Assembly: GCA_001725415.1 (NCBI GenBank)
Contig: MEGH01000034.1
Span: forward strand, 47,140-111,139
Direction of reading: 5' to 3'
Source: Pseudonocardia sp. SCN 73-27
GTDB lineage: Bacteria; Actinomycetota; Actinomycetes; Mycobacteriales; Pseudonocardiaceae
DNA length: 64,000 nucleotides
The position numbers and the translations under genes were made by a program. The notes below the pieces were generated by a model. It was not told the DNA's origin, made no database searches, and saw only the letters and a list, made by a program, of their open reading frames with translations. Below are positions 1 to 64,000 of this stretch, piece after piece. Each line of letters opens with the position of its first letter. The stretch's first letter is position 1.

Positions 1-224
1 CGTGGGCAGACGTGGTGATCTTCGATCCGGACGCGATAGGGCACGGGCCGGTGGAGATTCGCGCCGATCTCCCGGCGGGTGCCCGTCGGCTGTTCTGCAA
101 ACCGCTCGGCATCTGGACGGTGCTGGTCAACAGGGTGCGGACGGTGGCCGACGGCCGTCTGACCGGCGCCTCGGCGGGATCGGACGATCCGGTCAGGACG
201 CGACACCCCACCCCGATGCCATGA
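1..224 (+). CDS. Amidohydrolase family protein, C-terminal end only (partial)
   Basis: The window opens inside a gene read in frame 3, and its last 73 or so residues are visible. The stretch ADVVIFDPD is the typical C-terminal beta-strand of the D-aminoacylase/dihydroorotase type of amidohydrolases, where the chain returns from the TIM barrel to the small beta-sandwich domain. A similar ADIVVYDL stretch occurs near the C-terminus of the two full amidohydrolases later in the window, so this may be a third relative. The metal-binding part lies outside the window, so the substrate cannot be judged. The downstream operon starts after a gap with its own promoter. Confidence 0.6.
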   Translation, partial: WADVVIFDPDAIGHGPVEIRADLPAGARRLFCKPLGIWTVLVNRVRTVADGRLTGASAGSDDPVRTRHPTPMP

Positions 225-234
225 GCGGCGGATC

Positions 235-262
235 TTGCCGCCTCGCCGCTCCCCGTTATACT
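235..262 (+). promoter_or_regulatory. Predicted sigma70-type promoter of the 412-4600 operon
   Basis: TTGCCG (235-240) is followed after 16 bases by TATACT (257-262), which is an unusually good -10 box for such GC-rich DNA. Transcription would start near 269 and leave a leader of about 140 bases before the ATG at 412. No copy of the ACTTGT palindrome found at the other catabolic promoters is seen here, so this operon may be controlled differently. Confidence 0.5.
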
Positions 263-411
263 AACAACGCTCATTTATCGCGGGTCGCGATCGCCCTTCG
301 GGCCGCACCCGCCCACTCGACGGGCCCCGGCCACCGTCGTGTGCCAGCGCGGCGGCACGTCGATGCGGTTGTGGCCGGACCGTCACCACACTCGATCGAG
401 AGGTCGTTCGG

Positions 412-837
412 ATGAGAACCGACAGGGATGCCGGCCGAAAGATCCGGCTGATGATGCAGGGCAAGAAGGCCGACACATTCGAGGCGATCCAACGGGCCCT
501 CGATCCCGAGATGTTCGAGTGGACCGAGGAGTTCAACTTCGGGACCGTCTGGACCCGGCCGGGCCTGGACTTCGACGACCGAATCCTGATCGCGATCACC
601 GCGCTCGCGGTCCAGGGTGGCCCGATCCGCAACTACCTGCACGGTGCGATCCAGGCCGGGATCGACCCCATGCGGATTCACGAGACCCTCGTCATGCTGA
701 CCCCGTACGCCGGATTCTCGGTCGCGATGGACGCGCTGCAGGTCTGGGGCGACGTCGTGCGCTCCGAACGGCGGCGGGGCGCGATCGTCGACTGCCCCGT
801 CGAGGACATCGACCTCGAGTACAAGAAGCCGACATGA
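412..837 (+). CDS. Carboxymuconolactone decarboxylase family protein
   Basis: This 141-residue protein has the all-helical AhpD/CMD fold signature, with a central helix reading RILIAITALAV and a later HGAIQAGI segment that aligns with the family's active-site helix. The family includes gamma-carboxymuconolactone decarboxylase of the beta-ketoadipate pathway and AhpD-type peroxidase partners. The CxxC pair of AhpD is absent, so a decarboxylase or isomerase-like role is more likely than a redox role. The ATG at 412 has GAGAGG seven bases upstream. It heads an operon with an FAH-family enzyme, a second CMD-like protein and a fused CoA-transferase, which suggests the lower part of a ring-degradation pathway. 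The exact reaction is unknown. Confidence 0.8.
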   Translation: MRTDRDAGRKIRLMMQGKKADTFEAIQRALDPEMFEWTEEFNFGTVWTRPGLDFDDRILIAITALAVQGGPIRNYLHGAIQAGIDPMRIHETLVMLTPYAGFSVAMDALQVWGDVVRSERRRGAIVDCPVEDIDLEYKKPT

Positions 838-871
838 CGCGCGACCGCCTACGACTCGCCGGAGCGAGGCC

Positions 872-1720
872 ATGAGGATCGCGAACCTCGACGGGCGCGC
901 CGTGCTCGTCGAGGGCGACACGGCGGTCGACATCGCCGCGAGCTCGGCCGGGCGCTTCGGCCCCGATCCCCAGCAGCTGTTCGCGTCCTGGCCGGAGTTC
1001 CGCTCCTGGGCGGGCGCGGCGAGCGGACCCACGCTGGCTGTCGACACCGACCGGCTCGGCCCCCCCGTTCCGCGGCCGCCGCAGGTGTTCGCCATCGGGC
1101 TCAACTACCTCGACCACGCCGCCGAGGCCGGCGCAGAACCCCCTCGCCACCCATCGGTGTTCACGAAGTTCCCATCCTGCCTGGCCGGGCCACGCGGCGC
1201 GGTGGAGATCTCCTCGCGCATGCTCGTCGACTGGGAGGTCGAGCTCGTCGTCGTCATCGGCATCGGCGGGCGCGACATCCCGGCTGACCAGGGCTGGACG
1301 CACGTCGCCGGACTGACAGTGGGCCAAGACCTGTCCGACCGGCGGCTGCAGATGCGCAAGCCGGTGCCCGAGCAGTACTCGCTCGGCAAGTCGTGCCCGG
1401 GGTTCGGGCCGACCGGGCCGTATCTGGTGACACCCGACGAGCTGGCCGACCCCGACGACCTGGCGATCGGCTGCCGGCTCGGCGACGAGCAGGTGCAACA
1501 GAGCCGGACCGGGAAGATGCACTTCTCGGTGCCCGATCTCGTGGCGCGGCTCTCGGGGTCGGTCACCTTGTGTCCCGGTGACCTGATCTTTACCGGAACC
1601 CCGAGCGGAGTCGGGGCGTTCCGCACCCCGCCGCGCTGGATCCGGCCGGGCGAGGTGCTGACGTCAGAGATCGAGGGAATCGGGTCGCTGACCACGAGAT
1701 TCGTCGAGGCGGACCGGTGA
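872..1720 (+). CDS. Fumarylacetoacetate hydrolase family protein
   Basis: The protein has 282 residues, the usual size for FAH-family hydrolases and hydratases. The core motifs are present: FAIGLNYLDHAAE near residue 75, the metal-binding ExE pattern in WEVELVVVIG, and FTGTPSGVG near the C-terminus. Members cleave C-C bonds of 1,3-diketo acids or hydrate or decarboxylate 2-hydroxydienoates formed after aromatic ring cleavage, using Mg or Mn. The ATG at 872 follows GGAGCGAGG. The stop codon overlaps the GTG start of the next gene (GTGA), indicating translational coupling. With the extradiol-type VOC protein at 7095 it fits a meta-cleavage-like sequence, but the substrate is not deducible. Confidence 0.85.
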   Translation: MRIANLDGRAVLVEGDTAVDIAASSAGRFGPDPQQLFASWPEFRSWAGAASGPTLAVDTDRLGPPVPRPPQVFAIGLNYLDHAAEAGAEPPRHPSVFTKFPSCLAGPRGAVEISSRMLVDWEVELVVVIGIGGRDIPADQGWTHVAGLTVGQDLSDRRLQMRKPVPEQYSLGKSCPGFGPTGPYLVTPDELADPDDLAIGCRLGDEQVQQSRTGKMHFSVPDLVARLSGSVTLCPGDLIFTGTPSGVGAFRTPPRWIRPGEVLTSEIEGIGSLTTRFVEADR

Positions 1721-2316
1721 CCGCGTCGAGGGTCGAACCCGTCACCGGCCGGCCGCCGAACCACGCGTCGCTGACCCGCCGTTCGAGCGCCGACACCGAC
1801 GGCGACGTCGGCCGCATCCTCGGGAAGCTCGAGCGCGGGGGGTTCGACTACACGGTCGTTCGGATCCTGGCGAACTCCGCCCCGGTGTTCCGGCCCTTCG
1901 TCCTGTTCTCCGACGCGCTCAACCACCGGTCCGTCGTCGCAGCGGCCGTCCGCGAGGCGGTCGTGCTCGCCGCGGCCGCGCGCACCGGCTCGCGCTACGA
2001 GTGGGTCGAACACGTGCCGCTGGCCCGCCGCGCCGGGCTCGACGAGGCGCAGATCGCGGCGGCCGGGTCGGCATCCCTGCCCGAGGGTGTGCTCGATGCC
2101 GAACAGGCGCTGGCGGTCGCCGTCACCCATGCCGTCCTCGACGGCGCCGGCGTGCCCCCGAGCCTGTGGGGTCGTGCCGTCGACACCTGGGGCACGGCCG
2201 GGGTGCTCGAGCTGCTCGCGATGGTCGGCTGGTGGGGCGCCTTCCTCCCGGCGGTCCTCGGTGCGCTCGGGCTCGAGGCGCCGGACGCGCCGGCGGCGGA
2301 CGAGGGAGGAGCCTGA
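1717..2316 (+). CDS. Carboxymuconolactone decarboxylase-like (AhpD fold) protein
   Basis: This 199-residue protein is a longer, more divergent member of the AhpD/CMD fold. The helix RSVVAAAVREAVVLAAAARTG followed by YEWVEHVPLARRAGL is the recognisable core: the usual E-H pair around the YEW-EH motif, as seen in many actinobacterial CMD-family proteins of catabolic clusters. The GTG start overlaps the FAH stop by four bases, and its own stop is one base before the ATG of the fused CoA-transferase, so the three genes are almost certainly one transcript. No CxxC motif is visible. Catalytic role is unknown. Confidence 0.7.
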   Translation: MTASRVEPVTGRPPNHASLTRRSSADTDGDVGRILGKLERGGFDYTVVRILANSAPVFRPFVLFSDALNHRSVVAAAVREAVVLAAAARTGSRYEWVEHVPLARRAGLDEAQIAAAGSASLPEGVLDAEQALAVAVTHAVLDGAGVPPSLWGRAVDTWGTAGVLELLAMVGWWGAFLPAVLGALGLEAPDAPAADEGGA

Positions 2317-2317
2317 G

Positions 2318-4600
2318 ATGCCCGACGGACTACTCGCGGGGCTGCGGGTCGTCGACATGACGACCGGGATCACCGGGCCCGTCGCCACCCAGCTGCTCGC
2401 CGAGTACGGCGCCGAGGTGGTCAAGGTGGAGCCGGTCGGGGGCGACCGGTTCCGCGACCGCACACTGTTCCGGACGACGAACCGCGGCAAACGCGCGATG
2501 ACTGCCGATCTGCGGTCGGTCGCCGGGCGCGCCCGCCTCGACGCGGTCCTCGCCGACGCCGACGTCCTCGTGCACGGCCTGCGCCCGGACAAGGCGCGCG
2601 CCGTGGGTCTCGACGACGCGAGCCTGGCGGAGCGCTTCCCGCGGCTCGTCGTCTCGGCGGTGCTCGGCTACCCGGCGGCGCACCCCGACGCCGACCGGCC
2701 GGGCTACGACATCCTCGTCCAGGCCCGTTCCGGGGCGATGGACGAGCAGCCAGGTCACCGGCCCGGTCCGGTGTTCATGCGCTTCCCCCTGCCCAGCTGG
2801 GCAGCGGTACACCTGGTCACCGCCGGTGTCCTCGCCCGCTTGCTGGCCCGCTCCCGCAGCGGCCGTGGCGGGATCGCCCACACCAGCCTCTACCAGGGCA
2901 TGCTCGCGGCGCTCGTGCTCGTCTGGAGCCGGGCGGACGCGCCGTCGCCGGGTCTGGCGGAGAAGATCCCGCTGACCCGGGGCGGCCTCGGGATGGCCCG
3001 CGGGCTCTTCCGGTGCTCCGACGGTGAGTGGATGCAGATCGCCACCCTCACCGGCTACACCGAGCACCCGCTGGTGATCGAGACGATGCTGGAGGCTGGC
3101 CACGACTTCGTCGTCGTCGACGGGTGGGCACCCACCGACGAGCAGCTCGAGGTCTACCGCGACGTCTTCCAGCGGCGGCCACGGGCGGAGTGGCTGCGCG
3201 AGCTCGCGGCCGGTGACGTTCCCGTCGCACCGATCGAGCCGCTGGGATCGGTGTTCGGCGACGCGCAGGCGATCGCGAACGGCTACGTCGTCGAGATCGA
3301 CGACCCGGTGCTCGGGCCGTCGCGCCAGCCCGGCGCGCCGTTCCGCGTGGAGCCGCCGGCCCGGGTGGGTGGACCCCCGCCGGCGCTGGGCGCGCACGAC
3401 CGGTCCCCGGGGTGGACGTCGGCGGCGACGTCCGCCGCCGCGGCGCCGGGGTCGCCGGGACGCCTCCCCCTGGAGGGGCTCAAGGTGTTGGACGTGGGCA
3501 TGTACGTGGCGGGCCCGCTCGGGCCGCGCCTGCTCGCGGACCTGGGCGCAGACGTCGTCAAGATCGAGCCGGTCGACGGCGGCGACCGCGTGCGCGTGTT
3601 CGAGGCGCAGTACGTCGGGGCGAACCGGGGAAAGCGCTCGGTCGCGCTCGACCTCGCCGACCCGCGCAGCCGCCCCGTCCTGGAGAGCCTGCTGCGGTGG
3701 GCCGACGTCGTCCACCACAACCTGCGACTGCCCGCCGCGGTGAAGCTCGGGCTCGACCACGAGACGGTTCGCCGGGTGAACCCGCGGGTCGTGGTGTGCC
3801 ACGTGAGCGCCTACGGGCACGCGGGGGAGAAGGCGAACTGGCCGGGCTACGACCCGACGGCGTCCGCGGCGTCCGGGTGGGCGCTGGAGTCGGGCTCCCG
3901 GGACACGCGGCCGATGTGGTACCGCTTCGGGATCTGGGACGTGCAGGCCGCGATGTCGTCGGTCATGCCGACGCTGATGGCCGTGCTGCGCCGGGAGGAG
4001 ACCGGCGAGGGCGGGTTCGTCTCGGTGTCGATGCTCGGCATCGCCGCGCTGACCAACAGCGAAACCGCGTTGCTCGGCGACGGCGAACTCGCCCCGTACC
4101 CGAGGATCGACGACGACCAGACGGGTCTCGGCCACGACTACCGGATCTATCGGCTCGCCGACGACGAATGGGTCGCGGTCTGCGCGCTCGACAAAGGACA
4201 GCCCGCACGGCTGCGGGCGATCGCCGGGGTCGCGGCCGACCACGAGCTGCCCGCGGCGCTGACGGTTCGCGACGCGGACGCGTTCCTCAAGGACCTGGAC
4301 GCGGCGGGGATTCCCGCGGAGCGCGTACGACGGAACCAGGAGCAGACGTTCTTCGACACCGAAGGTGGGCCGGACGGGCTGGCCACGGCGTCGCGGCATC
4401 CGGTCTACGGGCGGATCGAGCAGCCGGGCCGGCTGTGGGACTTCGGCGATCTGGGGCTCAGGGTCGACGTGCCGCCGCCGATGCTCGGGCAGCACACCGT
4501 CGAGGTGCTCGGCGGGCTCGGCTTCGCGCCGGAGGCGATCGACGAGCTGGTTTCGGCCAGGGTCATCAGGCAATGGGCGTCGGACTCGTTGGGACACTGA
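2318..4600 (+). CDS. Tandem-fused class III (CaiB/BaiF) CoA-transferase
   Basis: The 760-residue protein is two complete family III CoA-transferase units in one chain. Both halves begin with the LRVVDM / LKVLDVGMYVAGP strand, then a LAEYGAEVVKVEPVGGDR type CoA-binding segment and an NRGKR motif. In the first half (about 1-390) the position of the catalytic aspartate, which forms the acyl anhydride in formyl-CoA transferase, reads PLPSWAA, with serine instead. In the second half (about 395-760) the aspartate is kept (IWDVQAA). So probably only the C-terminal unit is catalytic. I chose ATG 2318 because the upstream extension of the open frame overlaps the preceding gene. It would move CoA between organic acids of the pathway. 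A second fusion of the same design lies at 10106-12526. Confidence 0.85.
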   Translation: MPDGLLAGLRVVDMTTGITGPVATQLLAEYGAEVVKVEPVGGDRFRDRTLFRTTNRGKRAMTADLRSVAGRARLDAVLADADVLVHGLRPDKARAVGLDDASLAERFPRLVVSAVLGYPAAHPDADRPGYDILVQARSGAMDEQPGHRPGPVFMRFPLPSWAAVHLVTAGVLARLLARSRSGRGGIAHTSLYQGMLAALVLVWSRADAPSPGLAEKIPLTRGGLGMARGLFRCSDGEWMQIATLTGYTEHPLVIETMLEAGHDFVVVDGWAPTDEQLEVYRDVFQRRPRAEWLRELAAGDVPVAPIEPLGSVFGDAQAIANGYVVEIDDPVLGPSRQPGAPFRVEPPARVGGPPPALGAHDRSPGWTSAATSAAAAPGSPGRLPLEGLKVLDVGMYVAGPLGPRLLADLGADVVKIEPVDGGDRVRVFEAQYVGANRGKRSVALDLADPRSRPVLESLLRWADVVHHNLRLPAAVKLGLDHETVRRVNPRVVVCHVSAYGHAGEKANWPGYDPTASAASGWALESGSRDTRPMWYRFGIWDVQAAMSSVMPTLMAVLRREETGEGGFVSVSMLGIAALTNSETALLGDGELAPYPRIDDDQTGLGHDYRIYRLADDEWVAVCALDKGQPARLRAIAGVAADHELPAALTVRDADAFLKDLDAAGIPAERVRRNQEQTFFDTEGGPDGLATASRHPVYGRIEQPGRLWDFGDLGLRVDVPPPMLGQHTVEVLGGLGFAPEAIDELVSARVIRQWASDSLGH

Positions 4601-4611
4601 GCTTTCCGAGG

Positions 4612-4627
4612 ACTTGACAAGACAAGT
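4612..4627. promoter_or_regulatory. Variant of the shared ACTTGT/ACAAGT operator upstream of the SnoaL-P450 operon
   Basis: ACTTGACAAGACAAGT is a 16-base near-palindrome with the same 5-bp outer arms (ACTTG and CAAGT) and spacing as four sites upstream of other genes in the island. Here it lies on top of possible -35 boxes (TTGACA 4614-4619, TTGACC 4627-4632) rather than downstream of one, so the geometry differs from the other four. It stands about 80 bases before the GTG at 4706. Confidence is lower because the inner bases differ. Confidence 0.5.
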
Positions 4628-4705
4628 TGACCTGCGAAGACTGGCACGAAGTAGGCGTCGACCGGTGGGCTCGCACGTCCGGGCCCGGGACGAAAGGAGC
4701 GGAGC

Positions 4706-5185
4706 GTGCCGACGCACCACGACGATCGCGAGGCGATCGAGCGCACGATCTCGCTGTACAGCCACCTCGTCGACTTCGGTCGCTTCGACGAGTGGGGTGA
4801 CCTGTTCACCGAGGACGCCGAGGCCTCCGTCCACGGCGGTGTGCAGGTCTGGGGCGACGGGCCCGCCGTATCGGTCCAGCGTGGCCGGGCCGAAATCGTC
4901 GAGTTCGTGCGCGGCAACGTCGAGCCGTTGCGCGAGAAGGGCGTCCACCTGCTGCACATGGCGGGCAAGCCGCTCGTCGAGATCGACGGAGCGAGAGCGA
5001 CAGCGTGGTGGACCTACGTCGTCGTCGCGACGACGGCGGAGGCGATCAACGTCGCCGCGACCGGCCGCTACCACACCGAGCTCGTCCGCGGCGACGACGG
5101 GCACTGGAGGTTCTCGAACCGGACTTGCATCGAGACCGGCGGACCGCTGCCCGTGGGCGCGCTGAGTCAGCCGCCGGCCCATTGA
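4706..5185 (+). CDS. SnoaL/NTF2-like family protein
   Basis: The 159 residues show the cone-shaped NTF2-like fold pattern: an N-terminal helix REAIERTISLYSHLVDFGRFDEW followed by DLFTEDAEASV, and a C-terminal sheet ending in WRFSNRTC. Bacterial members of the SnoaL_4 type act as ring hydroxylase small subunits, ketosteroid isomerase-like isomerases or dehydratases; nothing here decides between them. GTG 4706 follows AAAGGAG. It is the first gene after the operator at 4612 and probably leads the operon with the ChrB-like protein, the P450, the VOC protein and the ligase. Confidence 0.75.
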   Translation: MPTHHDDREAIERTISLYSHLVDFGRFDEWGDLFTEDAEASVHGGVQVWGDGPAVSVQRGRAEIVEFVRGNVEPLREKGVHLLHMAGKPLVEIDGARATAWWTYVVVATTAEAINVAATGRYHTELVRGDDGHWRFSNRTCIETGGPLPVGALSQPPAH

Positions 5186-5222
5186 GTCGGCGGGCCCGCG
5201 CGGCCGACGATCGGAGCGGCCG

Positions 5223-5840
5223 ATGCTCTGGGTGACGCGGTCACACCTGCACCTCGATCGCGTCGCCGCGGCCTGGCTGATCCGGCGGTTCGTCGACCCC
5301 GGGGCGACGTTCGCGTTCGTGGGCTGGGAGGACGAGCCGGCGCTGCCCGCAGGGGCCGTCCCGTTCGGCCTGCCGGGAGCGGCGTTCGGCCCGCATGACG
5401 AGGATGGCACGACGTTCGAGAAGATCGTCCGGGCCCACCGGACGTCCGACCCGGCGCTCGCCGAGATGGCGGCCGTCGTCGCCGCGGGCGTGCGCCGGGC
5501 CCTGCGGATCGACTCGCAGCCGGACGAGCGCACGTCCCACACCGCGCTCGGCCGCGCCCTCGACGCTCTCGGCACGGGCGGCGCGGTGTTCGACGACGAT
5601 CCCGTGATCCTCGAGCGGTCGCTGCCCCTCTACGACGCGCTGCACGTGTACTGCCAGATGACGGTGCAGCTGCGGGGCACGCCGGGCCCCGTCCCGCGCG
5701 ACCCGGGCGAGCGGCAGGCGTTCTGGCGGGCGCGTCTGGTCGACCCCGCCGCGGCCCGGCTGACCAGGATGGACGAACAGATGCAGGCCCCGGCAGCCGC
5801 CGGCGGCGTGGCGAGGAGACACCGTGACCGGAACCGTTGA
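5223..5840 (+). CDS. ChrB-domain (chromate resistance-like) protein
   Basis: This 205-residue protein matches the C-terminal domain of ChrB: it opens with WVTRSHLHLDRVAAAWLIRR and continues with FVDPGATFAFV, the conserved start of that domain. In chromate-resistance operons ChrB senses chromate and regulates chrA, but stand-alone ChrB-domain proteins are widespread and their function is unclear. No ChrA transporter is nearby, and the gene sits between a SnoaL-like gene and a P450 with a 17-base overlap, so a metabolic rather than a chromate role seems likely. The conserved histidine and aspartate residues (HLHLD, FVD) could bind a metal; that is inference. Confidence 0.75.
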   Translation: MLWVTRSHLHLDRVAAAWLIRRFVDPGATFAFVGWEDEPALPAGAVPFGLPGAAFGPHDEDGTTFEKIVRAHRTSDPALAEMAAVVAAGVRRALRIDSQPDERTSHTALGRALDALGTGGAVFDDDPVILERSLPLYDALHVYCQMTVQLRGTPGPVPRDPGERQAFWRARLVDPAAARLTRMDEQMQAPAAAGGVARRHRDRNR

Positions 5841-7056
5841 CCAGGGCCTCTACGACGCCCACCCCTACCCGTACTACGCGCAGCTGCGCGCCGAGCCGGT
5901 CCGCGAGCAACCAGGCGTCGGCTATGTCGTCTCGCGCCACGAGGACGTCCTCGCGGTGCTGCGCGACCCTGACACCTACTCGGCCGCGTTCAATCCGGGG
6001 TTCGCATCGTCGCGGATGACGCTCAACCCGCGGCCACCGTCGGTCGACGCGATCATGGCGCAGGGGTTCACGGAGTGCCCGGCGCTGGCCCATACCGATG
6101 GCGATACCCACAAGCGGCACCGCCGCTACGTCAACCGCGCGTTCACCGCGCGCCAGGTCCGTCAGCTCGAGCCGTCGATCGAGACGGTCGCCGACGAACT
6201 CATCGACCGCTTCGTCGCACGCGGCACCGTGGAGCTGTTGACGGAGTTCAGCGGTCCGCTGCCGCTCACCATGATCGTTGACGCGTTGGGGCTGCCGCGG
6301 GCCGACCTACCACTGTTCTGGGAGTGGACCGAGGCATTGCAGGGCATCCGGGCCCGCGAGGTGCCCGAGGACGAGTTCGTCGCCCGCGCCCACCGCTACG
6401 TCGAGTTCCAGCACTACTTCGCCGCCGCCGCCGCGGAACGTCGCGCGGCGCCGCGCGACGACCTCATCACCGCGATCGTCACCGCGGGCGCCGAGGGCGA
6501 GGTCCCCCTTGAGCAGGGCGAGCTCATGAACATCTTTGCCCAGCTCCTGTTGGGCGGCAACGAGACGGCCGCGAGCACGTTCAACTCGGGGATGCTGACG
6601 CTGGCCCGCGATCCGCTGCGCCAGGAGCAGCTGCGTGCCGATCCGACGCTGGTTCCGGACTTCGTCGAGGAGGTGCTGCGCAAGGAGTCGCCGGTCCTCG
6701 CGATTCCGCGCATCGCGACGAAGGACACCCGGATCGGCGCGGTCGACATCCCGGCCGGGGCCCGGCTGCTCGTCCTGTTCGGCTCGGCGAACCGCGACGA
6801 CGATGTCTTCGCCGACGCCGACCGGTTCGACCCGGGCCGGCCCAACCTCCGCCATCACGTCGCGTTCGGCAACGGCGTGCACCTGTGCGTCGGCGCGCCG
6901 CTGGCCCGGGCGGAGCTGCGGATCGGGTTCGCCCGCCTGCTCGCGCGCCTCGGGCCGTTCCGCCCGGCGCCGGGGTTCGAGCCGAACTACGTGGGCGGTC
7001 CGATGTCGCATCGTCTCGACCGCCTGGACCTGGTCTTCGAGCCGACGGCGGGCTGA
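5824..7056 (+). CDS. Cytochrome P450
   Basis: The 410-residue protein has all soluble actinobacterial P450 landmarks: the C-helix region HTDGDTHKRHRRYVNRAF, the I-helix oxygen-activation motif LLLGGNETAAST, the K-helix ExxR in EEVLRKESP, and the heme-binding loop FGNGVHLCVGAPLAR with the thiolate cysteine. It should be a class I enzyme needing a ferredoxin and a reductase; neither a 3Fe-4S ferredoxin nor a reductase gene is adjacent, although a Rieske-type ferredoxin lies at 9158 on the other strand. GTG 5824 overlaps the end of the ChrB-like gene and has GAGGAG upstream. It probably carries out the first hydroxylation of the pathway substrate, which is unknown. Confidence 0.93.
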   Translation: MTGTVDQGLYDAHPYPYYAQLRAEPVREQPGVGYVVSRHEDVLAVLRDPDTYSAAFNPGFASSRMTLNPRPPSVDAIMAQGFTECPALAHTDGDTHKRHRRYVNRAFTARQVRQLEPSIETVADELIDRFVARGTVELLTEFSGPLPLTMIVDALGLPRADLPLFWEWTEALQGIRAREVPEDEFVARAHRYVEFQHYFAAAAAERRAAPRDDLITAIVTAGAEGEVPLEQGELMNIFAQLLLGGNETAASTFNSGMLTLARDPLRQEQLRADPTLVPDFVEEVLRKESPVLAIPRIATKDTRIGAVDIPAGARLLVLFGSANRDDDVFADADRFDPGRPNLRHHVAFGNGVHLCVGAPLARAELRIGFARLLARLGPFRPAPGFEPNYVGGPMSHRLDRLDLVFEPTAG

Positions 7057-7094
7057 CCGCGCGCGCCCCGGCCCCGACGAGAGGGAAGAAGGGT

Positions 7095-7622
7095 ATGTCT
7101 CCTCCGCAGAAGTTCGCCCACGTCGTGTACCGCACCGACGACCCGGCGCGGCTGCGCGACTGGTACCTCACGGTCCTCGAGGCCCGCGTCGCCTTCGAGA
7201 ACTCGTTCATCTGCTTCCTCACCTACGACGAGGAGCACCACCGGGTCGCGATCGTCGCGGACCCGAAGTTCACCCGGCCCGCGCGTCCCCGGGCCGTCGA
7301 CCACGTCGCGTTCACCTACTCCGACCTCCGTTCACTCGTCGACACCCACTCCCGGCTGCGGGAGCACAGCATCGAGCCGTACTGGACGGTGAACCACGGC
7401 CCGACGACGTCGTTCTACTACCGCGATCCCGACGGCAACGGCGTCGAGCTCCAGGTGGACAACTACGAGACCGTCGACGAGCTGCACGAGTTCTTCCGCT
7501 CGGCCCACTTCGCGGACAACCCGATCGGGATCGACGTCGACGTGGACGAGCTGCGTGCGCGGCTCGACGCGGGCGAGCCGGTCGCGTCGCTGCTGCTGCG
7601 CGCCGACCTCGCGACGAGCTGA
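7095..7622 (+). CDS. VOC superfamily protein, extradiol dioxygenase-like
   Basis: This 175-residue protein has two beta-alpha-beta-beta-beta repeats of the vicinal oxygen chelate fold. The likely metal ligands are His in KFAHVVYRT, His in VDHVAFTY and Glu in NGVELQVDNY, the 2-His-1-carboxylate set used by type I extradiol dioxygenases and glyoxalases. DPDGNGVEL is the signature seen in single-domain dihydroxybiphenyl dioxygenase-like proteins. I chose ATG 7095, with GGAAGAAGGG upstream, over earlier in-frame codons inside the P450 gene. With the P450 upstream and FAH-family enzyme at 872 it could do ring cleavage, though a lyase or isomerase role cannot be excluded. Confidence 0.8.
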   Translation: MSPPQKFAHVVYRTDDPARLRDWYLTVLEARVAFENSFICFLTYDEEHHRVAIVADPKFTRPARPRAVDHVAFTYSDLRSLVDTHSRLREHSIEPYWTVNHGPTTSFYYRDPDGNGVELQVDNYETVDELHEFFRSAHFADNPIGIDVDVDELRARLDAGEPVASLLLRADLATS

Positions 7623-7650
7623 CCCGGACCCCGCCGAGTGAGATGATCGG

Positions 7651-9144
7651 ATGACGATGAACCTGGCAGTGCTGCTCGACATGGCGGCCGACGGCCTCCG
7701 GGACCGCGTGGTCATCGGGAGCCGCGACGGTGGGCTCACCGCGCACCGGTTGCGCGCGTTGGCGTGCGGCGGGGCCCGGCTGGTACGCGACGAAGGCGCG
7801 GACGCGGTCGTCTTCCTCGCTGTCAACGGCCCGGCGTTCCCCGCCGCGCTCTTCGCCGCCGCACACGCGGGCGTCCCACTCGTCCCGGTCAATTACCGGC
7901 TCGGCCGCGAGCAGCTCGACGGCGTGCTTGCCCGGCACCCCGGGGCGCTCCTGATCGCCGATCCGGAGCAGGCCCGCGGGCGCGCCGCGGGCGCGGTGAG
8001 GACCCCGCAGCAGTGGCTTGCGGCGGCGGAGGCGGCCGCGCCGCAGGAGCCCCCGCCGCCGGTGGAGACTGACGCCCCGGCGGTGGTGATCTACACGAGC
8101 GGGACGACGTCGGCCCCCAAGGGTGTCCTGCTGCGCCACCACAACCTGCTGGCCTACGTGTTCGGCACCGTCGAGTTCGCGAGCGCCGCGGCGGAGGACG
8201 CCGCGTTGACGAGCGTGCCGCCTTACCACATCGCCGCCGTGTCGAACGTGCTCAGCAACCTCTACGCGGGCCGCCGCGTCGTTGCCTTGCCGGCGTTCGA
8301 CGCGCGGGACTGGCTGGAGGCCGTCCGCCGCGAGCGCGTCACGAACGCGATGGTCGTGCCGACCATGCTCGCCCGGATCATGGACTGCACCGACACCGAT
8401 CGGGCCGTCCCGTCGCTGCGGGCGGTCGCCTACGGCGGGGCGCGGATGCCGGCCCGGGTGATCGAGCAGGCCCTGCGGGAGTGGTCGCACGTGGGCTTCG
8501 TCAACGCCTACGGGCTGACCGAGACCAGCTCCACGATCGCCGTGCTCGGGCCCGAGGACCACCGGGCGGCGCTGGCCGGCGACGATCCGGCGGTGCGGGC
8601 CCGGCTGGGCTCGGTCGGTCACGTCGTGGCGGGGGTCGAGGTCGAGGTGCGCGACGCGACGGGCGCGGCCGTCGCGCCCGGGACGCCCGGGCGGATCTGG
8701 GTGCGCGGCGACCAGGTCGCGGCCGAGTACGCAGGATCGAGCCCGGCCGTCGATGATCGGGGCTTCTTCGACACCCGTGACCAGGGCCGCTTCGACGAAG
8801 CAGGCTACCTGTTCGTCGACGGCCGGGTCGACGACACGATCATCCGCGGCGCGGAGAACATCGCGCCCGCCGAGATCGAGGACGTGCTGCTGCGCCATCC
8901 CGACGTGCTCGACGCGGTCGTGGTCGGCGTGCCCGACGACGAGTGGGGGCAGCGGCTGGAGGCCGTCGTCGTCCTCGCGGCGGGCGCCGGGACCTCCGCC
9001 GAAGAGCTGCGGGGCTACGTCCGGGCGAGGCTGCGCGGCTCGAAGACGCCCGACCGGATCGTGTTCTGGACCGAGCTTCCGCGCACCGTCACCGGCAAGC
9101 TGGTGCGCCGCGACGTCGTTGCCGGCCTGGCCGCCGGGTCCTGA
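7651..9144 (+). CDS. AMP-forming acyl-CoA synthetase
   Basis: The 497-residue protein belongs to the ANL superfamily of adenylating enzymes. The P-loop is VIYTSGTTSAPKG near residue 150, the A5 motif is NAYGLTETS, the hinge region includes DTRDQGRFDEAGYLFVDGR, and the C-terminal PRTVTGKLVRRD holds the catalytic lysine. It activates a carboxylic acid as acyl-AMP and transfers it to CoA. As the last gene of the 4706-9144 set it probably activates the acid released by the oxidative steps. Substrate length and type cannot be read from the sequence. Confidence 0.92.
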   Translation: MTMNLAVLLDMAADGLRDRVVIGSRDGGLTAHRLRALACGGARLVRDEGADAVVFLAVNGPAFPAALFAAAHAGVPLVPVNYRLGREQLDGVLARHPGALLIADPEQARGRAAGAVRTPQQWLAAAEAAAPQEPPPPVETDAPAVVIYTSGTTSAPKGVLLRHHNLLAYVFGTVEFASAAAEDAALTSVPPYHIAAVSNVLSNLYAGRRVVALPAFDARDWLEAVRRERVTNAMVVPTMLARIMDCTDTDRAVPSLRAVAYGGARMPARVIEQALREWSHVGFVNAYGLTETSSTIAVLGPEDHRAALAGDDPAVRARLGSVGHVVAGVEVEVRDATGAAVAPGTPGRIWVRGDQVAAEYAGSSPAVDDRGFFDTRDQGRFDEAGYLFVDGRVDDTIIRGAENIAPAEIEDVLLRHPDVLDAVVVGVPDDEWGQRLEAVVVLAAGAGTSAEELRGYVRARLRGSKTPDRIVFWTELPRTVTGKLVRRDVVAGLAAGS

Positions 9145-9157
9145 CCCCGCCGGTCGG

Positions 9158-9526
9158 TCAGTGAGGCGGCGGCGCGGCGAGGAAGAGATGCCCTCCGGCG
9201 CGCCAGGCCCGGTAGACGGTCAGCCGAGCAGCCCGGCCACGGTCGCGGCAGGCCCCCGAGCGCACGTCGAACCGCCACCGATGGGACGGGCAGACCAGGG
9301 TACGGCCGGTGACCCGGGCCTCGTCGAGCGGGAGGCTGCGGTGCGGGCACTCGCCGGCCACCGCGACGACGCCGCGGCGGGTCCGGACCACGAGCACCCG
9401 CTCGCCGTGTGGGCCACGCACGATCGCCCGTCCGCCGACGCGGCCGGTCGGGTCGGGACCGAGATCGACGACCCACACCGGGCCGGCCGGCGGCTCCGCA
9501 GGGGTGCCCGTCGCCGCCGCACTCAT
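9158..9526 (-). CDS. Rieske [2Fe-2S] domain protein
   Basis: This 122-residue protein has the two Rieske cluster motifs: CPHRSLPLDE (CxH) and CPSHRW (CxxH), separated by 17 residues, so it ligates a 2Fe-2S cluster with two Cys and two His. Proteins of this size serve as ferredoxins of ring-hydroxylating oxygenases or as small NirD-like domains. The ATG at 9526 overlaps the stop of the DoxX-like gene (ATGA). It could supply electrons to an oxygenase such as the P450 on the other strand, but Rieske ferredoxins rarely serve P450s, so the partner is open. Confidence 0.85.
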   Translation of the reverse strand: MSAAATGTPAEPPAGPVWVVDLGPDPTGRVGGRAIVRGPHGERVLVVRTRRGVVAVAGECPHRSLPLDEARVTGRTLVCPSHRWRFDVRSGACRDRGRAARLTVYRAWRAGGHLFLAAPPPH

Positions 9527-10035
9527 TGTTGACGCGCCCCGGACGCGGGTCGTTGGGCGGTGACGAGCAGGGCGGCCGCGGCGGCGAGCCCCGCGGCCAG
9601 GGCGATCCCTGCCCAGCGCGCCCCGGACAGCTCCCAGCCCAACACAGCGTCGAGCGACCAGCGCCCAGGGCCGGTCCCGGTGACACACAGCGCGGTGAGC
9701 CCGACGAGGCCGGCGTACTCCCAGCCGCCCTCGAAGACGAAGAACCCCTTGCCGCGGTGGTCAGTCACCGCGGCGACGAGCATCAGCCCGGCGAAGGCCG
9801 CCCCCGCCAGCGGCGTCAGCAGACCAGCCGCCATCAGTAGCCCGGCGCCGACCTCGGTGAGCGCGGCCAGCCGGGCGTGCAACCACGCCGGGCGCAGCCC
9901 GAGCGCGGCGAACCACCGGGTCGTGCCCGCGAGCCCGCCGGGGCCGAGGACCTTGTTCAGTCCGTGCGCGGCGAGCATCCCACCCAGCGCGAGCCGCAGG
10001 ACGAGCAACGACTCGTCCACCGCGGGTATCACCAT
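9523..10035 (-). CDS. DoxX family membrane protein
   Basis: The 170-residue protein has four hydrophobic segments and the DoxX family pattern: LLVLRLALGGMLAAHGLNKVLG at the start, then TEVGAGLLMAAGL, and DHRGKGFFVFEGGWEY before the third helix. DoxX is the small subunit of archaeal thiosulfate:quinone oxidoreductase, while actinobacterial relatives help in oxidative stress complexes with superoxide dismutase. ATG 10035 follows GGGAGGACCG, better than the GTG 27 bases upstream. Its stop overlaps the Rieske gene start, suggesting the two work together as a membrane-bound electron transfer unit. Confidence 0.82.
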   Translation of the reverse strand: MVIPAVDESLLVLRLALGGMLAAHGLNKVLGPGGLAGTTRWFAALGLRPAWLHARLAALTEVGAGLLMAAGLLTPLAGAAFAGLMLVAAVTDHRGKGFFVFEGGWEYAGLVGLTALCVTGTGPGRWSLDAVLGWELSGARWAGIALAAGLAAAAALLVTAQRPASGARQQ

Positions 10036-10105
10036 CGGTCCTCCCGGTACGTCGAGGCCCACCGATCGTGCGGCGGACGAACGGATTCCTTGCGCGGGCG
10101 ACTGT

Positions 10106-12526
10106 TCAGCCGGACCCGGGCGCCGGCACCTCGAGCACGCCCGCGGCCACGAGCTCGTCGACCTCGGCCGGAGCCAGGCCCAGCAGTTGCTCGGCGATCT
10201 CGCGAGTGTGCTCGCCGAACTCCGGGGCGGGCCGCAGGTCTGGCGGGGCGATCCGGGCCGAACGCACGGTGGCGCTCTCCACGGTGACCGGGCCCAGACC
10301 CGGCTGGACGATCTCGGCTGTGTAGGCGCGCGCGACGAGGTGTGGATCGAGGCCGTAGTCGGTGACCCGCAGCATTGCTCCCGCGGGAACGCCGGCCGCC
10401 TGCAAGAGCGACTGGACCTCGCACGGGGTGCGCGTCGCCGTCCAGCCCGCGACCCGGTCGTCGATCAGGTGCCGCCGCCGAAGCCGCCCCGGGCCCGTGC
10501 GCAGCTCCGGGTCGGCACCGAGCTCGGTCAGCCGGGTGGCCCGACAGAATCGCAGCCACTCGTCGTCGGTGCGGACGGTGACGACGCACCACTCGTCATC
10601 GCCGGCACAGGGATAGACGCCGTGCGGCGCCCCGTCGCCCGACTCATTGCCCGTGGCCGTGACGCTGCCGGGGGCAGCGCTCTCCAGCGCGAGGAGCTCC
10701 GAGAGCTGCACAAGGATCGTCTCGGCCTGGGCCCCGTCGACGTGCGCGCCCCGGCCGGAGCGCTTCCGGGCGATCAGCGCAGCGAGCGCGGCCGTGGCCA
10801 TGACCCGAGCGGCAAAGTGGTCCGGGTAGACGGTGTTCCCGTCGGAGAACCCAACCTGATCGTCGGGATAGCGCCAGAGGTCGGTCAGCCCGGTGACGCA
10901 CCGGACCAGCGGTCCGTACCCCATCCAGCCCGACCACGGACCGCTGGTGCCCATCGCGCTGCTCGTGACGAGCACAATCCCCGGGTTGACGTGGTTCAGA
11001 GCCTTGTAGTCCAACCCGAGCGCCTCGAGGGTGCCCGGCTTGAAGTTGGCGAGGACGACGTCGGACTCGGCCACCAGCCGCAGGAACAGCGCGCGGCCGC
11101 AGTCGTTGCGCAGGTCGAGCCCGACGCTGCGCTTGCCTCGGTGGCCGGCGACGAAGTTCGCGTTCATCGTGCCGCCGCGGGCGATCCGCGCGCCGTCCGG
11201 GTGCGCCCGGTTCTCGATCTTGATGACGTCCGCCCCGAGGTCGGCGAAGAGCCGCCCAGTCTCCGCGCCGTAGACGATCACTCCCAGGTCAAGCACCCGC
11301 AGCCCAGCCAGCGGCCGATTGCCGCAGTCTGCTGGTGTACTCGGGCGGCGCACCTCGACGGGTCCTGCCGCGGCCGCGAGCACCGCGGCGGTGTGCTCGC
11401 CGACGTCCGGTGCGGGGGTACGGATGCCGAGCCGGTGTCCGTCGTACTCGACGAAACCGGTCGGCACGGTGAGGACGAGCCCAGGCGCGATCTCGCGGGG
11501 CGCGATCGCCCCGCGTTCGAGGAAGTGGGGGGTGGTGAGGACCTCGCGGACGTCCAGCACGGGAGCGCAGGGCACTCCGCGCGCCTGGCCCTCGGCGCAG
11601 ACGTCGGCCGTGGAGCGGTCCGCGAAGAGCGCGTCGACGTGGCGGCGGATCAGGTCGGCGCGGGCGAACCGTTCGAAGATCGAGTCGAGGGCGTCGTCAG
11701 CCAGCTCGCCCGGGTCGCCGAGCCAGTTCCGCATGGCGCGCCACTGCCGGGCGCTGAGCATGACGACACGGACGTACCCGTCTGCACAGCGGAAGATCGG
11801 GTACAGGTCGGCGATGGGTCGGCTGCGCGGCTGGGTGACGATCGCAGCCCCGGCCCCCGCGCCCGATGACGCCGTTCCCGACATCCCCATCGCTGGGTCG
11901 AGGATCTGGCCGGCCGCCTCCAGCAGCGAGAAGTCGATGTGGTCGCCGTGCCCGGTGACGAGCGCGTTCCAGAGCCCGACCAGGGCTGCCCAGGTTGCCT
12001 GGATGGCGGCCGCCTCGGCGGGCAGCGCGGCGGGGGGCATCAGCGGGTACCGAGTGCCGACGCCCGACCTGCTGAGGAACCCGCTCATCGCTGTCAGCAC
12101 CCACGGGGTCGCGGTCGCGTCGCGGTAGGGGCCGGTCTGCCCGAAGTCGGTCACCGACAGGACGACCAACCGCGGGTTCCGGGCGCGGACGTCGGCGACG
12201 AACGGCGGCTCCCCGGGCGTGACGGCGTGCCGCGAGTTGATCCAGATGTCGGCCGTGTCCAGCAGCCGCAGCAGGTCCCGCCGGCCGGCTTCATCGTCCG
12301 GGTCGAGTTCGACGCTGCACTTGTTCACGTTGCGGACTGCGAACGCGAGGCTCGTCCCGGCGTGGAACGGGCCTCGGCTGCGGGTGGGGGATCCGCCGGG
12401 TGGTTCGACCTTCACGACTTCGGCGCCCAGATCGGCGAGAAACCGACCGCACATCTCGGCCCGGTCCGTGGTCTCGACGACCCGCACGCCGGCCAGCGGC
12501 AGCACGGGCGAGCGTTCGGAATGCAT
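10106..12526 (-). CDS. Tandem-fused class III (CaiB/BaiF) CoA-transferase, second copy
   Basis: The 806-residue protein again has two CoA-transferase units. The first (about 1-395) opens with LAGVRVVETTDRAEMCGRFLADLGAEVVKVE. The second (about 400-806) starts LAGLRVLDLGVIVYGAE. The catalytic aspartate position reads LPAEAAA in the first unit, with glutamate, and YPDHFAA in the second, with aspartate, so as in the fusion at 2318 only the C-terminal unit looks canonical. GHRGKRSVGLDL marks the CoA-binding loop of unit two. ATG 12526 has AGGAGGAGG upstream; the GTG further up is not needed. It belongs to the minus-strand set transcribed from the operator-bearing promoter near 13444. Confidence 0.85.
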   Translation of the reverse strand: MHSERSPVLPLAGVRVVETTDRAEMCGRFLADLGAEVVKVEPPGGSPTRSRGPFHAGTSLAFAVRNVNKCSVELDPDDEAGRRDLLRLLDTADIWINSRHAVTPGEPPFVADVRARNPRLVVLSVTDFGQTGPYRDATATPWVLTAMSGFLSRSGVGTRYPLMPPAALPAEAAAIQATWAALVGLWNALVTGHGDHIDFSLLEAAGQILDPAMGMSGTASSGAGAGAAIVTQPRSRPIADLYPIFRCADGYVRVVMLSARQWRAMRNWLGDPGELADDALDSIFERFARADLIRRHVDALFADRSTADVCAEGQARGVPCAPVLDVREVLTTPHFLERGAIAPREIAPGLVLTVPTGFVEYDGHRLGIRTPAPDVGEHTAAVLAAAAGPVEVRRPSTPADCGNRPLAGLRVLDLGVIVYGAETGRLFADLGADVIKIENRAHPDGARIARGGTMNANFVAGHRGKRSVGLDLRNDCGRALFLRLVAESDVVLANFKPGTLEALGLDYKALNHVNPGIVLVTSSAMGTSGPWSGWMGYGPLVRCVTGLTDLWRYPDDQVGFSDGNTVYPDHFAARVMATAALAALIARKRSGRGAHVDGAQAETILVQLSELLALESAAPGSVTATGNESGDGAPHGVYPCAGDDEWCVVTVRTDDEWLRFCRATRLTELGADPELRTGPGRLRRRHLIDDRVAGWTATRTPCEVQSLLQAAGVPAGAMLRVTDYGLDPHLVARAYTAEIVQPGLGPVTVESATVRSARIAPPDLRPAPEFGEHTREIAEQLLGLAPAEVDELVAAGVLEVPAPGSG

Positions 12527-12707
12527 CGCTCCTCCTCCTGGGGGTGCCCGGTCGGGACACGAGGGCACCTGCGGCCGACCGGCGCCATGGGTGCGGCCCT
12601 CGCGGACACGTACGTGGGCCCGGTCCCTGTGCGCCCAGCGACGGGTTGGACGAGCCAGGCGGCCCGTGACCAGGGCGACGGCGGACTCGGGTGGGGGGCC
12701 GGCCAGG

Positions 12708-13376
12708 TCAGCGCGCGACGCCGCAGCCGAACCAGAGCGTTCCGGTCACCAGCGCGGGCTCGGAGGCCCGGCCGAACGCGAAGAGGCCGCGCCCGTCGGT
12801 GGTGACTGCGAGGTCGAGGAACAGGTCGTGGACGTCGGTGACCGGCGCGTGGAAGTCGACGTGCACGCCCAGCAGCGGCCGTCGCCCGGCCCCGTGTGCC
12901 GCGGCGAGCAGCAGCACCATCGCCGCCCGGTTCGCAACGTCAACTGGCGTGGCGGAGACGACGTCCACGACCGTGGCCAGGTCGATGTCGGGACCGGTCA
13001 GCCGCTGGGCGTTCAACCCGATCCGCATCTCGCTGGTCCGAGCAGTCCCGTCGAGCAGCGTGGTGCTCGTGGCGATAGTCGTCCCGACGCGGACCTCGTG
13101 TACGCGGTCGGGGCCGACCTCGTCGGGTCGCACCCTCACCGCGATGGGCTCGTCGAAGGGGACCGGTCGCACGAACCGCATTCGCACGCGTGCTCCGGTC
13201 GGGCATGGAGGTGCGAGGAACGACCAGTGATGCAGCGGGAGCAGTCGTGTGCCGGAGGCCGGGTCGGACAGGCCGAGGGCGGCGTCGAGACGGCAGATCG
13301 CCACCTCGTCCGCCCACCTGTCGCGCACCGGGTCCGTCGTGGTCCGGCCTCGGTTGATCGTGTCGAAGTGAGCCAC
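12708..13376 (-). CDS. Hypothetical protein, possible double-hotdog fold
   Basis: This 222-residue protein is not confidently recognised. Segments such as RLLPLHHWSFLAPPC, VRMRFVRPVPFDEPIAVRV and PLLGVHVDFHAPV look like the paired strands and GxHxDFHAPV-type motif of acyl-CoA hotdog enzymes (MaoC-like hydratases and thioesterases), so a duplicated hotdog is my best guess. Its first seven codons and start site are identical at the DNA level to those of the divergent amidohydrolase at 13561. It is the first gene downstream of a TTGACC plus ACTTGT palindrome promoter and would be co-transcribed with the fused CoA-transferase 181 bases further on. Confidence 0.55.
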   Translation of the reverse strand: MAHFDTINRGRTTTDPVRDRWADEVAICRLDAALGLSDPASGTRLLPLHHWSFLAPPCPTGARVRMRFVRPVPFDEPIAVRVRPDEVGPDRVHEVRVGTTIATSTTLLDGTARTSEMRIGLNAQRLTGPDIDLATVVDVVSATPVDVANRAAMVLLLAAAHGAGRRPLLGVHVDFHAPVTDVHDLFLDLAVTTDGRGLFAFGRASEPALVTGTLWFGCGVAR

Positions 13377-13395
13377 GGGACCTCCTCGTCCTGCG

Positions 13396-13444
13396 ACTTG
13401 TCCTTACAAGTCGGAACTGTTGCACACCCGTATCGACCGGTCAA
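13396..13444 (-). promoter_or_regulatory. Promoter with ACTTGT/ACAAGT operator, minus strand
   Basis: Read on the minus strand, TTGACC lies at 13444-13439, a weak hexamer AACAGT follows after 17 bases, and the palindrome ACTTGTAAGGACAAGT lies at 13411-13396. The distance from the TTGACC start to the operator start is 33 bases, so a bound repressor would cover the transcription start. It controls the hotdog-like gene at 13376 and probably the genes down to 9158. Confidence 0.7.
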
Positions 13445-13485
13445 GTGCAGGGGACACCTTCGTGTCGCGGCGACACGTCCGACCC

Positions 13486-13543
13486 TTGACCTGACAGGTG
13501 GACTGTGTCACCTTCGCACTTGTAATAACAAGTTTGTACAAAC
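13486..13543 (+). promoter_or_regulatory. Promoter with ACTTGT/ACAAGT operator of amidohydrolase 1
   Basis: TTGACC (13486-13491) is followed by the palindrome ACTTGTAATAACAAGT (13518-13533), 32 bases from box start to operator start. A second perfect 12-bp palindrome, GTTTGTACAAAC (13532-13543), overlaps its right end and is absent at the sister promoter at 19973. The -10 region (CACCTT) is poor. The first 14 bases from TTGACC are identical to those of the promoter of the second amidohydrolase. Confidence 0.7.
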
Positions 13544-13560
13544 GACATGAGAGGTTCGCC

Positions 13561-15309
13561 GTGGCTCACTTCGACACGATCATCCGCAACGGCACGATCG
13601 TGGACGGAACCGGGATGCCGAGGTTCGTCGGCGACCTCGGCATCCGCGCCGGGAAGATCGCGGCCGTGGACGGCCTGCGGTCAGCGACCGCCGACCGCGA
13701 AATCGACGCCGAGGGGCTGGTCGTTGCCCCCGGCTTCGTCGACTGCCACACGCACTACGACGCCCAGGTCTTCTGGGACCCGCACTGCAGCATCTCCGGC
13801 TGGCACGGCGTCACCAGCGTCGTGATCGGGAACTGTGGATTCGGATTCGCTCCGTGCCGTCCTGAGGACCGCGAGCGCTCGATGTTGTCGATGACCCGCA
13901 ACGAGCAGATCGCGCTCGAAGCAATGCAGCAGGGCATGCCATGGGACTGGGTGACCTTCCCCGAATACCTCGACTCGGTCGACCGGACGCCCAAGGGCGT
14001 CAATGTGCTGACCTACGCGCCGCTGTCGCCGTTCATCATCTGGGCGATGGGCAGCTTCGCCGAGGCGAAGAAGCGCCGCCCGAACGCCGAGGAGCTGAAG
14101 AAGATCTGCGAGCTCCTCGACGAGGCGATGGAGGCCGGGGCCTGCGGGTGGTCGGTGCAGCGCATGGGGTCGAATTCCATCCAGCCCGACTTCGACGGGA
14201 CCCCGATGGTCACGGACGAGATGACCGACGAGGAAGGCTACGCCTTCGCGGAGGTGCTACGCCGCCGCGGTGCGGGCACCATCCAGCAGACCTACGCCCC
14301 GTCCGGCGACAAGATGTCCGAGGACTTCTTCGACCTGCCCGCGGTCCAGAAGTGGGCCGAAGAGCTCGCCCGGATCTCGGGACGTCCGGTCCTGCACAAC
14401 GTCGTCCTGGCCATCGACGGCAAGCCCGAGATCCACCGTGCCGCGATGGAGTGGCTGGCCGACTGCCACCGCCGAGGCCTGCAGATGTTCGCGCACGCCG
14501 ACACGAACCGTAACTTCCAGCTCTACAACTTCGAGACCTGGAACGGGTTCGACATCGCGCCGACGTGGAAGAAAGCTCTGATGGGGACGCCGGCCGAACG
14601 GCTGGCGAACCTGCGCAACCCCGAGATGGTTGCCCAGATGGTCGCCGAGCGCCCCTGGCTCGCGAACTTCGAAGGCGTCGGTCTGAAGCTCGAGCGCATC
14701 GAGGTCATCAGCGTCGACTCTCGTCCCGAGCTGGAGAAGTACGTAGGGCGCAACCTCGGGGACATCGCCGCGGAGCTGGGCAAGGACGAACTCGAGGTCA
14801 TGATCGACCTTGCGGTCGCGACCGAGCTGAAGGTCGAGCTGCGCACCCCCTACGTTCACACGCCGAACGCGGACTACACGGCCGAACTGTTCCGGGGCGG
14901 GCACTCCCTGCCCGGCATCTCCGACGGCGGCGCCCACATGAAGTACTTCGTGGGCGGGGGTTACACGACCGACACGCTGACCTGGCTGGTGCGCGACACC
15001 GGGAAGCTCAGTCTCGAGGAAGCTCACCACCTGCTGTCGGCCCTGCCGGCGCGGGTGAACGGCTTCAAGGACCGCGGGATGCTGATCGAGGGCATGGCGG
15101 CCGACATCGTCGTCTACGACCTCGAGAACCTCAAGCAGGTGCCCGAGGGTCTGTTCGAGACCGTCAACGACCTGCCGGGTGGCGACTGGCGCCGAGTCCG
15201 CTGGGCCGAGGGTTACCGCTACACACTCGTCAACGGCGAGATCACGTTCGAGGACGGCGTCGCTACCGGCGCCCACCCGGGCAAGCTGCTGCGCCACGGC
15301 CGCGGCTGA
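13561..15309 (+). CDS. D-aminoacylase-like amidohydrolase (copy 1)
   Basis: The 582-residue protein is an amidohydrolase of the N-acyl-D-amino-acid deacylase type. The HxH metal motif is in DCHTHYDAQ (about residue 62), the family cysteine region is VIGNCGFGFAPC, further metal-site histidines are in RPVLHN and MFAHAD, and the catalytic aspartate is in GISDGGAH near residue 458. It hydrolyses an amide or a related C-N or C-O bond; the real substrate is unknown, since many relatives in catabolic clusters do not act on amino acids. GTG 13561 has GAGAGG upstream and follows a strong operator. It is closely similar over its whole length to the protein at 20044, so the two are recent paralogs. Confidence 0.88.
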   Translation: MAHFDTIIRNGTIVDGTGMPRFVGDLGIRAGKIAAVDGLRSATADREIDAEGLVVAPGFVDCHTHYDAQVFWDPHCSISGWHGVTSVVIGNCGFGFAPCRPEDRERSMLSMTRNEQIALEAMQQGMPWDWVTFPEYLDSVDRTPKGVNVLTYAPLSPFIIWAMGSFAEAKKRRPNAEELKKICELLDEAMEAGACGWSVQRMGSNSIQPDFDGTPMVTDEMTDEEGYAFAEVLRRRGAGTIQQTYAPSGDKMSEDFFDLPAVQKWAEELARISGRPVLHNVVLAIDGKPEIHRAAMEWLADCHRRGLQMFAHADTNRNFQLYNFETWNGFDIAPTWKKALMGTPAERLANLRNPEMVAQMVAERPWLANFEGVGLKLERIEVISVDSRPELEKYVGRNLGDIAAELGKDELEVMIDLAVATELKVELRTPYVHTPNADYTAELFRGGHSLPGISDGGAHMKYFVGGGYTTDTLTWLVRDTGKLSLEEAHHLLSALPARVNGFKDRGMLIEGMAADIVVYDLENLKQVPEGLFETVNDLPGGDWRRVRWAEGYRYTLVNGEITFEDGVATGAHPGKLLRHGRG

Positions 15310-15444
15310 CCGCACGCACCGATCTCCGCGGCGAGCCGTCACGTCCTGGGCCGTCGCTTCCCCGGCCGTCCCGGGGTTCCGGCACGGACCGCCGGATCCC
15401 CGGGTCCGCTGGGACCACCTGTCGACCCGCGCAAGGGAGCACAT

Positions 15445-16947
15445 GTGTCAGCAGATGCGTCCGTAGCCCGTGACCTCGGTGTGCCGACCCGGCACGCCGA
15501 CCGCTTCTACATCGGGGGAGAGTGGGTCGAGCCGTCATCGAGCGCGACCCTCGACGTGATCGACGCCAGCACCGAGCAGTTGTACTTCACCGCCGCCGAG
15601 GCGAAGGCGCCGGATATCGCCAGAGCCGTCACCGCGGCCCGGGCGGCTTTCGACGAGGGCCCCTGGCCGCGGCTCACGCACACCGAACGGGCGGGCTACC
15701 TGCGCGCAATCGCGAACGCCATGCGCGAGCGCGGCCAGGAGTTCAGCGCGATCTGGCCGCGCGAGGTCGGCGTCGTGCACACCATGGCCAGCCACGTCGC
15801 CGCCTCCGTGGCGGACATGTTCGACCTCTACGCCAACCTCGCCGCGACCCATCCGTTCGAGGAAACGGTCATGCCGACCGCGGGCGGCGAGTTCGGGCTG
15901 CTCGTCCGTGAGCCTGTCGGTGTCGTCGGCGCGATCATCCCGTGGAACGGACCGCTCGGCATGATCGGGGCCAAGCTCGCCCCCGCCCTGCTGGCGGGAT
16001 GCACGATCGTGCTCAAGTCCTCACCCGAGGCGCCTGCGGAGGGCTACCTCTTCGCCGAGATCGCTGCAGCCGTCGGGCTGCCACCCGGCGTGGTCAACGT
16101 CGTCACCGCCGACCGGGAGGTCTCCGAGCTGCTTGTCCGCGACCCGCGAGTCGACAAGATCAGCTTCACCGGGTCGACGGCGGCGGGCCGGCGAATCGCA
16201 TCCCTGTGCGGCGAGCGCATCGCGCGAGTAACCCTGGAGCTGGGCGGCAAGTCCGCGGCTGTCGTCCTCGACGACGCCGACCTGGAGACTGCCGCCCGCA
16301 GCCTCGCCGCCGCCGAGTGCATGATGACCGGCCAGCTGTGCTCCTCGCTGACCCGGATCGTGGTGTCGCGCAACCGGCACGACGCCCTCGTTGAGGCGAT
16401 CTCGGCCGAGTTCGGCCGGGTCGTCGTCGGCGACCCGTTCGACGAGAGCACCCAAATGGGACCGCTGGCCATGCGCCGCCAGCGCGACCGCGTCGAGAGC
16501 TACATCGCCAAGGGCATCGCCGAGGGCGCCCGGCTCGTCTCGGGCGGCGGGCGGCCCGCCCACCTCGACCGCGGCTGGTACGTCGAGCCGACCGTCTTCG
16601 GTGAGGTCGACAACTCCTCGACGATCGCCCGGGAGGAGATCTTCGGGCCAGTGCTGAGCGTCATTGCCGCCGACGACGAGGAGCACGCCGTCGCGATCGC
16701 CAACGACACGATCTACGGGCTCAACGCGTCGGTCTTCACCGAGGACGTCGACCGCGCCCGCGCCGTCGCCGGGCGGCTGCGCTCGGGCACTGTCGGCCAC
16801 AACGCGTGGCGGTCGGATTTCGGGGTCTCGTTCGGCGGCTACAAGCAGTCCGGGATCGGCCGCGAAGGCGGCACCGAGGGCCTGCTCCCGTACCTGGAGA
16901 CCAAGTACGTCGTTCTGGACGGTCGGCCGTCGGGCCACGAGGGCTGA
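15445..16947 (+). CDS. NAD(P)-dependent aldehyde dehydrogenase
   Basis: This 500-residue protein carries the ALDH superfamily motifs: the cofactor-site PWNGPLGM, the Rossmann loop FTGSTAAGRRI, the general-base glutamate in LELGGKSAAVV, and the catalytic cysteine in GQLCSSLTR. The C-terminal GGYKQSGIGREGG is also typical. It oxidises an aldehyde to an acid or acyl-CoA. Its position 135 bases behind the amidohydrolase suggests it removes an aldehyde made by the pathway, possibly with the alcohol dehydrogenase at 17835. GTG 15445 follows AAGGGAG. Confidence 0.93.
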   Translation: MSADASVARDLGVPTRHADRFYIGGEWVEPSSSATLDVIDASTEQLYFTAAEAKAPDIARAVTAARAAFDEGPWPRLTHTERAGYLRAIANAMRERGQEFSAIWPREVGVVHTMASHVAASVADMFDLYANLAATHPFEETVMPTAGGEFGLLVREPVGVVGAIIPWNGPLGMIGAKLAPALLAGCTIVLKSSPEAPAEGYLFAEIAAAVGLPPGVVNVVTADREVSELLVRDPRVDKISFTGSTAAGRRIASLCGERIARVTLELGGKSAAVVLDDADLETAARSLAAAECMMTGQLCSSLTRIVVSRNRHDALVEAISAEFGRVVVGDPFDESTQMGPLAMRRQRDRVESYIAKGIAEGARLVSGGGRPAHLDRGWYVEPTVFGEVDNSSTIAREEIFGPVLSVIAADDEEHAVAIANDTIYGLNASVFTEDVDRARAVAGRLRSGTVGHNAWRSDFGVSFGGYKQSGIGREGGTEGLLPYLETKYVVLDGRPSGHEG

Positions 16948-17020
16948 GACGCGGCCGACAGGGGCGGGCGGCGCGCGGTGCCATCCGCTCTCGTGGCCGC
17001 GCCAGGGAGGAAGGGGAGAG

Positions 17021-17617
17021 ATGAGCGAGCAATCGGCGCTGCGTGTCGTCCAGGACACGTCAGCGCCCGACATCGCCGGGGCGACTCGGGCCGCGGAACA
17101 GTTCATGCGGGCGCTCGGCGTGGGCCTCGATGACGAGGGCATGCGCGAGAGCCCGAGCCGCATGGCCAGGGCCTACGCCGAGCTTCTCACCCCCCGCGCG
17201 TTCGACCTGACGACGTTTGACAACGACGAGGCCTACGACGACCTCGTGCTGGCGCGCTCGATCCCGGTGCGTTCAGTGTGCGAGCACCATCTGCTGCCGT
17301 TCGTCGGCGTCGCCCACGTCGGCTACCTGCCTGCCGAACGGATCATCGGGCTGTCCAAGCTCGCCAGGGTCGTCGAGTACCTGGCTTGCCGGCCGCAGGT
17401 CCAGGAGCGGCTGACGAAGCAGGTCGCCGACTGGCTCGCCGTCCGGTTGGGTGCGCACGGCGTCGGCGTCGTGATCGAGGCGGAGCACTCTTGCATGACG
17501 CTGCGTGGGGTGCAGGCAATCGGATCGACAACCGTGACGTCGAGCATGCTCGGCACGCTGCGGGAGGACCCGCGCTCGCGCGCCGAGTTCTTCAGCCTCG
17601 CCGGCATCGGGTCGTGA
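17021..17617 (+). CDS. folE: GTP cyclohydrolase I
   Basis: The 198-residue protein shows the FolE active site: CEHHLLPFVG with the zinc cysteine and histidines, SKLARVVEY, and the second zinc cysteine in EHSCMTLRG. It opens GTP to dihydroneopterin triphosphate, the first step of folate and pterin synthesis. The ATG at 17021 has GGGAGGAAGGGGAG upstream. A folE copy inside a catabolic operon is unusual and suggests that the pathway needs extra tetrahydrofolate or a reduced pterin, for instance for one-carbon transfer. Another housekeeping folE is expected elsewhere in the genome. Its stop overlaps the next start by four bases. Confidence 0.93.
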   Translation: MSEQSALRVVQDTSAPDIAGATRAAEQFMRALGVGLDDEGMRESPSRMARAYAELLTPRAFDLTTFDNDEAYDDLVLARSIPVRSVCEHHLLPFVGVAHVGYLPAERIIGLSKLARVVEYLACRPQVQERLTKQVADWLAVRLGAHGVGVVIEAEHSCMTLRGVQAIGSTTVTSSMLGTLREDPRSRAEFFSLAGIGS

Positions 17618-17838
17618 CCGTGGTGGCCGACGGGGAGGTCCGGGTCGCGGTGGCGGTCGTCGCCGCGCGGCTGGTGTGCCGGCGCTGTGGCCGGGACGAG
17701 AACGTCGCCGCCGAGTTCACCGGCGGCGCGTGTCTGACGGTGGCCGAAGCCCGGGGGTTCGTCGTCGACGGCGCGGAGGTGGCCTTCGACGGGCGCTGCC
17801 CGCCATGCCGGGCCGTGACGGGCGGGAGGAATACGTGA
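17614..17838 (+). CDS. Fur-type zinc/dimerisation domain without DNA-binding domain
   Basis: The 74-residue protein has LVCRRCGR near residue 20 and GRCPPCR near residue 63, with ACLTVAEARGFVVDGAEV between. This matches the C-terminal dimerisation and structural-zinc domain of actinobacterial Fur regulators (pattern LVCRxCG ... PCLT ... GFxxDEAEV ... GLCPDC). The winged helix that Fur proteins have at the N-terminus is missing and there is no room for it, because the GTG overlaps the folE stop (GTGA). The stop in turn overlaps the start of the alcohol dehydrogenase. So it is a translationally coupled stand-alone domain. The usual HHH regulatory metal residues are also lost. Confidence 0.65.
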   Translation: MTVVADGEVRVAVAVVAARLVCRRCGRDENVAAEFTGGACLTVAEARGFVVDGAEVAFDGRCPPCRAVTGGRNT

Positions 17839-18932
17839 GGGCGGCACTGCTCACGTCGACGCCGGGGCGGCTCGACGTCACCGACGTGGCGATCGACGAG
17901 CCGCGCGAGCGGGAGGTCCTGATCCGCACCGTGAGCTCGGGACTGTGTCACAGCGACCTCCATTTGATCGATGGCGCGTACCGCGTCACGGGTGCCGACT
18001 CGTCGAGCCGGGTCCTGCTCGGTCACGAGGCCGCGGGCGTGGTCGAGGCGGTCGGGCCGCGGGTGGGTCAGGTGCGGCCCGGTGACCACGTCATCACCTT
18101 CCCGATCCAGTCCTGCGGCCGGTGCGACCTCTGCGACCGGGGGCGGCCGACGCTCTGCGAGCGGTCGCCGGGAGCCCGCGGTCCGGGCGAGCCGCCCCGG
18201 CTCAGCCACGAGGGCGGCCCGGTGATCCAGTTCTCGAACCTGGGCGCCTTTGCGGAGTGGATGCTCGTCGACGAGAGCGCCGTGGTCGCGATCCGTCCGG
18301 ACTACCCCTTCGAGCGCGCCGCGATCATCGGCTGCGGGGTGGCGACGGGCCTCGGCGCGGTGCTCAACACGGCACGGGTGCGCGGCGGGGCGTCCGTGGC
18401 GGTCGTCGGCCTCGGCGGGGTCGGCCTGGCCGTCGTGCAGGGTGCGGCGCTGGCCGGCGCCCGGCGGATCGTCGCGGTCGACAACGAGCCGGCGAAGTTC
18501 GCTCTCGCAACCCGACTGGGCGCGACCGACTGCGTAGACGCGTCCGCGACGGACGCTGTGGCGGCGGTCCTCGACGTCGCGGGGGGCGGGGTCGACCACG
18601 CTTTCGAGGCGATCGGCCTGCCCGCCACGATGGAGCAGAGTGTGCGGATGCTGCGCCGCGGCGGCGTCGCGACGTTCGTCGGCGTCGGGCAGGGGCGGAC
18701 GGTCGAGTTCGACGCCGGCCTGTTCCTCTACGAACGGCGGCTGCAGGGCAGTCTGATGGGGTCGTGCCGGCTGCGGATCGACCTCCCGCGGTTCGTCGAG
18801 CTCGACCTGGCGGGCCGGCTCGACCTGGGCGCGCTCGTCGAGTCCACGCTCCGGCTCGACGAGATCAACAACGGGTACGACGCGATGCGACGGCGGACGA
18901 TCCTGGGCCGGAGGGTCGTCATGTTCGGATGA
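17835..18932 (+). CDS. Zinc-dependent alcohol dehydrogenase (MDR family)
   Basis: The 365-residue protein has the catalytic zinc ligands (GLCHSDLH, GHEAAG), the structural zinc cluster with four cysteines in CGRCDLCDRGRPTLC, and the Rossmann motif VVGLGGVGLAVVQGA. It belongs to the class III-like medium-chain dehydrogenases that include actinobacterial aryl and long-chain alcohol dehydrogenases. It interconverts an alcohol and an aldehyde with NAD(H). GTG 17835 has GGGAGGAAT upstream and overlaps the Fur-domain gene by four bases. Together with the aldehyde dehydrogenase it can take an alcohol to an acid. Confidence 0.92.
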   Translation: MRAALLTSTPGRLDVTDVAIDEPREREVLIRTVSSGLCHSDLHLIDGAYRVTGADSSSRVLLGHEAAGVVEAVGPRVGQVRPGDHVITFPIQSCGRCDLCDRGRPTLCERSPGARGPGEPPRLSHEGGPVIQFSNLGAFAEWMLVDESAVVAIRPDYPFERAAIIGCGVATGLGAVLNTARVRGGASVAVVGLGGVGLAVVQGAALAGARRIVAVDNEPAKFALATRLGATDCVDASATDAVAAVLDVAGGGVDHAFEAIGLPATMEQSVRMLRRGGVATFVGVGQGRTVEFDAGLFLYERRLQGSLMGSCRLRIDLPRFVELDLAGRLDLGALVESTLRLDEINNGYDAMRRRTILGRRVVMFG

Positions 18933-18990
18933 CGGGCGCGCGGGGCGGCGTCGACGGCGTCGACATGTATGGACAGGTACAGTCTCCGGT

Positions 18991-19835
18991 GTGGCGATGA
19001 TCGGCGGAGCGCCGGGAACGGTGGGTCCGCGAGCACTGGCGCGGGACCGTGCCGACGAACGACGACCTCGAGGTGATCTGTTGCCCAGCAACGGGATTCC
19101 GCGCTATCAGCAGATCGCGGCCGACCTGATCGGCACGATCCAGAGCGGGCAGCTCAGGGTCGGCGACGAACTGCCGTCGGAGCACGAGCTGTGCGAGGCG
19201 TACGGAGTCAGCCGTCCGACCGTTCGCGAGGCGTTCCGGCGCGTCCAGCTCCAGGGCCTCATCTCGCGCCAGCAGGGCGCGGTCAGTCGCGTCATCTCCA
19301 CCGAGCTGCGTGGCTACACCGTGTCGCTGGGCTCTGAGGAAGAGACCCGGGAGTACGCCGCCATGAACATGGTCGACTTCCGCCCCGTCGCACGCGCCCC
19401 GTCGCACGCCGGCTGTCGGCGCGCAAGGCCGCTGAGCTGAAGATCGCCGACCCAGAGAACTACGATTCCGCGGCCGGCTTGCGGTGGCTGGGGCAGGCCG
19501 ACCAGCCCAACGCGCTGACCACCGTCCACATCCGCCGGCCCTACAGCGAGGTGATCGACTCGTTGCGCGGCCGGTCGTCGGTGGTGCTGTTCTCGCCGAT
19601 CTGCGCGAGCTACGGCCTGACGCTGTCGCACATCGAACAGGAGACAACCGGTATCACGGTCCCGCCGGCTGCGGCGCGCAAACTCGGGTGCACCGCGGGG
19701 GCGCCCGGCCTGCGGGTCGTGCACCGCTTCTACGCCGACAAGGTCGGGCTGTTCGAGGTCTCCGACGAGATCCACCCCGCCGACCGGTTCAGCCTGACGA
19801 TGCAGTTCAAGGTCGCCATGCGCCAGCTCGACTGA
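18991..19835 (+). pseudogene. GntR/UTRA transcriptional regulator, frameshifted by a 14-bp duplication (gntR1)
   Basis: The first open part encodes a GntR winged helix (PRYQQIAADLIGTIQSGQ, ELPSEHELCEAYGVSRPTVREAF) and stops at 19440. The UTRA effector domain (LTTVHIRRPYSEVI, GAPGLRVVHRF, FEVSDEIHPADRF) follows in another frame from about 19410 to 19835. Removing one copy of the 14-bp tandem repeat at 19381-19408 joins them into one continuous protein of about 246-276 residues, depending on whether TTG 19081 or GTG 18991 is the start. That length is normal for the HutC subfamily. It is a likely repressor of the ACTTGT palindromes nearby and would now be inactive, or produce only the DNA-binding half. 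Confidence 0.85.
19381..19408 (+). repeat. Perfect 14-bp tandem duplication in gntR1
   Basis: CGCCCCGTCGCACG occurs twice head to tail, at 19381-19394 and 19395-19408. Fourteen is not a multiple of three, so the second copy shifts the frame. With one copy removed, the frame reads on through RRLSARKAAELKIADPEN into the UTRA domain without a stop. Confidence 0.95.
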
Positions 19836-19972
19836 GCTGTGTCCACGCGGCGGCGGCACCGGCGGGGCCGGTCCGCGCCGTCGCCGCGCCCCCGTCGATG
19901 GCGCGTAAGCGTTGGTGTGCATCACTCGGACGGCCTGCGCTGGGCCGCCCGGGTCGGCCCGCGCCACCTCTC

Positions 19973-20021
19973 TTGACCTGACAGGTTGCGTGTGCGACGG
20001 TTCACACTTGTCATTACAAGG
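19973..20021 (+). promoter_or_regulatory. Promoter with ACTTGT/ACAAG operator of amidohydrolase 2
   Basis: TTGACC (19973-19978) is followed by ACTTGTCATTACAAGG at 20006-20021, 33 bases from box start to operator start. Only the last base departs from the palindrome. The stretch TTGACCTGACAGGT is identical to that in the promoter at 13486. The expected -10 region (GACGGTT) is poor. Confidence 0.7.
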
Positions 20022-20043
20022 GCGTGTGGCGAGAGGATCAGTG

Positions 20044-21795
20044 ATGGCTGATTTCGACATGATCATCCGAAACGGGACGGTCGTCGACGGCACCGGAATG
20101 CCGAAATTCCGGGGCGACATCGGCATCAGGAACGGGAAGATCGCGGCCGTCGACGGCCTGCGCGCAGCCACAGCCGATCGCGAGATCGACGCCGAGGGGC
20201 TGGTCGTCGCGCCGGGGTTCATCGACTGTCACACGCACTACGACGCGCAGATCTTCTGGGACCCGTACTGCACCATCTCGGGCTGGCACGGGGTAACCAG
20301 CGTAGTGATCGGCAACTGCGGCTTCGGGTTCGCCCCATGCCGTCCCGAGGACCGCGACCGCGTCATGCTGTCCATGACCCGCAACGAGCAGATCTCGCTC
20401 GAGTCGATGCAGGAGGGGATGCCCTGGGACTGGGTGACCTTCCCCGACTTCCTCGACTCCGTCGACCGCACCCCCAAGGGCGTCAATGTTCTGACGTACG
20501 CGCCGCTGTCGCCGTTCATCATCTGGGCGATGGGCAGCTATGCGGAGGCGAAGAAGCGGCGGCCGAACGCCGGGGAGCTCGCCAAGATCTGCGACCTGCT
20601 CGACGAAGCGATGGCGGCCGGGGCCTGCGGCTGGTCGGTGCAGCGCATGGGCGAGCACTCCATCCAGCCCGACTTCGACGGCACACCGATGGTCACCGAC
20701 ATCATGACCGACGAGGAGGGCTACGCCTTCGCGGAGGTGCTGCGCCGCCGCGGAGAGGGCATGATCCAGGAGACCTACGCCCCGTCGGGCGACAAGATGT
20801 CCGAGGACTTCTTCGGCCTGGCCGAAGTGCAGAAATGGGTCGAGGAGCTCGCCGAGATCTCAGGGCGGCCGATCCTTCACAACGTCCTGCTCGCCATCGA
20901 CGGCCTGCCCGAGGTCCACCGGGCCGCGATGAAGTGGCTCGCCGACTGTCATGACCGGGGCCTGCAGATCTACGGGCACGCCGACACCGTGCGCAACTGG
21001 CAACAGTTCAACTTCCTCACGTGGAACGGGTTCGACATCGCCCCGGCGTGGAAGAGCGCGTTGATGGGTAGCCCAGAGGAGCGGCTCGCGAACCTGCGCG
21101 ACCCGGAGATCCGGGCGAAGATGATGGCCGACCGGCCCTGGCTGACCAGCCTGGAAGGCATCGGCTACAAGTTCGAGCGGATCGATGTCATCGGTTCGGG
21201 TGGAACCGCGGAGCTCGAGAAGTACGTGGGTCGCAACCTCGGCTCAATCGCGCAGGAGCAGGACAAGGACCCGCTGGAGGTCATGCTCGACCTCGCCGTC
21301 GCCTCCGAGCTCAAGGTCGAGCTGCGGTCCCCGGTCGTGCACACCCCCAACGCCGACTACTGCGCGGAGCTGCTGCGCACCGTCAAGGTCATTCCGGGCA
21401 TCTCCGACGGCGGCGCCCACATGAAGTACTTCGTCAGCGGCGGCTACAGCACCGACATGCTGACTTGGCTGGTCCGCGACACCGGCAAGCTCTCGCTCGA
21501 GGAGGCGCATCACATGCTCTCTGCGCTACCGGCCCGGATCTCCGGGTTCAAGGACCGGGGCACCCTCGTCGAGGGGATGGCGGCTGACATCGTGGTCTAC
21601 GACCTCGACGCTCTCAAGCAGGTCCCCGACGGGCTGTTCGAGACCGTGCAGGACCTTCCTGGCGGCGACTGGCGGCGCATCCGCCGCGCCGAGGGCTACC
21701 GCTACACCATCGTCAATGGCGAGGTCACGTTCGAGGACGGCGTCACCACGAACGCGACTCCCGGCAAGCTGCTGCGCAACGGCCGCGCCGCCTGA
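20044..21795 (+). CDS. D-aminoacylase-like amidohydrolase (copy 2)
   Basis: This 583-residue protein is a close paralog of the amidohydrolase at 13561 and aligns without gaps over nearly the full length. It keeps the same metal and catalytic motifs (DCHTHYDAQ, VIGNCGFGFAPC, PILHNV, GISDGGAH). The differences cluster in the C-terminal third, for example around residues 395-405 and 440-450, which could alter substrate choice. ATG 20044 with GAGAGG upstream is preferred over the GTG three bases earlier. It has its own operator-bearing promoter and lies between the two broken GntR genes, so an ancestral gntR-amidohydrolase unit probably duplicated. Confidence 0.88.
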   Translation: MADFDMIIRNGTVVDGTGMPKFRGDIGIRNGKIAAVDGLRAATADREIDAEGLVVAPGFIDCHTHYDAQIFWDPYCTISGWHGVTSVVIGNCGFGFAPCRPEDRDRVMLSMTRNEQISLESMQEGMPWDWVTFPDFLDSVDRTPKGVNVLTYAPLSPFIIWAMGSYAEAKKRRPNAGELAKICDLLDEAMAAGACGWSVQRMGEHSIQPDFDGTPMVTDIMTDEEGYAFAEVLRRRGEGMIQETYAPSGDKMSEDFFGLAEVQKWVEELAEISGRPILHNVLLAIDGLPEVHRAAMKWLADCHDRGLQIYGHADTVRNWQQFNFLTWNGFDIAPAWKSALMGSPEERLANLRDPEIRAKMMADRPWLTSLEGIGYKFERIDVIGSGGTAELEKYVGRNLGSIAQEQDKDPLEVMLDLAVASELKVELRSPVVHTPNADYCAELLRTVKVIPGISDGGAHMKYFVSGGYSTDMLTWLVRDTGKLSLEEAHHMLSALPARISGFKDRGTLVEGMAADIVVYDLDALKQVPDGLFETVQDLPGGDWRRIRRAEGYRYTIVNGEVTFEDGVTTNATPGKLLRNGRAA

Positions 21796-22102
21796 CCCGG
21801 CCATGACGTCGCCGGCCGGGGTGCGTGCCGACCCCGGCTGGCGGACGCGGGATCCGTCCGGCGTCGTCGACGCCTGACCGATCCCGCACTGCTCGCCCGC
21901 GCGTTCCAGCGCGGCCCGCGTTCTGTCCCTGGCCGCTGCCAGGCCGAACGCAGTTCCCGTAGACGTCCTCGGGCTCCGTCCAGCGGGTGGTTCGCGCACG
22001 TCTTCGTGCGTGAACCGGGCCGTCCGGCCCGTCCCGGTCCCGGGTCCCAGGGGTGATCGGCCCGTCCCGCTCGCGCCCTCTCCCTCGTCGGAAGGAGTGG
22101 AG
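21796..22102. other. Intergenic stretch without recognisable gene
   Basis: About 307 bases separate the second amidohydrolase from the second GntR pseudogene. I see no convincing coding frame, no ACTTGT palindrome and no clear promoter; GAAGGAGTGG just before 22103 is the ribosome binding site of the GntR gene. Confidence 0.5.
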
Positions 22103-22929
22103 ATGGCTTTCGCCGGTTCGAGGTGGGCCACGGCGTGGATCGTCGTGGTGCTCAACGCCGCCGCGGCGGCGGAGGCCCTCGTGCCACCGGCTCCGCGTTG
22201 CCGGCCCATCGCCGCGGACCTGTGGCGCGCGATCGAGAGCGGGCGACCGTGCGTCGGCGGCGAGCTGCCGTCCGAGCATGAGTTGTGCGAGATGTACGGC
22301 GTCAGCCGTTCGACGGTGCGCGAGGCGTTCCGGCGGCTGCAGCTGCGGGGGCTGGTCTCCCCTCAGCAGGGTGCGGTGAGCCGGGTCATCGCGACGGAAA
22401 TGCGCGGCTGCACCGTCGTCCTGGGCTCGGCCGAAGTCACGCGCGAGTACGCCGAGGGCAACAGCGTCGACTTCCGTCCGCACCGTGGCGCCCTGTCAGA
22501 CCGACGGGTCCAGGAGCTCGCGCTCCCGGACCCGGACCAGTCCATCGCGGCGCGAGGCTGCGCCGGCAGCGGGGTTCCCGGCTGCCGGTCGCGTTGACGA
22601 CCGTCTACGTCCGACGCCCGTACAGCGAGGTGATCGAGTCCGCCCGGGGCTCGTCGCCGCTCGTGCTGTTCTCGCCGATCTGTTCGAGCTACGGGCTGCG
22701 CCTCACCCACATCGACGAGGCCACGACCGGGATCGCGATCGGCCCGGCGGAGGCGCGCCGGCTCGGATGTGCCGCAGGCGCTCCAGGCCTGCGCGTCGTG
22801 CACAGGTTCCACGACGACACCGTCGGCCTGTTCGAGGTGTCCGACGAGATCCATCCGGCGGACCGGTTCACCCTCTCCCACCGGTTTGACGCGGCGCCGG
22901 ACGGGGCGGACCCGCCCGGCACCGCATGA
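22103..22929 (+). pseudogene. GntR/UTRA transcriptional regulator, frameshifted (gntR2)
   Basis: It is a paralog of the broken regulator at 18991. The N-terminal part has the winged helix (ELPSEHELCEMYGVSRSTVREAF) in frame up to a stop at 22597. The UTRA domain (LTTVYVRRPYSEVI, GAPGLRVVHRF, FEVSDEIHPADRF) continues in the -1 frame to 22929. Alignment with gntR1 puts the break near 22556, where one missing base between RG and LRRQR explains the shift. The N-terminus before the helix is also degenerate (a hydrophobic stretch WIVVVLNAAAAAEALV replaces the usual PxYxQIA start). So this copy was disabled by a different event from gntR1. Confidence 0.82.
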
Positions 22930-22932
22930 CAG

Positions 22933-23793
22933 TCAGACCGGTTCCTGCTGGTCGACGCCGTAGCGGGCGCGCGCGGCGGTGCCGGTGTAGTTCTTCGCGC
23001 TCTCCTCCTCGAAGCCGGCCGCGAACGCCTCGACGCGGTAGCGCGCCGGACGCTTCTCGAGGAACGCGCGGTCGCCCTCGTCGAAGTCCGCGGAGTTCAT
23101 GTGCTCGTCCCAGTACCGCTCCCACAGGGTTCGGACCTCGTTCGACATCGGGCGCGCCGCGTGCCTGCGCACGAGCTCGCGGTGCCGCTTCACGATGGTG
23201 GGCGGCAGGACGAGGAGCTTGCGTGCCCAGTCCTTGGCGGTGGCGAGCAGCTCCTCGTCGGGCACCACGGCGTTCGCCAGCCCGACCTCGTAGGCCCGGC
23301 GGCCGCTGATCCGGTACCCGAGCGCGAGCTCCATGGCGATCGCGCGCGGCAGGCCGAGGTCCCAGCCCACCTCCCAGGCGCCGAGCAGGCTGCGCTGCAC
23401 CTCAGACAGCTCGAAGACTGCGGACTCGCCGCAGATCACCAGGTCGGCGAACGGGAGGGCCAGCAGCAGGCCGCCTCCGAACGCATAGCTGTTGACGGCG
23501 GTGATCAGCGGCTTGCTGAGGTCGTTGTAGAAGAAGAGGTCCGGTGAGGGGAACCCGGCGTCGTGCGGGCCGTCCGCGTCGCCGTCCCACGTCGTCTCCT
23601 TGAGATCGCGGCCGGCGCAGAAGTTGCCCTCACCGGTCAGGATGCCGACCCAGACCTCGGGGTCGGCCTCGAGCTCGGCGTAGGCGGCCCGAAGGTCCCG
23701 GCAGAGCTCGCGGCCCAGCGCGTTGCGGCGTTCGGGCCGGCGCAGCGTGATGACCGCGATCTGCCCGTCCTTCTCGTAGGTCACGTGCTGCAT
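22933..23793 (-). CDS. Enoyl-CoA hydratase/isomerase (crotonase) family protein
   Basis: The 286-residue protein has crotonase landmarks: ITLRRPERRNALG, the oxyanion-hole segments GNFCAGRDLKE and AFGGGLLLALPFADLVI, and FELSEVQRSLLGAWEVG where the catalytic glutamates of hydratases usually sit. It acts on an acyl-CoA made by the CoA ligase or CoA-transferases, by hydration, isomerisation or hydrolysis. ATG 23793 follows AAGGAG. Its promoter carries the best copy of the ACTTGT operator in the window, tying it to the regulon. Confidence 0.9.
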   Translation of the reverse strand: MQHVTYEKDGQIAVITLRRPERRNALGRELCRDLRAAYAELEADPEVWVGILTGEGNFCAGRDLKETTWDGDADGPHDAGFPSPDLFFYNDLSKPLITAVNSYAFGGGLLLALPFADLVICGESAVFELSEVQRSLLGAWEVGWDLGLPRAIAMELALGYRISGRRAYEVGLANAVVPDEELLATAKDWARKLLVLPPTIVKRHRELVRRHAARPMSNEVRTLWERYWDEHMNSADFDEGDRAFLEKRPARYRVEAFAAGFEEESAKNYTGTAARARYGVDQQEPV

Positions 23794-23813
23794 CGGTTCT
23801 CCTTCGAGTGGCC

Positions 23814-23860
23814 ACTTGTCATGACAAGTGAAAATGACACATCGTGGTCGAACGGGTCAA
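23814..23860 (-). promoter_or_regulatory. Promoter with perfect ACTTGT/ACAAGT operator of the crotonase gene
   Basis: On the minus strand TTGACC lies at 23860-23855, TCATTT follows after 17 bases as a -10 box, and ACTTGTCATGACAAGT at 23829-23814 is a perfect palindrome (18 bp when the flanking C and G are counted). The box-to-operator distance is 31 bases. This is the clearest example of the shared architecture. Confidence 0.78.
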
Positions 23861-23894
23861 GTCGGCTGCGGACCGCCAGGTCACGTCGGGCGGG

Positions 23895-23936
23895 TTGACC
23901 GGGCTACCCGGAGATGGTAACTATCTACGTTAGTTA
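23895..23936 (+). promoter_or_regulatory. Promoter with TAACTA-N7-TAGTTA palindrome upstream of the secreted hydrolase
   Basis: TTGACC (23895-23900) is followed after 17 bases by TAACTA (23918), which is both a possible -10 box and the left arm of the inverted repeat TAACTA-N7-TAGTTA (23918-23936). A dimeric regulator different from the ACTTGT-binding one could act here. The two divergent -35 boxes are only about 35 bases apart. Confidence 0.5.
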
Positions 23937-24051
23937 TGCGTCGTCGCCCGGCGGTTCCGTCCGGCGCGGCGGCCGGCCCACCCCCGACCGCGCGTCGGGT
24001 TCCCCGCGACCGTGTCCACCCACGGCCGGTCCACACGGAGAGGAACGGGCG

Positions 24052-25665
24052 ATGGCCGTGCAGATCTTCGGTCGCGTCGTCGGACGATGGGTCCTACTGC
24101 TGCCCCTGACGGTGCTGATGTGCGGGCTCGGTGCGCCGCCGGCCGGGGCTGAACCCGCCGTGGCCCGCGACCGCCCCGCGGAGTCGCGGATCGAATCGGT
24201 GACCCTCGACCCGGCGAGCGGACAGCGGCTGGACTCGCCGGCCAGCCACCCGTACCGCCGCGTCGTCGGGACCGTCCGGGGCGTCGTCGCCGCCACCGAG
24301 GACGTCCGCGGGCTGACCGGCCCGGTCGCCTACTCCGCGCAGTTCGAGATGTTCGTCCCCCTCGACCGCCCGTCGACGCTGCTGCTGACCGAGGTGGAGA
24401 ACCGCGGCAACCCGATCTCCCCGGGAACCTTCGACGACCTGGTCCAGGTCCCACCCACCGGCCCGCCTGCAACCGCGAACTGGTCGGCGTACACGACGGA
24501 GCCCTACGGCGGCGCCGGGTTCTTCCTCGACGGGCGGCGCTCCTGGGCGCGCGTGCAGTGGCAGGCCGGGTTCGCCACCGGGGTGCCACAGGACGCCCAG
24601 GGCGTCGGGCTCGTGATCGTCCGCGACTTCGGCCGGATGCTGGCCGGCCGGTTCGGCGACGGGCCGCTGCGTCGGCTGGGCGTCGGCGCCTACCGCGACC
24701 GCATCCTGTTCGGCGGCAGCCAGAGCGCCTGGTTCGTCGACACGTTCCTCGCCGAGGGGTTCAACGTGGACCCGGCCCGCGCCGGGCAGGGTGTCTACCA
24801 GGTCGCGATGACGCTCGACGGCGGCGGGAACTGGGCCGCCCTGAACAACCTCGCCGGTGACGCGCCTCAAGGGCCCTACGTCCTGCCCGACGGGGTGCCG
24901 CTGCGCCCGTCGCAGATCCTGAGCCGGCCCGCGAGCGACCCGTTCCTCGTCGACTATGTGGCCTACACGGACTTCTACCGACTGCGGGTCGGGCTCACCG
25001 GACGTGAGGAGATCCCGGTGGGAATGCGGCGTTACGACTGGCCTGCTGCCCACGCGCCCAGCCAGCTGATCCCGTCGCAGCTCGTCGATTCGTTCGTATT
25101 CGGGGCCGGCGGCGCGCACTGCAACAATGGGACGCCGATCCCGCTGAGCCCGCTCGACTCGCGGCCGTACTCGCGGGCCCTGCTCGTCGGCGTCGAGAAC
25201 GAGTTGGTCGCGCGGCGCTCCGAGGCGCAGCCCGTCCGCGGCGTGCGCCTGCCACCCTCGACGACGTTCGCGCTCGGCCCGATCCCGGACTCGGCGCTGA
25301 CCTACCAAGGACAGCAGACATTCAACCCGCTCCCAGGCATCACCGTCCCGGTCCCGCGGAGCGACCGCGACGGCTGGCCGGTCGGGGGCGTCCGGTTCCC
25401 CGAGGTCGACCTTCCGCTGGGGCGCCCCATTCCGCCTGCGATCCCGCACGTAGGTACTTCCAGCATCGCTGACATCTGCGGCAATTTCGGCGGGTACGCA
25501 CCGTTCACTGCCGCCGAGCTCGCTACCCGGTACGGATCCCGCGACGCCTACCTCGACGCCTACGGCCATGCGCTCGACCGGCTGATAGCCCAGCGATACC
25601 TGCTGACCAGTGACCGGCAACAGCAGCTCGACGAGGCGGCACGACGTTACGACGCAGCCCCCTGA
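24052..25665 (+). CDS. Secreted alpha/beta hydrolase domain protein
   Basis: The 537-residue protein starts with a signal peptide: a short basic start, the hydrophobic run WVLLLPLTVLMCGLGA and a likely cleavage after PAGAEPA. The body matches the actinobacterial alpha/beta hydrolase domain family (Abhydrolase_10 type), with PVAYSAQFEMFVP, LTEVENRGN and a nucleophile elbow FGGSQSAWF. It is probably an exported esterase or amidase acting outside the membrane. I chose ATG 24052 with GGAGAGGAA upstream because the signal peptide follows at once; the frame is open further upstream through the promoter. It may hydrolyse the substrate before uptake; this is inference from context. Confidence 0.78.
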   Translation: MAVQIFGRVVGRWVLLLPLTVLMCGLGAPPAGAEPAVARDRPAESRIESVTLDPASGQRLDSPASHPYRRVVGTVRGVVAATEDVRGLTGPVAYSAQFEMFVPLDRPSTLLLTEVENRGNPISPGTFDDLVQVPPTGPPATANWSAYTTEPYGGAGFFLDGRRSWARVQWQAGFATGVPQDAQGVGLVIVRDFGRMLAGRFGDGPLRRLGVGAYRDRILFGGSQSAWFVDTFLAEGFNVDPARAGQGVYQVAMTLDGGGNWAALNNLAGDAPQGPYVLPDGVPLRPSQILSRPASDPFLVDYVAYTDFYRLRVGLTGREEIPVGMRRYDWPAAHAPSQLIPSQLVDSFVFGAGGAHCNNGTPIPLSPLDSRPYSRALLVGVENELVARRSEAQPVRGVRLPPSTTFALGPIPDSALTYQGQQTFNPLPGITVPVPRSDRDGWPVGGVRFPEVDLPLGRPIPPAIPHVGTSSIADICGNFGGYAPFTAAELATRYGSRDAYLDAYGHALDRLIAQRYLLTSDRQQQLDEAARRYDAAP

Positions 25666-25736
25666 GCTGCGATGTACTGAACAGGTGCCGACGAACGAGA
25701 ACTGACCACCCTCGAAAATCTTGGAGGACGATCACC

Positions 25737-25922
25737 GTGGAGGACCGGGCGGGGATCCGGCGGCTGCACCGGGCGGAGGGTGTGTCGATCAGCGAGGTCG
25801 GGATCGACCCGGTCGACCGGGTCGTCTACCAGCCCGGTGAGGTCACCCAGTTCGACCTGTGGTTCCCCGAGATCTCGGTCCCGGTCGCTGCGGGGCAGGC
25901 GCGGGTGTTGCCGGCGCTGGTG
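25737..25922 (+). mobile_element. IS21-family IstA transposase remnant
   Basis: The reading frame from GTG 25737 gives VEDRAGIRRLHRAEG, the usual start of IstA transposases of IS21 elements, and then jumps to RVVYQPGEVTQFDLWFPE and RVLPALVM, which belong near the beginning of the catalytic domain. About 100 residues between (the helix-turn-helix) are missing, and the homology ends at about 25922 where the tspO gene of the opposite strand begins. So it is an internally deleted, truncated remnant. No IstB gene is nearby. Confidence 0.72.
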
Positions 25923-25925
25923 ATG

Positions 25926-26399
25926 TCAGGTGCGGTTGATCGCCCAGACATGGGTGGCGAGGACGGTCGCGAAGGTGGTCCAGGCAGCATAGGCCGCGAG
26001 TGGCAACGCCTTCGGCCCGAGGACTGCACTTGATCGTCTGGTCAGGTCCGCGCTGCTGATCGCCAGGGCGCCGGCAGTGAGGGCGGCGGCGCCGAGCCGT
26101 CGGCGGCGGAAGAACACCCACGACCACCCGGCGTTGAGAAGCAGGTTGGCGGCCAGGGCGCAGGCGTAGGTGCGGCGCTCGTGCTCGTCCTTCGTCGCGC
26201 TGAGAGTCGCTGCGCTCACCACGGCGACGTCGGCGTAGAGCACGGGCCATACGATCGGGAAGACCTGGCGGGGAGGTTGGTACGGCGGCTTCTCGAGGCT
26301 GCGGTACCAGCTCGATTCGGCCGGCCGGCTTCCCAGTCCGCCGAGCGTGGCAGCGGCTCCGACCGCAATGCCGGTCAACGCCAGTGTGCGCGGTTGCAT
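25926..26399 (-). CDS. TspO/MBR family protein
   Basis: This 157-residue membrane protein has five hydrophobic segments and the TspO signature: SSWYRSLEKPPYQPPRQVFPIVWPVLY near residue 30-55, a W-rich LLLNAGWSWVFF helix, and a C-terminal YAAWTTFATVLATHVWAIN helix. TspO binds tetrapyrroles and lipids in the cytoplasmic membrane and takes part in stress responses. It faces away from a universal stress protein gene. The ATG at 26399 is followed by a plain hydrophobic first helix; longer in-frame starts only add non-membrane GC-rich sequence. Its 3' end abuts the IS21 remnant. Confidence 0.88.
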   Translation of the reverse strand: MQPRTLALTGIAVGAAATLGGLGSRPAESSWYRSLEKPPYQPPRQVFPIVWPVLYADVAVVSAATLSATKDEHERRTYACALAANLLLNAGWSWVFFRRRRLGAAALTAGALAISSADLTRRSSAVLGPKALPLAAYAAWTTFATVLATHVWAINRT

Positions 26400-26846
26400 C
26401 GGGCTCCTCGGCTTTCGGTCGGCGGCTCGTGAACTGCTGCTACTCATTGTGCCTGCGTCTCGGCGGTGGCGGAGGCCCGATGCGTCGCCCAGGCGACACT
26501 CCAGATTCTCGAACCTCCGTGACGAGGAGGTGGCTCGGAGCCGCCTCCTCGATTGCGCCGTGCACGGGCGCCAGGTCTGCCGGCCCTCGTTGTCGGCGCG
26601 GTCGGTGTGGTCGGTCTGGCACTGGCGGAGACCTATCGAGAGGATCGTGATGTCTGCCTTGTCGACGGCGGGTGACGCAGCAGCGAGCTGGATCACCACA
26701 TCGGAGCAGTTCTGGCGGTAGCAGGGCCTGTGGGTCGCCAGAACATCTGTCTGAGGCCCCGGGCGGCAGGCCGGAACGGTCGAGACGAGGCCGTCGCACG
26801 ACAGAGCGAGACGACAGGCGCAGCAATGTCTGCAGAGAGGCCGATC
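26400..26846. other. Divergent intergenic region between tspO and the universal stress gene
   Basis: About 447 bases. Open frames here are GC-rich shadows with low-complexity arginine and serine content. Some coding-like strings appear on both strands but none matches a family I recognise. Promoters for both flanking genes should lie here; I cannot point to convincing boxes. Confidence 0.4.
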
Positions 26847-27380
26847 ATGACCGACCAGGGCAGACCCGGGCCGCGGATTCGCATCGACGGCCCGGGCCGC
26901 GGCCGCGCCGCGACCAGCCTGGTGCTCGGGCACAGCCGCTACCCGGCCGCCGACAACGCACTGCACGTGGCCGCCGACCTGGCTCGGCGTCTGCGCGCGG
27001 ACCTGCACGTGGTGCACGGAGTCGACCTGTTCGACTACCCGATCGACCCGGACCGCCCCGACTCGGAGGACCAGGCCCGCCACGCACTCGCCGCCCAGCA
27101 ACGGCGGGTCGCGGCCGTGCTCGCCGACGCCCCGGGCAGCTGGTCCTACCACGCCGGCGACGGCGACCCCGCCGGACTGCTGATCGAAGTGGCCGAGGAG
27201 ATCGACGCATTGATGATCATCGTAGGCTCGCGTGGCGAAGGCATCGCCGCAACGTTCGAGCGCGTGCTCAGCGGCTCGGTCTCACGCGCAGTCCTACGCC
27301 GCCAGCACCGCCCCGTGCTCGTCGTCCCCAGCGCGGGCACCCACCTGAACGCCGACACAGCGCCAGCCGCCAGCGACTGA
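26847..27380 (+). CDS. Universal stress protein family protein
   Basis: The 177-residue protein contains one UspA domain. The ATP-binding signature is intact: VGSRGEGIAATFERVLSGSVS (GxxG-x9-GS) followed by LRRQHRPVLVVP. The N-terminal strand SLVLGHSRYPAADNAL leads into the first helix. Such proteins bind ATP and help cells survive hypoxia and starvation. Two ATG codons are possible; I chose 26847 because GAGAGG sits six bases upstream, while 26826 has no clear site. Confidence 0.85.
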   Translation: MTDQGRPGPRIRIDGPGRGRAATSLVLGHSRYPAADNALHVAADLARRLRADLHVVHGVDLFDYPIDPDRPDSEDQARHALAAQQRRVAAVLADAPGSWSYHAGDGDPAGLLIEVAEEIDALMIIVGSRGEGIAATFERVLSGSVSRAVLRRQHRPVLVVPSAGTHLNADTAPAASD

Positions 27381-27401
27381 CCCGTCGCATTCGCGGCAAC
27401 G

Positions 27402-27702
27402 ACGAGTCGGCGGAGCACTCGTTGGAATCGATGACTGAGAGCAGTTGGCCGCCCTGGTGGGCGGCCAGGATGCCGGTGGCCAGGGCGGTGGCGTCGGCTG
27501 TGCGGTCGATCTCGCCGCGTTGCTGCATCCGGAATATCCCCGCGGTGATGTACGACCCCCAGCTTCGGAACGCCGCGTTGATCAGGATCCGGGCTGGTTC
27601 TGAACGGTCCGACAGTTCTGTGGCGAGCGAGCCGATCGGGCAGCGGTCAGCGCCGTGTCGTTCGTCGACGAATCGGACGACGGCATCGCGCCGCCGCCGC
27701 AA
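27402..27702 (-). pseudogene. TetR family regulator, C-terminal remnant
   Basis: The minus-strand frame reads GADRCPIGSLATELSDRSEPARILINAAFRSW and later DATALATGILAAHQGGQLLS, the C-terminal ligand domain of LmrA/YxaF-type TetR regulators. No helix-turn-helix is found upstream: the 290 bases up to 27992 hold only degenerate sequence. The frame also runs into the 3' end of the stress protein gene without a stop, so both ends are damaged. Confidence 0.68.
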
Positions 27703-27992
27703 GCCCTGCGGCGAGCTGAGTTGCTCGAGATGCGATCTTCATTGTGAATTTCCCAGGAAGTTCAACCGGACGAGCGGCGGCCGGATTGGTCGACTTCCTG
27801 CTCTGACGACTCCATCCGAAGGTCCGACTGACCACGCGGCAACTGCACAGGTTCGTCTCGACCTCTGCCGGTGTCCGGCCGGAGACGCAGAGACATCACC
27901 GCAGCTCGTCGGTGCGGCTACCACCATCCGAACGCGGAAAGCAGGTATCCGTCCGTGAACTTCGAGGGAGAGCGCGCCGTCACCGGCGAGGT

Positions 27993-28550
27993 TCAAGTCG
28001 GCTTCCGTGACGCGACGAGGTAGGCACTACCCAACCATCGTAGAGAGCCTCGGCTGACCGTATCCTCAGGACTCTTGCGCAGCCAAGTCGCTCGACGCAG
28101 ACATCTATCGAGTGGGGGCACGAGGAGCGAAACGTCGAAGGACACGGCGTCCACGGGGCGAAGTCCAGCGGATACCAGCAGTCTGTGCAAGCTGCTCTCA
28201 CGGTATGCGCGGATACCGGTCTCGGGGGACTTGTGGCGCATACCGCATGTCACGCCGAAAACGGTCTCCGCGGCACCAAGTAGGCGGAGTGCCGGCCAGA
28301 ATGCGTACCACTCGACGATCCGATACGGGCTGGTCGGGTCCAGCGTCGTGACAGCCACCGTTCCTCCCGGCGTGACGACCCGCGCTAGCCCGACGATCGC
28401 GGCGAATGCATCGACGTACTCGAGGACACCCATGGCCAGGACGACGTCAAAGCTGTTGTCGGCAAACGGAAGGGGCGTGGCTGGTCGGTCGACAGGGTGG
28501 TTCGGGGTCGTGGGTCTGGCGTCGGTGACGGAGAAGGGAACTGCCCGGGC
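27993..28550 (-). pseudogene. SAM-dependent methyltransferase, 5'-truncated remnant
   Basis: On the minus strand the frame is open from the stop codon of the DMT transporter gene and reads ATPLPFADNSFDVVLAMGVLEYV, the motif II-III region of class I methyltransferases, then ARVVTPGGTVAVTTLD. The N-terminal motif I (GxGxG, SAM binding) is absent because the gene ends against the neighbouring gene. From ATG 28433 only 146 residues remain. The G+C content is lower than in the neighbours, suggesting imported DNA. It is probably inactive. Confidence 0.7.
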
Positions 28551-29399
28551 TCAATGTCGATCCTTCGAATCCGGCTCGCTGTTCGTCCTGATGACCAGGA
28601 CCGCGACGCTGACCAGCGCGGTGAGGAGACCGAGGAGCTGCACGACGGCCGTCGGCCCGGAGAACACCGTCTCGTCGAACACGAGCGCGCCGAGCAGGAC
28701 CCCGACCGCGGGCTGGGACACGGTCAGTGCGGCGAGGGACGGGCCGAGGGCTCCGGCCTGGAAGGCGATCTGGGTGACCAGCACGCCCGCCGCTCCGAGC
28801 GCGCAGCCCGCCCACAGCTGCCACGTTCTCAGCAGGTCGCCGAGCATCCCGGCTGCCAGCAGCGGTAGCCACGACTTGGCCAGTGCGGCCGAGAGCGACA
28901 GGACTACGCCGGCGACCGTGCCGAGGCCGGCGGCCCGGGCCGGTGGCCACCGCGTGAGGCTGTAGGCGACGGCAACGAGCACCAGGGTCGCGACCATCCC
29001 GGCCGTCCAGTGCGCGCTCGTCGCTGCGGTCTGGTTGCGCGGCAACGTCACGAGGAACGCCGCGAGGCCGAGGACCGTGACACAGGCGGACACCAGCGGG
29101 CCGCGACGGACCGGCCGACCGAACAGCGGCTGCAACAGGAGCCCGGCGACGAGGCTCAGAACGAGCACGGGTTGGACCACCGTGAGCGGGCCGAGCGAGA
29201 GCGCGAGCATGTGCAGCCCGACCCCGACCACGTCGACGAGTGTCCCCAGCAGCCACCACGGTTGGCGGAGCAGGTCTTGCACCAACGCGGGGTGGAGGGG
29301 GAACCGCCGCGCCACGAGGTTCGCGCCGTGGTGCTGCAGTACCGCTCCGGCGCCGAATGCCACGGCGGCGAGCAGTGCGATGAGGACGGACGCGACCAT
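28551..29399 (-). CDS. DMT superfamily (EamA-like) transporter
   Basis: The 282-residue protein is almost entirely hydrophobic with about nine to ten predicted helices, arranged as two EamA-like halves (first half to about 140, second from WTAGMVATL). Motifs such as LGPLTVVQPVLVLSLVAGLLLQPLFG and SLAALTVSQPAVGVLLGALVFDE are the paired end-of-domain signatures. It resembles actinobacterial DMT proteins of the magnesium-transporter NIPA-like group. ATG 29399 follows GCGGAGGACCTG. The substrate is unknown. Confidence 0.85.
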   Translation of the reverse strand: MVASVLIALLAAVAFGAGAVLQHHGANLVARRFPLHPALVQDLLRQPWWLLGTLVDVVGVGLHMLALSLGPLTVVQPVLVLSLVAGLLLQPLFGRPVRRGPLVSACVTVLGLAAFLVTLPRNQTAATSAHWTAGMVATLVLVAVAYSLTRWPPARAAGLGTVAGVVLSLSAALAKSWLPLLAAGMLGDLLRTWQLWAGCALGAAGVLVTQIAFQAGALGPSLAALTVSQPAVGVLLGALVFDETVFSGPTAVVQLLGLLTALVSVAVLVIRTNSEPDSKDRH

Positions 29400-29448
29400 C
29401 AGGTCCTCCGCGTGGATGTGGTCGGGCCGGCTGCGGCAGGCTGGTGAG

Positions 29449-30183
29449 GTGTCATGTCGAACCGCAGCGGCCTGGCTGGCCGCGGCTCCGCTCGTCGCGA
29501 CCCTCGCCTGGGCGTCGCCCGCGGCGACGAGGTCGCGGCTCCTCCGCTCGGCGATGTTCCCGCGACTGGCCGGGCGCGGCGACCGCGGGCACGTCGCGTT
29601 GACATTCGACGACGGGCCGCACCCACAGGGGACCCCTGCGGTGCTGGAGGCGCTGGCACGGCTGGGGGTGACCGCGACGTTCTTCCTCCTGGCCTCCCAG
29701 GTACGTCGCTTCCCCGACGTCGCCACGGCGGTGCGCGACGCCGGCCACGAGGTCGCCGTCCACGGCGACACTCATCGCAACCACCTCTTCCGTTCGCCCG
29801 CCGGGGTGCGGCGCGACATCCGCCGTGCTGTGGAGGTCATCGGCCCGATGAGCGGCGAGCCGCTGCGCTGGTTCCGCCCGCCGTACGGAGTGCTCACGGC
29901 GGGCTCGTTGCTGGGCGCCCGCGACGCAGGACTGACGCCGGTCCTCTGGACGGCGTGGGGGAGGGACTGGACCAGCGGCACCGGTCCGCAGTGTGTGGCC
30001 GACACGGTCTCCGGCCGGCTACGACCCGGCGGCACGATCCTGCTTCACGACTCCGACGTCACCGCGGAAGCGCCGGGCACGTGGCGCAGCACGGTCGGTG
30101 CGCTGGACCGCATCGCGGGCGAGGTCGAGGCGTTGGGGTGTCGGCTGGGCCCGCTCGGCCGACACTTCCGACAGAGCACGTAA
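29449..30183 (+). CDS. Polysaccharide deacetylase (NodB domain) family protein
   Basis: About 244 residues, with an N-terminal hydrophobic stretch AAAWLAAAPLVATLAWAS that should anchor or export it. The NodB homology motifs are present: motif 1 TFDDGPHPQGT with the catalytic aspartate, motif 2 HGDTHRNH with the two zinc histidines, motif 3 RPPYG, and motif 5 LLHDSD. It removes N-acetyl groups from a cell-wall or other polysaccharide. The start is uncertain: GTG 29449 is my choice. The last 165 bases overlap the 3' end of the convergent glycosyltransferase gene. Confidence 0.87.
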   Translation: MSCRTAAAWLAAAPLVATLAWASPAATRSRLLRSAMFPRLAGRGDRGHVALTFDDGPHPQGTPAVLEALARLGVTATFFLLASQVRRFPDVATAVRDAGHEVAVHGDTHRNHLFRSPAGVRRDIRRAVEVIGPMSGEPLRWFRPPYGVLTAGSLLGARDAGLTPVLWTAWGRDWTSGTGPQCVADTVSGRLRPGGTILLHDSDVTAEAPGTWRSTVGALDRIAGEVEALGCRLGPLGRHFRQST

Positions 30184-31305
30184 CGCGAGCAGGTCGACGA
30201 CCACGGCCACGGCGTCGCGGGTCGCTTGGACGGCACACCGGTCCCCGGACCGGCCGACCCGGCGTCGAACCTCGGCGAGCAGGCTCGCCCGGTCACGCGG
30301 CCACGCCGCGAGACCGGCGGCCTCGAGCACTCCGGCGTTGGCCAGGCCGTGTCCGGGGATCGGCCGGAATGTCACTGCGGGAAGTCCCAGGCTCAGCGCT
30401 TCGGTCACCGCGAGGCCTCCTGCGTTGTGGACCAGCACGTCGACCGAGCTCATGATCTCGGCCACGTCGGTCCGCCAGCCCAGCGCCACGACACCCTGCT
30501 CGCCGAGGAGCGATCGGCGCAGGCGCGCATTACGTCCGCACAATACGACGACCTCCACGTCACTACCGGGGCCGCGGAGCGCCCTGACGATCTCCGGCAC
30601 GTCACCGATGCCCAGGGACCCGGCCGAGACCAGGGCGACCGGCCCGTCGGCGGACAGTCCGAGGTCGGCCCGGATCCGGCGTCGTTGCCCGGGCGGGCAG
30701 GGGCCCGAGAAGGCCCGCCCCACCAGCGCACCGACGTGGCGCATCGGCGTGCGGTAGAGCTGCATGCCGAGCGCCGCCGTCGCTTCGGTCACGGTGAGGT
30801 GAAGATCCACCGCCGGATGCACCCACAGTCGGTGCACCGCGGGGTCGGTCAGGTAGGTCACCACGGCGGCATCGAGCCGGCCCGCCGCCCTGAGCTGGCC
30901 CAAGGTCTGGCTGGCCAGGGGATATGTGGAGACGACCACCCCGTATCCCTTGCCCGCCCAGCGTCGCACGCGGAATCTGGCCCAGCCACACAGGACCAGC
31001 GCCACCGCTTGCACCCATCCAGGACGCTCCAGCCGCGTGAACAACCACTCGAAGAAGCCGGGAGCCCTGCCGACGCTGATCGTGTATCCCTGCCGTAGCG
31101 CGAACCGGACCCATCGCGGGAGCGCGTCGAGGAAGTCGCGCCGGTCGGCCGCGATCCCGGCCCGCTGCAGGCGGGTCGTCAGCTCCTTGGCGGCGCCGTC
31201 GTGTCCGGCGCCTACGCTGGCGGAGATGACGAGGACGCGTTCACGACCGCCGGCGTCCGGGCACGCGTCGTCGTCCGACGAGACCTGCGACTGACCCGCC
31301 GACAT
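30019..31305 (-). CDS. MGDG synthase/MurG-like glycosyltransferase
   Basis: About 428 residues. The N-terminal VLVISASVGAGHDGAAKEL is the glycine-rich acceptor-side loop of monogalactosyldiacylglycerol synthase-type GT28 enzymes. The C-terminal half has the nucleotide-sugar site: VALVSAGSLG, DVEVVVLCGRN, VDVLVHNAGGLAVTEALSLGLP. It likely transfers a sugar to a lipid at the membrane. ATG 31305 is chosen because upstream residues resemble nothing in the family, although the frame stays open to 32199. Its last 55 residues are read from DNA antisense to the deacetylase gene, so the natural end may be earlier. Confidence 0.82.
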   Translation of the reverse strand: MSAGQSQVSSDDDACPDAGGRERVLVISASVGAGHDGAAKELTTRLQRAGIAADRRDFLDALPRWVRFALRQGYTISVGRAPGFFEWLFTRLERPGWVQAVALVLCGWARFRVRRWAGKGYGVVVSTYPLASQTLGQLRAAGRLDAAVVTYLTDPAVHRLWVHPAVDLHLTVTEATAALGMQLYRTPMRHVGALVGRAFSGPCPPGQRRRIRADLGLSADGPVALVSAGSLGIGDVPEIVRALRGPGSDVEVVVLCGRNARLRRSLLGEQGVVALGWRTDVAEIMSSVDVLVHNAGGLAVTEALSLGLPAVTFRPIPGHGLANAGVLEAAGLAAWPRDRASLLAEVRRRVGRSGDRCAVQATRDAVAVVVDLLALRALSEVSAERAQPTPQRLDLARDAVQRTDRAAPRARRFRGDVGVVKQDRAAGS

Positions 31306-31575
31306 CGGCACCTGGCTCCCGCATGCCACTGCGACGGAGCCCGGATCCGCCCTCGTGTTGTGGTTCGAGCTGATCGACCTGCATACCCGCTCCGAACTCT
31401 CCTTCTCCGTCATCCACAAGGTCGTGGAGGTGCGGGACGACCACTCGGGCAGGTACGGGGCCCCGATGGACCTGTGCCCCGGCAGGATCGTCGGCGTCGC
31501 CGTGCTCACCGGCGCACCGATCGCCGCAGCCCACCCCCCAGGCGATGCGACCCTCCAGCGCACCCGATCCGGCCC

Positions 31576-31839
31576 GGGTGACGGCAACGGCCCGGTGCCG
31601 CCGATGCCCGCGCCGGCCAGGAGTGTCCAGGCGAGACCGAGGAGGGCGCCGGCGACGACGTCACTGGGGCAGCACACGCCCAGGAGCACACGAGACGACG
31701 CCACCGCGATCGTCGCGACTGCGGCGACCACCACGGCCCACGTTCCGACGAACAGCAGCACGGCCGCGGCGAGGTGGGCGTAGAAGTCCAGGACCGGGGC
31801 CAGATGGCCGAACACGCCGGGAAGGGCCGGATCGCTCAT
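31576..31839 (-). pseudogene. PAP2-family phosphatase C-terminal remnant
   Basis: In frame with and upstream of the glycosyltransferase, the minus strand reads SSRVLLGVCCPSDVVAGALLG, which matches the last catalytic motif of PAP2 enzymes (SRxxxGxHxxxDxxxG), but the essential histidine is cysteine. Preceding hydrophobic residues form two helices. The first catalytic motifs are missing. It looks like a decayed relative of the intact PAP2 gene next to it, fused by chance to the glycosyltransferase frame. Confidence 0.5.
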
Positions 31840-31849
31840 GATCGCGCCG

Positions 31850-32725
31850 TCACGGGCCTGGGCGACGACGAGCCCGGGGCGACGCGTCGACGCCCCCGCG
31901 CCGGGCGTCGTGCTCGGATGGCGGGACGTGCGGGTTCGGTCCCGGCGACGGCGCGCGGTCGGGCGTCGACCCTGATCCCGACACCGGGAACCGGGAGGCC
32001 TCGGGCGCCGCGACTCCGAGCAGGCGCTCGGGGGGCGTCCGGGCGGCCAGCGACACCGCGGCGACCAGGAACCGACGTAGGCAGAGGTAGCCGAGCACGC
32101 TGACGGCCGCTCCGACGACGAGCCCGGCGGCGACGTCCCCGGGCCAGTGGGCCCCGATGAACACGCGCGCGAACGCCATGGCCAGTGCGGCCAAGACACT
32201 CAGCCGGCGCAGCCGGCGGGCACCGACGGTGTGGTCCCCGCGCAGCCAGATGCCTGCCGCAGTGGCCCCGGCCATCACCGCGTGATCGGACGGGAAGGAG
32301 TAGTCCGTCGAGTGCGCTGCGAGCACGGTCAGCTGGGGCAGCACTGTGTACGGGCGCGGCTCGTGCGCGACCGCGACGAGGAGCTGGTTGACCCCGACCG
32401 CGAGCAGGACACCGAGCGGAGCCCACAGGGCCGCCGCCAGTCCGTCGAGCCGGGCGCTGCGCCGCGCCAGCCACAGATTCGTCAGCAACAACGCGGCGAA
32501 CACGGCGATCCCGTAGGACGCGAATCCGGATATCACCGGCGCCGGCCACCCGGTGTGCGTCGCCCACCGGTTGATCTGCTCGAACCAGTCGATGTTGATC
32601 GGGCCCGGAAGCCCGAACACGCCGACGGGCACCTGGCTCACCGGGAGAGGAGCCGCTGCTGCCGCCACCGACGCTGCTGCGGTGTGAGCCACCCCCAGGC
32701 CGGGTAGCCCCTCCGTCACCGTCAT
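31850..32725 (-). CDS. PAP2 family membrane phosphatase
   Basis: The 291-residue protein has five or six hydrophobic segments and the three PAP2 motifs: AHEPRPY (the usual lysine of KxxxxxxRP is not obvious), YSFPSDHAVMAG, and ARVFIGAHWPGDVAAG. It removes phosphate from a lipid or isoprenoid phosphate at the outer face of the membrane, for example undecaprenyl pyrophosphate. The proline-rich tail after residue 240 is disordered. It is divergent from the BlaI gene and its promoter region contains the double BlaI-like operator, so it may share that control. Confidence 0.85.
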   Translation of the reverse strand: MTVTEGLPGLGVAHTAAASVAAAAAPLPVSQVPVGVFGLPGPINIDWFEQINRWATHTGWPAPVISGFASYGIAVFAALLLTNLWLARRSARLDGLAAALWAPLGVLLAVGVNQLLVAVAHEPRPYTVLPQLTVLAAHSTDYSFPSDHAVMAGATAAGIWLRGDHTVGARRLRRLSVLAALAMAFARVFIGAHWPGDVAAGLVVGAAVSVLGYLCLRRFLVAAVSLAARTPPERLLGVAAPEASRFPVSGSGSTPDRAPSPGPNPHVPPSEHDARRGGVDASPRARRRPGP

Positions 32726-32757
32726 TCCGTACCACCACAGACCTCGACGCCAGTTCT

Positions 32758-32797
32758 CCTACGCAACTGTAGGAGTTACCTCCTACGTTACTGTAGG
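32758..32797. promoter_or_regulatory. Double BlaI-type operator
   Basis: Two 16-base inverted repeats, CCTACGCAACTGTAGG (32758-32773) and CCTACGTTACTGTAGG (32782-32797), lie in the gap between the PAP2 and BlaI genes with centres 24 bases apart. Both have the CCTAC-N6-GTAGG plan, like the TAC/GTA-centred operators of BlaI/MecI repressors. Binding here would block both directions, so autoregulation of blaI is likely. Confidence 0.75.
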
Positions 32798-32800
32798 GAG

Positions 32801-33310
32801 GTGGTGCGAGGCGAAACAGACGGAGGACCCACCGACGGCGACGTCGAGGTACAGGGCCGGTCCGCGCAGGTGCCGGGGCTGCGCCGCCCGGCGGGGGAGC
32901 TGGAGAACGAGGTGCTGGCAGTGCTCTGGGCCGCCGACACCGCGCTGGTGCCGGCTCAGGTGCAGGAGGCGCTCGGCCCGGGCCTCGCCTACAACACCGT
33001 GCAGACGATCCTCACGCGACTGCATGCAAAGGGCGCCGTCGAGCGTGAGCGCGCCGGTCGCGCACACGCCTACCGGCCAGTACTCGACCAGAACGGTCTG
33101 ACCGCCCGGCAGATGCGCGGCCTGCTCGACCGCGGTAGCGACCGGACCGCGGTGCTCCGCAGGTTCGTCGCCGAGCTCGCAGGTGAGGACGAGGCGGTGC
33201 TCGGCGAGCTGTTGCGCAGAGCCGGGTCGGCACCCGGCGAACCGGCCCGGGCACCCACATCGGTCTCGCACGACCCGCCTCCGGAGACCGTGCGCCCCGG
33301 GCAACCCTGA
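32801..33310 (+). CDS. BlaI/MecI/CopY family transcriptional regulator
   Basis: The protein has up to 169 residues. After a variable N-terminus the winged helix begins: GELENEVLAVLWAADTALVPAQVQEAL, then LAYNTVQTILTRLHAKGAVERERAGRAHAYRPV, the family's recognition helix and wing. The C-terminal helices serve for dimerisation. Such repressors are cleaved or released when the partner M56 protease senses a cell-wall signal. The GTG at 32801 lies directly behind the second operator, so the true start may be a later GTG; the transcript could be leaderless. Confidence 0.87.
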   Translation: MVRGETDGGPTDGDVEVQGRSAQVPGLRRPAGELENEVLAVLWAADTALVPAQVQEALGPGLAYNTVQTILTRLHAKGAVERERAGRAHAYRPVLDQNGLTARQMRGLLDRGSDRTAVLRRFVAELAGEDEAVLGELLRRAGSAPGEPARAPTSVSHDPPPETVRPGQP

Positions 33311-33339
33311 GCTCGCCGTCCCGATCCCGGAGCGCCCTC

Positions 33340-34401
33340 ATGCGACTCGACGTCTACGTGCCGGTCCTGGCGGCACTGCTGTTCGGCGGTGCGATCCGGC
33401 CGCTGTCGCGGCTGTGGACACCCCGCGCGGGGGCGCGCCTGCTGGTGTGCGCCGGCCTCGTCAGCGCGGGCTGCTGGGTCTGGGCCCTCGGCTTGTTGGG
33501 CTGGACGTTGCTGGGGCAGGTTCCGACGGTCGCCCGCTACGGTCAATGGTCGGTGAGCGTGTTGCACCGCGTCGACCCCGTCTCTCCGGCCGTGGCCTAC
33601 ACCGCTATCGCGATCTTGCTCGCGCTGACCGTGCTGGTGGCGGTCACCACGGTGCGTCGGACGCGGGCGTTGCTGCGCAGCTGCTCACTCGCGCGCAGCC
33701 TCGCTCCGGCCGCCCACGGGGACCTGATCGTCGTGCCCGACGACGCCGTCGACGCCTTCGCGCTGCCGGCGTTCGCCGTTCCGGCCTTTGTGCGACGCGT
33801 ACTCGTGTCGTCGGGCCGGCCGCGGCTCGCCGGGCCACGCGTGCCGGACCTCGACGTCCGACGGCCCCTCCAGCACCCGTCCGGCGGCGGCGCGGGCGGG
33901 GGGCACGTTGTGGTCACGAGCGGGATGCTGCGGGCATTGGACGTGGGCGAGCGGCGGGCCCTGTTCGCGCACGAACGTGCCCACCTGCGCGGCCACGACC
34001 ACTGGTGGCTGCTCGCCGCCCAGCTCTCCGCCGCGGTCAACCCGCTGCTGTCGCGGCTGCCGACGACCGTCGACTACCTCCTCGAGCGCGCCGCCGACGA
34101 ATACGCCGCCGATGTCGTCGCCGACCGCAGTCTCGCCGCGCGGGCGTTGGCCAGGGCGGGTCTCGCCGTGCTGCGGCAGTCGCCGACCGGCACCACCGCC
34201 GGCGGACGCGGTCTCGCACTCGGCTACGGCACCACCGCCGTGCGTGCCCGCGTGGCCGCGCTGCTCGACCCCCCACCCCGGTTCCGTCGCTCTGCGGTGT
34301 TCTTCCTGGTGGTCGCCGCGGCGGTCGTGCTCGGCTGCGCCGTCGACGCCGGCCACGACGTCGAGCGCTTGTTCGAGATCGCCATGCTCGGTCCGCGCTG
34401 A
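33340..34401 (+). CDS. M56 family (BlaR1-like) membrane metallopeptidase
   Basis: The 353-residue protein has hydrophobic helices at about 5-25, 35-60 and 90-110, a soluble zinc-protease domain with FAHERAHLRGHDHWW (HExxH, followed by the LLERAADEYAAD helix with the third ligand), and a last helix at about 315-335. It has no penicillin-binding sensor domain, so the signal must be sensed by the membrane part. It is paired 29 bases behind the blaI-like gene. It presumably cleaves the repressor when induced. Many actinobacteria have several such pairs. Confidence 0.88.
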   Translation: MRLDVYVPVLAALLFGGAIRPLSRLWTPRAGARLLVCAGLVSAGCWVWALGLLGWTLLGQVPTVARYGQWSVSVLHRVDPVSPAVAYTAIAILLALTVLVAVTTVRRTRALLRSCSLARSLAPAAHGDLIVVPDDAVDAFALPAFAVPAFVRRVLVSSGRPRLAGPRVPDLDVRRPLQHPSGGGAGGGHVVVTSGMLRALDVGERRALFAHERAHLRGHDHWWLLAAQLSAAVNPLLSRLPTTVDYLLERAADEYAADVVADRSLAARALARAGLAVLRQSPTGTTAGGRGLALGYGTTAVRARVAALLDPPPRFRRSAVFFLVVAAAVVLGCAVDAGHDVERLFEIAMLGPR

Positions 34402-34704
34402 CCGACGGGCGCGCCGCACCGCATGGAGAGCCGGAGCCGGTTCTCCGAGCGGGGAGCTCGAGCGCGGCGGACGGCCCGACGTCGATCGTCCTGCAGCCCG
34501 ATTCGGAGGCGGCCGATCGTGGCCGGGTGGAGCTGCGTCTGCGGGTCACGGCAGGTGCGGCAGGTCTGGACCCGGCCACGGACCTGCGGCTGGACCTGAC
34601 CGCGCGGGGGGCGGCCGGTTGTGCCGCCGGCGCCGTTGTCGAGCGTCGGGGCGGGGGCCGGACAGGGGCCGGTCTCCAGCGAGGTGCGCGGCGGCCCGGA
34701 GGGG

Positions 34705-35513
34705 TCAGCGGGCCCGGCGTCGGGCGGGGAGGATCCGGCGTAGTGCGCCGTGGCGGGGTGGGGTGTCGAGGTAGGCGCGGCGCATCGCGTCCTGGTCGGG
34801 CAGGTCGAGCGGGGCCAGGCCGCGGCCGGTGGGGCCAGGCCGCGGCCGGTGGCGAGGGTGAGCAGGTGGTCGGCCAGGGCGGGGTTGCGGGCCAGTACCG
34901 GGCCGTGCAGGTAGGTGCCGACGATGGTGGCGGTCAGCGCGCCTTCGGTGGGCAGACCGTCGCAGTGGGTGCCGTTGCCGATGCCGCGGCGCGCAATGGC
35001 CAGGGGCTGCACACCGGGGCCCAAGGTGGTGTGGCCGCGGTGGTTCTCGAAGCCGGTGAGGTCCCCGATCGAGGGGGCGGTCGCCGAGGTGACGACCTCT
35101 CCGACAGCGCGGCGCGGGCCGGCGGTGGTGGTGAGGTCGAGCGCGCCGATCCCGTCGAGGACGTGTCCGTCGGGGTCGGTGATGGTGGTGCCGAGCAGCT
35201 GGAACCCGGCGCACACGGCGAGCACGACGTGGCGGTCGGCGAGTTCGTCGCGCATGCGGTGACGCAGCAGCCAGCGGGCGGCGGCCTCCTGCGCAGCATC
35301 CTCGCCGCCGCCGAGGACGTAGATGTCCGCGCAGTGTGGGGGCACGTCGTTGATCGTGACGGTGTGGACGCGGGTGGTGATGCCGCGTAGCCGGGCTCGT
35401 CGGGCCAGGACGACGGCGTTGCCGGCGTCGGAGTAAGTGCCCAGTACGTCGGGCAGCAGCACGGCCACGGTCAGCTCCGCGCCGCGGCTGTGCTCGGTGG
35501 TGGACGCGCTCAC
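34705..35513 (-). pseudogene. gatD: gatD, lipid II isoglutaminyl synthase glutaminase subunit, frameshifted by a 20-bp duplication
   Basis: The gene encodes a class I glutamine amidotransferase with the nucleophile cysteine in LAVCAGFQLLG, the ENHRGHT motif and the active histidine in GTYLHGP. With MurT it amidates the D-glutamate of lipid II. A perfect 20-bp tandem duplication at 34811-34850 shifts the frame after LATGRGLAP, so the normal ending (APLDLPDQDAMRRAYLD, stop at 34705) is lost and reading continues out of frame to 34224, antisense to the M56 gene. Removing one repeat gives a 262-residue protein of normal length. The catalytic residues lie before the break, so partial function is possible. 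GTG 35513 overlaps the murT stop. Confidence 0.85.
34811..34850 (-). repeat. Perfect 20-bp tandem duplication in gatD
   Basis: GGGGCCAGGCCGCGGCCGGT (plus-strand sense) is present twice without a gap, at 34811-34830 and 34831-34850. The unit is not a multiple of three and shifts the gatD frame. The frame on the far side of the repeat continues with good family similarity, so the duplication is recent. Confidence 0.95.
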
Positions 35514-36958
35514 ACGGGTCTCGGACCGGTGGCGGACCGCAGCTGCTGGTCGAGGTCGACGCCGGCGTCGACGGCCTCGGGGTCGACGCCGGCGCCGAGG
35601 CCGTTGCGGGCCGTTGCGAGCCGGGCGGCCAGCGATCGGAACGCGGTGTAGTTGGCGATGACGTCGACCTTTCCCGGGGGCAGCGCGTCCAGCGCGGCCA
35701 GGGGGTCGGCGAGGGTGGTGTGCGCGACGTCGGCGTAGCTCAGCCGCAGGCCGAGGTCGTGAGCTTTCTCCCCGGCGACGGCGACCCTCGCCGCGCCACG
35801 CCCGGTTCCGGGGCGGGTGCGGGTACTGGTCTCGAGGTCATGGTGTCCGGCGAGCTGTTCGAACGCGACGTCCCACAGCCAGGACGTGTCGCGGCCGTCC
35901 GCGGCCCGGGCATTGACGACCAGGAGCCGGGCAGCGTCGGGTTCGAGCAGCGGCAGTGTCTCGGCCCAGCCGGCGGGGTTCTTCGCCAGCAGCAGCCGCA
36001 GCCGGTGCGGTCCGCGCAGCGCGGTGCGGTAGCGGTCGCCCACCTGCCGGATCGACGCCAACGCGCCCGCGGCGGAGGCCGGGTCGATCCCGAGCTCGGC
36101 CGCGGCGGCCAGGGCGAGCGCGGCGTTGCCCAGATTGAACGCTCCCGGCAGCGGCAGGGACACCGGGATCGCCTCGGTACGGGTGCCGGGGCCGGGGCTC
36201 AGGTGGGCGCCGAGGCGGGTGATGTCGCGCAGGACGATGTCGCGCAGGACGGTGTGCTCGGCGGGATGCAGCCGCCACGGCGTCGACGGTCGCGCCAGCC
36301 CGCACCGGCAGCTCCACGACCGCCCAGGGGAGACGTCGAGTGCCTCACCGCAGGCGGGGCACCCCGCGGTGTCGCCTGCCCAGTTGGCTCCCGCCGCGAC
36401 CCAGACCACGCGCGCGGCAGAGCCAGCCGACCACACGACCATCGGGTCGTCGGCGTTGGCCACTACGCAGGTGTCGGGGCGCCGGCGCAAGGCCTGGGAG
36501 AGGGCGGCAGCGACCATCCGGACCTCGCTGCCGCGGTCGAGCTGGTCGCGGGAGAGGTTGAGCAACACCACGACGGCCGGGTCGACGGCTTCGGCCACGG
36601 CGGCCACGTACAGCTCGTCGACCTCGAGGACCGCCAGCTCCGCGTCGGGAGCGGCAGCCAGGGCGGCGGCGGCGCCGTCGGGCATGTTCGCGCCGGTCGC
36701 GTTGTGGGCGACCGGTCCGGCGGTGCTCAGCAGCGCCGCGAGCAGGTGGCTCGTGGTGGTCTTGCCGTTGGTGCCCGACACCAGCGCCACCCGCCGCCGG
36801 GACGCCAGACGCGCCAACGCACGGGGATCGAGTGCGAGTGTGACGCGCCCGCCGATGATCGCGCCTTCACCGCGCCGGAGACGACGCGACAGCCCGGCTG
36901 CGCACCGGCCCGCGCGTAGCGCCAGGCGGCTGCGCACCGAGCCCCGACCAGTCCTCAC
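35510..36958 (-). CDS. murT: MurT, lipid II isoglutaminyl synthase Mur-ligase subunit
   Basis: The 482-residue protein has the Mur ligase P-loop VSGTNGKTTTSHLLA (about residue 60), the LLNLSRDQLDRGSE motif, and a zinc ribbon with CPACGE and CRC inserted in the middle, a feature of MurT. The C-terminal domain (from about 330) is the DUF1727-type. It activates lipid II D-glutamate with ATP and works with GatD, which supplies ammonia. The stop overlaps the gatD start (GTGA), so the two are translated together. The start is GTG at 36958. Confidence 0.92.
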   Translation of the reverse strand: MRTGRGSVRSRLALRAGRCAAGLSRRLRRGEGAIIGGRVTLALDPRALARLASRRRVALVSGTNGKTTTSHLLAALLSTAGPVAHNATGANMPDGAAAALAAAPDAELAVLEVDELYVAAVAEAVDPAVVVLLNLSRDQLDRGSEVRMVAAALSQALRRRPDTCVVANADDPMVVWSAGSAARVVWVAAGANWAGDTAGCPACGEALDVSPGRSWSCRCGLARPSTPWRLHPAEHTVLRDIVLRDITRLGAHLSPGPGTRTEAIPVSLPLPGAFNLGNAALALAAAAELGIDPASAAGALASIRQVGDRYRTALRGPHRLRLLLAKNPAGWAETLPLLEPDAARLLVVNARAADGRDTSWLWDVAFEQLAGHHDLETSTRTRPGTGRGAARVAVAGEKAHDLGLRLSYADVAHTTLADPLAALDALPPGKVDVIANYTAFRSLAARLATARNGLGAGVDPEAVDAGVDLDQQLRSATGPRPV

Positions 36959-37593
36959 AGCAACTCATCATGCTTTTCAAAGGCGTTACAAAGAATGCCG
37001 GGGTGTTTCGAGTGGTCCGGAGCAGGTAACTGCACACATGGCACGTGATCGGCTACGGCGAGGCAATTTCGCTCAACGCCCCCGTCTTCCGGTACACCAT
37101 GTCGACAGGCCGTCGACCATCTGCAGACCTCTGCCGCGCCGGGCCCGAGGGGCGAACGGCTGCAGCCGCGGCTCGGCGGATGAACCATCGGTGACCTCGA
37201 CATGCAGGTTGATCGCGGTGAGGGTTGCGATGAGAACGAACGATGTTCGGGCATGATCGACGGCGTTGCCGGCCCGTCGACGATCAGCACCGCATCCTCG
37301 GTGTCATCGTCGCCGACACCCAGGTGGTGAGGAAGGTCCGAAGGTCCCGACGGGCTTTGCCGAAGGGTCAGGTACGGCCCCGCAGGCACGAAGCCGAGCC
37401 GGCCGCGTGACGAGCTCGCCGTCGGGAACGTTGCCGTTCGGATCACTTTGTCGCGTCACGCGCGGCTCGGCCAGATCTGCTGCAGTGGATGCGTGGAGTG
37501 TGCAGACCTCGTCCGAACGGCGGTGTCCGGCTCGACGACGGCGTCGATGCCGTCCACATCGGACGGAGATGAATGCGGGGGACGAGCGTCGCG
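36959..37593. other. Long intergenic stretch between murT and gad, no gene recognised
   Basis: About 635 bases of slightly lower G+C content. All frames give short or low-complexity products without family resemblance. It contains the murT promoter region and probably the gad terminator; I see no strong hairpin or repeat. It may be eroded coding DNA. Confidence 0.45.
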
Positions 37594-38994
37594 TCAGAGG
37601 TGGCTGAACCCGCCCGATTCCTGCTTCGTCATGGGCACGGTGACCGGGTGCCTGCCGAAGTGGGCGACGGCGTCCCGGAAGTCGTCGAGCAGCAAGGAGG
37701 CCATGTCCCGGCTGACGCCGAGGCGGACCAGGATGCGCTGCACGGCGATGTCGGCGGCGCTCCCGGTCAGGGTGTAGGCGGGCACCTGCCACCCGTGGTT
37801 GCGCAGCCGGTCGGCCACGTCGAAGAGTGTGTAGCCGGGGTCCTCCCCGTCGCGAATCCGCCAGGTGACCGTGGGGATCCCGGTGTCGGGCCTGCTGTCG
37901 CACAGCAGCTCGAAGGGGCCGAGTTTGACGATCTCGGCCGCGAGGAACTGGCCGACGTCGTAGGACGCCTGGTGGATGCGGCGATAGCCCTCGTGTCCGA
38001 GGCGGAGGAAGTTGTAGTAGCTGGCGATGATCTGCCCGGCAGGCCGGGAGAAGTTGATCTGGAACACTGGCATGTCGCCGCCCAGATAGTTGACGTGGAA
38101 CACCAGATCGTCGGGCAGCTCGGCGGCGTCGCGCCAGACGACCCAGCCGACGCCGAGCGGCGCCAACCCGAACTTGTGCCCCGAGGCGCTGATCGACTTG
38201 ACCCGGGGGAGTCGGAAGTCGAAGGCCAGGTCGGGCGCGCAGAACGGGGCGAGGAAGCCGCCGCTGGCGGCGTCCACGTGGATGTCGACGTCCAGGCCGG
38301 TGTCCGCCTGCAGCTGGTCGAGGGCGAGCGACAGGTCGGCCACCGGCTCGTAGGCACCGGTGTAGGTGACCCCGAGGGTCGGCACGACCATGATGGTGTT
38401 CTCGTCGACCCGTTCGAGCATCGTGGCCGGGTCCATGGCGTAGCAGCCGGGGGCCATCGGGACCTCACGCATCTCGATGTCCCAGTAGCGGGCGAACTTG
38501 TGCCACACCACCTGCACCGGGCCGCACACCATGTTCGGGTTGTCCACCGGCTTGCCGGCCGCCCGCCGCTTCGCCCGCCACCGCCACTTGGCAGCCATCC
38601 CCGCCAGCATGCAGGCCTCCGACGAGCCGATCGCCGAGGCGCCCACGGTGTTGGCCGCCTCGGGCGCGTTCCACAGGTCGGCCATCATGTGCACGCAGCG
38701 CCGCTCGATCTCGGCGGTCTGCGGGTACTCGTCCTTGTCGATCATGTTCTTGCTGACCGACAGCGCCATCAGGCCCATCACCTCGGGCTCCACCCAGGTC
38801 TGGCAGAAGGTCGCGAGGTTCTGGCGCGCATTGCCGTCGAGCATCAGCTCGTCGGACACGAGCTGGGAGACGTCCCTCGGGAGGCTCTCCTGCTGCGGGA
38901 AGCGGTACTTGGTGACGGGCCTGTTCAGGTCGCGGTCGACGAACACACAGTCGTCGAGCTCGTCACGGACCGTGTCGCGGTCGTGTAGCGGCAT
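37594..38994 (-). CDS. gad: Glutamate decarboxylase
   Basis: At 466 residues it has exactly the size of E. coli GadB. The PLP lysine is in [13 protein letters not shown], preceded by the [15 protein letters not shown] motif that holds the aspartate contacting the pyridine nitrogen. [22 protein letters not shown] is the typical N-terminal region. It converts glutamate to GABA and consumes a proton, giving acid tolerance. ATG 38994 has AGGGG at good distance; an ATG nine bases upstream has none. No GadC antiporter gene is adjacent. Confidence 0.95.
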
Positions 38995-39225
38995 TCTCGA
39001 CATCCCCTCTGATCGGAGCCACCCGCGTCGGCCTGCGGGGTGGTCACCGTGGCCCGGGGCGCAGCCGTGCCTCGAGCACCCCGGTGGGTTCCGACCGTGA
39101 CCGCTCGCGACGCACACCGTCATCACCCAGCGGGGGTGGGACCACCGCTGCGCACGTCGCCCGAGCCGCGCTTTCGCCCGGGGCGGGCGGTTCCGACAGC
39201 CCACGGCGTCCACGACGATCGGCGG

Positions 39226-40200
39226 ATGAGCCTGGGGGACGCTTTCGAGTTGCCACCGGACGCCCGGATCCGGGAGACGGGTGGTCGTGGTCCGATGGTC
39301 AGCCGGGTGCAGTGGCAGCGCGCCGACGGTTCGACCGCTACCTGGGAGTCCCGGCCGGCCCGCAAGCGCGGCGTCGTCGAGGTGGTGCGGGACGGCACCG
39401 TCATGCGGATCCTGGCGCGTCCGGCCGTCGCCGTCCGACTACGGCGGTGCAACGATCTCGCGGGGGTGTCGTTCTTCCTCGGCGGCGCGCTGTTCACCCT
39501 GGGTGCGCTGCTGGCGCAGTACGGCGGAGCAACGCTGTCCACCCTCGACTGGACGTTCCTGATCGGCGGGTTCTGGTTCTCCACCGGCGCCTGTGCGGCT
39601 CTGGTCCAGGAGCTGAACTCGCCTCGCAGGATCGGTGACGACGGAACGCTGGCCGCCCGCCCCTGGCGGTGGTGGGCCTACGAGCCGACCCGACCCGGGT
39701 GGGTTGCCGCGTTCGTCCTGTTCTGCGGCACGTTGGCGTTCGCGATCAGCCTGCTCGACGCGTTCTTGTCGGGCCTGAGCACGCGCCAGGGCGACCGGTT
39801 GGTCTGGGCGCCCGAGGTGGTCGGCTGCATCCTCTTCCTGGTGTCCGGACACGTCGGCATCCTGGAGGTCTGCCACGGCCGGTTCCGTGTGATGACCTCG
39901 TCGCTCGGCTGGTGGATCGTCGTCGTCAACCAGGTCGGGTCGTGGCTGTTCATGCTGTCCGGGCTCGCCGCGTTCGTGCGGCCGGTGACCGGTGAGGTCA
40001 TCAGTGTCGGAGTGATCAACTGGGGCACCGCGTCGGGCGCGGCCTGCTTCAGTGTGGCCGGGCTGGCCCAGTTGTTCGAGCGGCCGGTGGTGGCGCCTGT
40101 CGTCCGCCCGGGCGCAGACACGATGCCCCGGGCCTTACCGGACAAGGGCATGGCCACTCGCGAGCAGCCCCCGGGTTCGGTGCTCCGGCGGCGCTCGTGA
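39226..40200 (+). CDS. Integral membrane protein, unknown function
   Basis: The 324-residue protein begins with a soluble 85-residue part rich in arginine and then has about six hydrophobic helices: [99 protein letters not shown] and [20 protein letters not shown] recall similar six-helix proteins annotated only as hypothetical. It is placed between gad and a DUF1059 protein, facing away from gad. ATG 39226 is preceded by CGGCGG rather than a clear site. Confidence 0.6.
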
Positions 40201-40351
40201 GCCCTTTCGCCGTACGGCCGTGCCGGGTCGAGGCGGGGTGCCTCCTCCGTTCGGGGAGACCGGATCCGGCTATCGACATCACCGGGGTGGAGGTCTTGGG
40301 TCGGTGTCCCGACGCGCCCGCGCCGGGGGCCCGAGTACGGAGGTGGGGTAC

Positions 40352-40846
40352 GTGGCCAGGGTGACGATCGATTGCCGATCGGTTCCGAGCGAGTCGAACT
40401 GCTCGCTGACCATCAGCGGCGAGCCCGACGAGGTGCTGCGGGCGGCGGCCGCCCACGCCGTGGACGTGCACGGACACGTCGACGACGACGAGCTGCGCGA
40501 CGGGCTGCGTACGGCGCTGGGCCGGGCCGCAGCCCTCGACGTCGAGCCGGGGGCGTTCGTCCAGCTCATCGAGTTCAGCACCGACCGGATGGACGAGTTC
40601 AGCGACCTCGAGCAGCAGTGGTTGGACGACATCGGGTCGGATCGGACGGCCGTCTGGGGCATCGTCGGGATGGACCGGTCCGAGCCGAGACGCTTCGTCC
40701 AGGTCGTGGCGTTCCCGGATGCCGAGACGGCGGCCGCCAACTCCAAGCATCCGGCGACCGGCCGGATCGCCGAGCAGATGCGCGCGCTGTGCGACGGTGA
40801 CCCGGTCTTCCGCGACCTCGACATACGCGAGGTGCGGGTGTTCTGA
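40352..40846 (+). CDS. DUF1059 domain protein with C-terminal alpha/beta domain
   Basis: The 164-residue protein starts with a short DUF1059-like module (RVTIDCRSVPSESNCSLTISGEPDEVLRAAAAHAVDVHGHVDDDEL), a small zinc-free fold common in actinobacteria and often found beside stress genes. The second half (FVQLIEFSTDRMDEFSDLEQQW ... RFVQVVAFPDAETAAANSKHP) looks like a dimeric alpha/beta-barrel monooxygenase-type fold. GTG 40352 follows GGAGG. The role is unknown. Confidence 0.65.
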   Translation: MARVTIDCRSVPSESNCSLTISGEPDEVLRAAAAHAVDVHGHVDDDELRDGLRTALGRAAALDVEPGAFVQLIEFSTDRMDEFSDLEQQWLDDIGSDRTAVWGIVGMDRSEPRRFVQVVAFPDAETAAANSKHPATGRIAEQMRALCDGDPVFRDLDIREVRVF

Positions 40847-40957
40847 CCGTGGGGAAGGGCCCGTCGCGTCGAGGTGTCTGCCGGCGCGTCGGGCCGCCCG
40901 CGGTCGCGACATGCCGATCAGCGCGGCAGCGACGCGGACCGAACCGCCGGGGTCCGT

Positions 40958-42142
40958 TCATGCAGGGCGGCCGAACCGGCGCATGGCGATGGCGCCGACG
41001 ACCGGGCCGGGGGCGAGGAGCAGGAACGCGTACTGCCAGCCGACGCCGTCGGCGAGCACGGCGACGAGCTGGATGCTGACGACGGTCAGCAGGAACCCGA
41101 ACGCGGTCTGCGCTGCGAGTGCGGTGCCGACGAAGCGCGGGTCGGCGACCTCGGACAGCGACGTCGAGAAGACGCCCGAGTCTGCGATCACCGAGGCGCC
41201 CCACACCGCGCCGAACACCGCGAGGAGGACGGGGCCGCCGTTGTAGGCGAGCGGGGAGAGCAGGCAGCAGGCGCCGCTGACGACGAGCGCGGCGACGGCG
41301 GTTGGGGAGCGTCCGTAGCGGTCGGCGCCCCAGCCGCCGACGAGGCAGCCGACGGCTCCGGCGATGCCCATGGTGAGGAACACGGCGACCGCGGTGCCCG
41401 ACCCGAACCCGCTGGGCACGGCCAGCAGGAACGCCGGGATCCAGGTCCAGAGGGCGTAGAGCTCCCACATGTGCCCGAGGTAGCCGAGGGTGGCCAGGCG
41501 CGGGCCGCGCTGGGTGAACATCGTCAGGCCGTAGGCGGCGTTGCGGGTCGGGGCGGACGCGCGCAGGTGCGGGCCGGGCCGGACGAAGGCCAGCGACACG
41601 GCCGCGCCGAGGGTCCCGATCCCGGCGGCGACCCCCATGACGGTCTGCCACGGCAGCGGGCCGAACCCGGCGATGAGGTGCGGCAGCAGCGATCCGACGG
41701 TCAGCGCGGCGATCAGCAGGCCGAGCGCGCGGCCCCGCCCGGCGCTGTCCGACCACGACGCCATGACCTTCATACCGACGGGGTAGACGCCGGCGAGGAA
41801 CACGCCGGTCAGGAAGCGCAGCGGGATCGCCGCGGCGAGGCTGTCGACGAACAGCGCCAGGCAGACCGTCGTCAGCGCGGCGAGGAAGGCCGAGGCGGCG
41901 AGCAGGATGTGCGGGCGGATTCGGTCGGAGAGGTTGAGGGCCGTCGATCCCAGCGCTCCGGTGACGAACCCGAGCTGCGCGGACGCCGTCAGCCAGACCG
42001 CAGCGGCCGACGAGATGCCCCACTCCGCGCGCAGGCTCGGCACCACCGCGGACATCGAGAACCAGACCGCGAGCGCGAAGACCTGCACGAGCGCGACGAG
42101 GCGGCGCTGCCGCCGGGCGAGCACGGGTCCCGCATCGATCAT
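40958..42142 (-). CDS. MFS transporter
   Basis: The 394-residue protein has twelve hydrophobic segments and the loop 2-3 equivalent TALNLSDRIRP plus the GWGADRYGRSPTA motif of the second half, both marks of the major facilitator superfamily. It resembles the cyanate/nitrate-type and aromatic acid MFS carriers, but the substrate cannot be assigned. ATG 42142 has GGAAGGGAG upstream. It is divergent from the GAF-LytTR regulator, which may control it. Confidence 0.9.
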   Translation of the reverse strand: MIDAGPVLARRQRRLVALVQVFALAVWFSMSAVVPSLRAEWGISSAAAVWLTASAQLGFVTGALGSTALNLSDRIRPHILLAASAFLAALTTVCLALFVDSLAAAIPLRFLTGVFLAGVYPVGMKVMASWSDSAGRGRALGLLIAALTVGSLLPHLIAGFGPLPWQTVMGVAAGIGTLGAAVSLAFVRPGPHLRASAPTRNAAYGLTMFTQRGPRLATLGYLGHMWELYALWTWIPAFLLAVPSGFGSGTAVAVFLTMGIAGAVGCLVGGWGADRYGRSPTAVAALVVSGACCLLSPLAYNGGPVLLAVFGAVWGASVIADSGVFSTSLSEVADPRFVGTALAAQTAFGFLLTVVSIQLVAVLADGVGWQYAFLLLAPGPVVGAIAMRRFGRPA

Positions 42143-42464
42143 GTCCGCTCCCTTCCGGGCCCGGACCCTAATCATGAGGTTGCGCGCGGGCGTCGCGGAC
42201 CAGGCCGGGTAGGCGGAACGCGGGAACATACGGGACCGTACGGCGGCCTCCGTTCGCGGGAGGGGGCCGTTGGTAGTGGTCCCGTCGGGTGAGGAACGAA
42301 GACGCTTCGTTCGGGCTGTTGCCCTGGCCTGCCACTGGCGCGTAGACCGGACCTCGTACTCGTAGGGCGGTTGTCGGTGATCCGCTCGTGGCAGAGTCGC
42401 CCGACGGTGCGTGCGGGCCGGGCTGCGCCGGTCCGGGAGGGGACGAACCGGAGGCGGGTTCTCC
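42143..42464. other. Divergent control region with GAACGAAG-N3-CTTCGTTC palindrome
   Basis: About 322 bases between the MFS gene and the first mini-ORF of the regulator. It contains the perfect inverted repeat GAACGAAG-ACG-CTTCGTTC at 42294-42312 and several CGTT-centred half-sites. A related inverted repeat (CCGGAACG-N7-CGTTCCGG) lies after the regulator gene at 43946. Both could be binding sites of this regulator. GGAGG at 42450-42454 stands ten bases before the ATG at 42465. Confidence 0.5.
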
Positions 42465-42528
42465 ATGACCGACGGACACCGGGCATGACTCACGGACACC
42501 GGGCATGACTCACGGACACCGGGCATGA
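42465..42528 (+). repeat. Three tandem overlapping 7-codon mini-ORFs in 20-bp repeats before the regulator
   Basis: Units starting at 42465, 42485 and 42505 read ATGACYSACGGACACCGGGC, and the regulator itself starts at 42525 with a fourth diverged copy. Each unit starts with an ATG and encodes M-T-(D/H)-G-H-R-A followed by TGA. Each stop overlaps the next ATG as ATGA. The only good ribosome binding site (GGAGG, 42450) is ahead of the first unit. So ribosomes would have to terminate and restart three times to reach the regulator frame. The array probably arose by duplication of the gene's own first 20 bases. Confidence 0.9.
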
Positions 42529-43916
42529 CCGACGCACAGCGGACCATCGCCGTGCCCACGACGGGCCGGAGTTCGGTGCTGGACGCGTGGGAACGGTTCC
42601 AGCAGGGCGACGACCATGTCCGCGGGGTCCGGCCGGAGGTGGTGGTGTCGTGGCACCGCAGCCGCGAGATGTATCGGGTCGATCCGCATCTCACCGTGGC
42701 CCCGGCCGCCCATGCCGACGGCGAGCACGCGCTGGAGCACAGCGTGGTGTTCGCGGAGATGGGTGGGGTCGCGGCGGCGGCGACACGGGAGGTGGAGGGG
42801 CTCAACGGGATCGTCAGCGTCACCGACTGCACGGGCCGGGTCCTGGCGGTGTGGGGTGATCCGGCGACGCGGTTGCGGGCCGACGAGGCGAACCTGAAGC
42901 CGTGGCACTGCTGGTCGGAGTCGGCCATCGGGACGAACGGCATGGGCACGGCGTTGGAGTCGCACGGTCCGGCGCTGGTGAGCGGTCCGGAGCACTGGTG
43001 CGAGGCGTTCCACAACTGGGTCTGCGCCGGTGTCGCGGTCCGGGACGTGGTGACGCGGGAGCCGATCGCGGTCCTCAACGTGTCGTGCTGGCGGACGCCG
43101 CTGCCCCGGTCGACGGCCGGCTGGCTGGCGAACGCGGTGACCCGCGCGCAGAGCATCCTCAAGCGCCGGGCGCGCGACAGCGGTGCCGAGCTGGTGGCAG
43201 CGTTCACGCAGGCCAAGGGGCAGTCGAGCAGTCCGTTGGCGGCGGTGGACACGGCGGGCAAGGTCGTGATCGCGAACGACCCGGCGAGCGTGTTGATGGG
43301 CGTCCCGGCGTCGACACCTGCGGTGGACCCGACGGTGCGGTGGAACTCGGGCCTGCCCGACATCATCGGTGCGGCCCGGTACGCGAGCGTGCATGCGGCG
43401 CGCAATCCGGGCTGGGTCGGGTCGACCCAGGTGTTCACCCATCTCGCGGACGAACCGACGGCCGTCAGCATCCGTCCGGTGTTCCTGTCCGGCCACCTGG
43501 TGGGCAGCCTGATCGCGTTCGGGTCGTCGGACGGGGAGCGGTTGACCCCCGCCGACGGGGCGGTGCACCCACGCAACCCGGTGCGGCGCATCGTCGGTGT
43601 GCAGGACGACCGGATGGTGCTGCTGCGGCTGCCGGAGGTGTCGTTCGCGGAGTCGGACGGCAACGACGTGTGGCTGGCCACCGACGAGGGCCGGATGCGC
43701 GCCGCGACGCCGGGGCTCGACAAGCTCGACGCCGAGCTGGCGGAGTCGGGGTTCCTTCGGGTGCACCGACGATACGTCGTGAACCTCGACCGGATCCGCG
43801 AGATCGAGCGCGGACCGCGCGGCGAGATGCTGCTGGTCATGGAGGGGCGGGAGCGGGACGCGGTGCCGGTGTCGCGGCGCAACGCCCCGGCGGTCCGTCG
43901 TGCGCTCGGTATCTGA
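42525..43916 (+). CDS. GAF-type (AcoR-like N-terminus) regulator with LytTR DNA-binding domain
   Basis: The 463-residue protein has the N-terminal sensor of AcoR-like activators: VVVSWHRSREMYRVDPHL, a GAF domain with CWSESAIGTNGMGTAL (residues about 130-150), and then a second PAS-like segment from about 225. Instead of an AAA+ and Fis-type helix-turn-helix it ends in a LytTR domain (VWLATDEGRMRAATPG, GFLRVHRRYVVNLDRI). AcoR-type sensors in actinobacteria control alcohol, acetoin or alkane oxidation genes, so it is a candidate regulator for the PQQ dehydrogenase genes downstream. Translation probably depends on the mini-ORFs before it. Confidence 0.82.
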   Translation: MTDAQRTIAVPTTGRSSVLDAWERFQQGDDHVRGVRPEVVVSWHRSREMYRVDPHLTVAPAAHADGEHALEHSVVFAEMGGVAAAATREVEGLNGIVSVTDCTGRVLAVWGDPATRLRADEANLKPWHCWSESAIGTNGMGTALESHGPALVSGPEHWCEAFHNWVCAGVAVRDVVTREPIAVLNVSCWRTPLPRSTAGWLANAVTRAQSILKRRARDSGAELVAAFTQAKGQSSSPLAAVDTAGKVVIANDPASVLMGVPASTPAVDPTVRWNSGLPDIIGAARYASVHAARNPGWVGSTQVFTHLADEPTAVSIRPVFLSGHLVGSLIAFGSSDGERLTPADGAVHPRNPVRRIVGVQDDRMVLLRLPEVSFAESDGNDVWLATDEGRMRAATPGLDKLDAELAESGFLRVHRRYVVNLDRIREIERGPRGEMLLVMEGRERDAVPVSRRNAPAVRRALGI

Positions 43917-43945
43917 GCCCGGACCGGCTACGAACGGTCGCCTCC

Positions 43946-43968
43946 CCGGAACGAACGGCACGTTCCGG
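43946..43968. promoter_or_regulatory. Inverted repeat CCGGAACG-N7-CGTTCCGG, possible operator
   Basis: The arms are at 43946-43953 and 43961-43968, in the gap between the regulator and katG. The core GAACG/CGTTC is shared with the palindrome at 42294-42312 upstream of the regulator, which suggests one protein recognises both. It could also help regulate katG. Confidence 0.4.
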
Positions 43969-44041
43969 CGGTCGGACGGTGAACGCGCCGACGCCCGAGA
44001 AACCGCCGCGTAGGGTCGAATTCCCTGGCACGGCATGACCT

Positions 44042-44081
44042 GTGAGCGGCGATGGTCGCTGTAGCGACCGTCGCCGCTCAC
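44042..44081. terminator. Long hairpin between regulator and katG
   Basis: Arms of 19 bases (44042-44060 and 44063-44081) pair fully apart from one G-T wobble, with a loop of two bases. GTGAGCGGCGA pairs with TCGCCGCTCAC. No T-run follows, as is usual for actinobacterial terminators. The hairpin lies just before the ribosome binding site of katG and includes the earlier ATG of that frame. Confidence 0.65.
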
Positions 44082-44132
44082 GAGGGCCCCGCGCCCGCCC
44101 GGAACCGCTCGGAACGCGTCGGAGGGAACTTC

Positions 44133-46319
44133 GTGTCCGACACCTACGACGTCGTCGTTCGGAAACGGAATGCGGGGCGTTCCGCTCTCCCGCATCCGAC
44201 GCGGGGCGCGGCGAACCGGGAGTGGTGGCCGCACCGGCTGGACCTGTCGGTGCTCGCGGGGACCGCCGCGGCCGACCCGCTGGGCGCAGGTTTCGACTAC
44301 GGTGCCGCGTTCGAGACGCTCGACCTGGCCGAGGTGCGTCGCGACATCGAACGGGTTCTCACGACGTCGCAGCCCTGGTGGCCGGCCGACTACGGCAGCT
44401 ACGGCCCGCTCATGATCCGGATGGCCTGGCACGCGGCGGGCACCTACCGGGTGGGCGACGGCCGCGGCGGAGCACGCGGAGGGTTCCAGCGGTTCGCCCC
44501 GCAGAACAGCTGGCCCGACAACAAAGGGCTCGACAAGGCCCGCCGGCTGCTGTGGCCGGTGAAGAAGCGCTACGGCCGCGCACTGTCGTGGGCCGACCTG
44601 ATGGTCTTCGCGGGCACCGTCGCGCTGGAGAGCATGGGCCTGCCGACGCTCGGTTTCGGCGGCGGCCGCGAGGACGCCTGGGCGCCGGACACGGCCGTCG
44701 ACTGGGGGCCGGAGCACGCCTGGCTGGCCGACGAGCGGCACACCCGCGTCCGCGAGCTGGACGAGCCGCTGGCCGCGTCGGAGATGGGCCTGATCTACGT
44801 CAACCCCGAGGGCCCGCGCAGCGTCCCGGACCCGTGGCTCGCCGGCCGCGACATCCGGGAGACGTTCCGCCGCATGGGTTTCGACGACGAGGAGACGGTT
44901 GCGCTCATCGCAGGCGGGCACACGTTCGGCAAGACCCACGGTGCCGCGCACGAGCGTCATCTCGGGCCCGACCCCGAGAGTGCGCCGCTGGAGGAACAGG
45001 GCCTGGGGTGGCGCAACGACCACGGCACCGGCACCGGGCCGGACGCGATCGTGAGCAGCCTCGAGGGCATCTGGACCTCGCACCCGACCCGCTGGGACCA
45101 CGGCTACCTCGAGACCCTGTACCGCTACGACTGGGACGCGGTGCTGAGCCCGGCGGGGTTGTGGCAGTGGGTCCCGTCGAGGGGGGAGGGCGTGGGCACC
45201 GTGCCCGACGCCCACGACCCGGACGCCACCCACGTCCCGACGTTCCTCACGACCGACCTGGCCCTGCGCTACGACCCGGGCTACGAGCGGGTGTCGCGAC
45301 GCTTCCTCGACCGCCCCGACCTGCTGGCCGACGCGTTCGCGCACGCGTGGTTCAAGCTCACCCACCAGGACATGGGCCCGATCGCCTGCTACCGCGGGGC
45401 GCTGGTGCCCAGCGAGCGGATGCTGTGGCAGGACCCGGTGCCGGAGGTCGACCACGAGCTGGTCGGGCCCGACGGGATCGCGGGCCTGAAGCGGCGGATC
45501 CTCGGCAGCGGCCTCTCCGTCGCGCAGCTCGTGACCACGGCGTGGGCGTCGGCCTCGACGTTCCGCACGACCGACCGGCGGGGTGGTGCGAACGGCGCCC
45601 GGATCCGGCTGCACCCGCAGCGCGACTGGGAGGTCAACGAGCCCGACCGGCTCACCGAGGTCCTCGACGTGCTCGAACGGGTCCGGGCCGAGGCGCCGCA
45701 GCAGATCTCGCTCGCCGACCTGATCGTCCTCGGCGGGTGCACGGCAGTGGAGCAGGCCGCCGGCTGCGACGTCCCGTTCGCGCCCGGCCGGACCGACGCC
45801 ACCCAGGAGCAGACCGACGTCGTCTCGTTCGCCGCGCTCGAACCGGTCGCCGACGGGTTCCGTCAGTACCGGGGGGCGGCGTGCCGAGTGCCGCCGGAGC
45901 ACGCGCTGGTCGAGCGCGCCGCGCTGCTGGGCCTGTCGGCGCCGGAGACGGTCGTGCTGCTCGCTGGGATGCGGGTGCTCGGGGCGACCGTCGGTGGGAC
46001 GCGGCGGGGCGTGCTCACCGAGACGCCCGGCACGCTGACCACGGACTTCGTCGTCAACCTGCTCGACCCGGCCACGACGTGGACACCGGTGGACGCCGAC
46101 ACCTTCGAGGGCCGCGACCGCGACACCGGCGAGCTCCGGTGGACCGCGGGACGCGTCGACCTGGCCGTCGGCTCGAACTCCGAGCTGCGCGCGATCGCCG
46201 AGATCCACGCCGCCGACGACGCCCGGGAGACGTTCGTCGCCGACTTCGTCGCGGCCTGGGACAAGGTCATGACCCTCGACCGGTTCGACCTCAGACGAGG
46301 CCCCCGAACAGGCCGGTGA
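44133..46319 (+). CDS. katG: Catalase-peroxidase KatG
   Basis: The 728-residue heme enzyme has both KatG domains. The distal site [11 protein letters not shown] carries Arg, Trp and His. The Met-Tyr-Trp adduct residues needed for catalase activity are all present: Trp in MAWHAAG, Tyr in LIYVNPEGP and Met in [10 protein letters not shown]. The proximal histidine is in [11 protein letters not shown]. It destroys hydrogen peroxide. GTG 44133 is chosen because GGAGGG sits six bases upstream; the ATG at 44052 lies inside a stable hairpin. Its place before the quinoprotein genes may reflect peroxide formed during alcohol oxidation. No FurA gene precedes it. Confidence 0.95.
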
Positions 46320-46448
46320 CGCACGAGCGGTGGCCCTCCGCGCATGAACGGTAGGCCCTCCCGGGCGAGCGGTGCGGCTCTTGTGAGCGGAAATCCGCCG
46401 GGCGTACGCTCCGCGAACCGAATTCGCTCAGCGCCGCCGCGGGAATCG

Positions 46449-46463
46449 AGGAATGGCATTCCT
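46449..46463. promoter_or_regulatory. Palindrome AGGAATG-G-CATTCCT upstream of the PQQ operon
   Basis: A perfect 7+1+7 inverted repeat lies 55 bases before the GTG at 46518, within the 198-base gap after katG. It could be an operator or a short hairpin in the leader of the quinoprotein operon. Confidence 0.4.
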
Positions 46464-46517
46464 GCGGCTCATGAATGCTGCCGGAAAACGGATTCTTCGA
46501 TCGGGGAGGTGACGCCC

Positions 46518-46979
46518 GTGACCAGCGCTCAGGAACGATCGGACCTGATGGGCAAACTCGGGCTGAACATGCAGAACAGGGCGGCGATCGGGAGGCTGCT
46601 CAACTCGGGCAACGTCGGCGAGGCCAAGGAACGCGAGGACGGCCGGATGACGGCCACGATCCGGATCAACCCGGACGAACTCACGTGGGACCCGCAGATC
46701 CTGGTCATGCCGCACGGTGGCGACATCGAGCTCGAGCTCATCAACGACGACCTGAACACCCACTGTGCGCTGCTGCCCAGCAACGGTGACCGCAAGTTCA
46801 TCTGGCTGGTGAACCACTCGCGCGGCAGGGCGACGCTCAACCTCGACGGCCCGGGGTGCTACTGGTACAGCTCGCCGACCGGCAACGACGAGGGCCGCGG
46901 TCTGACCGGCGCGATCGTCGTCCTCGGCGACGTACCACCGGAGGCGCGCCTCGACCGACCCGACCAGCCGCGACCCTGA
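46518..46979 (+). CDS. Cupredoxin-like PQQ-associated protein (MSMEG_3727-type)
   Basis: The 153-residue protein has a beta-sandwich pattern (ILVMPHGGDIELELINDD, THCALLPSN, GCYWYSSPTGN, LTGAIVVLGDV) that resembles small cupredoxins and a family found beside PQQ dehydrogenases in actinobacteria, named after the mycobacterial protein MSMEG_3727. The usual blue-copper C-H-M set is incomplete: the cysteine in GCYWY is there, the histidine in THC is there, but the later histidine and methionine are not evident. It may accept electrons from the dehydrogenase ten bases downstream or help assemble it. There is no signal peptide. GTG 46518 has GGGGAGG upstream. Confidence 0.68.
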   Translation: MTSAQERSDLMGKLGLNMQNRAAIGRLLNSGNVGEAKEREDGRMTATIRINPDELTWDPQILVMPHGGDIELELINDDLNTHCALLPSNGDRKFIWLVNHSRGRATLNLDGPGCYWYSSPTGNDEGRGLTGAIVVLGDVPPEARLDRPDQPRP

Positions 46980-46989
46980 GGAGGTAGCC

Positions 46990-48672
46990 ATGACCGTCGA
47001 TTACGTCGACGCCGGTGAGGCGATCGACCAGGGAGATCTGAGCGGCAAGCACGGAACCGCGCCGCCGGTCGTCGAGGGCGTCACCTACGAGCGCATCCTC
47101 GAGGCCCGCTCCGAGCCGGAGAACTGGCTCACCTACTACGGCGCCTACAACGGGCAACGGTTCAGCCCGCTGGACCAGATCAACACCGAGAACGTGAAGC
47201 GGATCGGTCCCGCCTGGGTGTTCCAGGCCGGGACGAGCGGCATGATCGCCGGTGCCTCGACCTACGCGTTCGAGGCAGCACCGATCGTCGTCGACGGGAT
47301 CATGTTCGTCTCCGGCTGGGACGGCTGGGTCTGGGCGCTCAACGCCGCCACCGGCAACGAGATCTGGCGCTACAAGCACGCCACCCCCTACGACGTGTCG
47401 CTGTGCTGCGGCAACGTCAACCGCGGCGTGGCCGTCGCGAAGGGGAAGGTCTTCAGCGTCACGCCGAACGCGCACCTGATCGCGCTCGACGCCAGCACCG
47501 GCAAGAAGGTCTGGGACCGCACCTACGGCGACGTGCGCGCCGGCGAGAGCGCCACGTGCGCTCCGCTGATCGTGAAGAACATGGTCATCGTGGGCAGCTC
47601 GGGCGGCGAGTTCGGCGTCCGCGGGCACCTCGACGCGTTCGACCTCGACAGCGGCGAGCACCAGTGGCGCTGCTACATGGTGCCGAAGCCCGGCGAGCCC
47701 GGCTCCGACACGTGGCCCGACGGCGAGGCCTGGACCCGGGGCGGCGGCAACTGCTGGCTGACCGGCACGTTCGACCCCGAGACCAACCTCCTCTACTGGG
47801 GCACCGGCAACCCGGCGCCCGACTTCGACGGCGAGGTGCGCGAGGGCGACAACCTCTACACCGACAGCATCGTCGCGGTCGACGCCGACGCCGGCGAGAT
47901 CCGGTGGCACTACCAGTGCACCCCGCACGACGTGTGGGACTACGACTCGATCTCCGAGTGCATCCTGTTCGAGCACGAGGGCCGCAAGCTGCTCGGACAC
48001 TTCGACAAGAACGGCTACTTCTTCGTCGTCGACCGCACCGACGGCGAGCTGGTCCGGATCACGCCGTTCGTCGACCGGATCGACTGGGGCAACATCACCC
48101 GCGACGGCAAGGTCACGCCCTCGCGGTACCCGGAGAAGGAGGGCGAGCCCGTCCACTTCTTCCCGGGCCCGGCCGGTGCCAAGGAATGGACGCACGCGGC
48201 GTACAGCCCGGAGACGGAGCTGTTCTACGTGCCGGTGCAGGACGTCGGTGCCACAGCGACGCGGCGTCGTCGCGAGTTCAAGGAGTCGATCCCGTACTGG
48301 GGCGCCGGTGTCCAGGTCGACATCGACGACATGACCGGCTACGTCAGCGCGTTCGACGCCAACGGCGACGAGAAGTGGCGCTGGCGCGGCGAGCTGCCGA
48401 TGTGCGCGTCGGTGCTGGCCACGGGTGGCGGCCTGGTGTTCGCGGGTGAGCCGACGGGCTTCTACAACGCCCTCGACGCCCGAACCGGTGAGCACCTGTG
48501 GCGGTTCCAGTGCGGCAGCGGCCACCACAGCAGCCCGGTCACCTACGGCGTCGACGGCCGGCAGTTCATCGCCGTCCCCGTCGGCTGGGGCGGCTGGGCC
48601 GAGGGCTTCCTGCCCGGGATGCTCGGCGCCGGCCACGGCAGTGCGCTGATCGTCTTCGCCCTGCCCGAGTGA
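46990..48672 (+). CDS. PQQ-dependent alcohol dehydrogenase, lanthanide type predicted
   Basis: The 560-residue protein is an eight-bladed quinoprotein dehydrogenase with repeated tryptophan-docking motifs (ALNAATGNEIWRYKH, ALDASTGKKVWDRTYGD). The vicinal-cysteine disulfide is in SLCCGNVNRG, and the PQQ-contacting YWGTGNPAP is present. The catalytic aspartate region is HDVWDYDS: the extra aspartate two residues after the first is the hallmark of lanthanide-dependent (XoxF-like) enzymes. It oxidises a primary alcohol. There is no recognisable signal peptide, which is odd since these enzymes normally work outside the cytoplasm. ATG 46990 follows GAGGAGG. Confidence 0.9.
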   Translation: MTVDYVDAGEAIDQGDLSGKHGTAPPVVEGVTYERILEARSEPENWLTYYGAYNGQRFSPLDQINTENVKRIGPAWVFQAGTSGMIAGASTYAFEAAPIVVDGIMFVSGWDGWVWALNAATGNEIWRYKHATPYDVSLCCGNVNRGVAVAKGKVFSVTPNAHLIALDASTGKKVWDRTYGDVRAGESATCAPLIVKNMVIVGSSGGEFGVRGHLDAFDLDSGEHQWRCYMVPKPGEPGSDTWPDGEAWTRGGGNCWLTGTFDPETNLLYWGTGNPAPDFDGEVREGDNLYTDSIVAVDADAGEIRWHYQCTPHDVWDYDSISECILFEHEGRKLLGHFDKNGYFFVVDRTDGELVRITPFVDRIDWGNITRDGKVTPSRYPEKEGEPVHFFPGPAGAKEWTHAAYSPETELFYVPVQDVGATATRRRREFKESIPYWGAGVQVDIDDMTGYVSAFDANGDEKWRWRGELPMCASVLATGGGLVFAGEPTGFYNALDARTGEHLWRFQCGSGHHSSPVTYGVDGRQFIAVPVGWGGWAEGFLPGMLGAGHGSALIVFALPE

Positions 48673-48711
48673 GGCTCCACCCGCCCGACCAGGAAGAAAT
48701 GGAGGTGACCA

Positions 48712-48810
48712 GTGGAAACGTCCGCTCGCAGTGAGTGGGAGACGCCGGAGTTCGACGAGATCGGCTGTGCTCCCGAGGTGACGATGTACGTCGCCCGCAA
48801 GGAGGACTGA
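48712..48810 (+). CDS. pqqA: PqqA, PQQ precursor peptide
   Basis: A 32-residue peptide starting at GTG 48712, six bases behind GGAGG. The sequence contains EIGCAPEVTMYVARKED; the E-V-T-M-Y segment has the Glu-x3-Tyr pair that is cross-linked by PqqE and becomes PQQ. The first residues (ETSARSEWETPEFDEI) fit the usual PqqA recognition part. It lies between the dehydrogenase and pqqB, the expected place. Confidence 0.9.
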   Translation: METSARSEWETPEFDEIGCAPEVTMYVARKED

Positions 48811-48876
48811 CAGTGCCCGAGGGGCGCCGGCCGACGAGGTCGGCGCCCCTCACCGGGTCGAGAGGGGACCACGACG

Positions 48877-49770
48877 ATGTGGCTGCAGGTGCTCGGCTCC
48901 GCCGCGGGCGGAGGCTTCCCGCAGTGGAACTGCGGCTGCCCCTGCTGCCGCGCGGTGCGCGACGGGTCACGTCCCGCCCGGTCGCGCACGCAGTCGTCGG
49001 TGGCGGTGAGCGCCGACCGGCAGACGTGGTTCCTGCTCAACGCCTCACCCGACCTCCGCACCCAGATCGAGGCGTTCCCGCCGCTGCAGCCCCGCGAGGG
49101 CCGGGCCACGCCGCTGGGCGCGGTGCTGCTCACCGACGCCGAGTTCGACCACACCCTCGGCCTGCTCCTGCTCCGTGAGGCGCAACGGCTCGAGCTGCAC
49201 GCCACCCCGGCCGTCGCCGTGACGCTGCGCGACGGCAGCGGGGTGCTCGCCACGCTGGAGCGCTACTGCGACGTCGACCTGCGGCTCGTCGTCCCGGGCG
49301 TCGACGTGCCCCTGGCCGACGGGTTGACCTACCGCGCCTTCGACGTCCCGACCACCAAGCGGGCCCGCTTCGGTGGCGGCCGGCGGGCAGGGCGGGTCGT
49401 CGGCTACCGGCTGACCGACACGCGCAGCGGCCGCACCGCCGTGTACGTGCCGGGCATGCAGCGGCTCACCACGCGGCTGCGCGGGGAGATCGACGGCTGC
49501 GCGTGCCTGCTCGTCGACGGCACCTGCTGGGACGACGACGAGCTCGTCCGCCTCGGACTCGCGGCGAAGACCTCGCAGGAGATGGGGCACCTGGCGATCG
49601 ACGGTCCCGACGGGAGCCTCGTGCAGCTGGCCGACGCGGACGTCGAACGCACGATCTACGTCCACATGAACAACACCAACCCCGTCCTGCTCGAGGACTC
49701 CGAGCAGCGACGCACGCTCGCCGACCACGGGTTCGAGGTGGCCGAGGACGGCCTGGAACTGAAGGTGTGA
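48877..49770 (+). CDS. pqqB: PqqB, PQQ biosynthesis protein
   Basis: The 297-residue protein belongs to the metallo-beta-lactamase fold. It begins LQVLGSAAGGGFPQWNCGCPCC, the conserved PqqB start with a structural zinc cysteine group, and has TDAEFDHTLGLLLLRE in place of the usual HxHxDH motif and YVHMNNTNPVL near the end. It is a non-heme iron enzyme that hydroxylates the tyrosine part of the precursor. ATG 48877 follows GAGGGG. Confidence 0.93.
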   Translation: MWLQVLGSAAGGGFPQWNCGCPCCRAVRDGSRPARSRTQSSVAVSADRQTWFLLNASPDLRTQIEAFPPLQPREGRATPLGAVLLTDAEFDHTLGLLLLREAQRLELHATPAVAVTLRDGSGVLATLERYCDVDLRLVVPGVDVPLADGLTYRAFDVPTTKRARFGGGRRAGRVVGYRLTDTRSGRTAVYVPGMQRLTTRLRGEIDGCACLLVDGTCWDDDELVRLGLAAKTSQEMGHLAIDGPDGSLVQLADADVERTIYVHMNNTNPVLLEDSEQRRTLADHGFEVAEDGLELKV

Positions 49771-49774
49771 CGCC

Positions 49775-50461
49775 ATGACCGCGGTACTGAACGCTCCGTT
49801 CGTCGAGGCGCTGCGGGCGCAGTCGCAGGCCTACCACGACCAGCATCCGTTCCACGTGCGGATGAACGCGGGCCTGCTCAGCCGGAACCAGCTGCAGGGC
49901 TGGGTGGCCAACCGCTTCTGCTACCAGCTGGCGATCCCGCGCAAGGACGCCGCGATCCTCGCGAACTGCCCGGACGTCGACGTGCGGCGGCGCTGGATCC
50001 GGCGCATCGTCGACCACGACGGCACCGCCGCCGGTGAGGGCGGGATCGAGGCCTGGCTGCGCCTCGGCGAGGCCGTCGGGCTCTCCCGCGGCGACATGCT
50101 CTCCGAGCAGCTCATCGTCCCGAGCGTGCGGTTCGCGGTCGACGCCTACGTGACGTTCGCCCGCACCCGGCCCTGGGTGGACGCCGTCGCGTCGTCGCTG
50201 ACCGAGCTGTTCGCCCCCGACCTGATGGCCGAACGCCTCGCCGCGTTCGAACGGCACTATCCGTGGATCGACGGCGACGGCCTCGCCTACTTCCGTGCCC
50301 GCCTGCACCAGGCGCCGCGCGACTCCGAGCACGCGCTGGAGGTCGTCACCGAGCACTGCCACACCGCCGAGCAGCAGGAACGGGCCGTCGCGGCGCTGGC
50401 ATTCAAGTGCGACGTCCTGTGGAGCGTGCTCGACGGCATCGACCGGGCGTACCCGGAGTGA
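49775..50461 (+). CDS. pqqC: PqqC, pyrroloquinoline-quinone synthase
   Basis: This 228-residue all-helical protein has the PqqC core ANRFCYQLAIPRKDAAIL, NCPDVDVRRRWIRRIVDHDG and ALAFKCDVLWSVLDG. It catalyses the final ring closure and oxidation to PQQ with molecular oxygen and no metal. It starts four bases after pqqB and overlaps pqqD. Confidence 0.93.
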   Translation: MTAVLNAPFVEALRAQSQAYHDQHPFHVRMNAGLLSRNQLQGWVANRFCYQLAIPRKDAAILANCPDVDVRRRWIRRIVDHDGTAAGEGGIEAWLRLGEAVGLSRGDMLSEQLIVPSVRFAVDAYVTFARTRPWVDAVASSLTELFAPDLMAERLAAFERHYPWIDGDGLAYFRARLHQAPRDSEHALEVVTEHCHTAEQQERAVAALAFKCDVLWSVLDGIDRAYPE

Positions 50462-50727
50462 GGACCGTGGAGTCCGTCCGGCTCGCCCCCCACGTCCGGC
50501 TGCGGTTCGACGCGGCCCGCGGCCGGCACGTCCTGCTCAGCCCCGAGACCGTCGCGGTGCTCAACGCGACCAGCGCAGACGTCCTCGCGCTGTGCGACGG
50601 CCGGGCCGTCGACGACATCGTCGCCGCACTCCGGGAGCGCTACGACCACGTCGACGAGGCCGATGTGCGGACCTTCCTGGAACGCATGGCCGCGCGACGC
50701 TGCCTGGAGGTCGACGATGGTCGCTGA
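50458..50727 (+). CDS. pqqD: PqqD, peptide chaperone of PQQ synthesis
   Basis: The 89-residue protein has the RiPP recognition element fold with APHVRLRFDAARGRHVLL and ALCDGRAVDDIVAALRERY. It carries PqqA to the radical SAM enzyme PqqE. GTG 50458 overlaps the pqqC stop (GTGA); a GTG nine bases further is also possible. It overlaps pqqE by 11 bases. Confidence 0.9.
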   Translation: MRTVESVRLAPHVRLRFDAARGRHVLLSPETVAVLNATSADVLALCDGRAVDDIVAALRERYDHVDEADVRTFLERMAARRCLEVDDGR

Positions 50728-51808
50728 GCAACCGTTCGGGCTCCTCGCCGAGCTGACGTACCGGTGCCCGCTGTCGTGCGCCTACTGCTCCAACCCCGTC
50801 ACGCTCACCGAGTACGGCGACGAGCTGACGACGGCCGGGTGGCGCGACGTCCTGGAGCAGGCCGCCGCCCTCGGGGTCCTGCAGCTGCATCTCTCGGGCG
50901 GGGAGCCGCTGCTGCGCCGCGACGTCGTCGAGCTGACGCGGGTCGGCCGCGACCTGGGGATGTACTCGAACCTCGTGACGAGCGCGCTCGGGCTCGACCG
51001 GCGCCGCGCCGAGGAGCTGCGGGCAGCGGGCCTCGACCACGTGCAGGTCAGCGTGCAGGCCGACGAGCAGGAGATGTCCGACCGGATCGCCGGCACCCGC
51101 TCGTTCGACCGCAAGATCGAGGCCTGCCGGCTCGTGAAGGAGCTGGGCTGGCCGCTGACCCTCAACGTCGTGCTGCACCGGCAGAACATCCACCGCGTCG
51201 GCGAGGTGCTGGCGCTGGCCGAGGAGCTCGACGCCGACCGGATCGAGCTCGCCAACACCCAGTACTACGGCTGGGCCTGGCACAACCGCGACGCCCTGCT
51301 GCCCAGCCGGGCACAGCTCGCCGAGGCCGAACCCGTCGTCGACGCCGCGCGGGCCAGGCTGGCCGGGCGCATGGAGGTCGTGGACGTCCTGCCCGACTAC
51401 TACAGCGAGTACCCGAAGCCCTGCATGGGCGGCTGGGCCGCGCGCCAGCTCACCGTGGCGCCCAACGGCGACGTGCTGCCCTGTCCGGCCGCGCATGCGC
51501 TGCCCCTGCCGCGTGCGAGCGTCCGCGACGACACACTCGACCACATCTGGACGCACTCGCCGCTGTTCGAGGCCTACCGCGGTACCGGCTGGATGCCCGA
51601 CCCCTGCCGCAGCTGCGACCGGAAGGACGTCGACTTCGGCGGCTGCCGGTGCCAGGCCTTCCAGCTCACCGGCGACGCCGCCCGCACCGACCCCGTCTGC
51701 CACCTCTCGCCCGACCGCCACCTGGTCGACGACGCGGTGCGGGCGGCGAACAGGGAGTCGGTCCCGCTCGAACTCGTCCCGCGCCCGCACCGGGCAGGCG
51801 CGTCGTGA
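50717..51808 (+). CDS. pqqE: PqqE, radical SAM PqqA cross-linking enzyme
   Basis: The 363-residue protein carries the radical SAM cluster motif CPLSCAYCSNP near residue 18, the SAM-binding LHLSGGEPLLR, and a C-terminal SPASM domain with cysteines in KPCMGGWAARQ, VLPCPAA and CRSCDRKDVDFGGCRC for auxiliary iron-sulfur clusters. It forms the carbon-carbon bond between Glu and Tyr of PqqA. ATG 50717 lies within the end of pqqD. Its stop overlaps the MntP-like gene. Confidence 0.94.
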   Translation: MVAEQPFGLLAELTYRCPLSCAYCSNPVTLTEYGDELTTAGWRDVLEQAAALGVLQLHLSGGEPLLRRDVVELTRVGRDLGMYSNLVTSALGLDRRRAEELRAAGLDHVQVSVQADEQEMSDRIAGTRSFDRKIEACRLVKELGWPLTLNVVLHRQNIHRVGEVLALAEELDADRIELANTQYYGWAWHNRDALLPSRAQLAEAEPVVDAARARLAGRMEVVDVLPDYYSEYPKPCMGGWAARQLTVAPNGDVLPCPAAHALPLPRASVRDDTLDHIWTHSPLFEAYRGTGWMPDPCRSCDRKDVDFGGCRCQAFQLTGDAARTDPVCHLSPDRHLVDDAVRAANRESVPLELVPRPHRAGAS

Positions 51809-52365
51809 ACGGCGTCCAGGCCGACTCGGTGATCAGCATCGCGGTGCTGGCGGTGGTCCTGAGCCTCGACAACTTCCGGTCCGCGATCGCACTGGGAACC
51901 GTGCCGTTCGGGATCCAACGGGCGGTGCAGATCGCCTTCGTCTTCGGGTTCTGGGACTTCATCGCCCCCCTCGTCGGCGGCGAGCTGGGCAACCTCTTCG
52001 GCGACGCCATCGGCGAGTACTCGGAGTGGGTCGGGCCGGCCGTCATGGGCGCCTACGGCGTCTACCTGCTGATCGGGGCGTTCCGGAGACCCGAGCCGGA
52101 GGAGCTCGACCATCCCTGGGTGACCCTGCTGGGCATGCCGCTGGCGCTGAGCGTCGACAACCTGCTGGCCGGCACGGGCCTCGGCCTGCTCGGGGTCTCC
52201 CCCCTCGTCCCGGCCCTCGTCTTCGGCTCGGCCACCGTCCTGATGTCGTTGGCGGGCCTGTTCATCGGACGCCTCGTCGCCCGCGCCATCCCCATCCGCT
52301 GCGACCTGCTCAGCGGCATCTCGCTCCTCGTCGCCGCCGTGGTGTTCCCACTGGTCTTCGCCTGA
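51805..52365 (+). CDS. MntP-like (TerC/manganese efflux) membrane protein
   Basis: The 186-residue protein has about six helices in two repeats; both repeats carry an intramembrane acidic motif: VLSLDNFRSAIALG in the first and ALSVDNLLAGTGLG in the second. This SxDN pattern is that of the MntP manganese exporters and related metal transporters. GTG 51805 overlaps the pqqE stop by four bases, so it is translated with the PQQ genes. In this context it may move the metal used by the quinoprotein (a lanthanide or calcium) or manganese. Confidence 0.8.
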   Translation: MNGVQADSVISIAVLAVVLSLDNFRSAIALGTVPFGIQRAVQIAFVFGFWDFIAPLVGGELGNLFGDAIGEYSEWVGPAVMGAYGVYLLIGAFRRPEPEELDHPWVTLLGMPLALSVDNLLAGTGLGLLGVSPLVPALVFGSATVLMSLAGLFIGRLVARAIPIRCDLLSGISLLVAAVVFPLVFA

Positions 52366-52457
52366 CACGACCGCCCGTCGCGGACGCGGCCCTGCGGCCC
52401 TGGTGAGCGCACTCGCACCGGACTAGCTTGCGCGGCCCGATCCGAGGGAGGCGTGCG

Positions 52458-55367
52458 ATGTCGGTCGCCGGTTCAGGACGTCCGGGCGTGCTGCAGGTGT
52501 CGGGACCCGTCCTCGAGCAGATGGTGCTGAACCGCTGGCGAACCTCGCCCGGCCTCCTGTGCGCCCCGGGGCCGGTGTCGCGGCGAGCGACGCGGGCGCG
52601 GCTGGAGCGGGCGCCACGGGCCGGTGACGACCGCGCCGTCGTCACCCTCGACACGTCCGAGGGCCGGGCCGAGGACTCGGTGGCGCCGGCCGCCGCGCTC
52701 GGGGGCCGGGTCCGTGAAACGGTCTCCGACGGCCTCGTGGACGTACTCGGCTGGTTCGACCTCGACGTCGCCGGGGGCGCGACGCGGGTCGTCGCCGGTG
52801 ACGCGCTGGCGCTGGGGCTCCGCTTCGCCGGCGTCGACCAGGACCGCGCTGCGTGGGACGGGTTCGACCGCTCCCTGCTCGGTGGCGCCGACTGGTCGCT
52901 GACGCTGGACGGTCCGGTGCTCGCCCGGCGCCTGAAGGACCGGTTCACGGCGCGGGCCGCGCAGCTCGGGGCCACGTTGCGACCCGGGTCGCCGCGCGTC
53001 GAATGGGGTGAACGGACCTACGTCTTCGCCAACGGCGACTTCACGGTCCCGGGCTACGGCAGCCACAACTTCGAGCTCGTCGTCTGGTACCGGTTCGTGT
53101 TCGAGAGGGGCATGCTGCGGGTCCGCCGATCCCCGCTGGCCAGCGGCGATGCGAGCGCCGACCGGCCGGGCTGGTCGTCGGACTACGGCGTCGAGGAGTA
53201 CGGGCGCGACCTGGCCAACGCCGCCTTCGACCTGGCCACCGACCCGGATCAGCTGTTCCCCCCGATCCGGCTCGGGTTCGACCTCGCCGGCGGACACCTG
53301 ACGGCGCGGTCGCTCGTCCAGGGCACGCGGACGTTGCGGATCAGTGGCGACGCCACGGTGGCGGCCGAGGTCGTCGCGCCGCGGATGTCGGTGGAGCGGT
53401 CCACACGGACGTTCTACGAGGAGGCCTTCTCGCAGTGCGGGGGCGACCGGGCGCCGGCGTTCTCGCTGCAGCGGGTCGAGCTGCGGGCCGGGCCCGGCGG
53501 TGTGCGGCTGTGCGGTGCCGTCGTCGAGGGCGACGCGGGATTCCGCATCCTCACCGTCGACCGGGACGTCTTCCATCCGACACCCGACGGCCGTTCCCTC
53601 GCGGAAACCCCCGCCGAGCTCGCCCCGGACTCGTCGACCACCCTGATCCTCGGTTACGTGGGCGCCCGCGCCGTCCCGGCCCGGGGCAGCCTGCGCGTCG
53701 TCTCCACCGATCCGGACGGACTGGTCGACGCCGTCCCGTTGCAGTTGGTCGCGGGCGGCAGGGCCGAGGCGGTGCTGATCCCGCCCGCGCTCGACATCGT
53801 CGTCGGCGCCGCGGCCGGCGGACGGCGTGCGACGCTCGGATCCGACTGCTATCCGATCGTCACGACACCGCCCCCGGCGGACCCGGACGCGCCCGACGGG
53901 GTTCTCGTCCTGCAGAACACCGGGGAGGCACCGGTCGCCGTGTGCCAGGTCCGAGCCGATCACGACCCCGCCGACCCCGAGGCGCGCTACGCCTTCGACG
54001 CCTCGTGGAGCGGGGAGTACGTCGTGCTGCCCGGCGCCACCGGCACGGTGGAGATCCGGTTCTACCCGCCTCGGCCTCGCCGGCGCGATCCCCGTGACCT
54101 CACGAACCCCGCGGCCGGCCGCGTCCACCGGGCCACCGTCGTGGTGGAGCTGGGTGGCGCACTGCGCGGGCATCCACTCACGGCGCAGGTCACGGGCAGG
54201 GTGGAGGCGCAGCCCGTCACCGCGGAGGTCGAGGGTCGTGACGGCCGGTACCGGGCCGGGTTCGACCCGGGCCGTGACGCCGTCTGCTTCCCCCGGCCCG
54301 ACATCGACCTGTGCGACGTCGAGAAGTACTTCGACCCCGTCGGACCGCCGGACGCCCTCGTGATCGCCGACGTACGGGTACGCGGCCTGGCCGACGACTC
54401 GGTCGTCACGCTGGTCGACCAGGGGGACGCCGTCCACGTCCGCGACCTCGGCGGAGGTCCGCAACGGCGGTTCGACGTGGGGCTCGGTTCCGCCGGTCAC
54501 CGGACGTCCGCGTGCACACCGCGGATCGACGGCGGACCGATGCCCGGTGGGTGGGTCCGCGTCGAGCTGCGCCACGCCGTCGTCACGCCCGGCCCGGTCG
54601 CGGCGGTCCCGGCCCCGCGGTGCGTGCTCGACCACGGCGGACAGGTCTGGGTCGGGAGCGACGACGGTCTCGTCGTCCTCGACGCCGAAGGCCTCGTCCG
54701 CGGCGCAGAGCTGCCGATCGGCGGGGTCGACGGGCTCGCCGTCGCGGGTGGGCTGGTCTGGGCGGGGGTCGGCGACCGGCTCGTCGCCCTCGACCCCGGT
54801 CGTCCGGACGCGGTCCCGGTCGTCGCCGAGATCGAGCCAGGTGTCCGTATCAGCGCGGTGGCCGCGTCGCCGGACGGCCTCGTCGTGGCGACCCGCGGCG
54901 CCGAGCTGCGTTTCCTCGGCGCGGACGGTGTGCCGACATCGGACGCCCCGACCGCCGCGCTGCCCGAACCCGCCCGCTGGGTGTTCCCCGTGCCGACCGG
55001 CGTCGTGGCCGTCGGGGCGAAGTCGGTCGCGCTCGTGCGCACCGGCTCGGCGCGCGCAGCGGTGTACACGTCGAGCTTCTCGATCGTCGCGTCCGGCGCG
55101 GTGGGCAGCCGCATCGTGGTCCACGGCGACGACATCGCCACCGTCCTGTCGGCCGACGCCACGACCCTGCACCCCGTGGCCGAGTATCCGGCCGGACACT
55201 GGCGGCGGGCCTTCGCGCCCGAACCGCGCGGCGCCCTCTTCGAGCTGACCGGCGCGACCGTCCGGCGATGGCAGCTGGGTCGCCGCCGGTTCGACCCGAC
55301 CGCGCTCCCGGAGGCGTTCGCGGTGCACGACGTGCGGGTCCGGCCCGCCGGCCGGAGCATCCGGTAG
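52458..55367 (+). CDS. Large protein of unknown function with C-terminal propeller-like repeats
   Basis: The 969-residue protein is not recognised. Residues about 100-250 look like a beta-rich domain (WGERTYVFANGDFTVPGYGSH). Residues 410-640 contain Ig/ASPM-like stretches (VLVLQNTGEAPVAVCQV). The last 250 residues hold repeats such as VLDHGGQVWVGSDDGLVVLD, GVDGLAVAGGLVWAGVGDRLVALD, ISAVAASPDGLVVATRG and VFPVPTGVVAVGAKSVALV, typical of a beta-propeller. There is no signal peptide or membrane helix. ATG 52458 follows GAGGGAGG. It lies behind the pqq operon, about 90 bases away. Confidence 0.55.
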   Translation: MSVAGSGRPGVLQVSGPVLEQMVLNRWRTSPGLLCAPGPVSRRATRARLERAPRAGDDRAVVTLDTSEGRAEDSVAPAAALGGRVRETVSDGLVDVLGWFDLDVAGGATRVVAGDALALGLRFAGVDQDRAAWDGFDRSLLGGADWSLTLDGPVLARRLKDRFTARAAQLGATLRPGSPRVEWGERTYVFANGDFTVPGYGSHNFELVVWYRFVFERGMLRVRRSPLASGDASADRPGWSSDYGVEEYGRDLANAAFDLATDPDQLFPPIRLGFDLAGGHLTARSLVQGTRTLRISGDATVAAEVVAPRMSVERSTRTFYEEAFSQCGGDRAPAFSLQRVELRAGPGGVRLCGAVVEGDAGFRILTVDRDVFHPTPDGRSLAETPAELAPDSSTTLILGYVGARAVPARGSLRVVSTDPDGLVDAVPLQLVAGGRAEAVLIPPALDIVVGAAAGGRRATLGSDCYPIVTTPPPADPDAPDGVLVLQNTGEAPVAVCQVRADHDPADPEARYAFDASWSGEYVVLPGATGTVEIRFYPPRPRRRDPRDLTNPAAGRVHRATVVVELGGALRGHPLTAQVTGRVEAQPVTAEVEGRDGRYRAGFDPGRDAVCFPRPDIDLCDVEKYFDPVGPPDALVIADVRVRGLADDSVVTLVDQGDAVHVRDLGGGPQRRFDVGLGSAGHRTSACTPRIDGGPMPGGWVRVELRHAVVTPGPVAAVPAPRCVLDHGGQVWVGSDDGLVVLDAEGLVRGAELPIGGVDGLAVAGGLVWAGVGDRLVALDPGRPDAVPVVAEIEPGVRISAVAASPDGLVVATRGAELRFLGADGVPTSDAPTAALPEPARWVFPVPTGVVAVGAKSVALVRTGSARAAVYTSSFSIVASGAVGSRIVVHGDDIATVLSADATTLHPVAEYPAGHWRRAFAPEPRGALFELTGATVRRWQLGRRRFDPTALPEAFAVHDVRVRPAGRSIR

Positions 55368-55375
55368 GCCGGGGC

Positions 55376-55942
55376 TCAGCGCGCCGAGATGCCGTCGGCG
55401 TTGCAGGGGGCGGGGGCGCCGCCGGCGAGCGTCGTCATGCGGTGGGTGACGTCGAGCATCGCGGTGGGTTCGGTGCGGACCAGGCCGTCGTAGGGGCGGT
55501 CGAGGTCGTGGAGGAGCCACAGCGTCAGGGCGAAGACGACCGCGGACCCGGCGACGACGGCTACCTGCGTGCTGCGCCTGACGTGCGGGTGGGCGTAGGC
55601 GGCGAGGCCTGCGACGACGGCGGCGAGCGTGACCACCATCAGGACCCAGACCTCACCGGGCACAGCGGGGCGGGCCTCGGCGACGCGTTCGATGCGGGTG
55701 GCGATGCGGTCGGCGTTGCTGCTGAGGATGGAACCCATGACGACGCTGTTGCGCGGGTCGGCGGTGGCGCGTTGCAGGGCCGCGGCGACGTCGTCGGCGG
55801 CCGCGTCGGTGGCGGGGGAGGGCATGCCCAGCTCGGCCTGGGCGTGCCAGTCGGGGCCGGTCACGGAGAGGGCGTAGCAGCGCAGCGTGCCGAGGACGTC
55901 GGTGCGCACGTCGGGGGCGAGCAGGGTGGTGTCCTCGGCCAT
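55376..55942 (-). CDS. DUF4239-like membrane protein, short N-terminus
   Basis: The 188 residues end with two hydrophobic helices (VWVLMVVTLAAVVAGLAAYAH and STQVAVVAGSAVVFALTLWLL) and DLDRPYDGLVRTEPTAM, the signature of DUF4239 bestrophin-like proteins. The usual longer N-terminal half with its own helices is missing. A hydrophobic stretch VTVVAVIVLALAVVGG is coded in another frame directly upstream (55,945-56,000), so the start may be damaged by a frameshift and deletion. Confidence 0.6.
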   Translation of the reverse strand: MAEDTTLLAPDVRTDVLGTLRCYALSVTGPDWHAQAELGMPSPATDAAADDVAAALQRATADPRNSVVMGSILSSNADRIATRIERVAEARPAVPGEVWVLMVVTLAAVVAGLAAYAHPHVRRSTQVAVVAGSAVVFALTLWLLHDLDRPYDGLVRTEPTAMLDVTHRMTTLAGGAPAPCNADGISAR

Positions 55943-56041
55943 TGCGAGGAGCCGCCCACGACCGCCAGCGCGAGGACGATCACCGCCACCACGGTCACCG
56001 CGCGACGCTAACGGAACGGTGGCTGCTGGGCCAGGCTCTCG

Positions 56042-56536
56042 TCAGTCGGTGTCGTGGTGAGAGGCGCTGTCGCGGATGGCGTCCATGATCCGTTCGATGT
56101 CGCCGTAGCGGTGGCCGTCGGCGACGACGTCGTGGGTGTCGAGCAGGCGCCGGGCGAAGGCGGTGAGGTCGGCGGGGGCGGACGTGCCCGGCGGACCGAG
56201 CAGGAGCTGCCAGCTGTCGAGCTCGAGCCGGGTCAGCGGGATGTAGAGGGCGTCGGCCGCGCCGGAGGCGGGTGACCAGCTGCAGCAGTGGTCGAGCTCG
56301 GCCTGCACGTCGCGCGTCGCGAGGAGCAGGCAGGCCCGGTAGCGCGACCAGGTCGGGTCGTCGAGCGGCCGGCACCGGCGGACGATGCCGACGAGCCGGT
56401 CCGCGGTGGTGGCGAGCAGCTGTCCGATCTCGTTGCGCTGGGCGGGTGGTGCGGCTCCGCCGACCTCACGGATCGCCGCCGCGATCTCGCCGAGCCGGCG
56501 GTCGAGGACGTCGACCTCGTGAGCTGCCGCGGTCAT
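56042..56536 (-). CDS. Hypothetical protein, helical
   Basis: About 164 residues, mostly helical (VDVLDRRLGEIAAAIREVGG, LLATTADRLVGIVRRC). No known family is recognised. ATG 56536 is chosen; the frame is open 54 bases further upstream with two more ATG codons and no clear ribosome binding site for any. Confidence 0.45.
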   Translation of the reverse strand: MTAAAHEVDVLDRRLGEIAAAIREVGGAAPPAQRNEIGQLLATTADRLVGIVRRCRPLDDPTWSRYRACLLLATRDVQAELDHCCSWSPASGAADALYIPLTRLELDSWQLLLGPPGTSAPADLTAFARRLLDTHDVVADGHRYGDIERIMDAIRDSASHHDTD

Positions 56537-56639
56537 GACTGGACCGTAGTGCCGCATCGCCCACACCGGAACCCACCTGCGATGACACACCTGGTGGCGT
56601 GCGCGGGTCCGCGGAGTGAACCCGGTGGCGACGTCGCGG

Positions 56640-57536
56640 TCAGTCCTTGATCGAGTCGCGGCCGCGCTGCACGAGCTGCGGGTCGGGCGGGTAGACCAGC
56701 GACGGGTCCTTGCCGACGTAGTCGAACTGGCTCAAGAAGTACCGCATCGCGGCGAGCCGGCCCCGCTTCTTGTCGTTGCTCTTGATCGACGTCCAGGGTG
56801 CGAAGTCGGTGTCGGTGTGCTCGATCATCGCCTCCTTGGCCGCGGTGTAGTCGTCCCAGCGGTCGAGCGACTCGATGTCCATCGCGGAGAGCTTCCAGCG
56901 GCGGACGGGGTCGATCTGACGGATGGCGAAGCGGGTGCGCTGCTCGGAGCGGGTCACCGAGAACCACAGCTTGGTCAGCGAGAAGCCGCTCTCGATCAGC
57001 ATCTCCTCGAACAGGGGCGCCTGGCGCAGGAAGATGTCGTACTCGCGTTCGGAGCAGAACCCCATGACCTTCTCGACGCCGGCGCGGTTGTACCAGGACC
57101 GGTCGAACAGCACGATCTCCCCGGCCGTGGGGAGCTGGGTGACGTAGCGGTGGAAGTACCACTGGCCGCGTTCGGTCTCGGTCGGCTTGTTGAGCGCGAC
57201 GACGCGGGCGGCGCGGGGGTTGAGGTGCTCGAGGAAGCGCTTGATGGTGCCGCCCTTGCCTGCTGCGTCGCGGCCCTCGAAGAGGATGATGTGCTTGGCG
57301 CCGACGTCCTGGGTCCAGTACTGGAACTTCAACAGCTCGACCTGCAGCTGGTACTTCTCCGCCTCGTAGAGGTCGCGGTCGAGGCGCTCGTTGTAGGGGT
57401 AGTCCTCGTGCCAGGTCAGGACGGGGTTGCCGCCCGGGTCGATCAGGTCGGGGTCGGAGCCGTGCGCGTCGTGGCGGACGCTGTAGCCCTCGCGGAGCAG
57501 TTCGTCCAGGTACTCGCGGAAGTTGCCGTGGATCAT
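56640..57536 (-). CDS. ppk2: Polyphosphate kinase 2
   Basis: The 298-residue protein is a class I-size PPK2. The P-loop is FEGRDAAGKGGTIKRF, the Walker B/lid start is FDRSWYNRAGVEKVMGF, and the lid module region includes WFSVTRSEQRTRFAIRQIDPVRRWKLS. It transfers phosphate between polyphosphate and nucleotides, probably in the direction of ADP or GDP phosphorylation. ATG 57536 starts at MIHGNFREYL; the longer in-frame extension upstream has no resemblance. It is divergent from a small gene at 57622. Confidence 0.94.
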   Translation of the reverse strand: MIHGNFREYLDELLREGYSVRHDAHGSDPDLIDPGGNPVLTWHEDYPYNERLDRDLYEAEKYQLQVELLKFQYWTQDVGAKHIILFEGRDAAGKGGTIKRFLEHLNPRAARVVALNKPTETERGQWYFHRYVTQLPTAGEIVLFDRSWYNRAGVEKVMGFCSEREYDIFLRQAPLFEEMLIESGFSLTKLWFSVTRSEQRTRFAIRQIDPVRRWKLSAMDIESLDRWDDYTAAKEAMIEHTDTDFAPWTSIKSNDKKRGRLAAMRYFLSQFDYVGKDPSLVYPPDPQLVQRGRDSIKD

Positions 57537-57621
57537 CGTGGAATCCCCAAGCGGTTCGGTGGCCTCGGGCGCCAGCCTGGTCCGGGAGGCGTGGCCTCGC
57601 AACGGCCCGACCTGATGTGGT

Positions 57622-57864
57622 GTGAGTCGCATCAGGAGGGGCGCCGTCGAGATCGTCGACTGGGTGCCGGAGGAGCACGTCGCAGGCTCCCGCAAGATCC
57701 CCCCGGCCGAGGCGATGCCCGCCTGGGAGGCCGGGGTCCGGGCGCTCTACGCGCAGACGGCGGTCATCACCGTCGTGCCCGACCACGTCGTGCTGCACGA
57801 CTTCGAGACGACCGTCCCCAAGGCCGTCGCCGACCTGATCGCCTCCCACGGCGACCCCCGCTGA
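57622..57864 (+). CDS. Small hypothetical protein
   Basis: 80 residues, soluble: it contains IPPAEAMPAWEAGVRALYAQTAVITVVPDHVVLHDFET. No family is recognised. The frame is clean and fills the gap between ppk2 and the GH15 gene, ending two bases before the convergent stop. GTG 57622 has no strong ribosome binding site, so a later GTG (VPEEH) is possible. Confidence 0.5.
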   Translation: MSRIRRGAVEIVDWVPEEHVAGSRKIPPAEAMPAWEAGVRALYAQTAVITVVPDHVVLHDFETTVPKAVADLIASHGDPR

Positions 57865-57865
57865 C

Positions 57866-59683
57866 TCAGGCGCCGAGCGCCTCGTCGAGGGTGATCGCCG
57901 CGTCGATCAGGGCGAGGTGGGTGAAGGCCTGCGGGAAGTTGCCGATCTGCTCGCCGGTCAGCGCGATCTCCTCGGAGAACAGCCCGACGTGGTTGGCGTA
58001 GGTCAGCATCTTCTCGAACGCCAGCCGCGAGTCCTCCAGCCGTCCCGCGCGGGCCAGCGCGTCGACGTACATGAAGGAGCACAACGAGAACGTGCCCTCC
58101 GAACCGCGCAGGCCGTCGGGGGAGGCGGCCGGGTCATAGCGGTAGACGAGGCTGTCGGTGACGAGCTCGTCCTCCATCGCGGCCAGGGTCGAGTGCCACA
58201 TCGGGTCCGTGGGCACGACGAACCCGACCGTCGACATCCGCAGCAACGACGAGTCGAGGACCTTGTCGTCGTAGTGCTGGACGAACGCCTGCCGCTCCTC
58301 GTCGAAGCCGCGCGTCATGATCTGGTCGTAGATGGCGTCGCGGGCCTCGGTCCAGCCGGCGACGTCGCCGGGCCGGCCACGCTCACCGGCCATCCGGATG
58401 CCCCGGTCGAACGCCACCCAGCTCATGAGGCGACCGTAGGTGAAGTCCTTGCGTCCGCCGCGGGTCTCCCAGATGCCCTCCTCGGGCTGGTCCCAGTTGC
58501 GGGCGAGCCAGTCGAGCACCCGGCCGATCTGCAGCCAGCCTCGGTGGCCGTAGGCGATCCCGTGCCGGTCGGCGAAGGAGATGCTGTCCAGCGCTTCGCC
58601 GTAGATGTCGAGCTGCAGCTGGTCGGCGGCGCCGTTGCCGATGCGGACGGGCCGCGACCCGCGATGCCCCGACCAGTGCGGCAGCTCCTCCTCGACGAGG
58701 TCGGACGTGCCGTCGACGCGATACATGATCTTGAGCGGTGACCCGGTGTCGTGGGCCTCGGCGACCCGGTCGCGCAACCAGCCGACGAACTGCGCCGCCT
58801 CACCGGTGAACCCCATCTTGAGCAGCGCATACACGCTGAACGACGCGTCGCGCACCCACGTGTACCGGTAGTCCCAGTTGCGCTCGCCGCCGATCTGCTC
58901 GGGCAGCGCCGCGGTCGGGGCGGCGACGAGCGCACCCGTCGGCCGGTACGTCATGAGCTTGAGGGTGATCGCGGAGCGGCCCAGCATCTCCCGCCAACGA
59001 CCCTTGTACGTCGAGCGGCCCAGCCATATCCGCCAGAACCCGACCGTCTCGTCGAACAGGCCCTGCAGATCGGCGACGCGCAGCTTTCGCGGCGGCCCGT
59101 CGGCACCCGCTTCGAGCACGAACCCGCGCAGGTCGCCGGCCTTCAGGTCGACGCGCACGCGCAGGTCGCCGTCGTCGACCGCGACGTGGTTCGGCGGCGG
59201 ATCGCCGGGCTCGCGGACACCGTGCAGGGTGAGCGTCAGGTCGTCGGTGGCGAACACCGCGCCGTGGTCGCCGATGTGCAGCGCGTGCCGGGTCCGGCCG
59301 TAGTCGAACCGTGGCGCGATGTCGACGTCGAACGACATGGCGCCCCGCACGCACCGCATCATCCGGACGATCCGGTGCCGGTCGGTGACGTCCGGACCGG
59401 CCGGCGGCATGAAGTCCAGCACCTCGCTGACCCCGGACTCCGTGATGAACCGCGTGATCAGCACGGCCGTGTCCGGGTGGTACATCTGCTTGGCGTCGTA
59501 GGTGTCGAGGGCGGGCCGGATCCGGAAGTGGCCGCCCTTCTCGTCGTCGAGCAGCGCGCCGAACACAGTGGGGGAGTCGAAGCGTGGGCAGCAGAACCAG
59601 TCGACCGAGCCGTCGGTGCTCACCAGGGCGGCCGAGTGCAGGTCCCCGATGAGCCCGTGTTCCGCGATCGCCGCCTCGACCAT
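57866..59683 (-). CDS. Glycoside hydrolase family 15 protein (trehalase/glucoamylase-like)
   Basis: The 605-residue protein opens with IAEHGLIGDLHSAALVSTDGSVDWFCCPRFDSP, the start shared by actinobacterial GH15 proteins. It then has an (alpha/alpha)6 barrel with ERNWDYRYTWVRDASF, the conserved first catalytic region, and EEGIWETRGGRKDFTYGRLMSWVAFDRG with the general acid glutamate. Mycobacterial relatives are trehalases. It lacks a signal peptide, fitting an intracellular enzyme. ATG 59683 follows GGGGGAG. Confidence 0.9.
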   Translation of the reverse strand: MVEAAIAEHGLIGDLHSAALVSTDGSVDWFCCPRFDSPTVFGALLDDEKGGHFRIRPALDTYDAKQMYHPDTAVLITRFITESGVSEVLDFMPPAGPDVTDRHRIVRMMRCVRGAMSFDVDIAPRFDYGRTRHALHIGDHGAVFATDDLTLTLHGVREPGDPPPNHVAVDDGDLRVRVDLKAGDLRGFVLEAGADGPPRKLRVADLQGLFDETVGFWRIWLGRSTYKGRWREMLGRSAITLKLMTYRPTGALVAAPTAALPEQIGGERNWDYRYTWVRDASFSVYALLKMGFTGEAAQFVGWLRDRVAEAHDTGSPLKIMYRVDGTSDLVEEELPHWSGHRGSRPVRIGNGAADQLQLDIYGEALDSISFADRHGIAYGHRGWLQIGRVLDWLARNWDQPEEGIWETRGGRKDFTYGRLMSWVAFDRGIRMAGERGRPGDVAGWTEARDAIYDQIMTRGFDEERQAFVQHYDDKVLDSSLLRMSTVGFVVPTDPMWHSTLAAMEDELVTDSLVYRYDPAASPDGLRGSEGTFSLCSFMYVDALARAGRLEDSRLAFEKMLTYANHVGLFSEEIALTGEQIGNFPQAFTHLALIDAAITLDEALGA

Positions 59684-59766
59684 TCGCTCCCCCTCGCTCG
59701 CCCGGAGATCAGACTTGCAGTGGGTGGACGCGGGCGCCAGGGCCATTGTGGTCAGCGGTGGCCGGG

Positions 59767-61404
59767 CTACATCGATCGCCGGGTGGCGCGCTGGCGGTCG
59801 GCCGACGGGATGTCGTCGACGACCGCCGACGGCGCCCCGCCCGTTGTCGATGATCGTGTGCGGGCCATGATCTGCACGGCCAGGTAGATGTCGACGATGG
59901 TCGACAGGTCCCGCAGCGAGCTCCCGATCAGCTCCTCCGCGCGGCTGATGCGGTAGCGCACGGAGTTCGGGTGGATGTGGAGTCCGTTGGCGGTGTCGTT
60001 GATGCTCAGGCTGTTGTCGAGGTAGGCCATCAACGTCTCCAGGATCGGTCCGCTGCCGTCCAGCCTGGCGAGGAGGTCGCGCGCGCGGCCGCGGAGCTGG
60101 TCCTCGCTGGCCGTGCTGATCGCGATGTCGGCGACGGTGAAGTCCTCGAACCGTTGGACCGCACCGGGTCCGTCCGGTCCGGTGAGGGCTCGGGTGAGGG
60201 CGAGGCGCGCGTCGCGGTAGCTGTTGACGATCTGGTCGAGAGACGCGACCTTCCGGCCGACACCGGCCGATGCCGCGAAGCCGCGGCCGTCCAGCACCTC
60301 GACGCACTCGTGGACGATCTGCGGGTCGGGGGCCTGGACGAGCAGCACGACGATGCCGTCGATCGAGGCGACGAGGTTCGGCGACGTGGAGTTCGCCGCC
60401 AGCCCGCGGGTCAGCTGCGTCGACTCCCGGAGCTGGTGCCCGTGCACCTCCGGGTCGAGGCGCTTGCCGGTCCACTGTGCCTGCGCGATCGCGGCGACGT
60501 AGCAGGGGCCGTGCGGCACGAACCCGAAGGGCCGCAGGTAGTCCCACCCGAACCGCTCGTGCTCGTTGCCCGTGATCAGCCGGGTGAGGACGTCGGCGCG
60601 CTGGAGCGCCTCCTCGTTGGCCGCGGCGCGCCGGCTGAGCGCGATGACGTCGAGGAGCTGTTCGACCGTGGCGATCAGCGGGGAGACGATGTCGTCCGAC
60701 GTGGCTGCCCCACGCTTGGCGAGGACGATCCATCGGTGCGTCTCGTCGGGGCCCGTGATCAGGGACGCGACGACGTGCCACTGCCCTACGGCGAACCGCT
60801 GCCGCGTGTGCCTGCTCTTGTCGATGTTGCGCCAGATGACCTCCGTCGGCCCGTCGCCGGTCACGGAGAGGACGCGCCCGTCCGGGTAGTAGAGGATCAC
60901 CGTGCTGTGGACGACGGCGCCGAGCCGACGGAGGAGCGAGCCCGTCGGGTCGGGCGCGGAGACGGCCGCGATGAGGCTCGACTGCAGGGTCAGGAGGCGC
61001 TGGTAGAGCTGCAGGTCGGCGCGGGTGACGCGCTCGTTGATGGCGTCCTTGACGTCGCGCAGCGAGGCGCTCGACCCGGCGACGAGCAGCACGAGGCCGT
61101 GCTCGTCCGCCGCGTCACGCAGCGCCCGGGGGACCTCGTCGCCGTTCGCGACGGCACGCACGATGCCCGCGGCGCCCGCGCGCCGGGCTGCGGCGATGAG
61201 TCGGCGGTCGGCCGCCTCGTCCGGGCCGACGGGGCCACCACTGGTCAGCAGCAGCAGGTTGTGGTGGCGGTCGGTGCGTGGCTGTTCGCCGAGCTGGAGG
61301 AACGCGGAGCCGGCCACCTCGGTCTCGAGTGCCTCGTCGCCTCCGACGACGAGCTGCAGGTCGAGGTCGTCGTGCCGGAGTACGTCGCGCAGGGTGAGCG
61401 TCAT
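59767..61404 (-). CDS. PucR family transcriptional regulator
   Basis: The 545-residue protein has an N-terminal PucR sensor domain (LRDVLRHDDLDLQLVVGG ... LRDAADEHGLVLLV), a middle GGDEF-like region, and a C-terminal PucR-type helix-turn-helix (SLSINDTANGLHIHPNSVRYRISRAEEL). Regulators of this kind often sit beside catabolic operons and respond to their substrates. It lies 142 bases downstream of the monooxygenase genes on the same strand, so it may regulate them. ATG 61404 follows GGGGAGG. Confidence 0.88.
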   Translation of the reverse strand: MTLTLRDVLRHDDLDLQLVVGGDEALETEVAGSAFLQLGEQPRTDRHHNLLLLTSGGPVGPDEAADRRLIAAARRAGAAGIVRAVANGDEVPRALRDAADEHGLVLLVAGSSASLRDVKDAINERVTRADLQLYQRLLTLQSSLIAAVSAPDPTGSLLRRLGAVVHSTVILYYPDGRVLSVTGDGPTEVIWRNIDKSRHTRQRFAVGQWHVVASLITGPDETHRWIVLAKRGAATSDDIVSPLIATVEQLLDVIALSRRAAANEEALQRADVLTRLITGNEHERFGWDYLRPFGFVPHGPCYVAAIAQAQWTGKRLDPEVHGHQLRESTQLTRGLAANSTSPNLVASIDGIVVLLVQAPDPQIVHECVEVLDGRGFAASAGVGRKVASLDQIVNSYRDARLALTRALTGPDGPGAVQRFEDFTVADIAISTASEDQLRGRARDLLARLDGSGPILETLMAYLDNSLSINDTANGLHIHPNSVRYRISRAEELIGSSLRDLSTIVDIYLAVQIMARTRSSTTGGAPSAVVDDIPSADRQRATRRSM

Positions 61405-61546
61405 CGGTCCTCCCCAGTGCCGCATCGTCGGGGCCTTACCGTGGGTGGAAGTCGGGAGATAGTCGCACAACGGAGCCGACCGCCGCGGCGCCCATCGACC
61501 GTGTCCGGCCGCTGCGCACCGCGACGGCGCTCCGGTACCCGCCGGC

Positions 61547-62566
61547 TCAGAGGCCGGCGACGGCCGCCGGTGTCAGCAGCGACTCACGGTGGTTCGCGAG
61601 CTCCCGGGCGGCCTCACCGGCGTCGAGCGCCGGTGCCAGCGCGCCGCAGTAGGCGGTCACGGCGGCATCCGCCAACGGGGCCCACTTGTTGAACCACGAC
61701 TGCACGAGATCGCGGTTGTCGTCTCCGTGCTCCGGCGAGTCCAGCGCAAAGCGCAGCAGCGCCTCGGACCATCGGACCGTCCGCTCACTGTCGATGAGCT
61801 GAGCCCGGCAGAGGAGGGCGAGCAGGGTGTCGCCGTTGTCCTGCGCGACGGTCGACAGGGTGCGCAGCAGCGCGGCGTCGATCGCGGGCTTCGTCACCAG
61901 GTTGAGCGCGACGAACTGCTCGGCCCAGTCCCACGTGACGAGGGTCTTCTCCATGAGCTCGCGGAAGCCCTGCCAGGCGGGGTGGTTCTCCCAGGTCGCG
62001 CGCTCCTGGCTGCCGAAGCCGACATCCGGGTGCGTGGAACGGAGTTCCGCCGTGCGGTAGGCGACGCGCGACACCCACCGCAGCTGGTCACCCGACTCGA
62101 AGATGAAACAGTTCTCGACGGTGCTCGACGGCGACAGTGCGGCGAGATAGGCGGCCGCCATCTGGACCGTGTGCAGGAGGTACTTGGCCGGCGTGTAGAA
62201 CGTCGCGAGCCTGCCGACCCACTCGGTGGTCAGCCCTTCGTCGTGCTCGTTGCCGCTGTGGTCCTCGAGCAGGGCGTCGACGTGCGACTCCTGGCCGTCC
62301 TGGATCATGTTGTAGGTGCGGTAGACGAGCTGGTCGGGGTCCCGGTAACCGTCCCAGTCCGCGTGGCGGAGCGGGCTGTTGTTGCGGTACTCGATGTACC
62401 AGCGGCTCAGCGGGACGTCGGGCCCCATCGCCCAGGGGGCGTCGTCGTCGGTGCTCCAGAGCAGGTTGGTCGAGACGATCTCGTACTCGGTCGGGCGCCG
62501 CCGGTTCTTGGCGAGGTGGCTCCAGGTCTTGAGGGGTGCGAAGTCGCTCTCGTGCTCGACAGCCAT
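61547..62566 (-). CDS. tmoE: Diiron monooxygenase hydroxylase beta subunit (TmoE-like)
   Basis: The 339-residue protein matches beta subunits of toluene/isoprene-type soluble diiron monooxygenases: LKTWSHLAKNRRRPTEYEIVSTNLL at the N-terminus, PLSRWYIEYRNNSPLRHADWDGYRDPDQLVYRTYN, and AEQFVALNLVTKPAIDAALL. The beta subunit is structural and lacks the iron ligands. It is the last of the A-B-C-D-E order. No reductase (TmoF) follows, as the next gene is the PucR regulator. Confidence 0.9.
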   Translation of the reverse strand: MAVEHESDFAPLKTWSHLAKNRRRPTEYEIVSTNLLWSTDDDAPWAMGPDVPLSRWYIEYRNNSPLRHADWDGYRDPDQLVYRTYNMIQDGQESHVDALLEDHSGNEHDEGLTTEWVGRLATFYTPAKYLLHTVQMAAAYLAALSPSSTVENCFIFESGDQLRWVSRVAYRTAELRSTHPDVGFGSQERATWENHPAWQGFRELMEKTLVTWDWAEQFVALNLVTKPAIDAALLRTLSTVAQDNGDTLLALLCRAQLIDSERTVRWSEALLRFALDSPEHGDDNRDLVQSWFNKWAPLADAAVTAYCGALAPALDAGEAARELANHRESLLTPAAVAGL

Positions 62567-62598
62567 TGTCGTGGCTCCAATCCTTCTTCCGTATATCG

Positions 62599-62901
62599 CT
62601 ACTGCTTGATGAAGTACCAGCGCATGTACTCGTCGTGCGTGTCGATCTGTCCGGAATAGCCGGTCAGATTGACCTCGAGTTCCTGCATGGCGAACGGACG
62701 GCCGAGGAGCCGTTCCATGGTCTCGCGACGGATGACGAGGCCCCCCTCGGCCTCGACCCGCACGTAGGTGCGGTGGTCGTCGACGTGGATCTCCTTACCC
62801 GGGTTGTCCTCCTCGATCGCGTCGACGGCGACGACGGAGATCTCCCCGCCCCGTAGGAGCGGGCCCGCGCGCAGCGAGGACCGGGTAGTCGTTTCTGTCA
62901 T
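62599..62901 (-). CDS. tmoD: Monooxygenase effector (coupling) protein (TmoD-like)
   Basis: This 100-residue protein resembles the effector of four-component diiron monooxygenases (VGPLLR-type start GPLLRGGEISVVAVDAIEEDN and later ETMERLLGRPFAMQELEVNL). It binds the hydroxylase and couples oxygen activation to substrate oxidation. ATG 62901 is chosen over the ATG 12 bases upstream. It is 32 bases ahead of tmoE. Confidence 0.85.
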   Translation of the reverse strand: MTETTTRSSLRAGPLLRGGEISVVAVDAIEEDNPGKEIHVDDHRTYVRVEAEGGLVIRRETMERLLGRPFAMQELEVNLTGYSGQIDTHDEYMRWYFIKQ

Positions 62902-62936
62902 TCTGGTGCCCATCCTGTCGAGGGAGAACCACGCCG

Positions 62937-63290
62937 TCAGGCGTGTGAATGGAATGGATCGATGCCGTCGACGGCGACGAATACGAATCCGTCGCGTTCC
63001 TCGACGGGGTACAACGCCAGTTTCGCGTCGTCCGGGTTGATGCTGCGCCCGGTCTGTGCGTCGAACTCCCACAGATGGGCGCCGCAGGTGAGCGTGCACC
63101 CGTCGAAGTCGCCGTCGCTCAGCGGGAAGTCCTGGTGCGGGCAGGTGTACTGCACTGCGCGGACGGCGCCGTCGTCCGTTCGCAACAGCAGGACCGGGGT
63201 CCCACCGACGGTGAACTCCTGCATCTCGCCGGCCCAGAGGTCGTCTGCAGGGCACACCTGGTGGAAGTGCGGCGGAGGCGGTTGGGACAT
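62937..63290 (-). CDS. tmoC: Rieske ferredoxin of diiron monooxygenase (TmoC-like)
   Basis: The 117-residue protein carries the Rieske motifs CPHQDFPLSDG (CxH) and CGAHLWEFD (CxxH), 17 residues apart. It passes electrons from a reductase to the hydroxylase. ATG 63290 follows AAGGAC. A separate Rieske protein of similar size at 9158 belongs to the other catabolic island. Confidence 0.9.
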   Translation of the reverse strand: MSQPPPPHFHQVCPADDLWAGEMQEFTVGGTPVLLLRTDDGAVRAVQYTCPHQDFPLSDGDFDGCTLTCGAHLWEFDAQTGRSINPDDAKLALYPVEERDGFVFVAVDGIDPFHSHA

Positions 63291-63344
63291 GCCCGTCCTT
63301 CCCCGTGGTCCCTCCGGTCCGCGAACCGGAGGGGCCACGCCGGG

Positions 63345-63617
63345 TCAGTCTTGCGAGACGTAGATGTCGATCTGCTGGAAGTGCCGCAGCCGCGCTTCCG
63401 CCACCGTCATCGACCGCGGGAACGGGTCCGCGTCGTCGGTGTCGGTGGTCGGCCGCACCCGCAGCATGGCGCCGGGCTTCGGGTGGCGGGCCTGGTAGCC
63501 CACCGCCGGTGCGAGACAGGCCTCGACGACCTGGTCCATCGTGAAGTCCGTGTCGACGTCGATGATTCGGGTGTGGGCGTCCTTCTCGAGACGTCCGATC
63601 ACTGCGAGGGAACTCAT
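63345..63617 (-). CDS. tmoB: Diiron monooxygenase hydroxylase gamma subunit (TmoB-like)
   Basis: The 90-residue protein is the small gamma subunit: FTMDQVVEACLAPAVGYQARHPKPGAMLRVRP shows the ubiquitin-like fold pattern of TmoB. It is structural within the hydroxylase. ATG 63617 has GGAGG upstream; a TTG six bases earlier is not needed. Confidence 0.87.
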   Translation of the reverse strand: MSSLAVIGRLEKDAHTRIIDVDTDFTMDQVVEACLAPAVGYQARHPKPGAMLRVRPTTDTDDADPFPRSMTVAEARLRHFQQIDIYVSQD

Positions 63618-63668
63618 CGTCAACCTCCGTTTCCGTTGGGTGGCGTCCCGTGTGGGGATCGCCCTGGA

Positions 63669-64000
63669 TCAGCTGCCCGCGATGAGCCGCGGCGTCGTGC
63701 CGGGCTCGTCGTAGGCCTTGACCCAGGCCAGGTCGTGGGCGTCGCGACCGCCCTGGCTGATCACGCCGGAACCCATGTACTGCAGGATGTTCTCCGGGGT
63801 GTTCGGCGAGATCTCGCCGTTGTACATGCGGTCCGCGATCGTGTTGAACGTCTTGTACCGGTCGGGCTCGAGCTCGAAGATCCACTTGCAGACGGTGCTG
63901 CAGAAGCTGTAGAGCCGGCCCTCGTGGTCGAGCTGGTGCGCTCGCGCCTCCCACACGGTCCCGCCCTTGTTGGAGATCGGGATCTGGCACATGTTGCACA
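63669..64000 (-). CDS. tmoA: Diiron monooxygenase hydroxylase alpha subunit, C-terminal part (TmoA-like, partial)
   Basis: About 110 C-terminal residues of the large subunit are visible: CQIPISNKGGTVWEARAHQLDHEGRLYSFCSTVCKWIFE and later NTPENILQYMGSGVISQGGRDAHDL. This matches the C-terminal domain of TmoA/IsoA-type alpha subunits, where the CxxxC-like stretch CSTVC is typical. The diiron site (two ExxH motifs) lies beyond the window. The gene continues past base 64000. Confidence 0.85.
   Translation of the reverse strand, partial: CNMCQIPISNKGGTVWEARAHQLDHEGRLYSFCSTVCKWIFELEPDRYKTFNTIADRMYNGEISPNTPENILQYMGSGVISQGGRDAHDLAWVKAYDEPGTTPRLIAGS

Follow-up and report, generated by a model that had tools for sequence, protein, structure and literature searches.

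Why should the gene of a bacterial regulator be preceded by three very short open reading frames (ORFs) that resemble its own first codons, and do ribosomes pass through them on their way to the regulator? The question arises from a 64,000-nucleotide (64-kb) stretch of Pseudonocardia sp. SCN 73-27, analyzed here as a whole and hereafter called the window.

The array and the gene that follows it

Three 20-bp units occupy positions 42465-42524 and are directly followed by the ATG of the regulator (Table 1). There is no difference between units 2 and 3, unit 1 is set apart from them by two bases, and the first bases of the regulator gene form a fourth, diverged copy. Every unit reads as one mini-ORF whose TGA lies inside the ATGA that comes next, and a scripted stop-to-start walk gave a chain of 7, 7 and 7 codons arriving at the regulator's ATG through three serial ATGA overlaps on the same strand. 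Script and sequence thus agree with a preliminary description of this DNA, which had presented the repeats as 7-codon mini-ORFs linked by ATGA up to the regulator. The array has the top Tandem Repeats Finder (TRF) score of the window (116, among 62 rows; the runner-up has 84), and its unit, searched with up to 3 mismatches, occurs at these three sites only in the 6.95-Mb draft genome. Hence, the repeat is not a product of chance. The cascade of overlaps is in turn no independent coincidence: it is automatic, since any duplication of 3n+2 bp of a gene starting with ATGA creates ATGA overlaps.

Table 1. Features at the start of the regulator gene (positions in the window).
Feature	Position	Strand	Description	Evidence
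Leader hairpin	42441..42464	+	Shine-Dalgarno GGAGG (42450-42454) in the loop	RNA fold, ortholog covariation
Mini-ORF 1	42465..42488	+	MTDGHRA; ATG, 6 sense codons, TGA; stop within ATGA at 42485	Sequence, chain script
Mini-ORF 2	42485..42508	+	MTHGHRA; ATG, 6 sense codons, TGA; stop within ATGA at 42505	Sequence, chain script
Mini-ORF 3	42505..42528	+	MTHGHRA; ATG, 6 sense codons, TGA; stop within the regulator's ATGA	Sequence, chain script
Regulator gene	42525..43916	+	463 aa, C-terminal LytTR domain	Pfam, ortholog identity

The product of the gene had been named a GAF-LytTR regulator. Its LytTR part is well founded (PF04397, E=3.1e-17, residues 362-461), and the evidence for its GAF part is that residues 96-175 match the DhaR model weakly, with a score far under the cut-off of that model. 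The protein is 90% identical to its ortholog in P. dioxanivorans CB1190, and the 463 codons show 138 synonymous and 46 nonsynonymous codon differences between the two. By this comparison, the regulator is intact and under purifying selection. The next gene downstream (44052-46319) belongs to the peroxidase family (KatG-like). Close to both lies a gene for a beta-propeller protein of the PQQ-dependent dehydrogenase type (46990-48672), a possible target of the regulator.

Origin of the array and the leader upstream of it

To place the array in its family, we assembled 77 start regions of orthologs and paralogs, 64 of them distinct. When these were scanned by script, just one of the 64, that of the window, had an ATGA tandem array; the scan picked up, in addition, a 10-bp repeat of unrelated nature (L068). 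In P. dioxanivorans, the same leader is directly followed by a single ATGACCGACGGACAGCGG start. This comparison identifies the array as specific to one lineage: the regulator's opening 20 bp were duplicated in tandem, giving three extra copies. Its presence in a single start region makes it a recent local change, not a conserved control device of the regulator.

The leader is widely shared. Its core (at most 3 mismatches to GACCAAAGGCGGTC) stands ahead of the start in 48 of the 64 distinct regions; the 16 misses comprise the window (5 mismatches), some paralogs, and orthologs lacking the core. Since its reading frame relative to the gene varies among orthologs, the leader is conserved as nucleic acid. 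In the window, GAACC (42445-42449) pairs with GGTTC (42457-42461), so that the stem is intact around the loop GGAGGCG, and the pairing extends past a one-base bulge through GGA (42441-42443) and TCC (42462-42464). The predicted folding energies are very close in the window (-10.6 kcal/mol) and in P. dioxanivorans (-10.4 kcal/mol). Across 40 distinct ortholog sequences (alignment A1 without L086, whose 22-mer is the same as another), the 5-bp stem has 96.5% paired cells compared with 93.2% after shuffling, and 13 cells changed on both sides compared with 6.1; none of 500 shuffles matched either value. In the same alignment, there was no excess of doubly changed pairs (2, against 1.7 in shuffles; 340/500) or of further pair types (5, against 5.0; 439/500). 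The hairpin possibly acts in translational control; alternatively, the stem may be a dyad at the DNA level. A hairpin presenting the Shine-Dalgarno sequence before the regulator is kept in Pseudonocardia, Amycolatopsis, Kineosporia, Saccharopolyspora, and Rhodococcoides.

Other roles for the leader were considered. An Rfam scan of positions 41000-44500 gave no match. RNAs targeted by ANTAR proteins consist, according to PMC8164766, of two stem-loops with A1/G4 hexaloops separated by a linker of 2-25 nt. The ortholog loop AAAGGC fits such a hexaloop, and the loop of the window has 7 nt. A second A1/G4 hexaloop hairpin (at least 4 bp, at most 55 nt upstream) was found in 1 of 47 orthologs, against a shuffle mean of 3.1, which leaves an ANTAR target unsupported. 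The exact leader motif ACCAAAGGCGGTYYYC, a pattern that the degenerate copy of the window escapes, occurs in 10 of 62 genomes of the genus, once in each; nine of these sites are at the regulator or a paralog and one is ahead of a peroxidase gene. It is therefore not a dispersed operator of a regulon. In one genome (G042; L059 1494-1535, minus strand), the leader hairpin and first codons of the regulator precede a gene of the peroxidase (KatG-like) family, which looks like a case where the regulator was lost and its leader retained.

The Shine-Dalgarno duplex, computed with what we take to be the tail of the 16S rRNA, reaches -11.4 kcal/mol before mini-ORF 1 and only -3.8 kcal/mol before mini-ORFs 2 and 3 and the regulator. 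This bears out the earlier observation that the sole good Shine-Dalgarno sequence is ahead of the first unit. For comparison, the value ahead of the P. dioxanivorans ortholog is -9.3 kcal/mol. Read against that ortholog, the ancestral initiation site is the one that now serves mini-ORF 1.

The reading that we consider rather probable is that the 20-bp duplication took place between leader and start, and that ribosomes are relayed through mini-ORFs 1, 2 and 3 to the regulator. After loading at the leader, they would read mini-ORF 1 to its stop codon, restart at the ATG that overlaps it, and repeat this step until the regulator is reached. The output of the regulator would be reduced, not abolished: the weak Shine-Dalgarno sites in the window predict lossy steps and a lower output. 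The relay into the regulator is of uncertain efficiency, because the Shine-Dalgarno sequence just before the latter is weak.

Periods of comparable arrays at gene starts

Might other genomes tell whether ribosomes use such arrays? The pattern of four ATGA with period 20 is found in 2 of 62 genomes of the genus (those of the window and of G058), and its reversed control in 3 of 62, i.e., there is no enrichment. As frequency alone is thus uninformative, we tested phase instead. We surveyed Pseudonocardiaceae genomes for three-ATGA patterns with periods of 19/20 (390 genomes), 16/17 (386), 22/23 (283), and 13/14 (287), after an earlier mixed first look at 249 genomes; the five surveys share many genomes, and the period class was fixed as the test ahead of the later ones. 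Arrays were chosen by eye for the similarity of their units, in the mixed first look and the 16/17 and 13/14 surveys among the matches listed, and were then processed by one script that was blind to period class. An array was positive when the ORF starting at its last ATG had 100 codons or more and a strong codon-position signal. Periods of 0 mod 3, which are swamped by in-frame coding repeats, are outside the comparison, and the array of the window is outside the counts of Table 2.

Some listed arrays were left out: the 17-bp repeats of G158; palindromic arrays (G071, G243:C340, G232, G018); orthologous copies (G016, G230, G155, G190, G138) and further sites of G272; 8-bp arrays (G324, G153); and weak ones (G378, G315, G099:C41, G061:C257). 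L129, L130, L164-L167, L171, and L173 were not counted separately from their orthologs or repeat family. Outside the counts are also L207 (non-tandem), L126 (mixed periods of 19 and 20), and L101-L105 (from the mixed first look).

Among the matches listed, 27 of 65 arrays with a period of 2 mod 3 have a last ATG from which a coding ORF starts, compared with 3 of 43 with a period of 1 mod 3 (Fisher P=5.9e-5; Table 2). The signal comes mostly from periods 14 and 17, with 20 and 23 contributing little on their own. A stricter rule that accounts for competing ORFs gave, among the matches listed, 26/66 versus 3/43 (P=1.3e-4), and 25/62 versus 3/41 (P=2.1e-4) when units had to be at least 70% identical. 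In the stricter run, an upstream gene ended at the first ATGA in 14 of the 26 positives in the 2 mod 3 class and in 1 of the 3 in the 1 mod 3 class. Both the window array and L100 are negative under this gene-calling rule. The former was probably missed because of a competing long antisense ORF; the start of its regulator is shown by homology.

Table 2. Positive arrays by period (among the matches listed).
Period class	Period and positives/arrays
2 mod 3	11, 1/1; 14, 15/25; 17, 9/25; 20, 1/11; 23, 1/3
1 mod 3	13, 0/14; 16, 1/10; 19, 1/10; 22, 1/9

The three positives of period 1 mod 3 are particular. L125 and L159 have exactly two units, and their first ORF therefore still ends on the ATGA of the gene; L170 is doubtful. 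All 10 downstream proteins scanned gave Pfam matches, which marks them as real proteins; nine belong to arrays of the 2 mod 3 class and the tenth to L159 (period 16). An all-against-all BLASTP of 30 downstream proteins returned a single weak pair (L169-L200). We had also considered closure of the ATGA chain as a discriminator, and dropped it: of 30 gene-start arrays, 25 have a chain that arrives at the ATG of the gene, and of 78 arrays away from gene starts, 60 have one that closes, since an array of period 1 mod 3 with two units gives a closed chain as well. As closure is seen in both settings, period class is the discriminating fact.

Stepwise growth would account for such a bias. With a period of 1 mod 3, the first unit to be added would direct ribosomes into the gene in a wrong frame; with a period of 2 mod 3, it would not. 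The period bias, a property of the sequences, suggests that ribosomes initiate at the start codons of the arrays and are relayed by termination and reinitiation.

Alternative explanations

The cascade had been proposed to control entry to the regulator. The leader and its Shine-Dalgarno sequence facing mini-ORF 1 are in favor of this, as is the bias toward period 2 mod 3. The array could also be a neutral by-product, with most ribosomes reaching the ATG of the regulator directly, by way of a leaderless or internal transcript, 70S scanning, or a weak local site, and the mini-ORFs having little effect. We regard this as unlikely, though worth taking seriously: the array is young and confined to a single lineage, and its geometry requires no selection. 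A conserved leader with a strong Shine-Dalgarno sequence immediately ahead of mini-ORF 1 argues against it, and the avoidance of period 1 mod 3 by gene-start arrays is hard to explain if the starts within arrays are ignored. An error of assembly, which the draft state of the genome (99 contigs) might suggest, is very improbable, as the units bear private differences, the array of about 80 bp fits within ordinary reads, and comparable arrays exist in closed or few-contig genomes, e.g., L148 on a 6.27-Mb contig.

The remaining explanations keep a function for the repeat and place it elsewhere. LytTR proteins bind direct repeats about two helical turns apart. The 20-bp period is about two turns, and the array could form a row of binding sites at the DNA level, e.g., for the LytTR protein that the gene itself encodes. 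We give this a low probability: orthologs have the same protein without the repeat, the unit is already accounted for, being copied from the coding start, and the genome has no second cluster of units. Control by the nascent heptapeptides MTDGHRA and MTHGHRA, for instance by stalling, would make the peptide matter and not the geometry of reinitiation. The near identity of the units (2 and 3 the same, 1 two bases off) would suit it, and yet the peptide copies the regulator's own N-terminus and the mini-ORFs of other arrays range from 4 to 13 codons, so that we lend it hardly any credence.

Relation to known systems

The relay that we favor recalls yeast GCN4, where reinitiation after serial short upstream ORFs controls a regulator gene. 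Both have serial short ORFs ahead of such a gene; GCN4 differs in relying on eukaryotic scanning and in having spaced, non-overlapping ORFs that are not tandem copies. The closest bacterial process is termination-reinitiation coupling at ATGA, the same canonical overlap found at every junction of the array. Reporter assays of this coupling in E. coli and H. volcanii (PMC6728339) showed that, of 5 E. coli pairs, 4 had less reinitiation once the Shine-Dalgarno sequence was removed. Such a sequence inside the upstream ORF is a non-obligatory feature of coupling, and the mini-ORFs of the window offer only the -3.8 kcal/mol given above. Whereas coupling normally joins one or two full-size genes, arrays of this form set tandem duplicates of 4 to 8 codons in series, and in the window the Shine-Dalgarno sequences that separate them are weak.

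Bacterial minigenes and short upstream ORFs share with the array a very short ORF just ahead of a gene. Translation of the gene is altered by them in axe-txe, in B. subtilis ycbK (two dipeptide ORFs), and in iraD, as reported in PMC8708949 and PMC5574718. These are one or two unrelated ORFs, in contrast to tandem copies that overlap each other and the gene, and that grow by units. Repeats of the heptamer TAACTGA near start codons of Beggiatoaceae, Cyanobacteria, and Bacteroidetes, with a suggested role in translation, are described in PMC4679880. They are likewise tandem and within a few nucleotides of start codons; however, they consist of one fixed 7-bp word, whereas the arrays copy the start of their own gene and are constrained by period class and ATGA. 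Searches of open-access papers returned no tandem ATGA mini-ORF arrays. Hence the earlier statement, that ATGA coupling is established and an array of this form undescribed, stands within the scope of these searches. The array form is a new version of a known type of translational coupling.

Related arrays and their persistence

A second array of the same kind is found in G058 (L106, 2292-2370), with three 20-bp units and 7-codon ORFs, flanked by histidine-kinase-like and response-regulator-like genes (named from their translations); its last short ORF apparently overlaps a GTG start. One array is present at the same junction in three species (L128/L129/L130). At another locus (L115), two ATGA-coupled 7-codon ORFs lie between two genes, and a pair of this type recurs with little change in four genomes belonging to one genus (including G230, G155, and G190; one of the four was fetched and the rest are known from the survey listing). 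The L115 units are 56% alike outside ATGA, and the pair is possibly an old, maintained relay. At each of two array junctions, an array-less relative shows a simple overlap of 4 nt, GTGA (L222) in one case and ATGA (L223) in the other; array-less orthologs came from 1 of 9 genomes searched, and for a second junction from 1 of 9 at 73% identity, with two more distant.

We tentatively propose, as a generalization that may well not hold, that tandem ATGA relays recur in high-GC actinobacteria, where start-stop junctions would duplicate, each unit of 3n+2 bp adds an ORF of 4 to 7 codons for ribosomes to cross, and the number of units is an easily mutated dial of gene dose. If so, the period bias would be a natural record of many serial reinitiations through ORFs of a few codons, and the arrays would be natural experiments on the number of serial restarts and on the minimal coupled ORF (in the arrays found, 4 to 7 codons, with series of up to six). 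Slippage that adds or removes units would give operons an evolvable and reversible setting of gene dose. The arrays would also test the need for ATGA-overlap coupling in actinobacteria, where it has rarely been measured. At the locus studied here, the output of the regulator would be below that of array-less relatives, unless the stronger Shine-Dalgarno sequence compensates.

Other repeats seen in the surveys

The surveys also returned repeats of other kinds. A 23-bp motif starting with GTCCAGATGACCAC is present in 2-3 copies shortly before a gene in five genomes (L163-L167); the gene points away in four of the five, and the motif resembles a site on DNA rather than a relay. The motif ATGACGCGGGTCCTATGACCGGATCGGTATGA (L207, 1230-1261) is conserved and non-tandem, about 35 nt before a gene, with variants in several genomes of one genus among the matches listed. 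Finally, G272 carries a dispersed 22-bp repeat starting with ATGACACGC (L170, L171), with 62 forward and 54 reverse matches.
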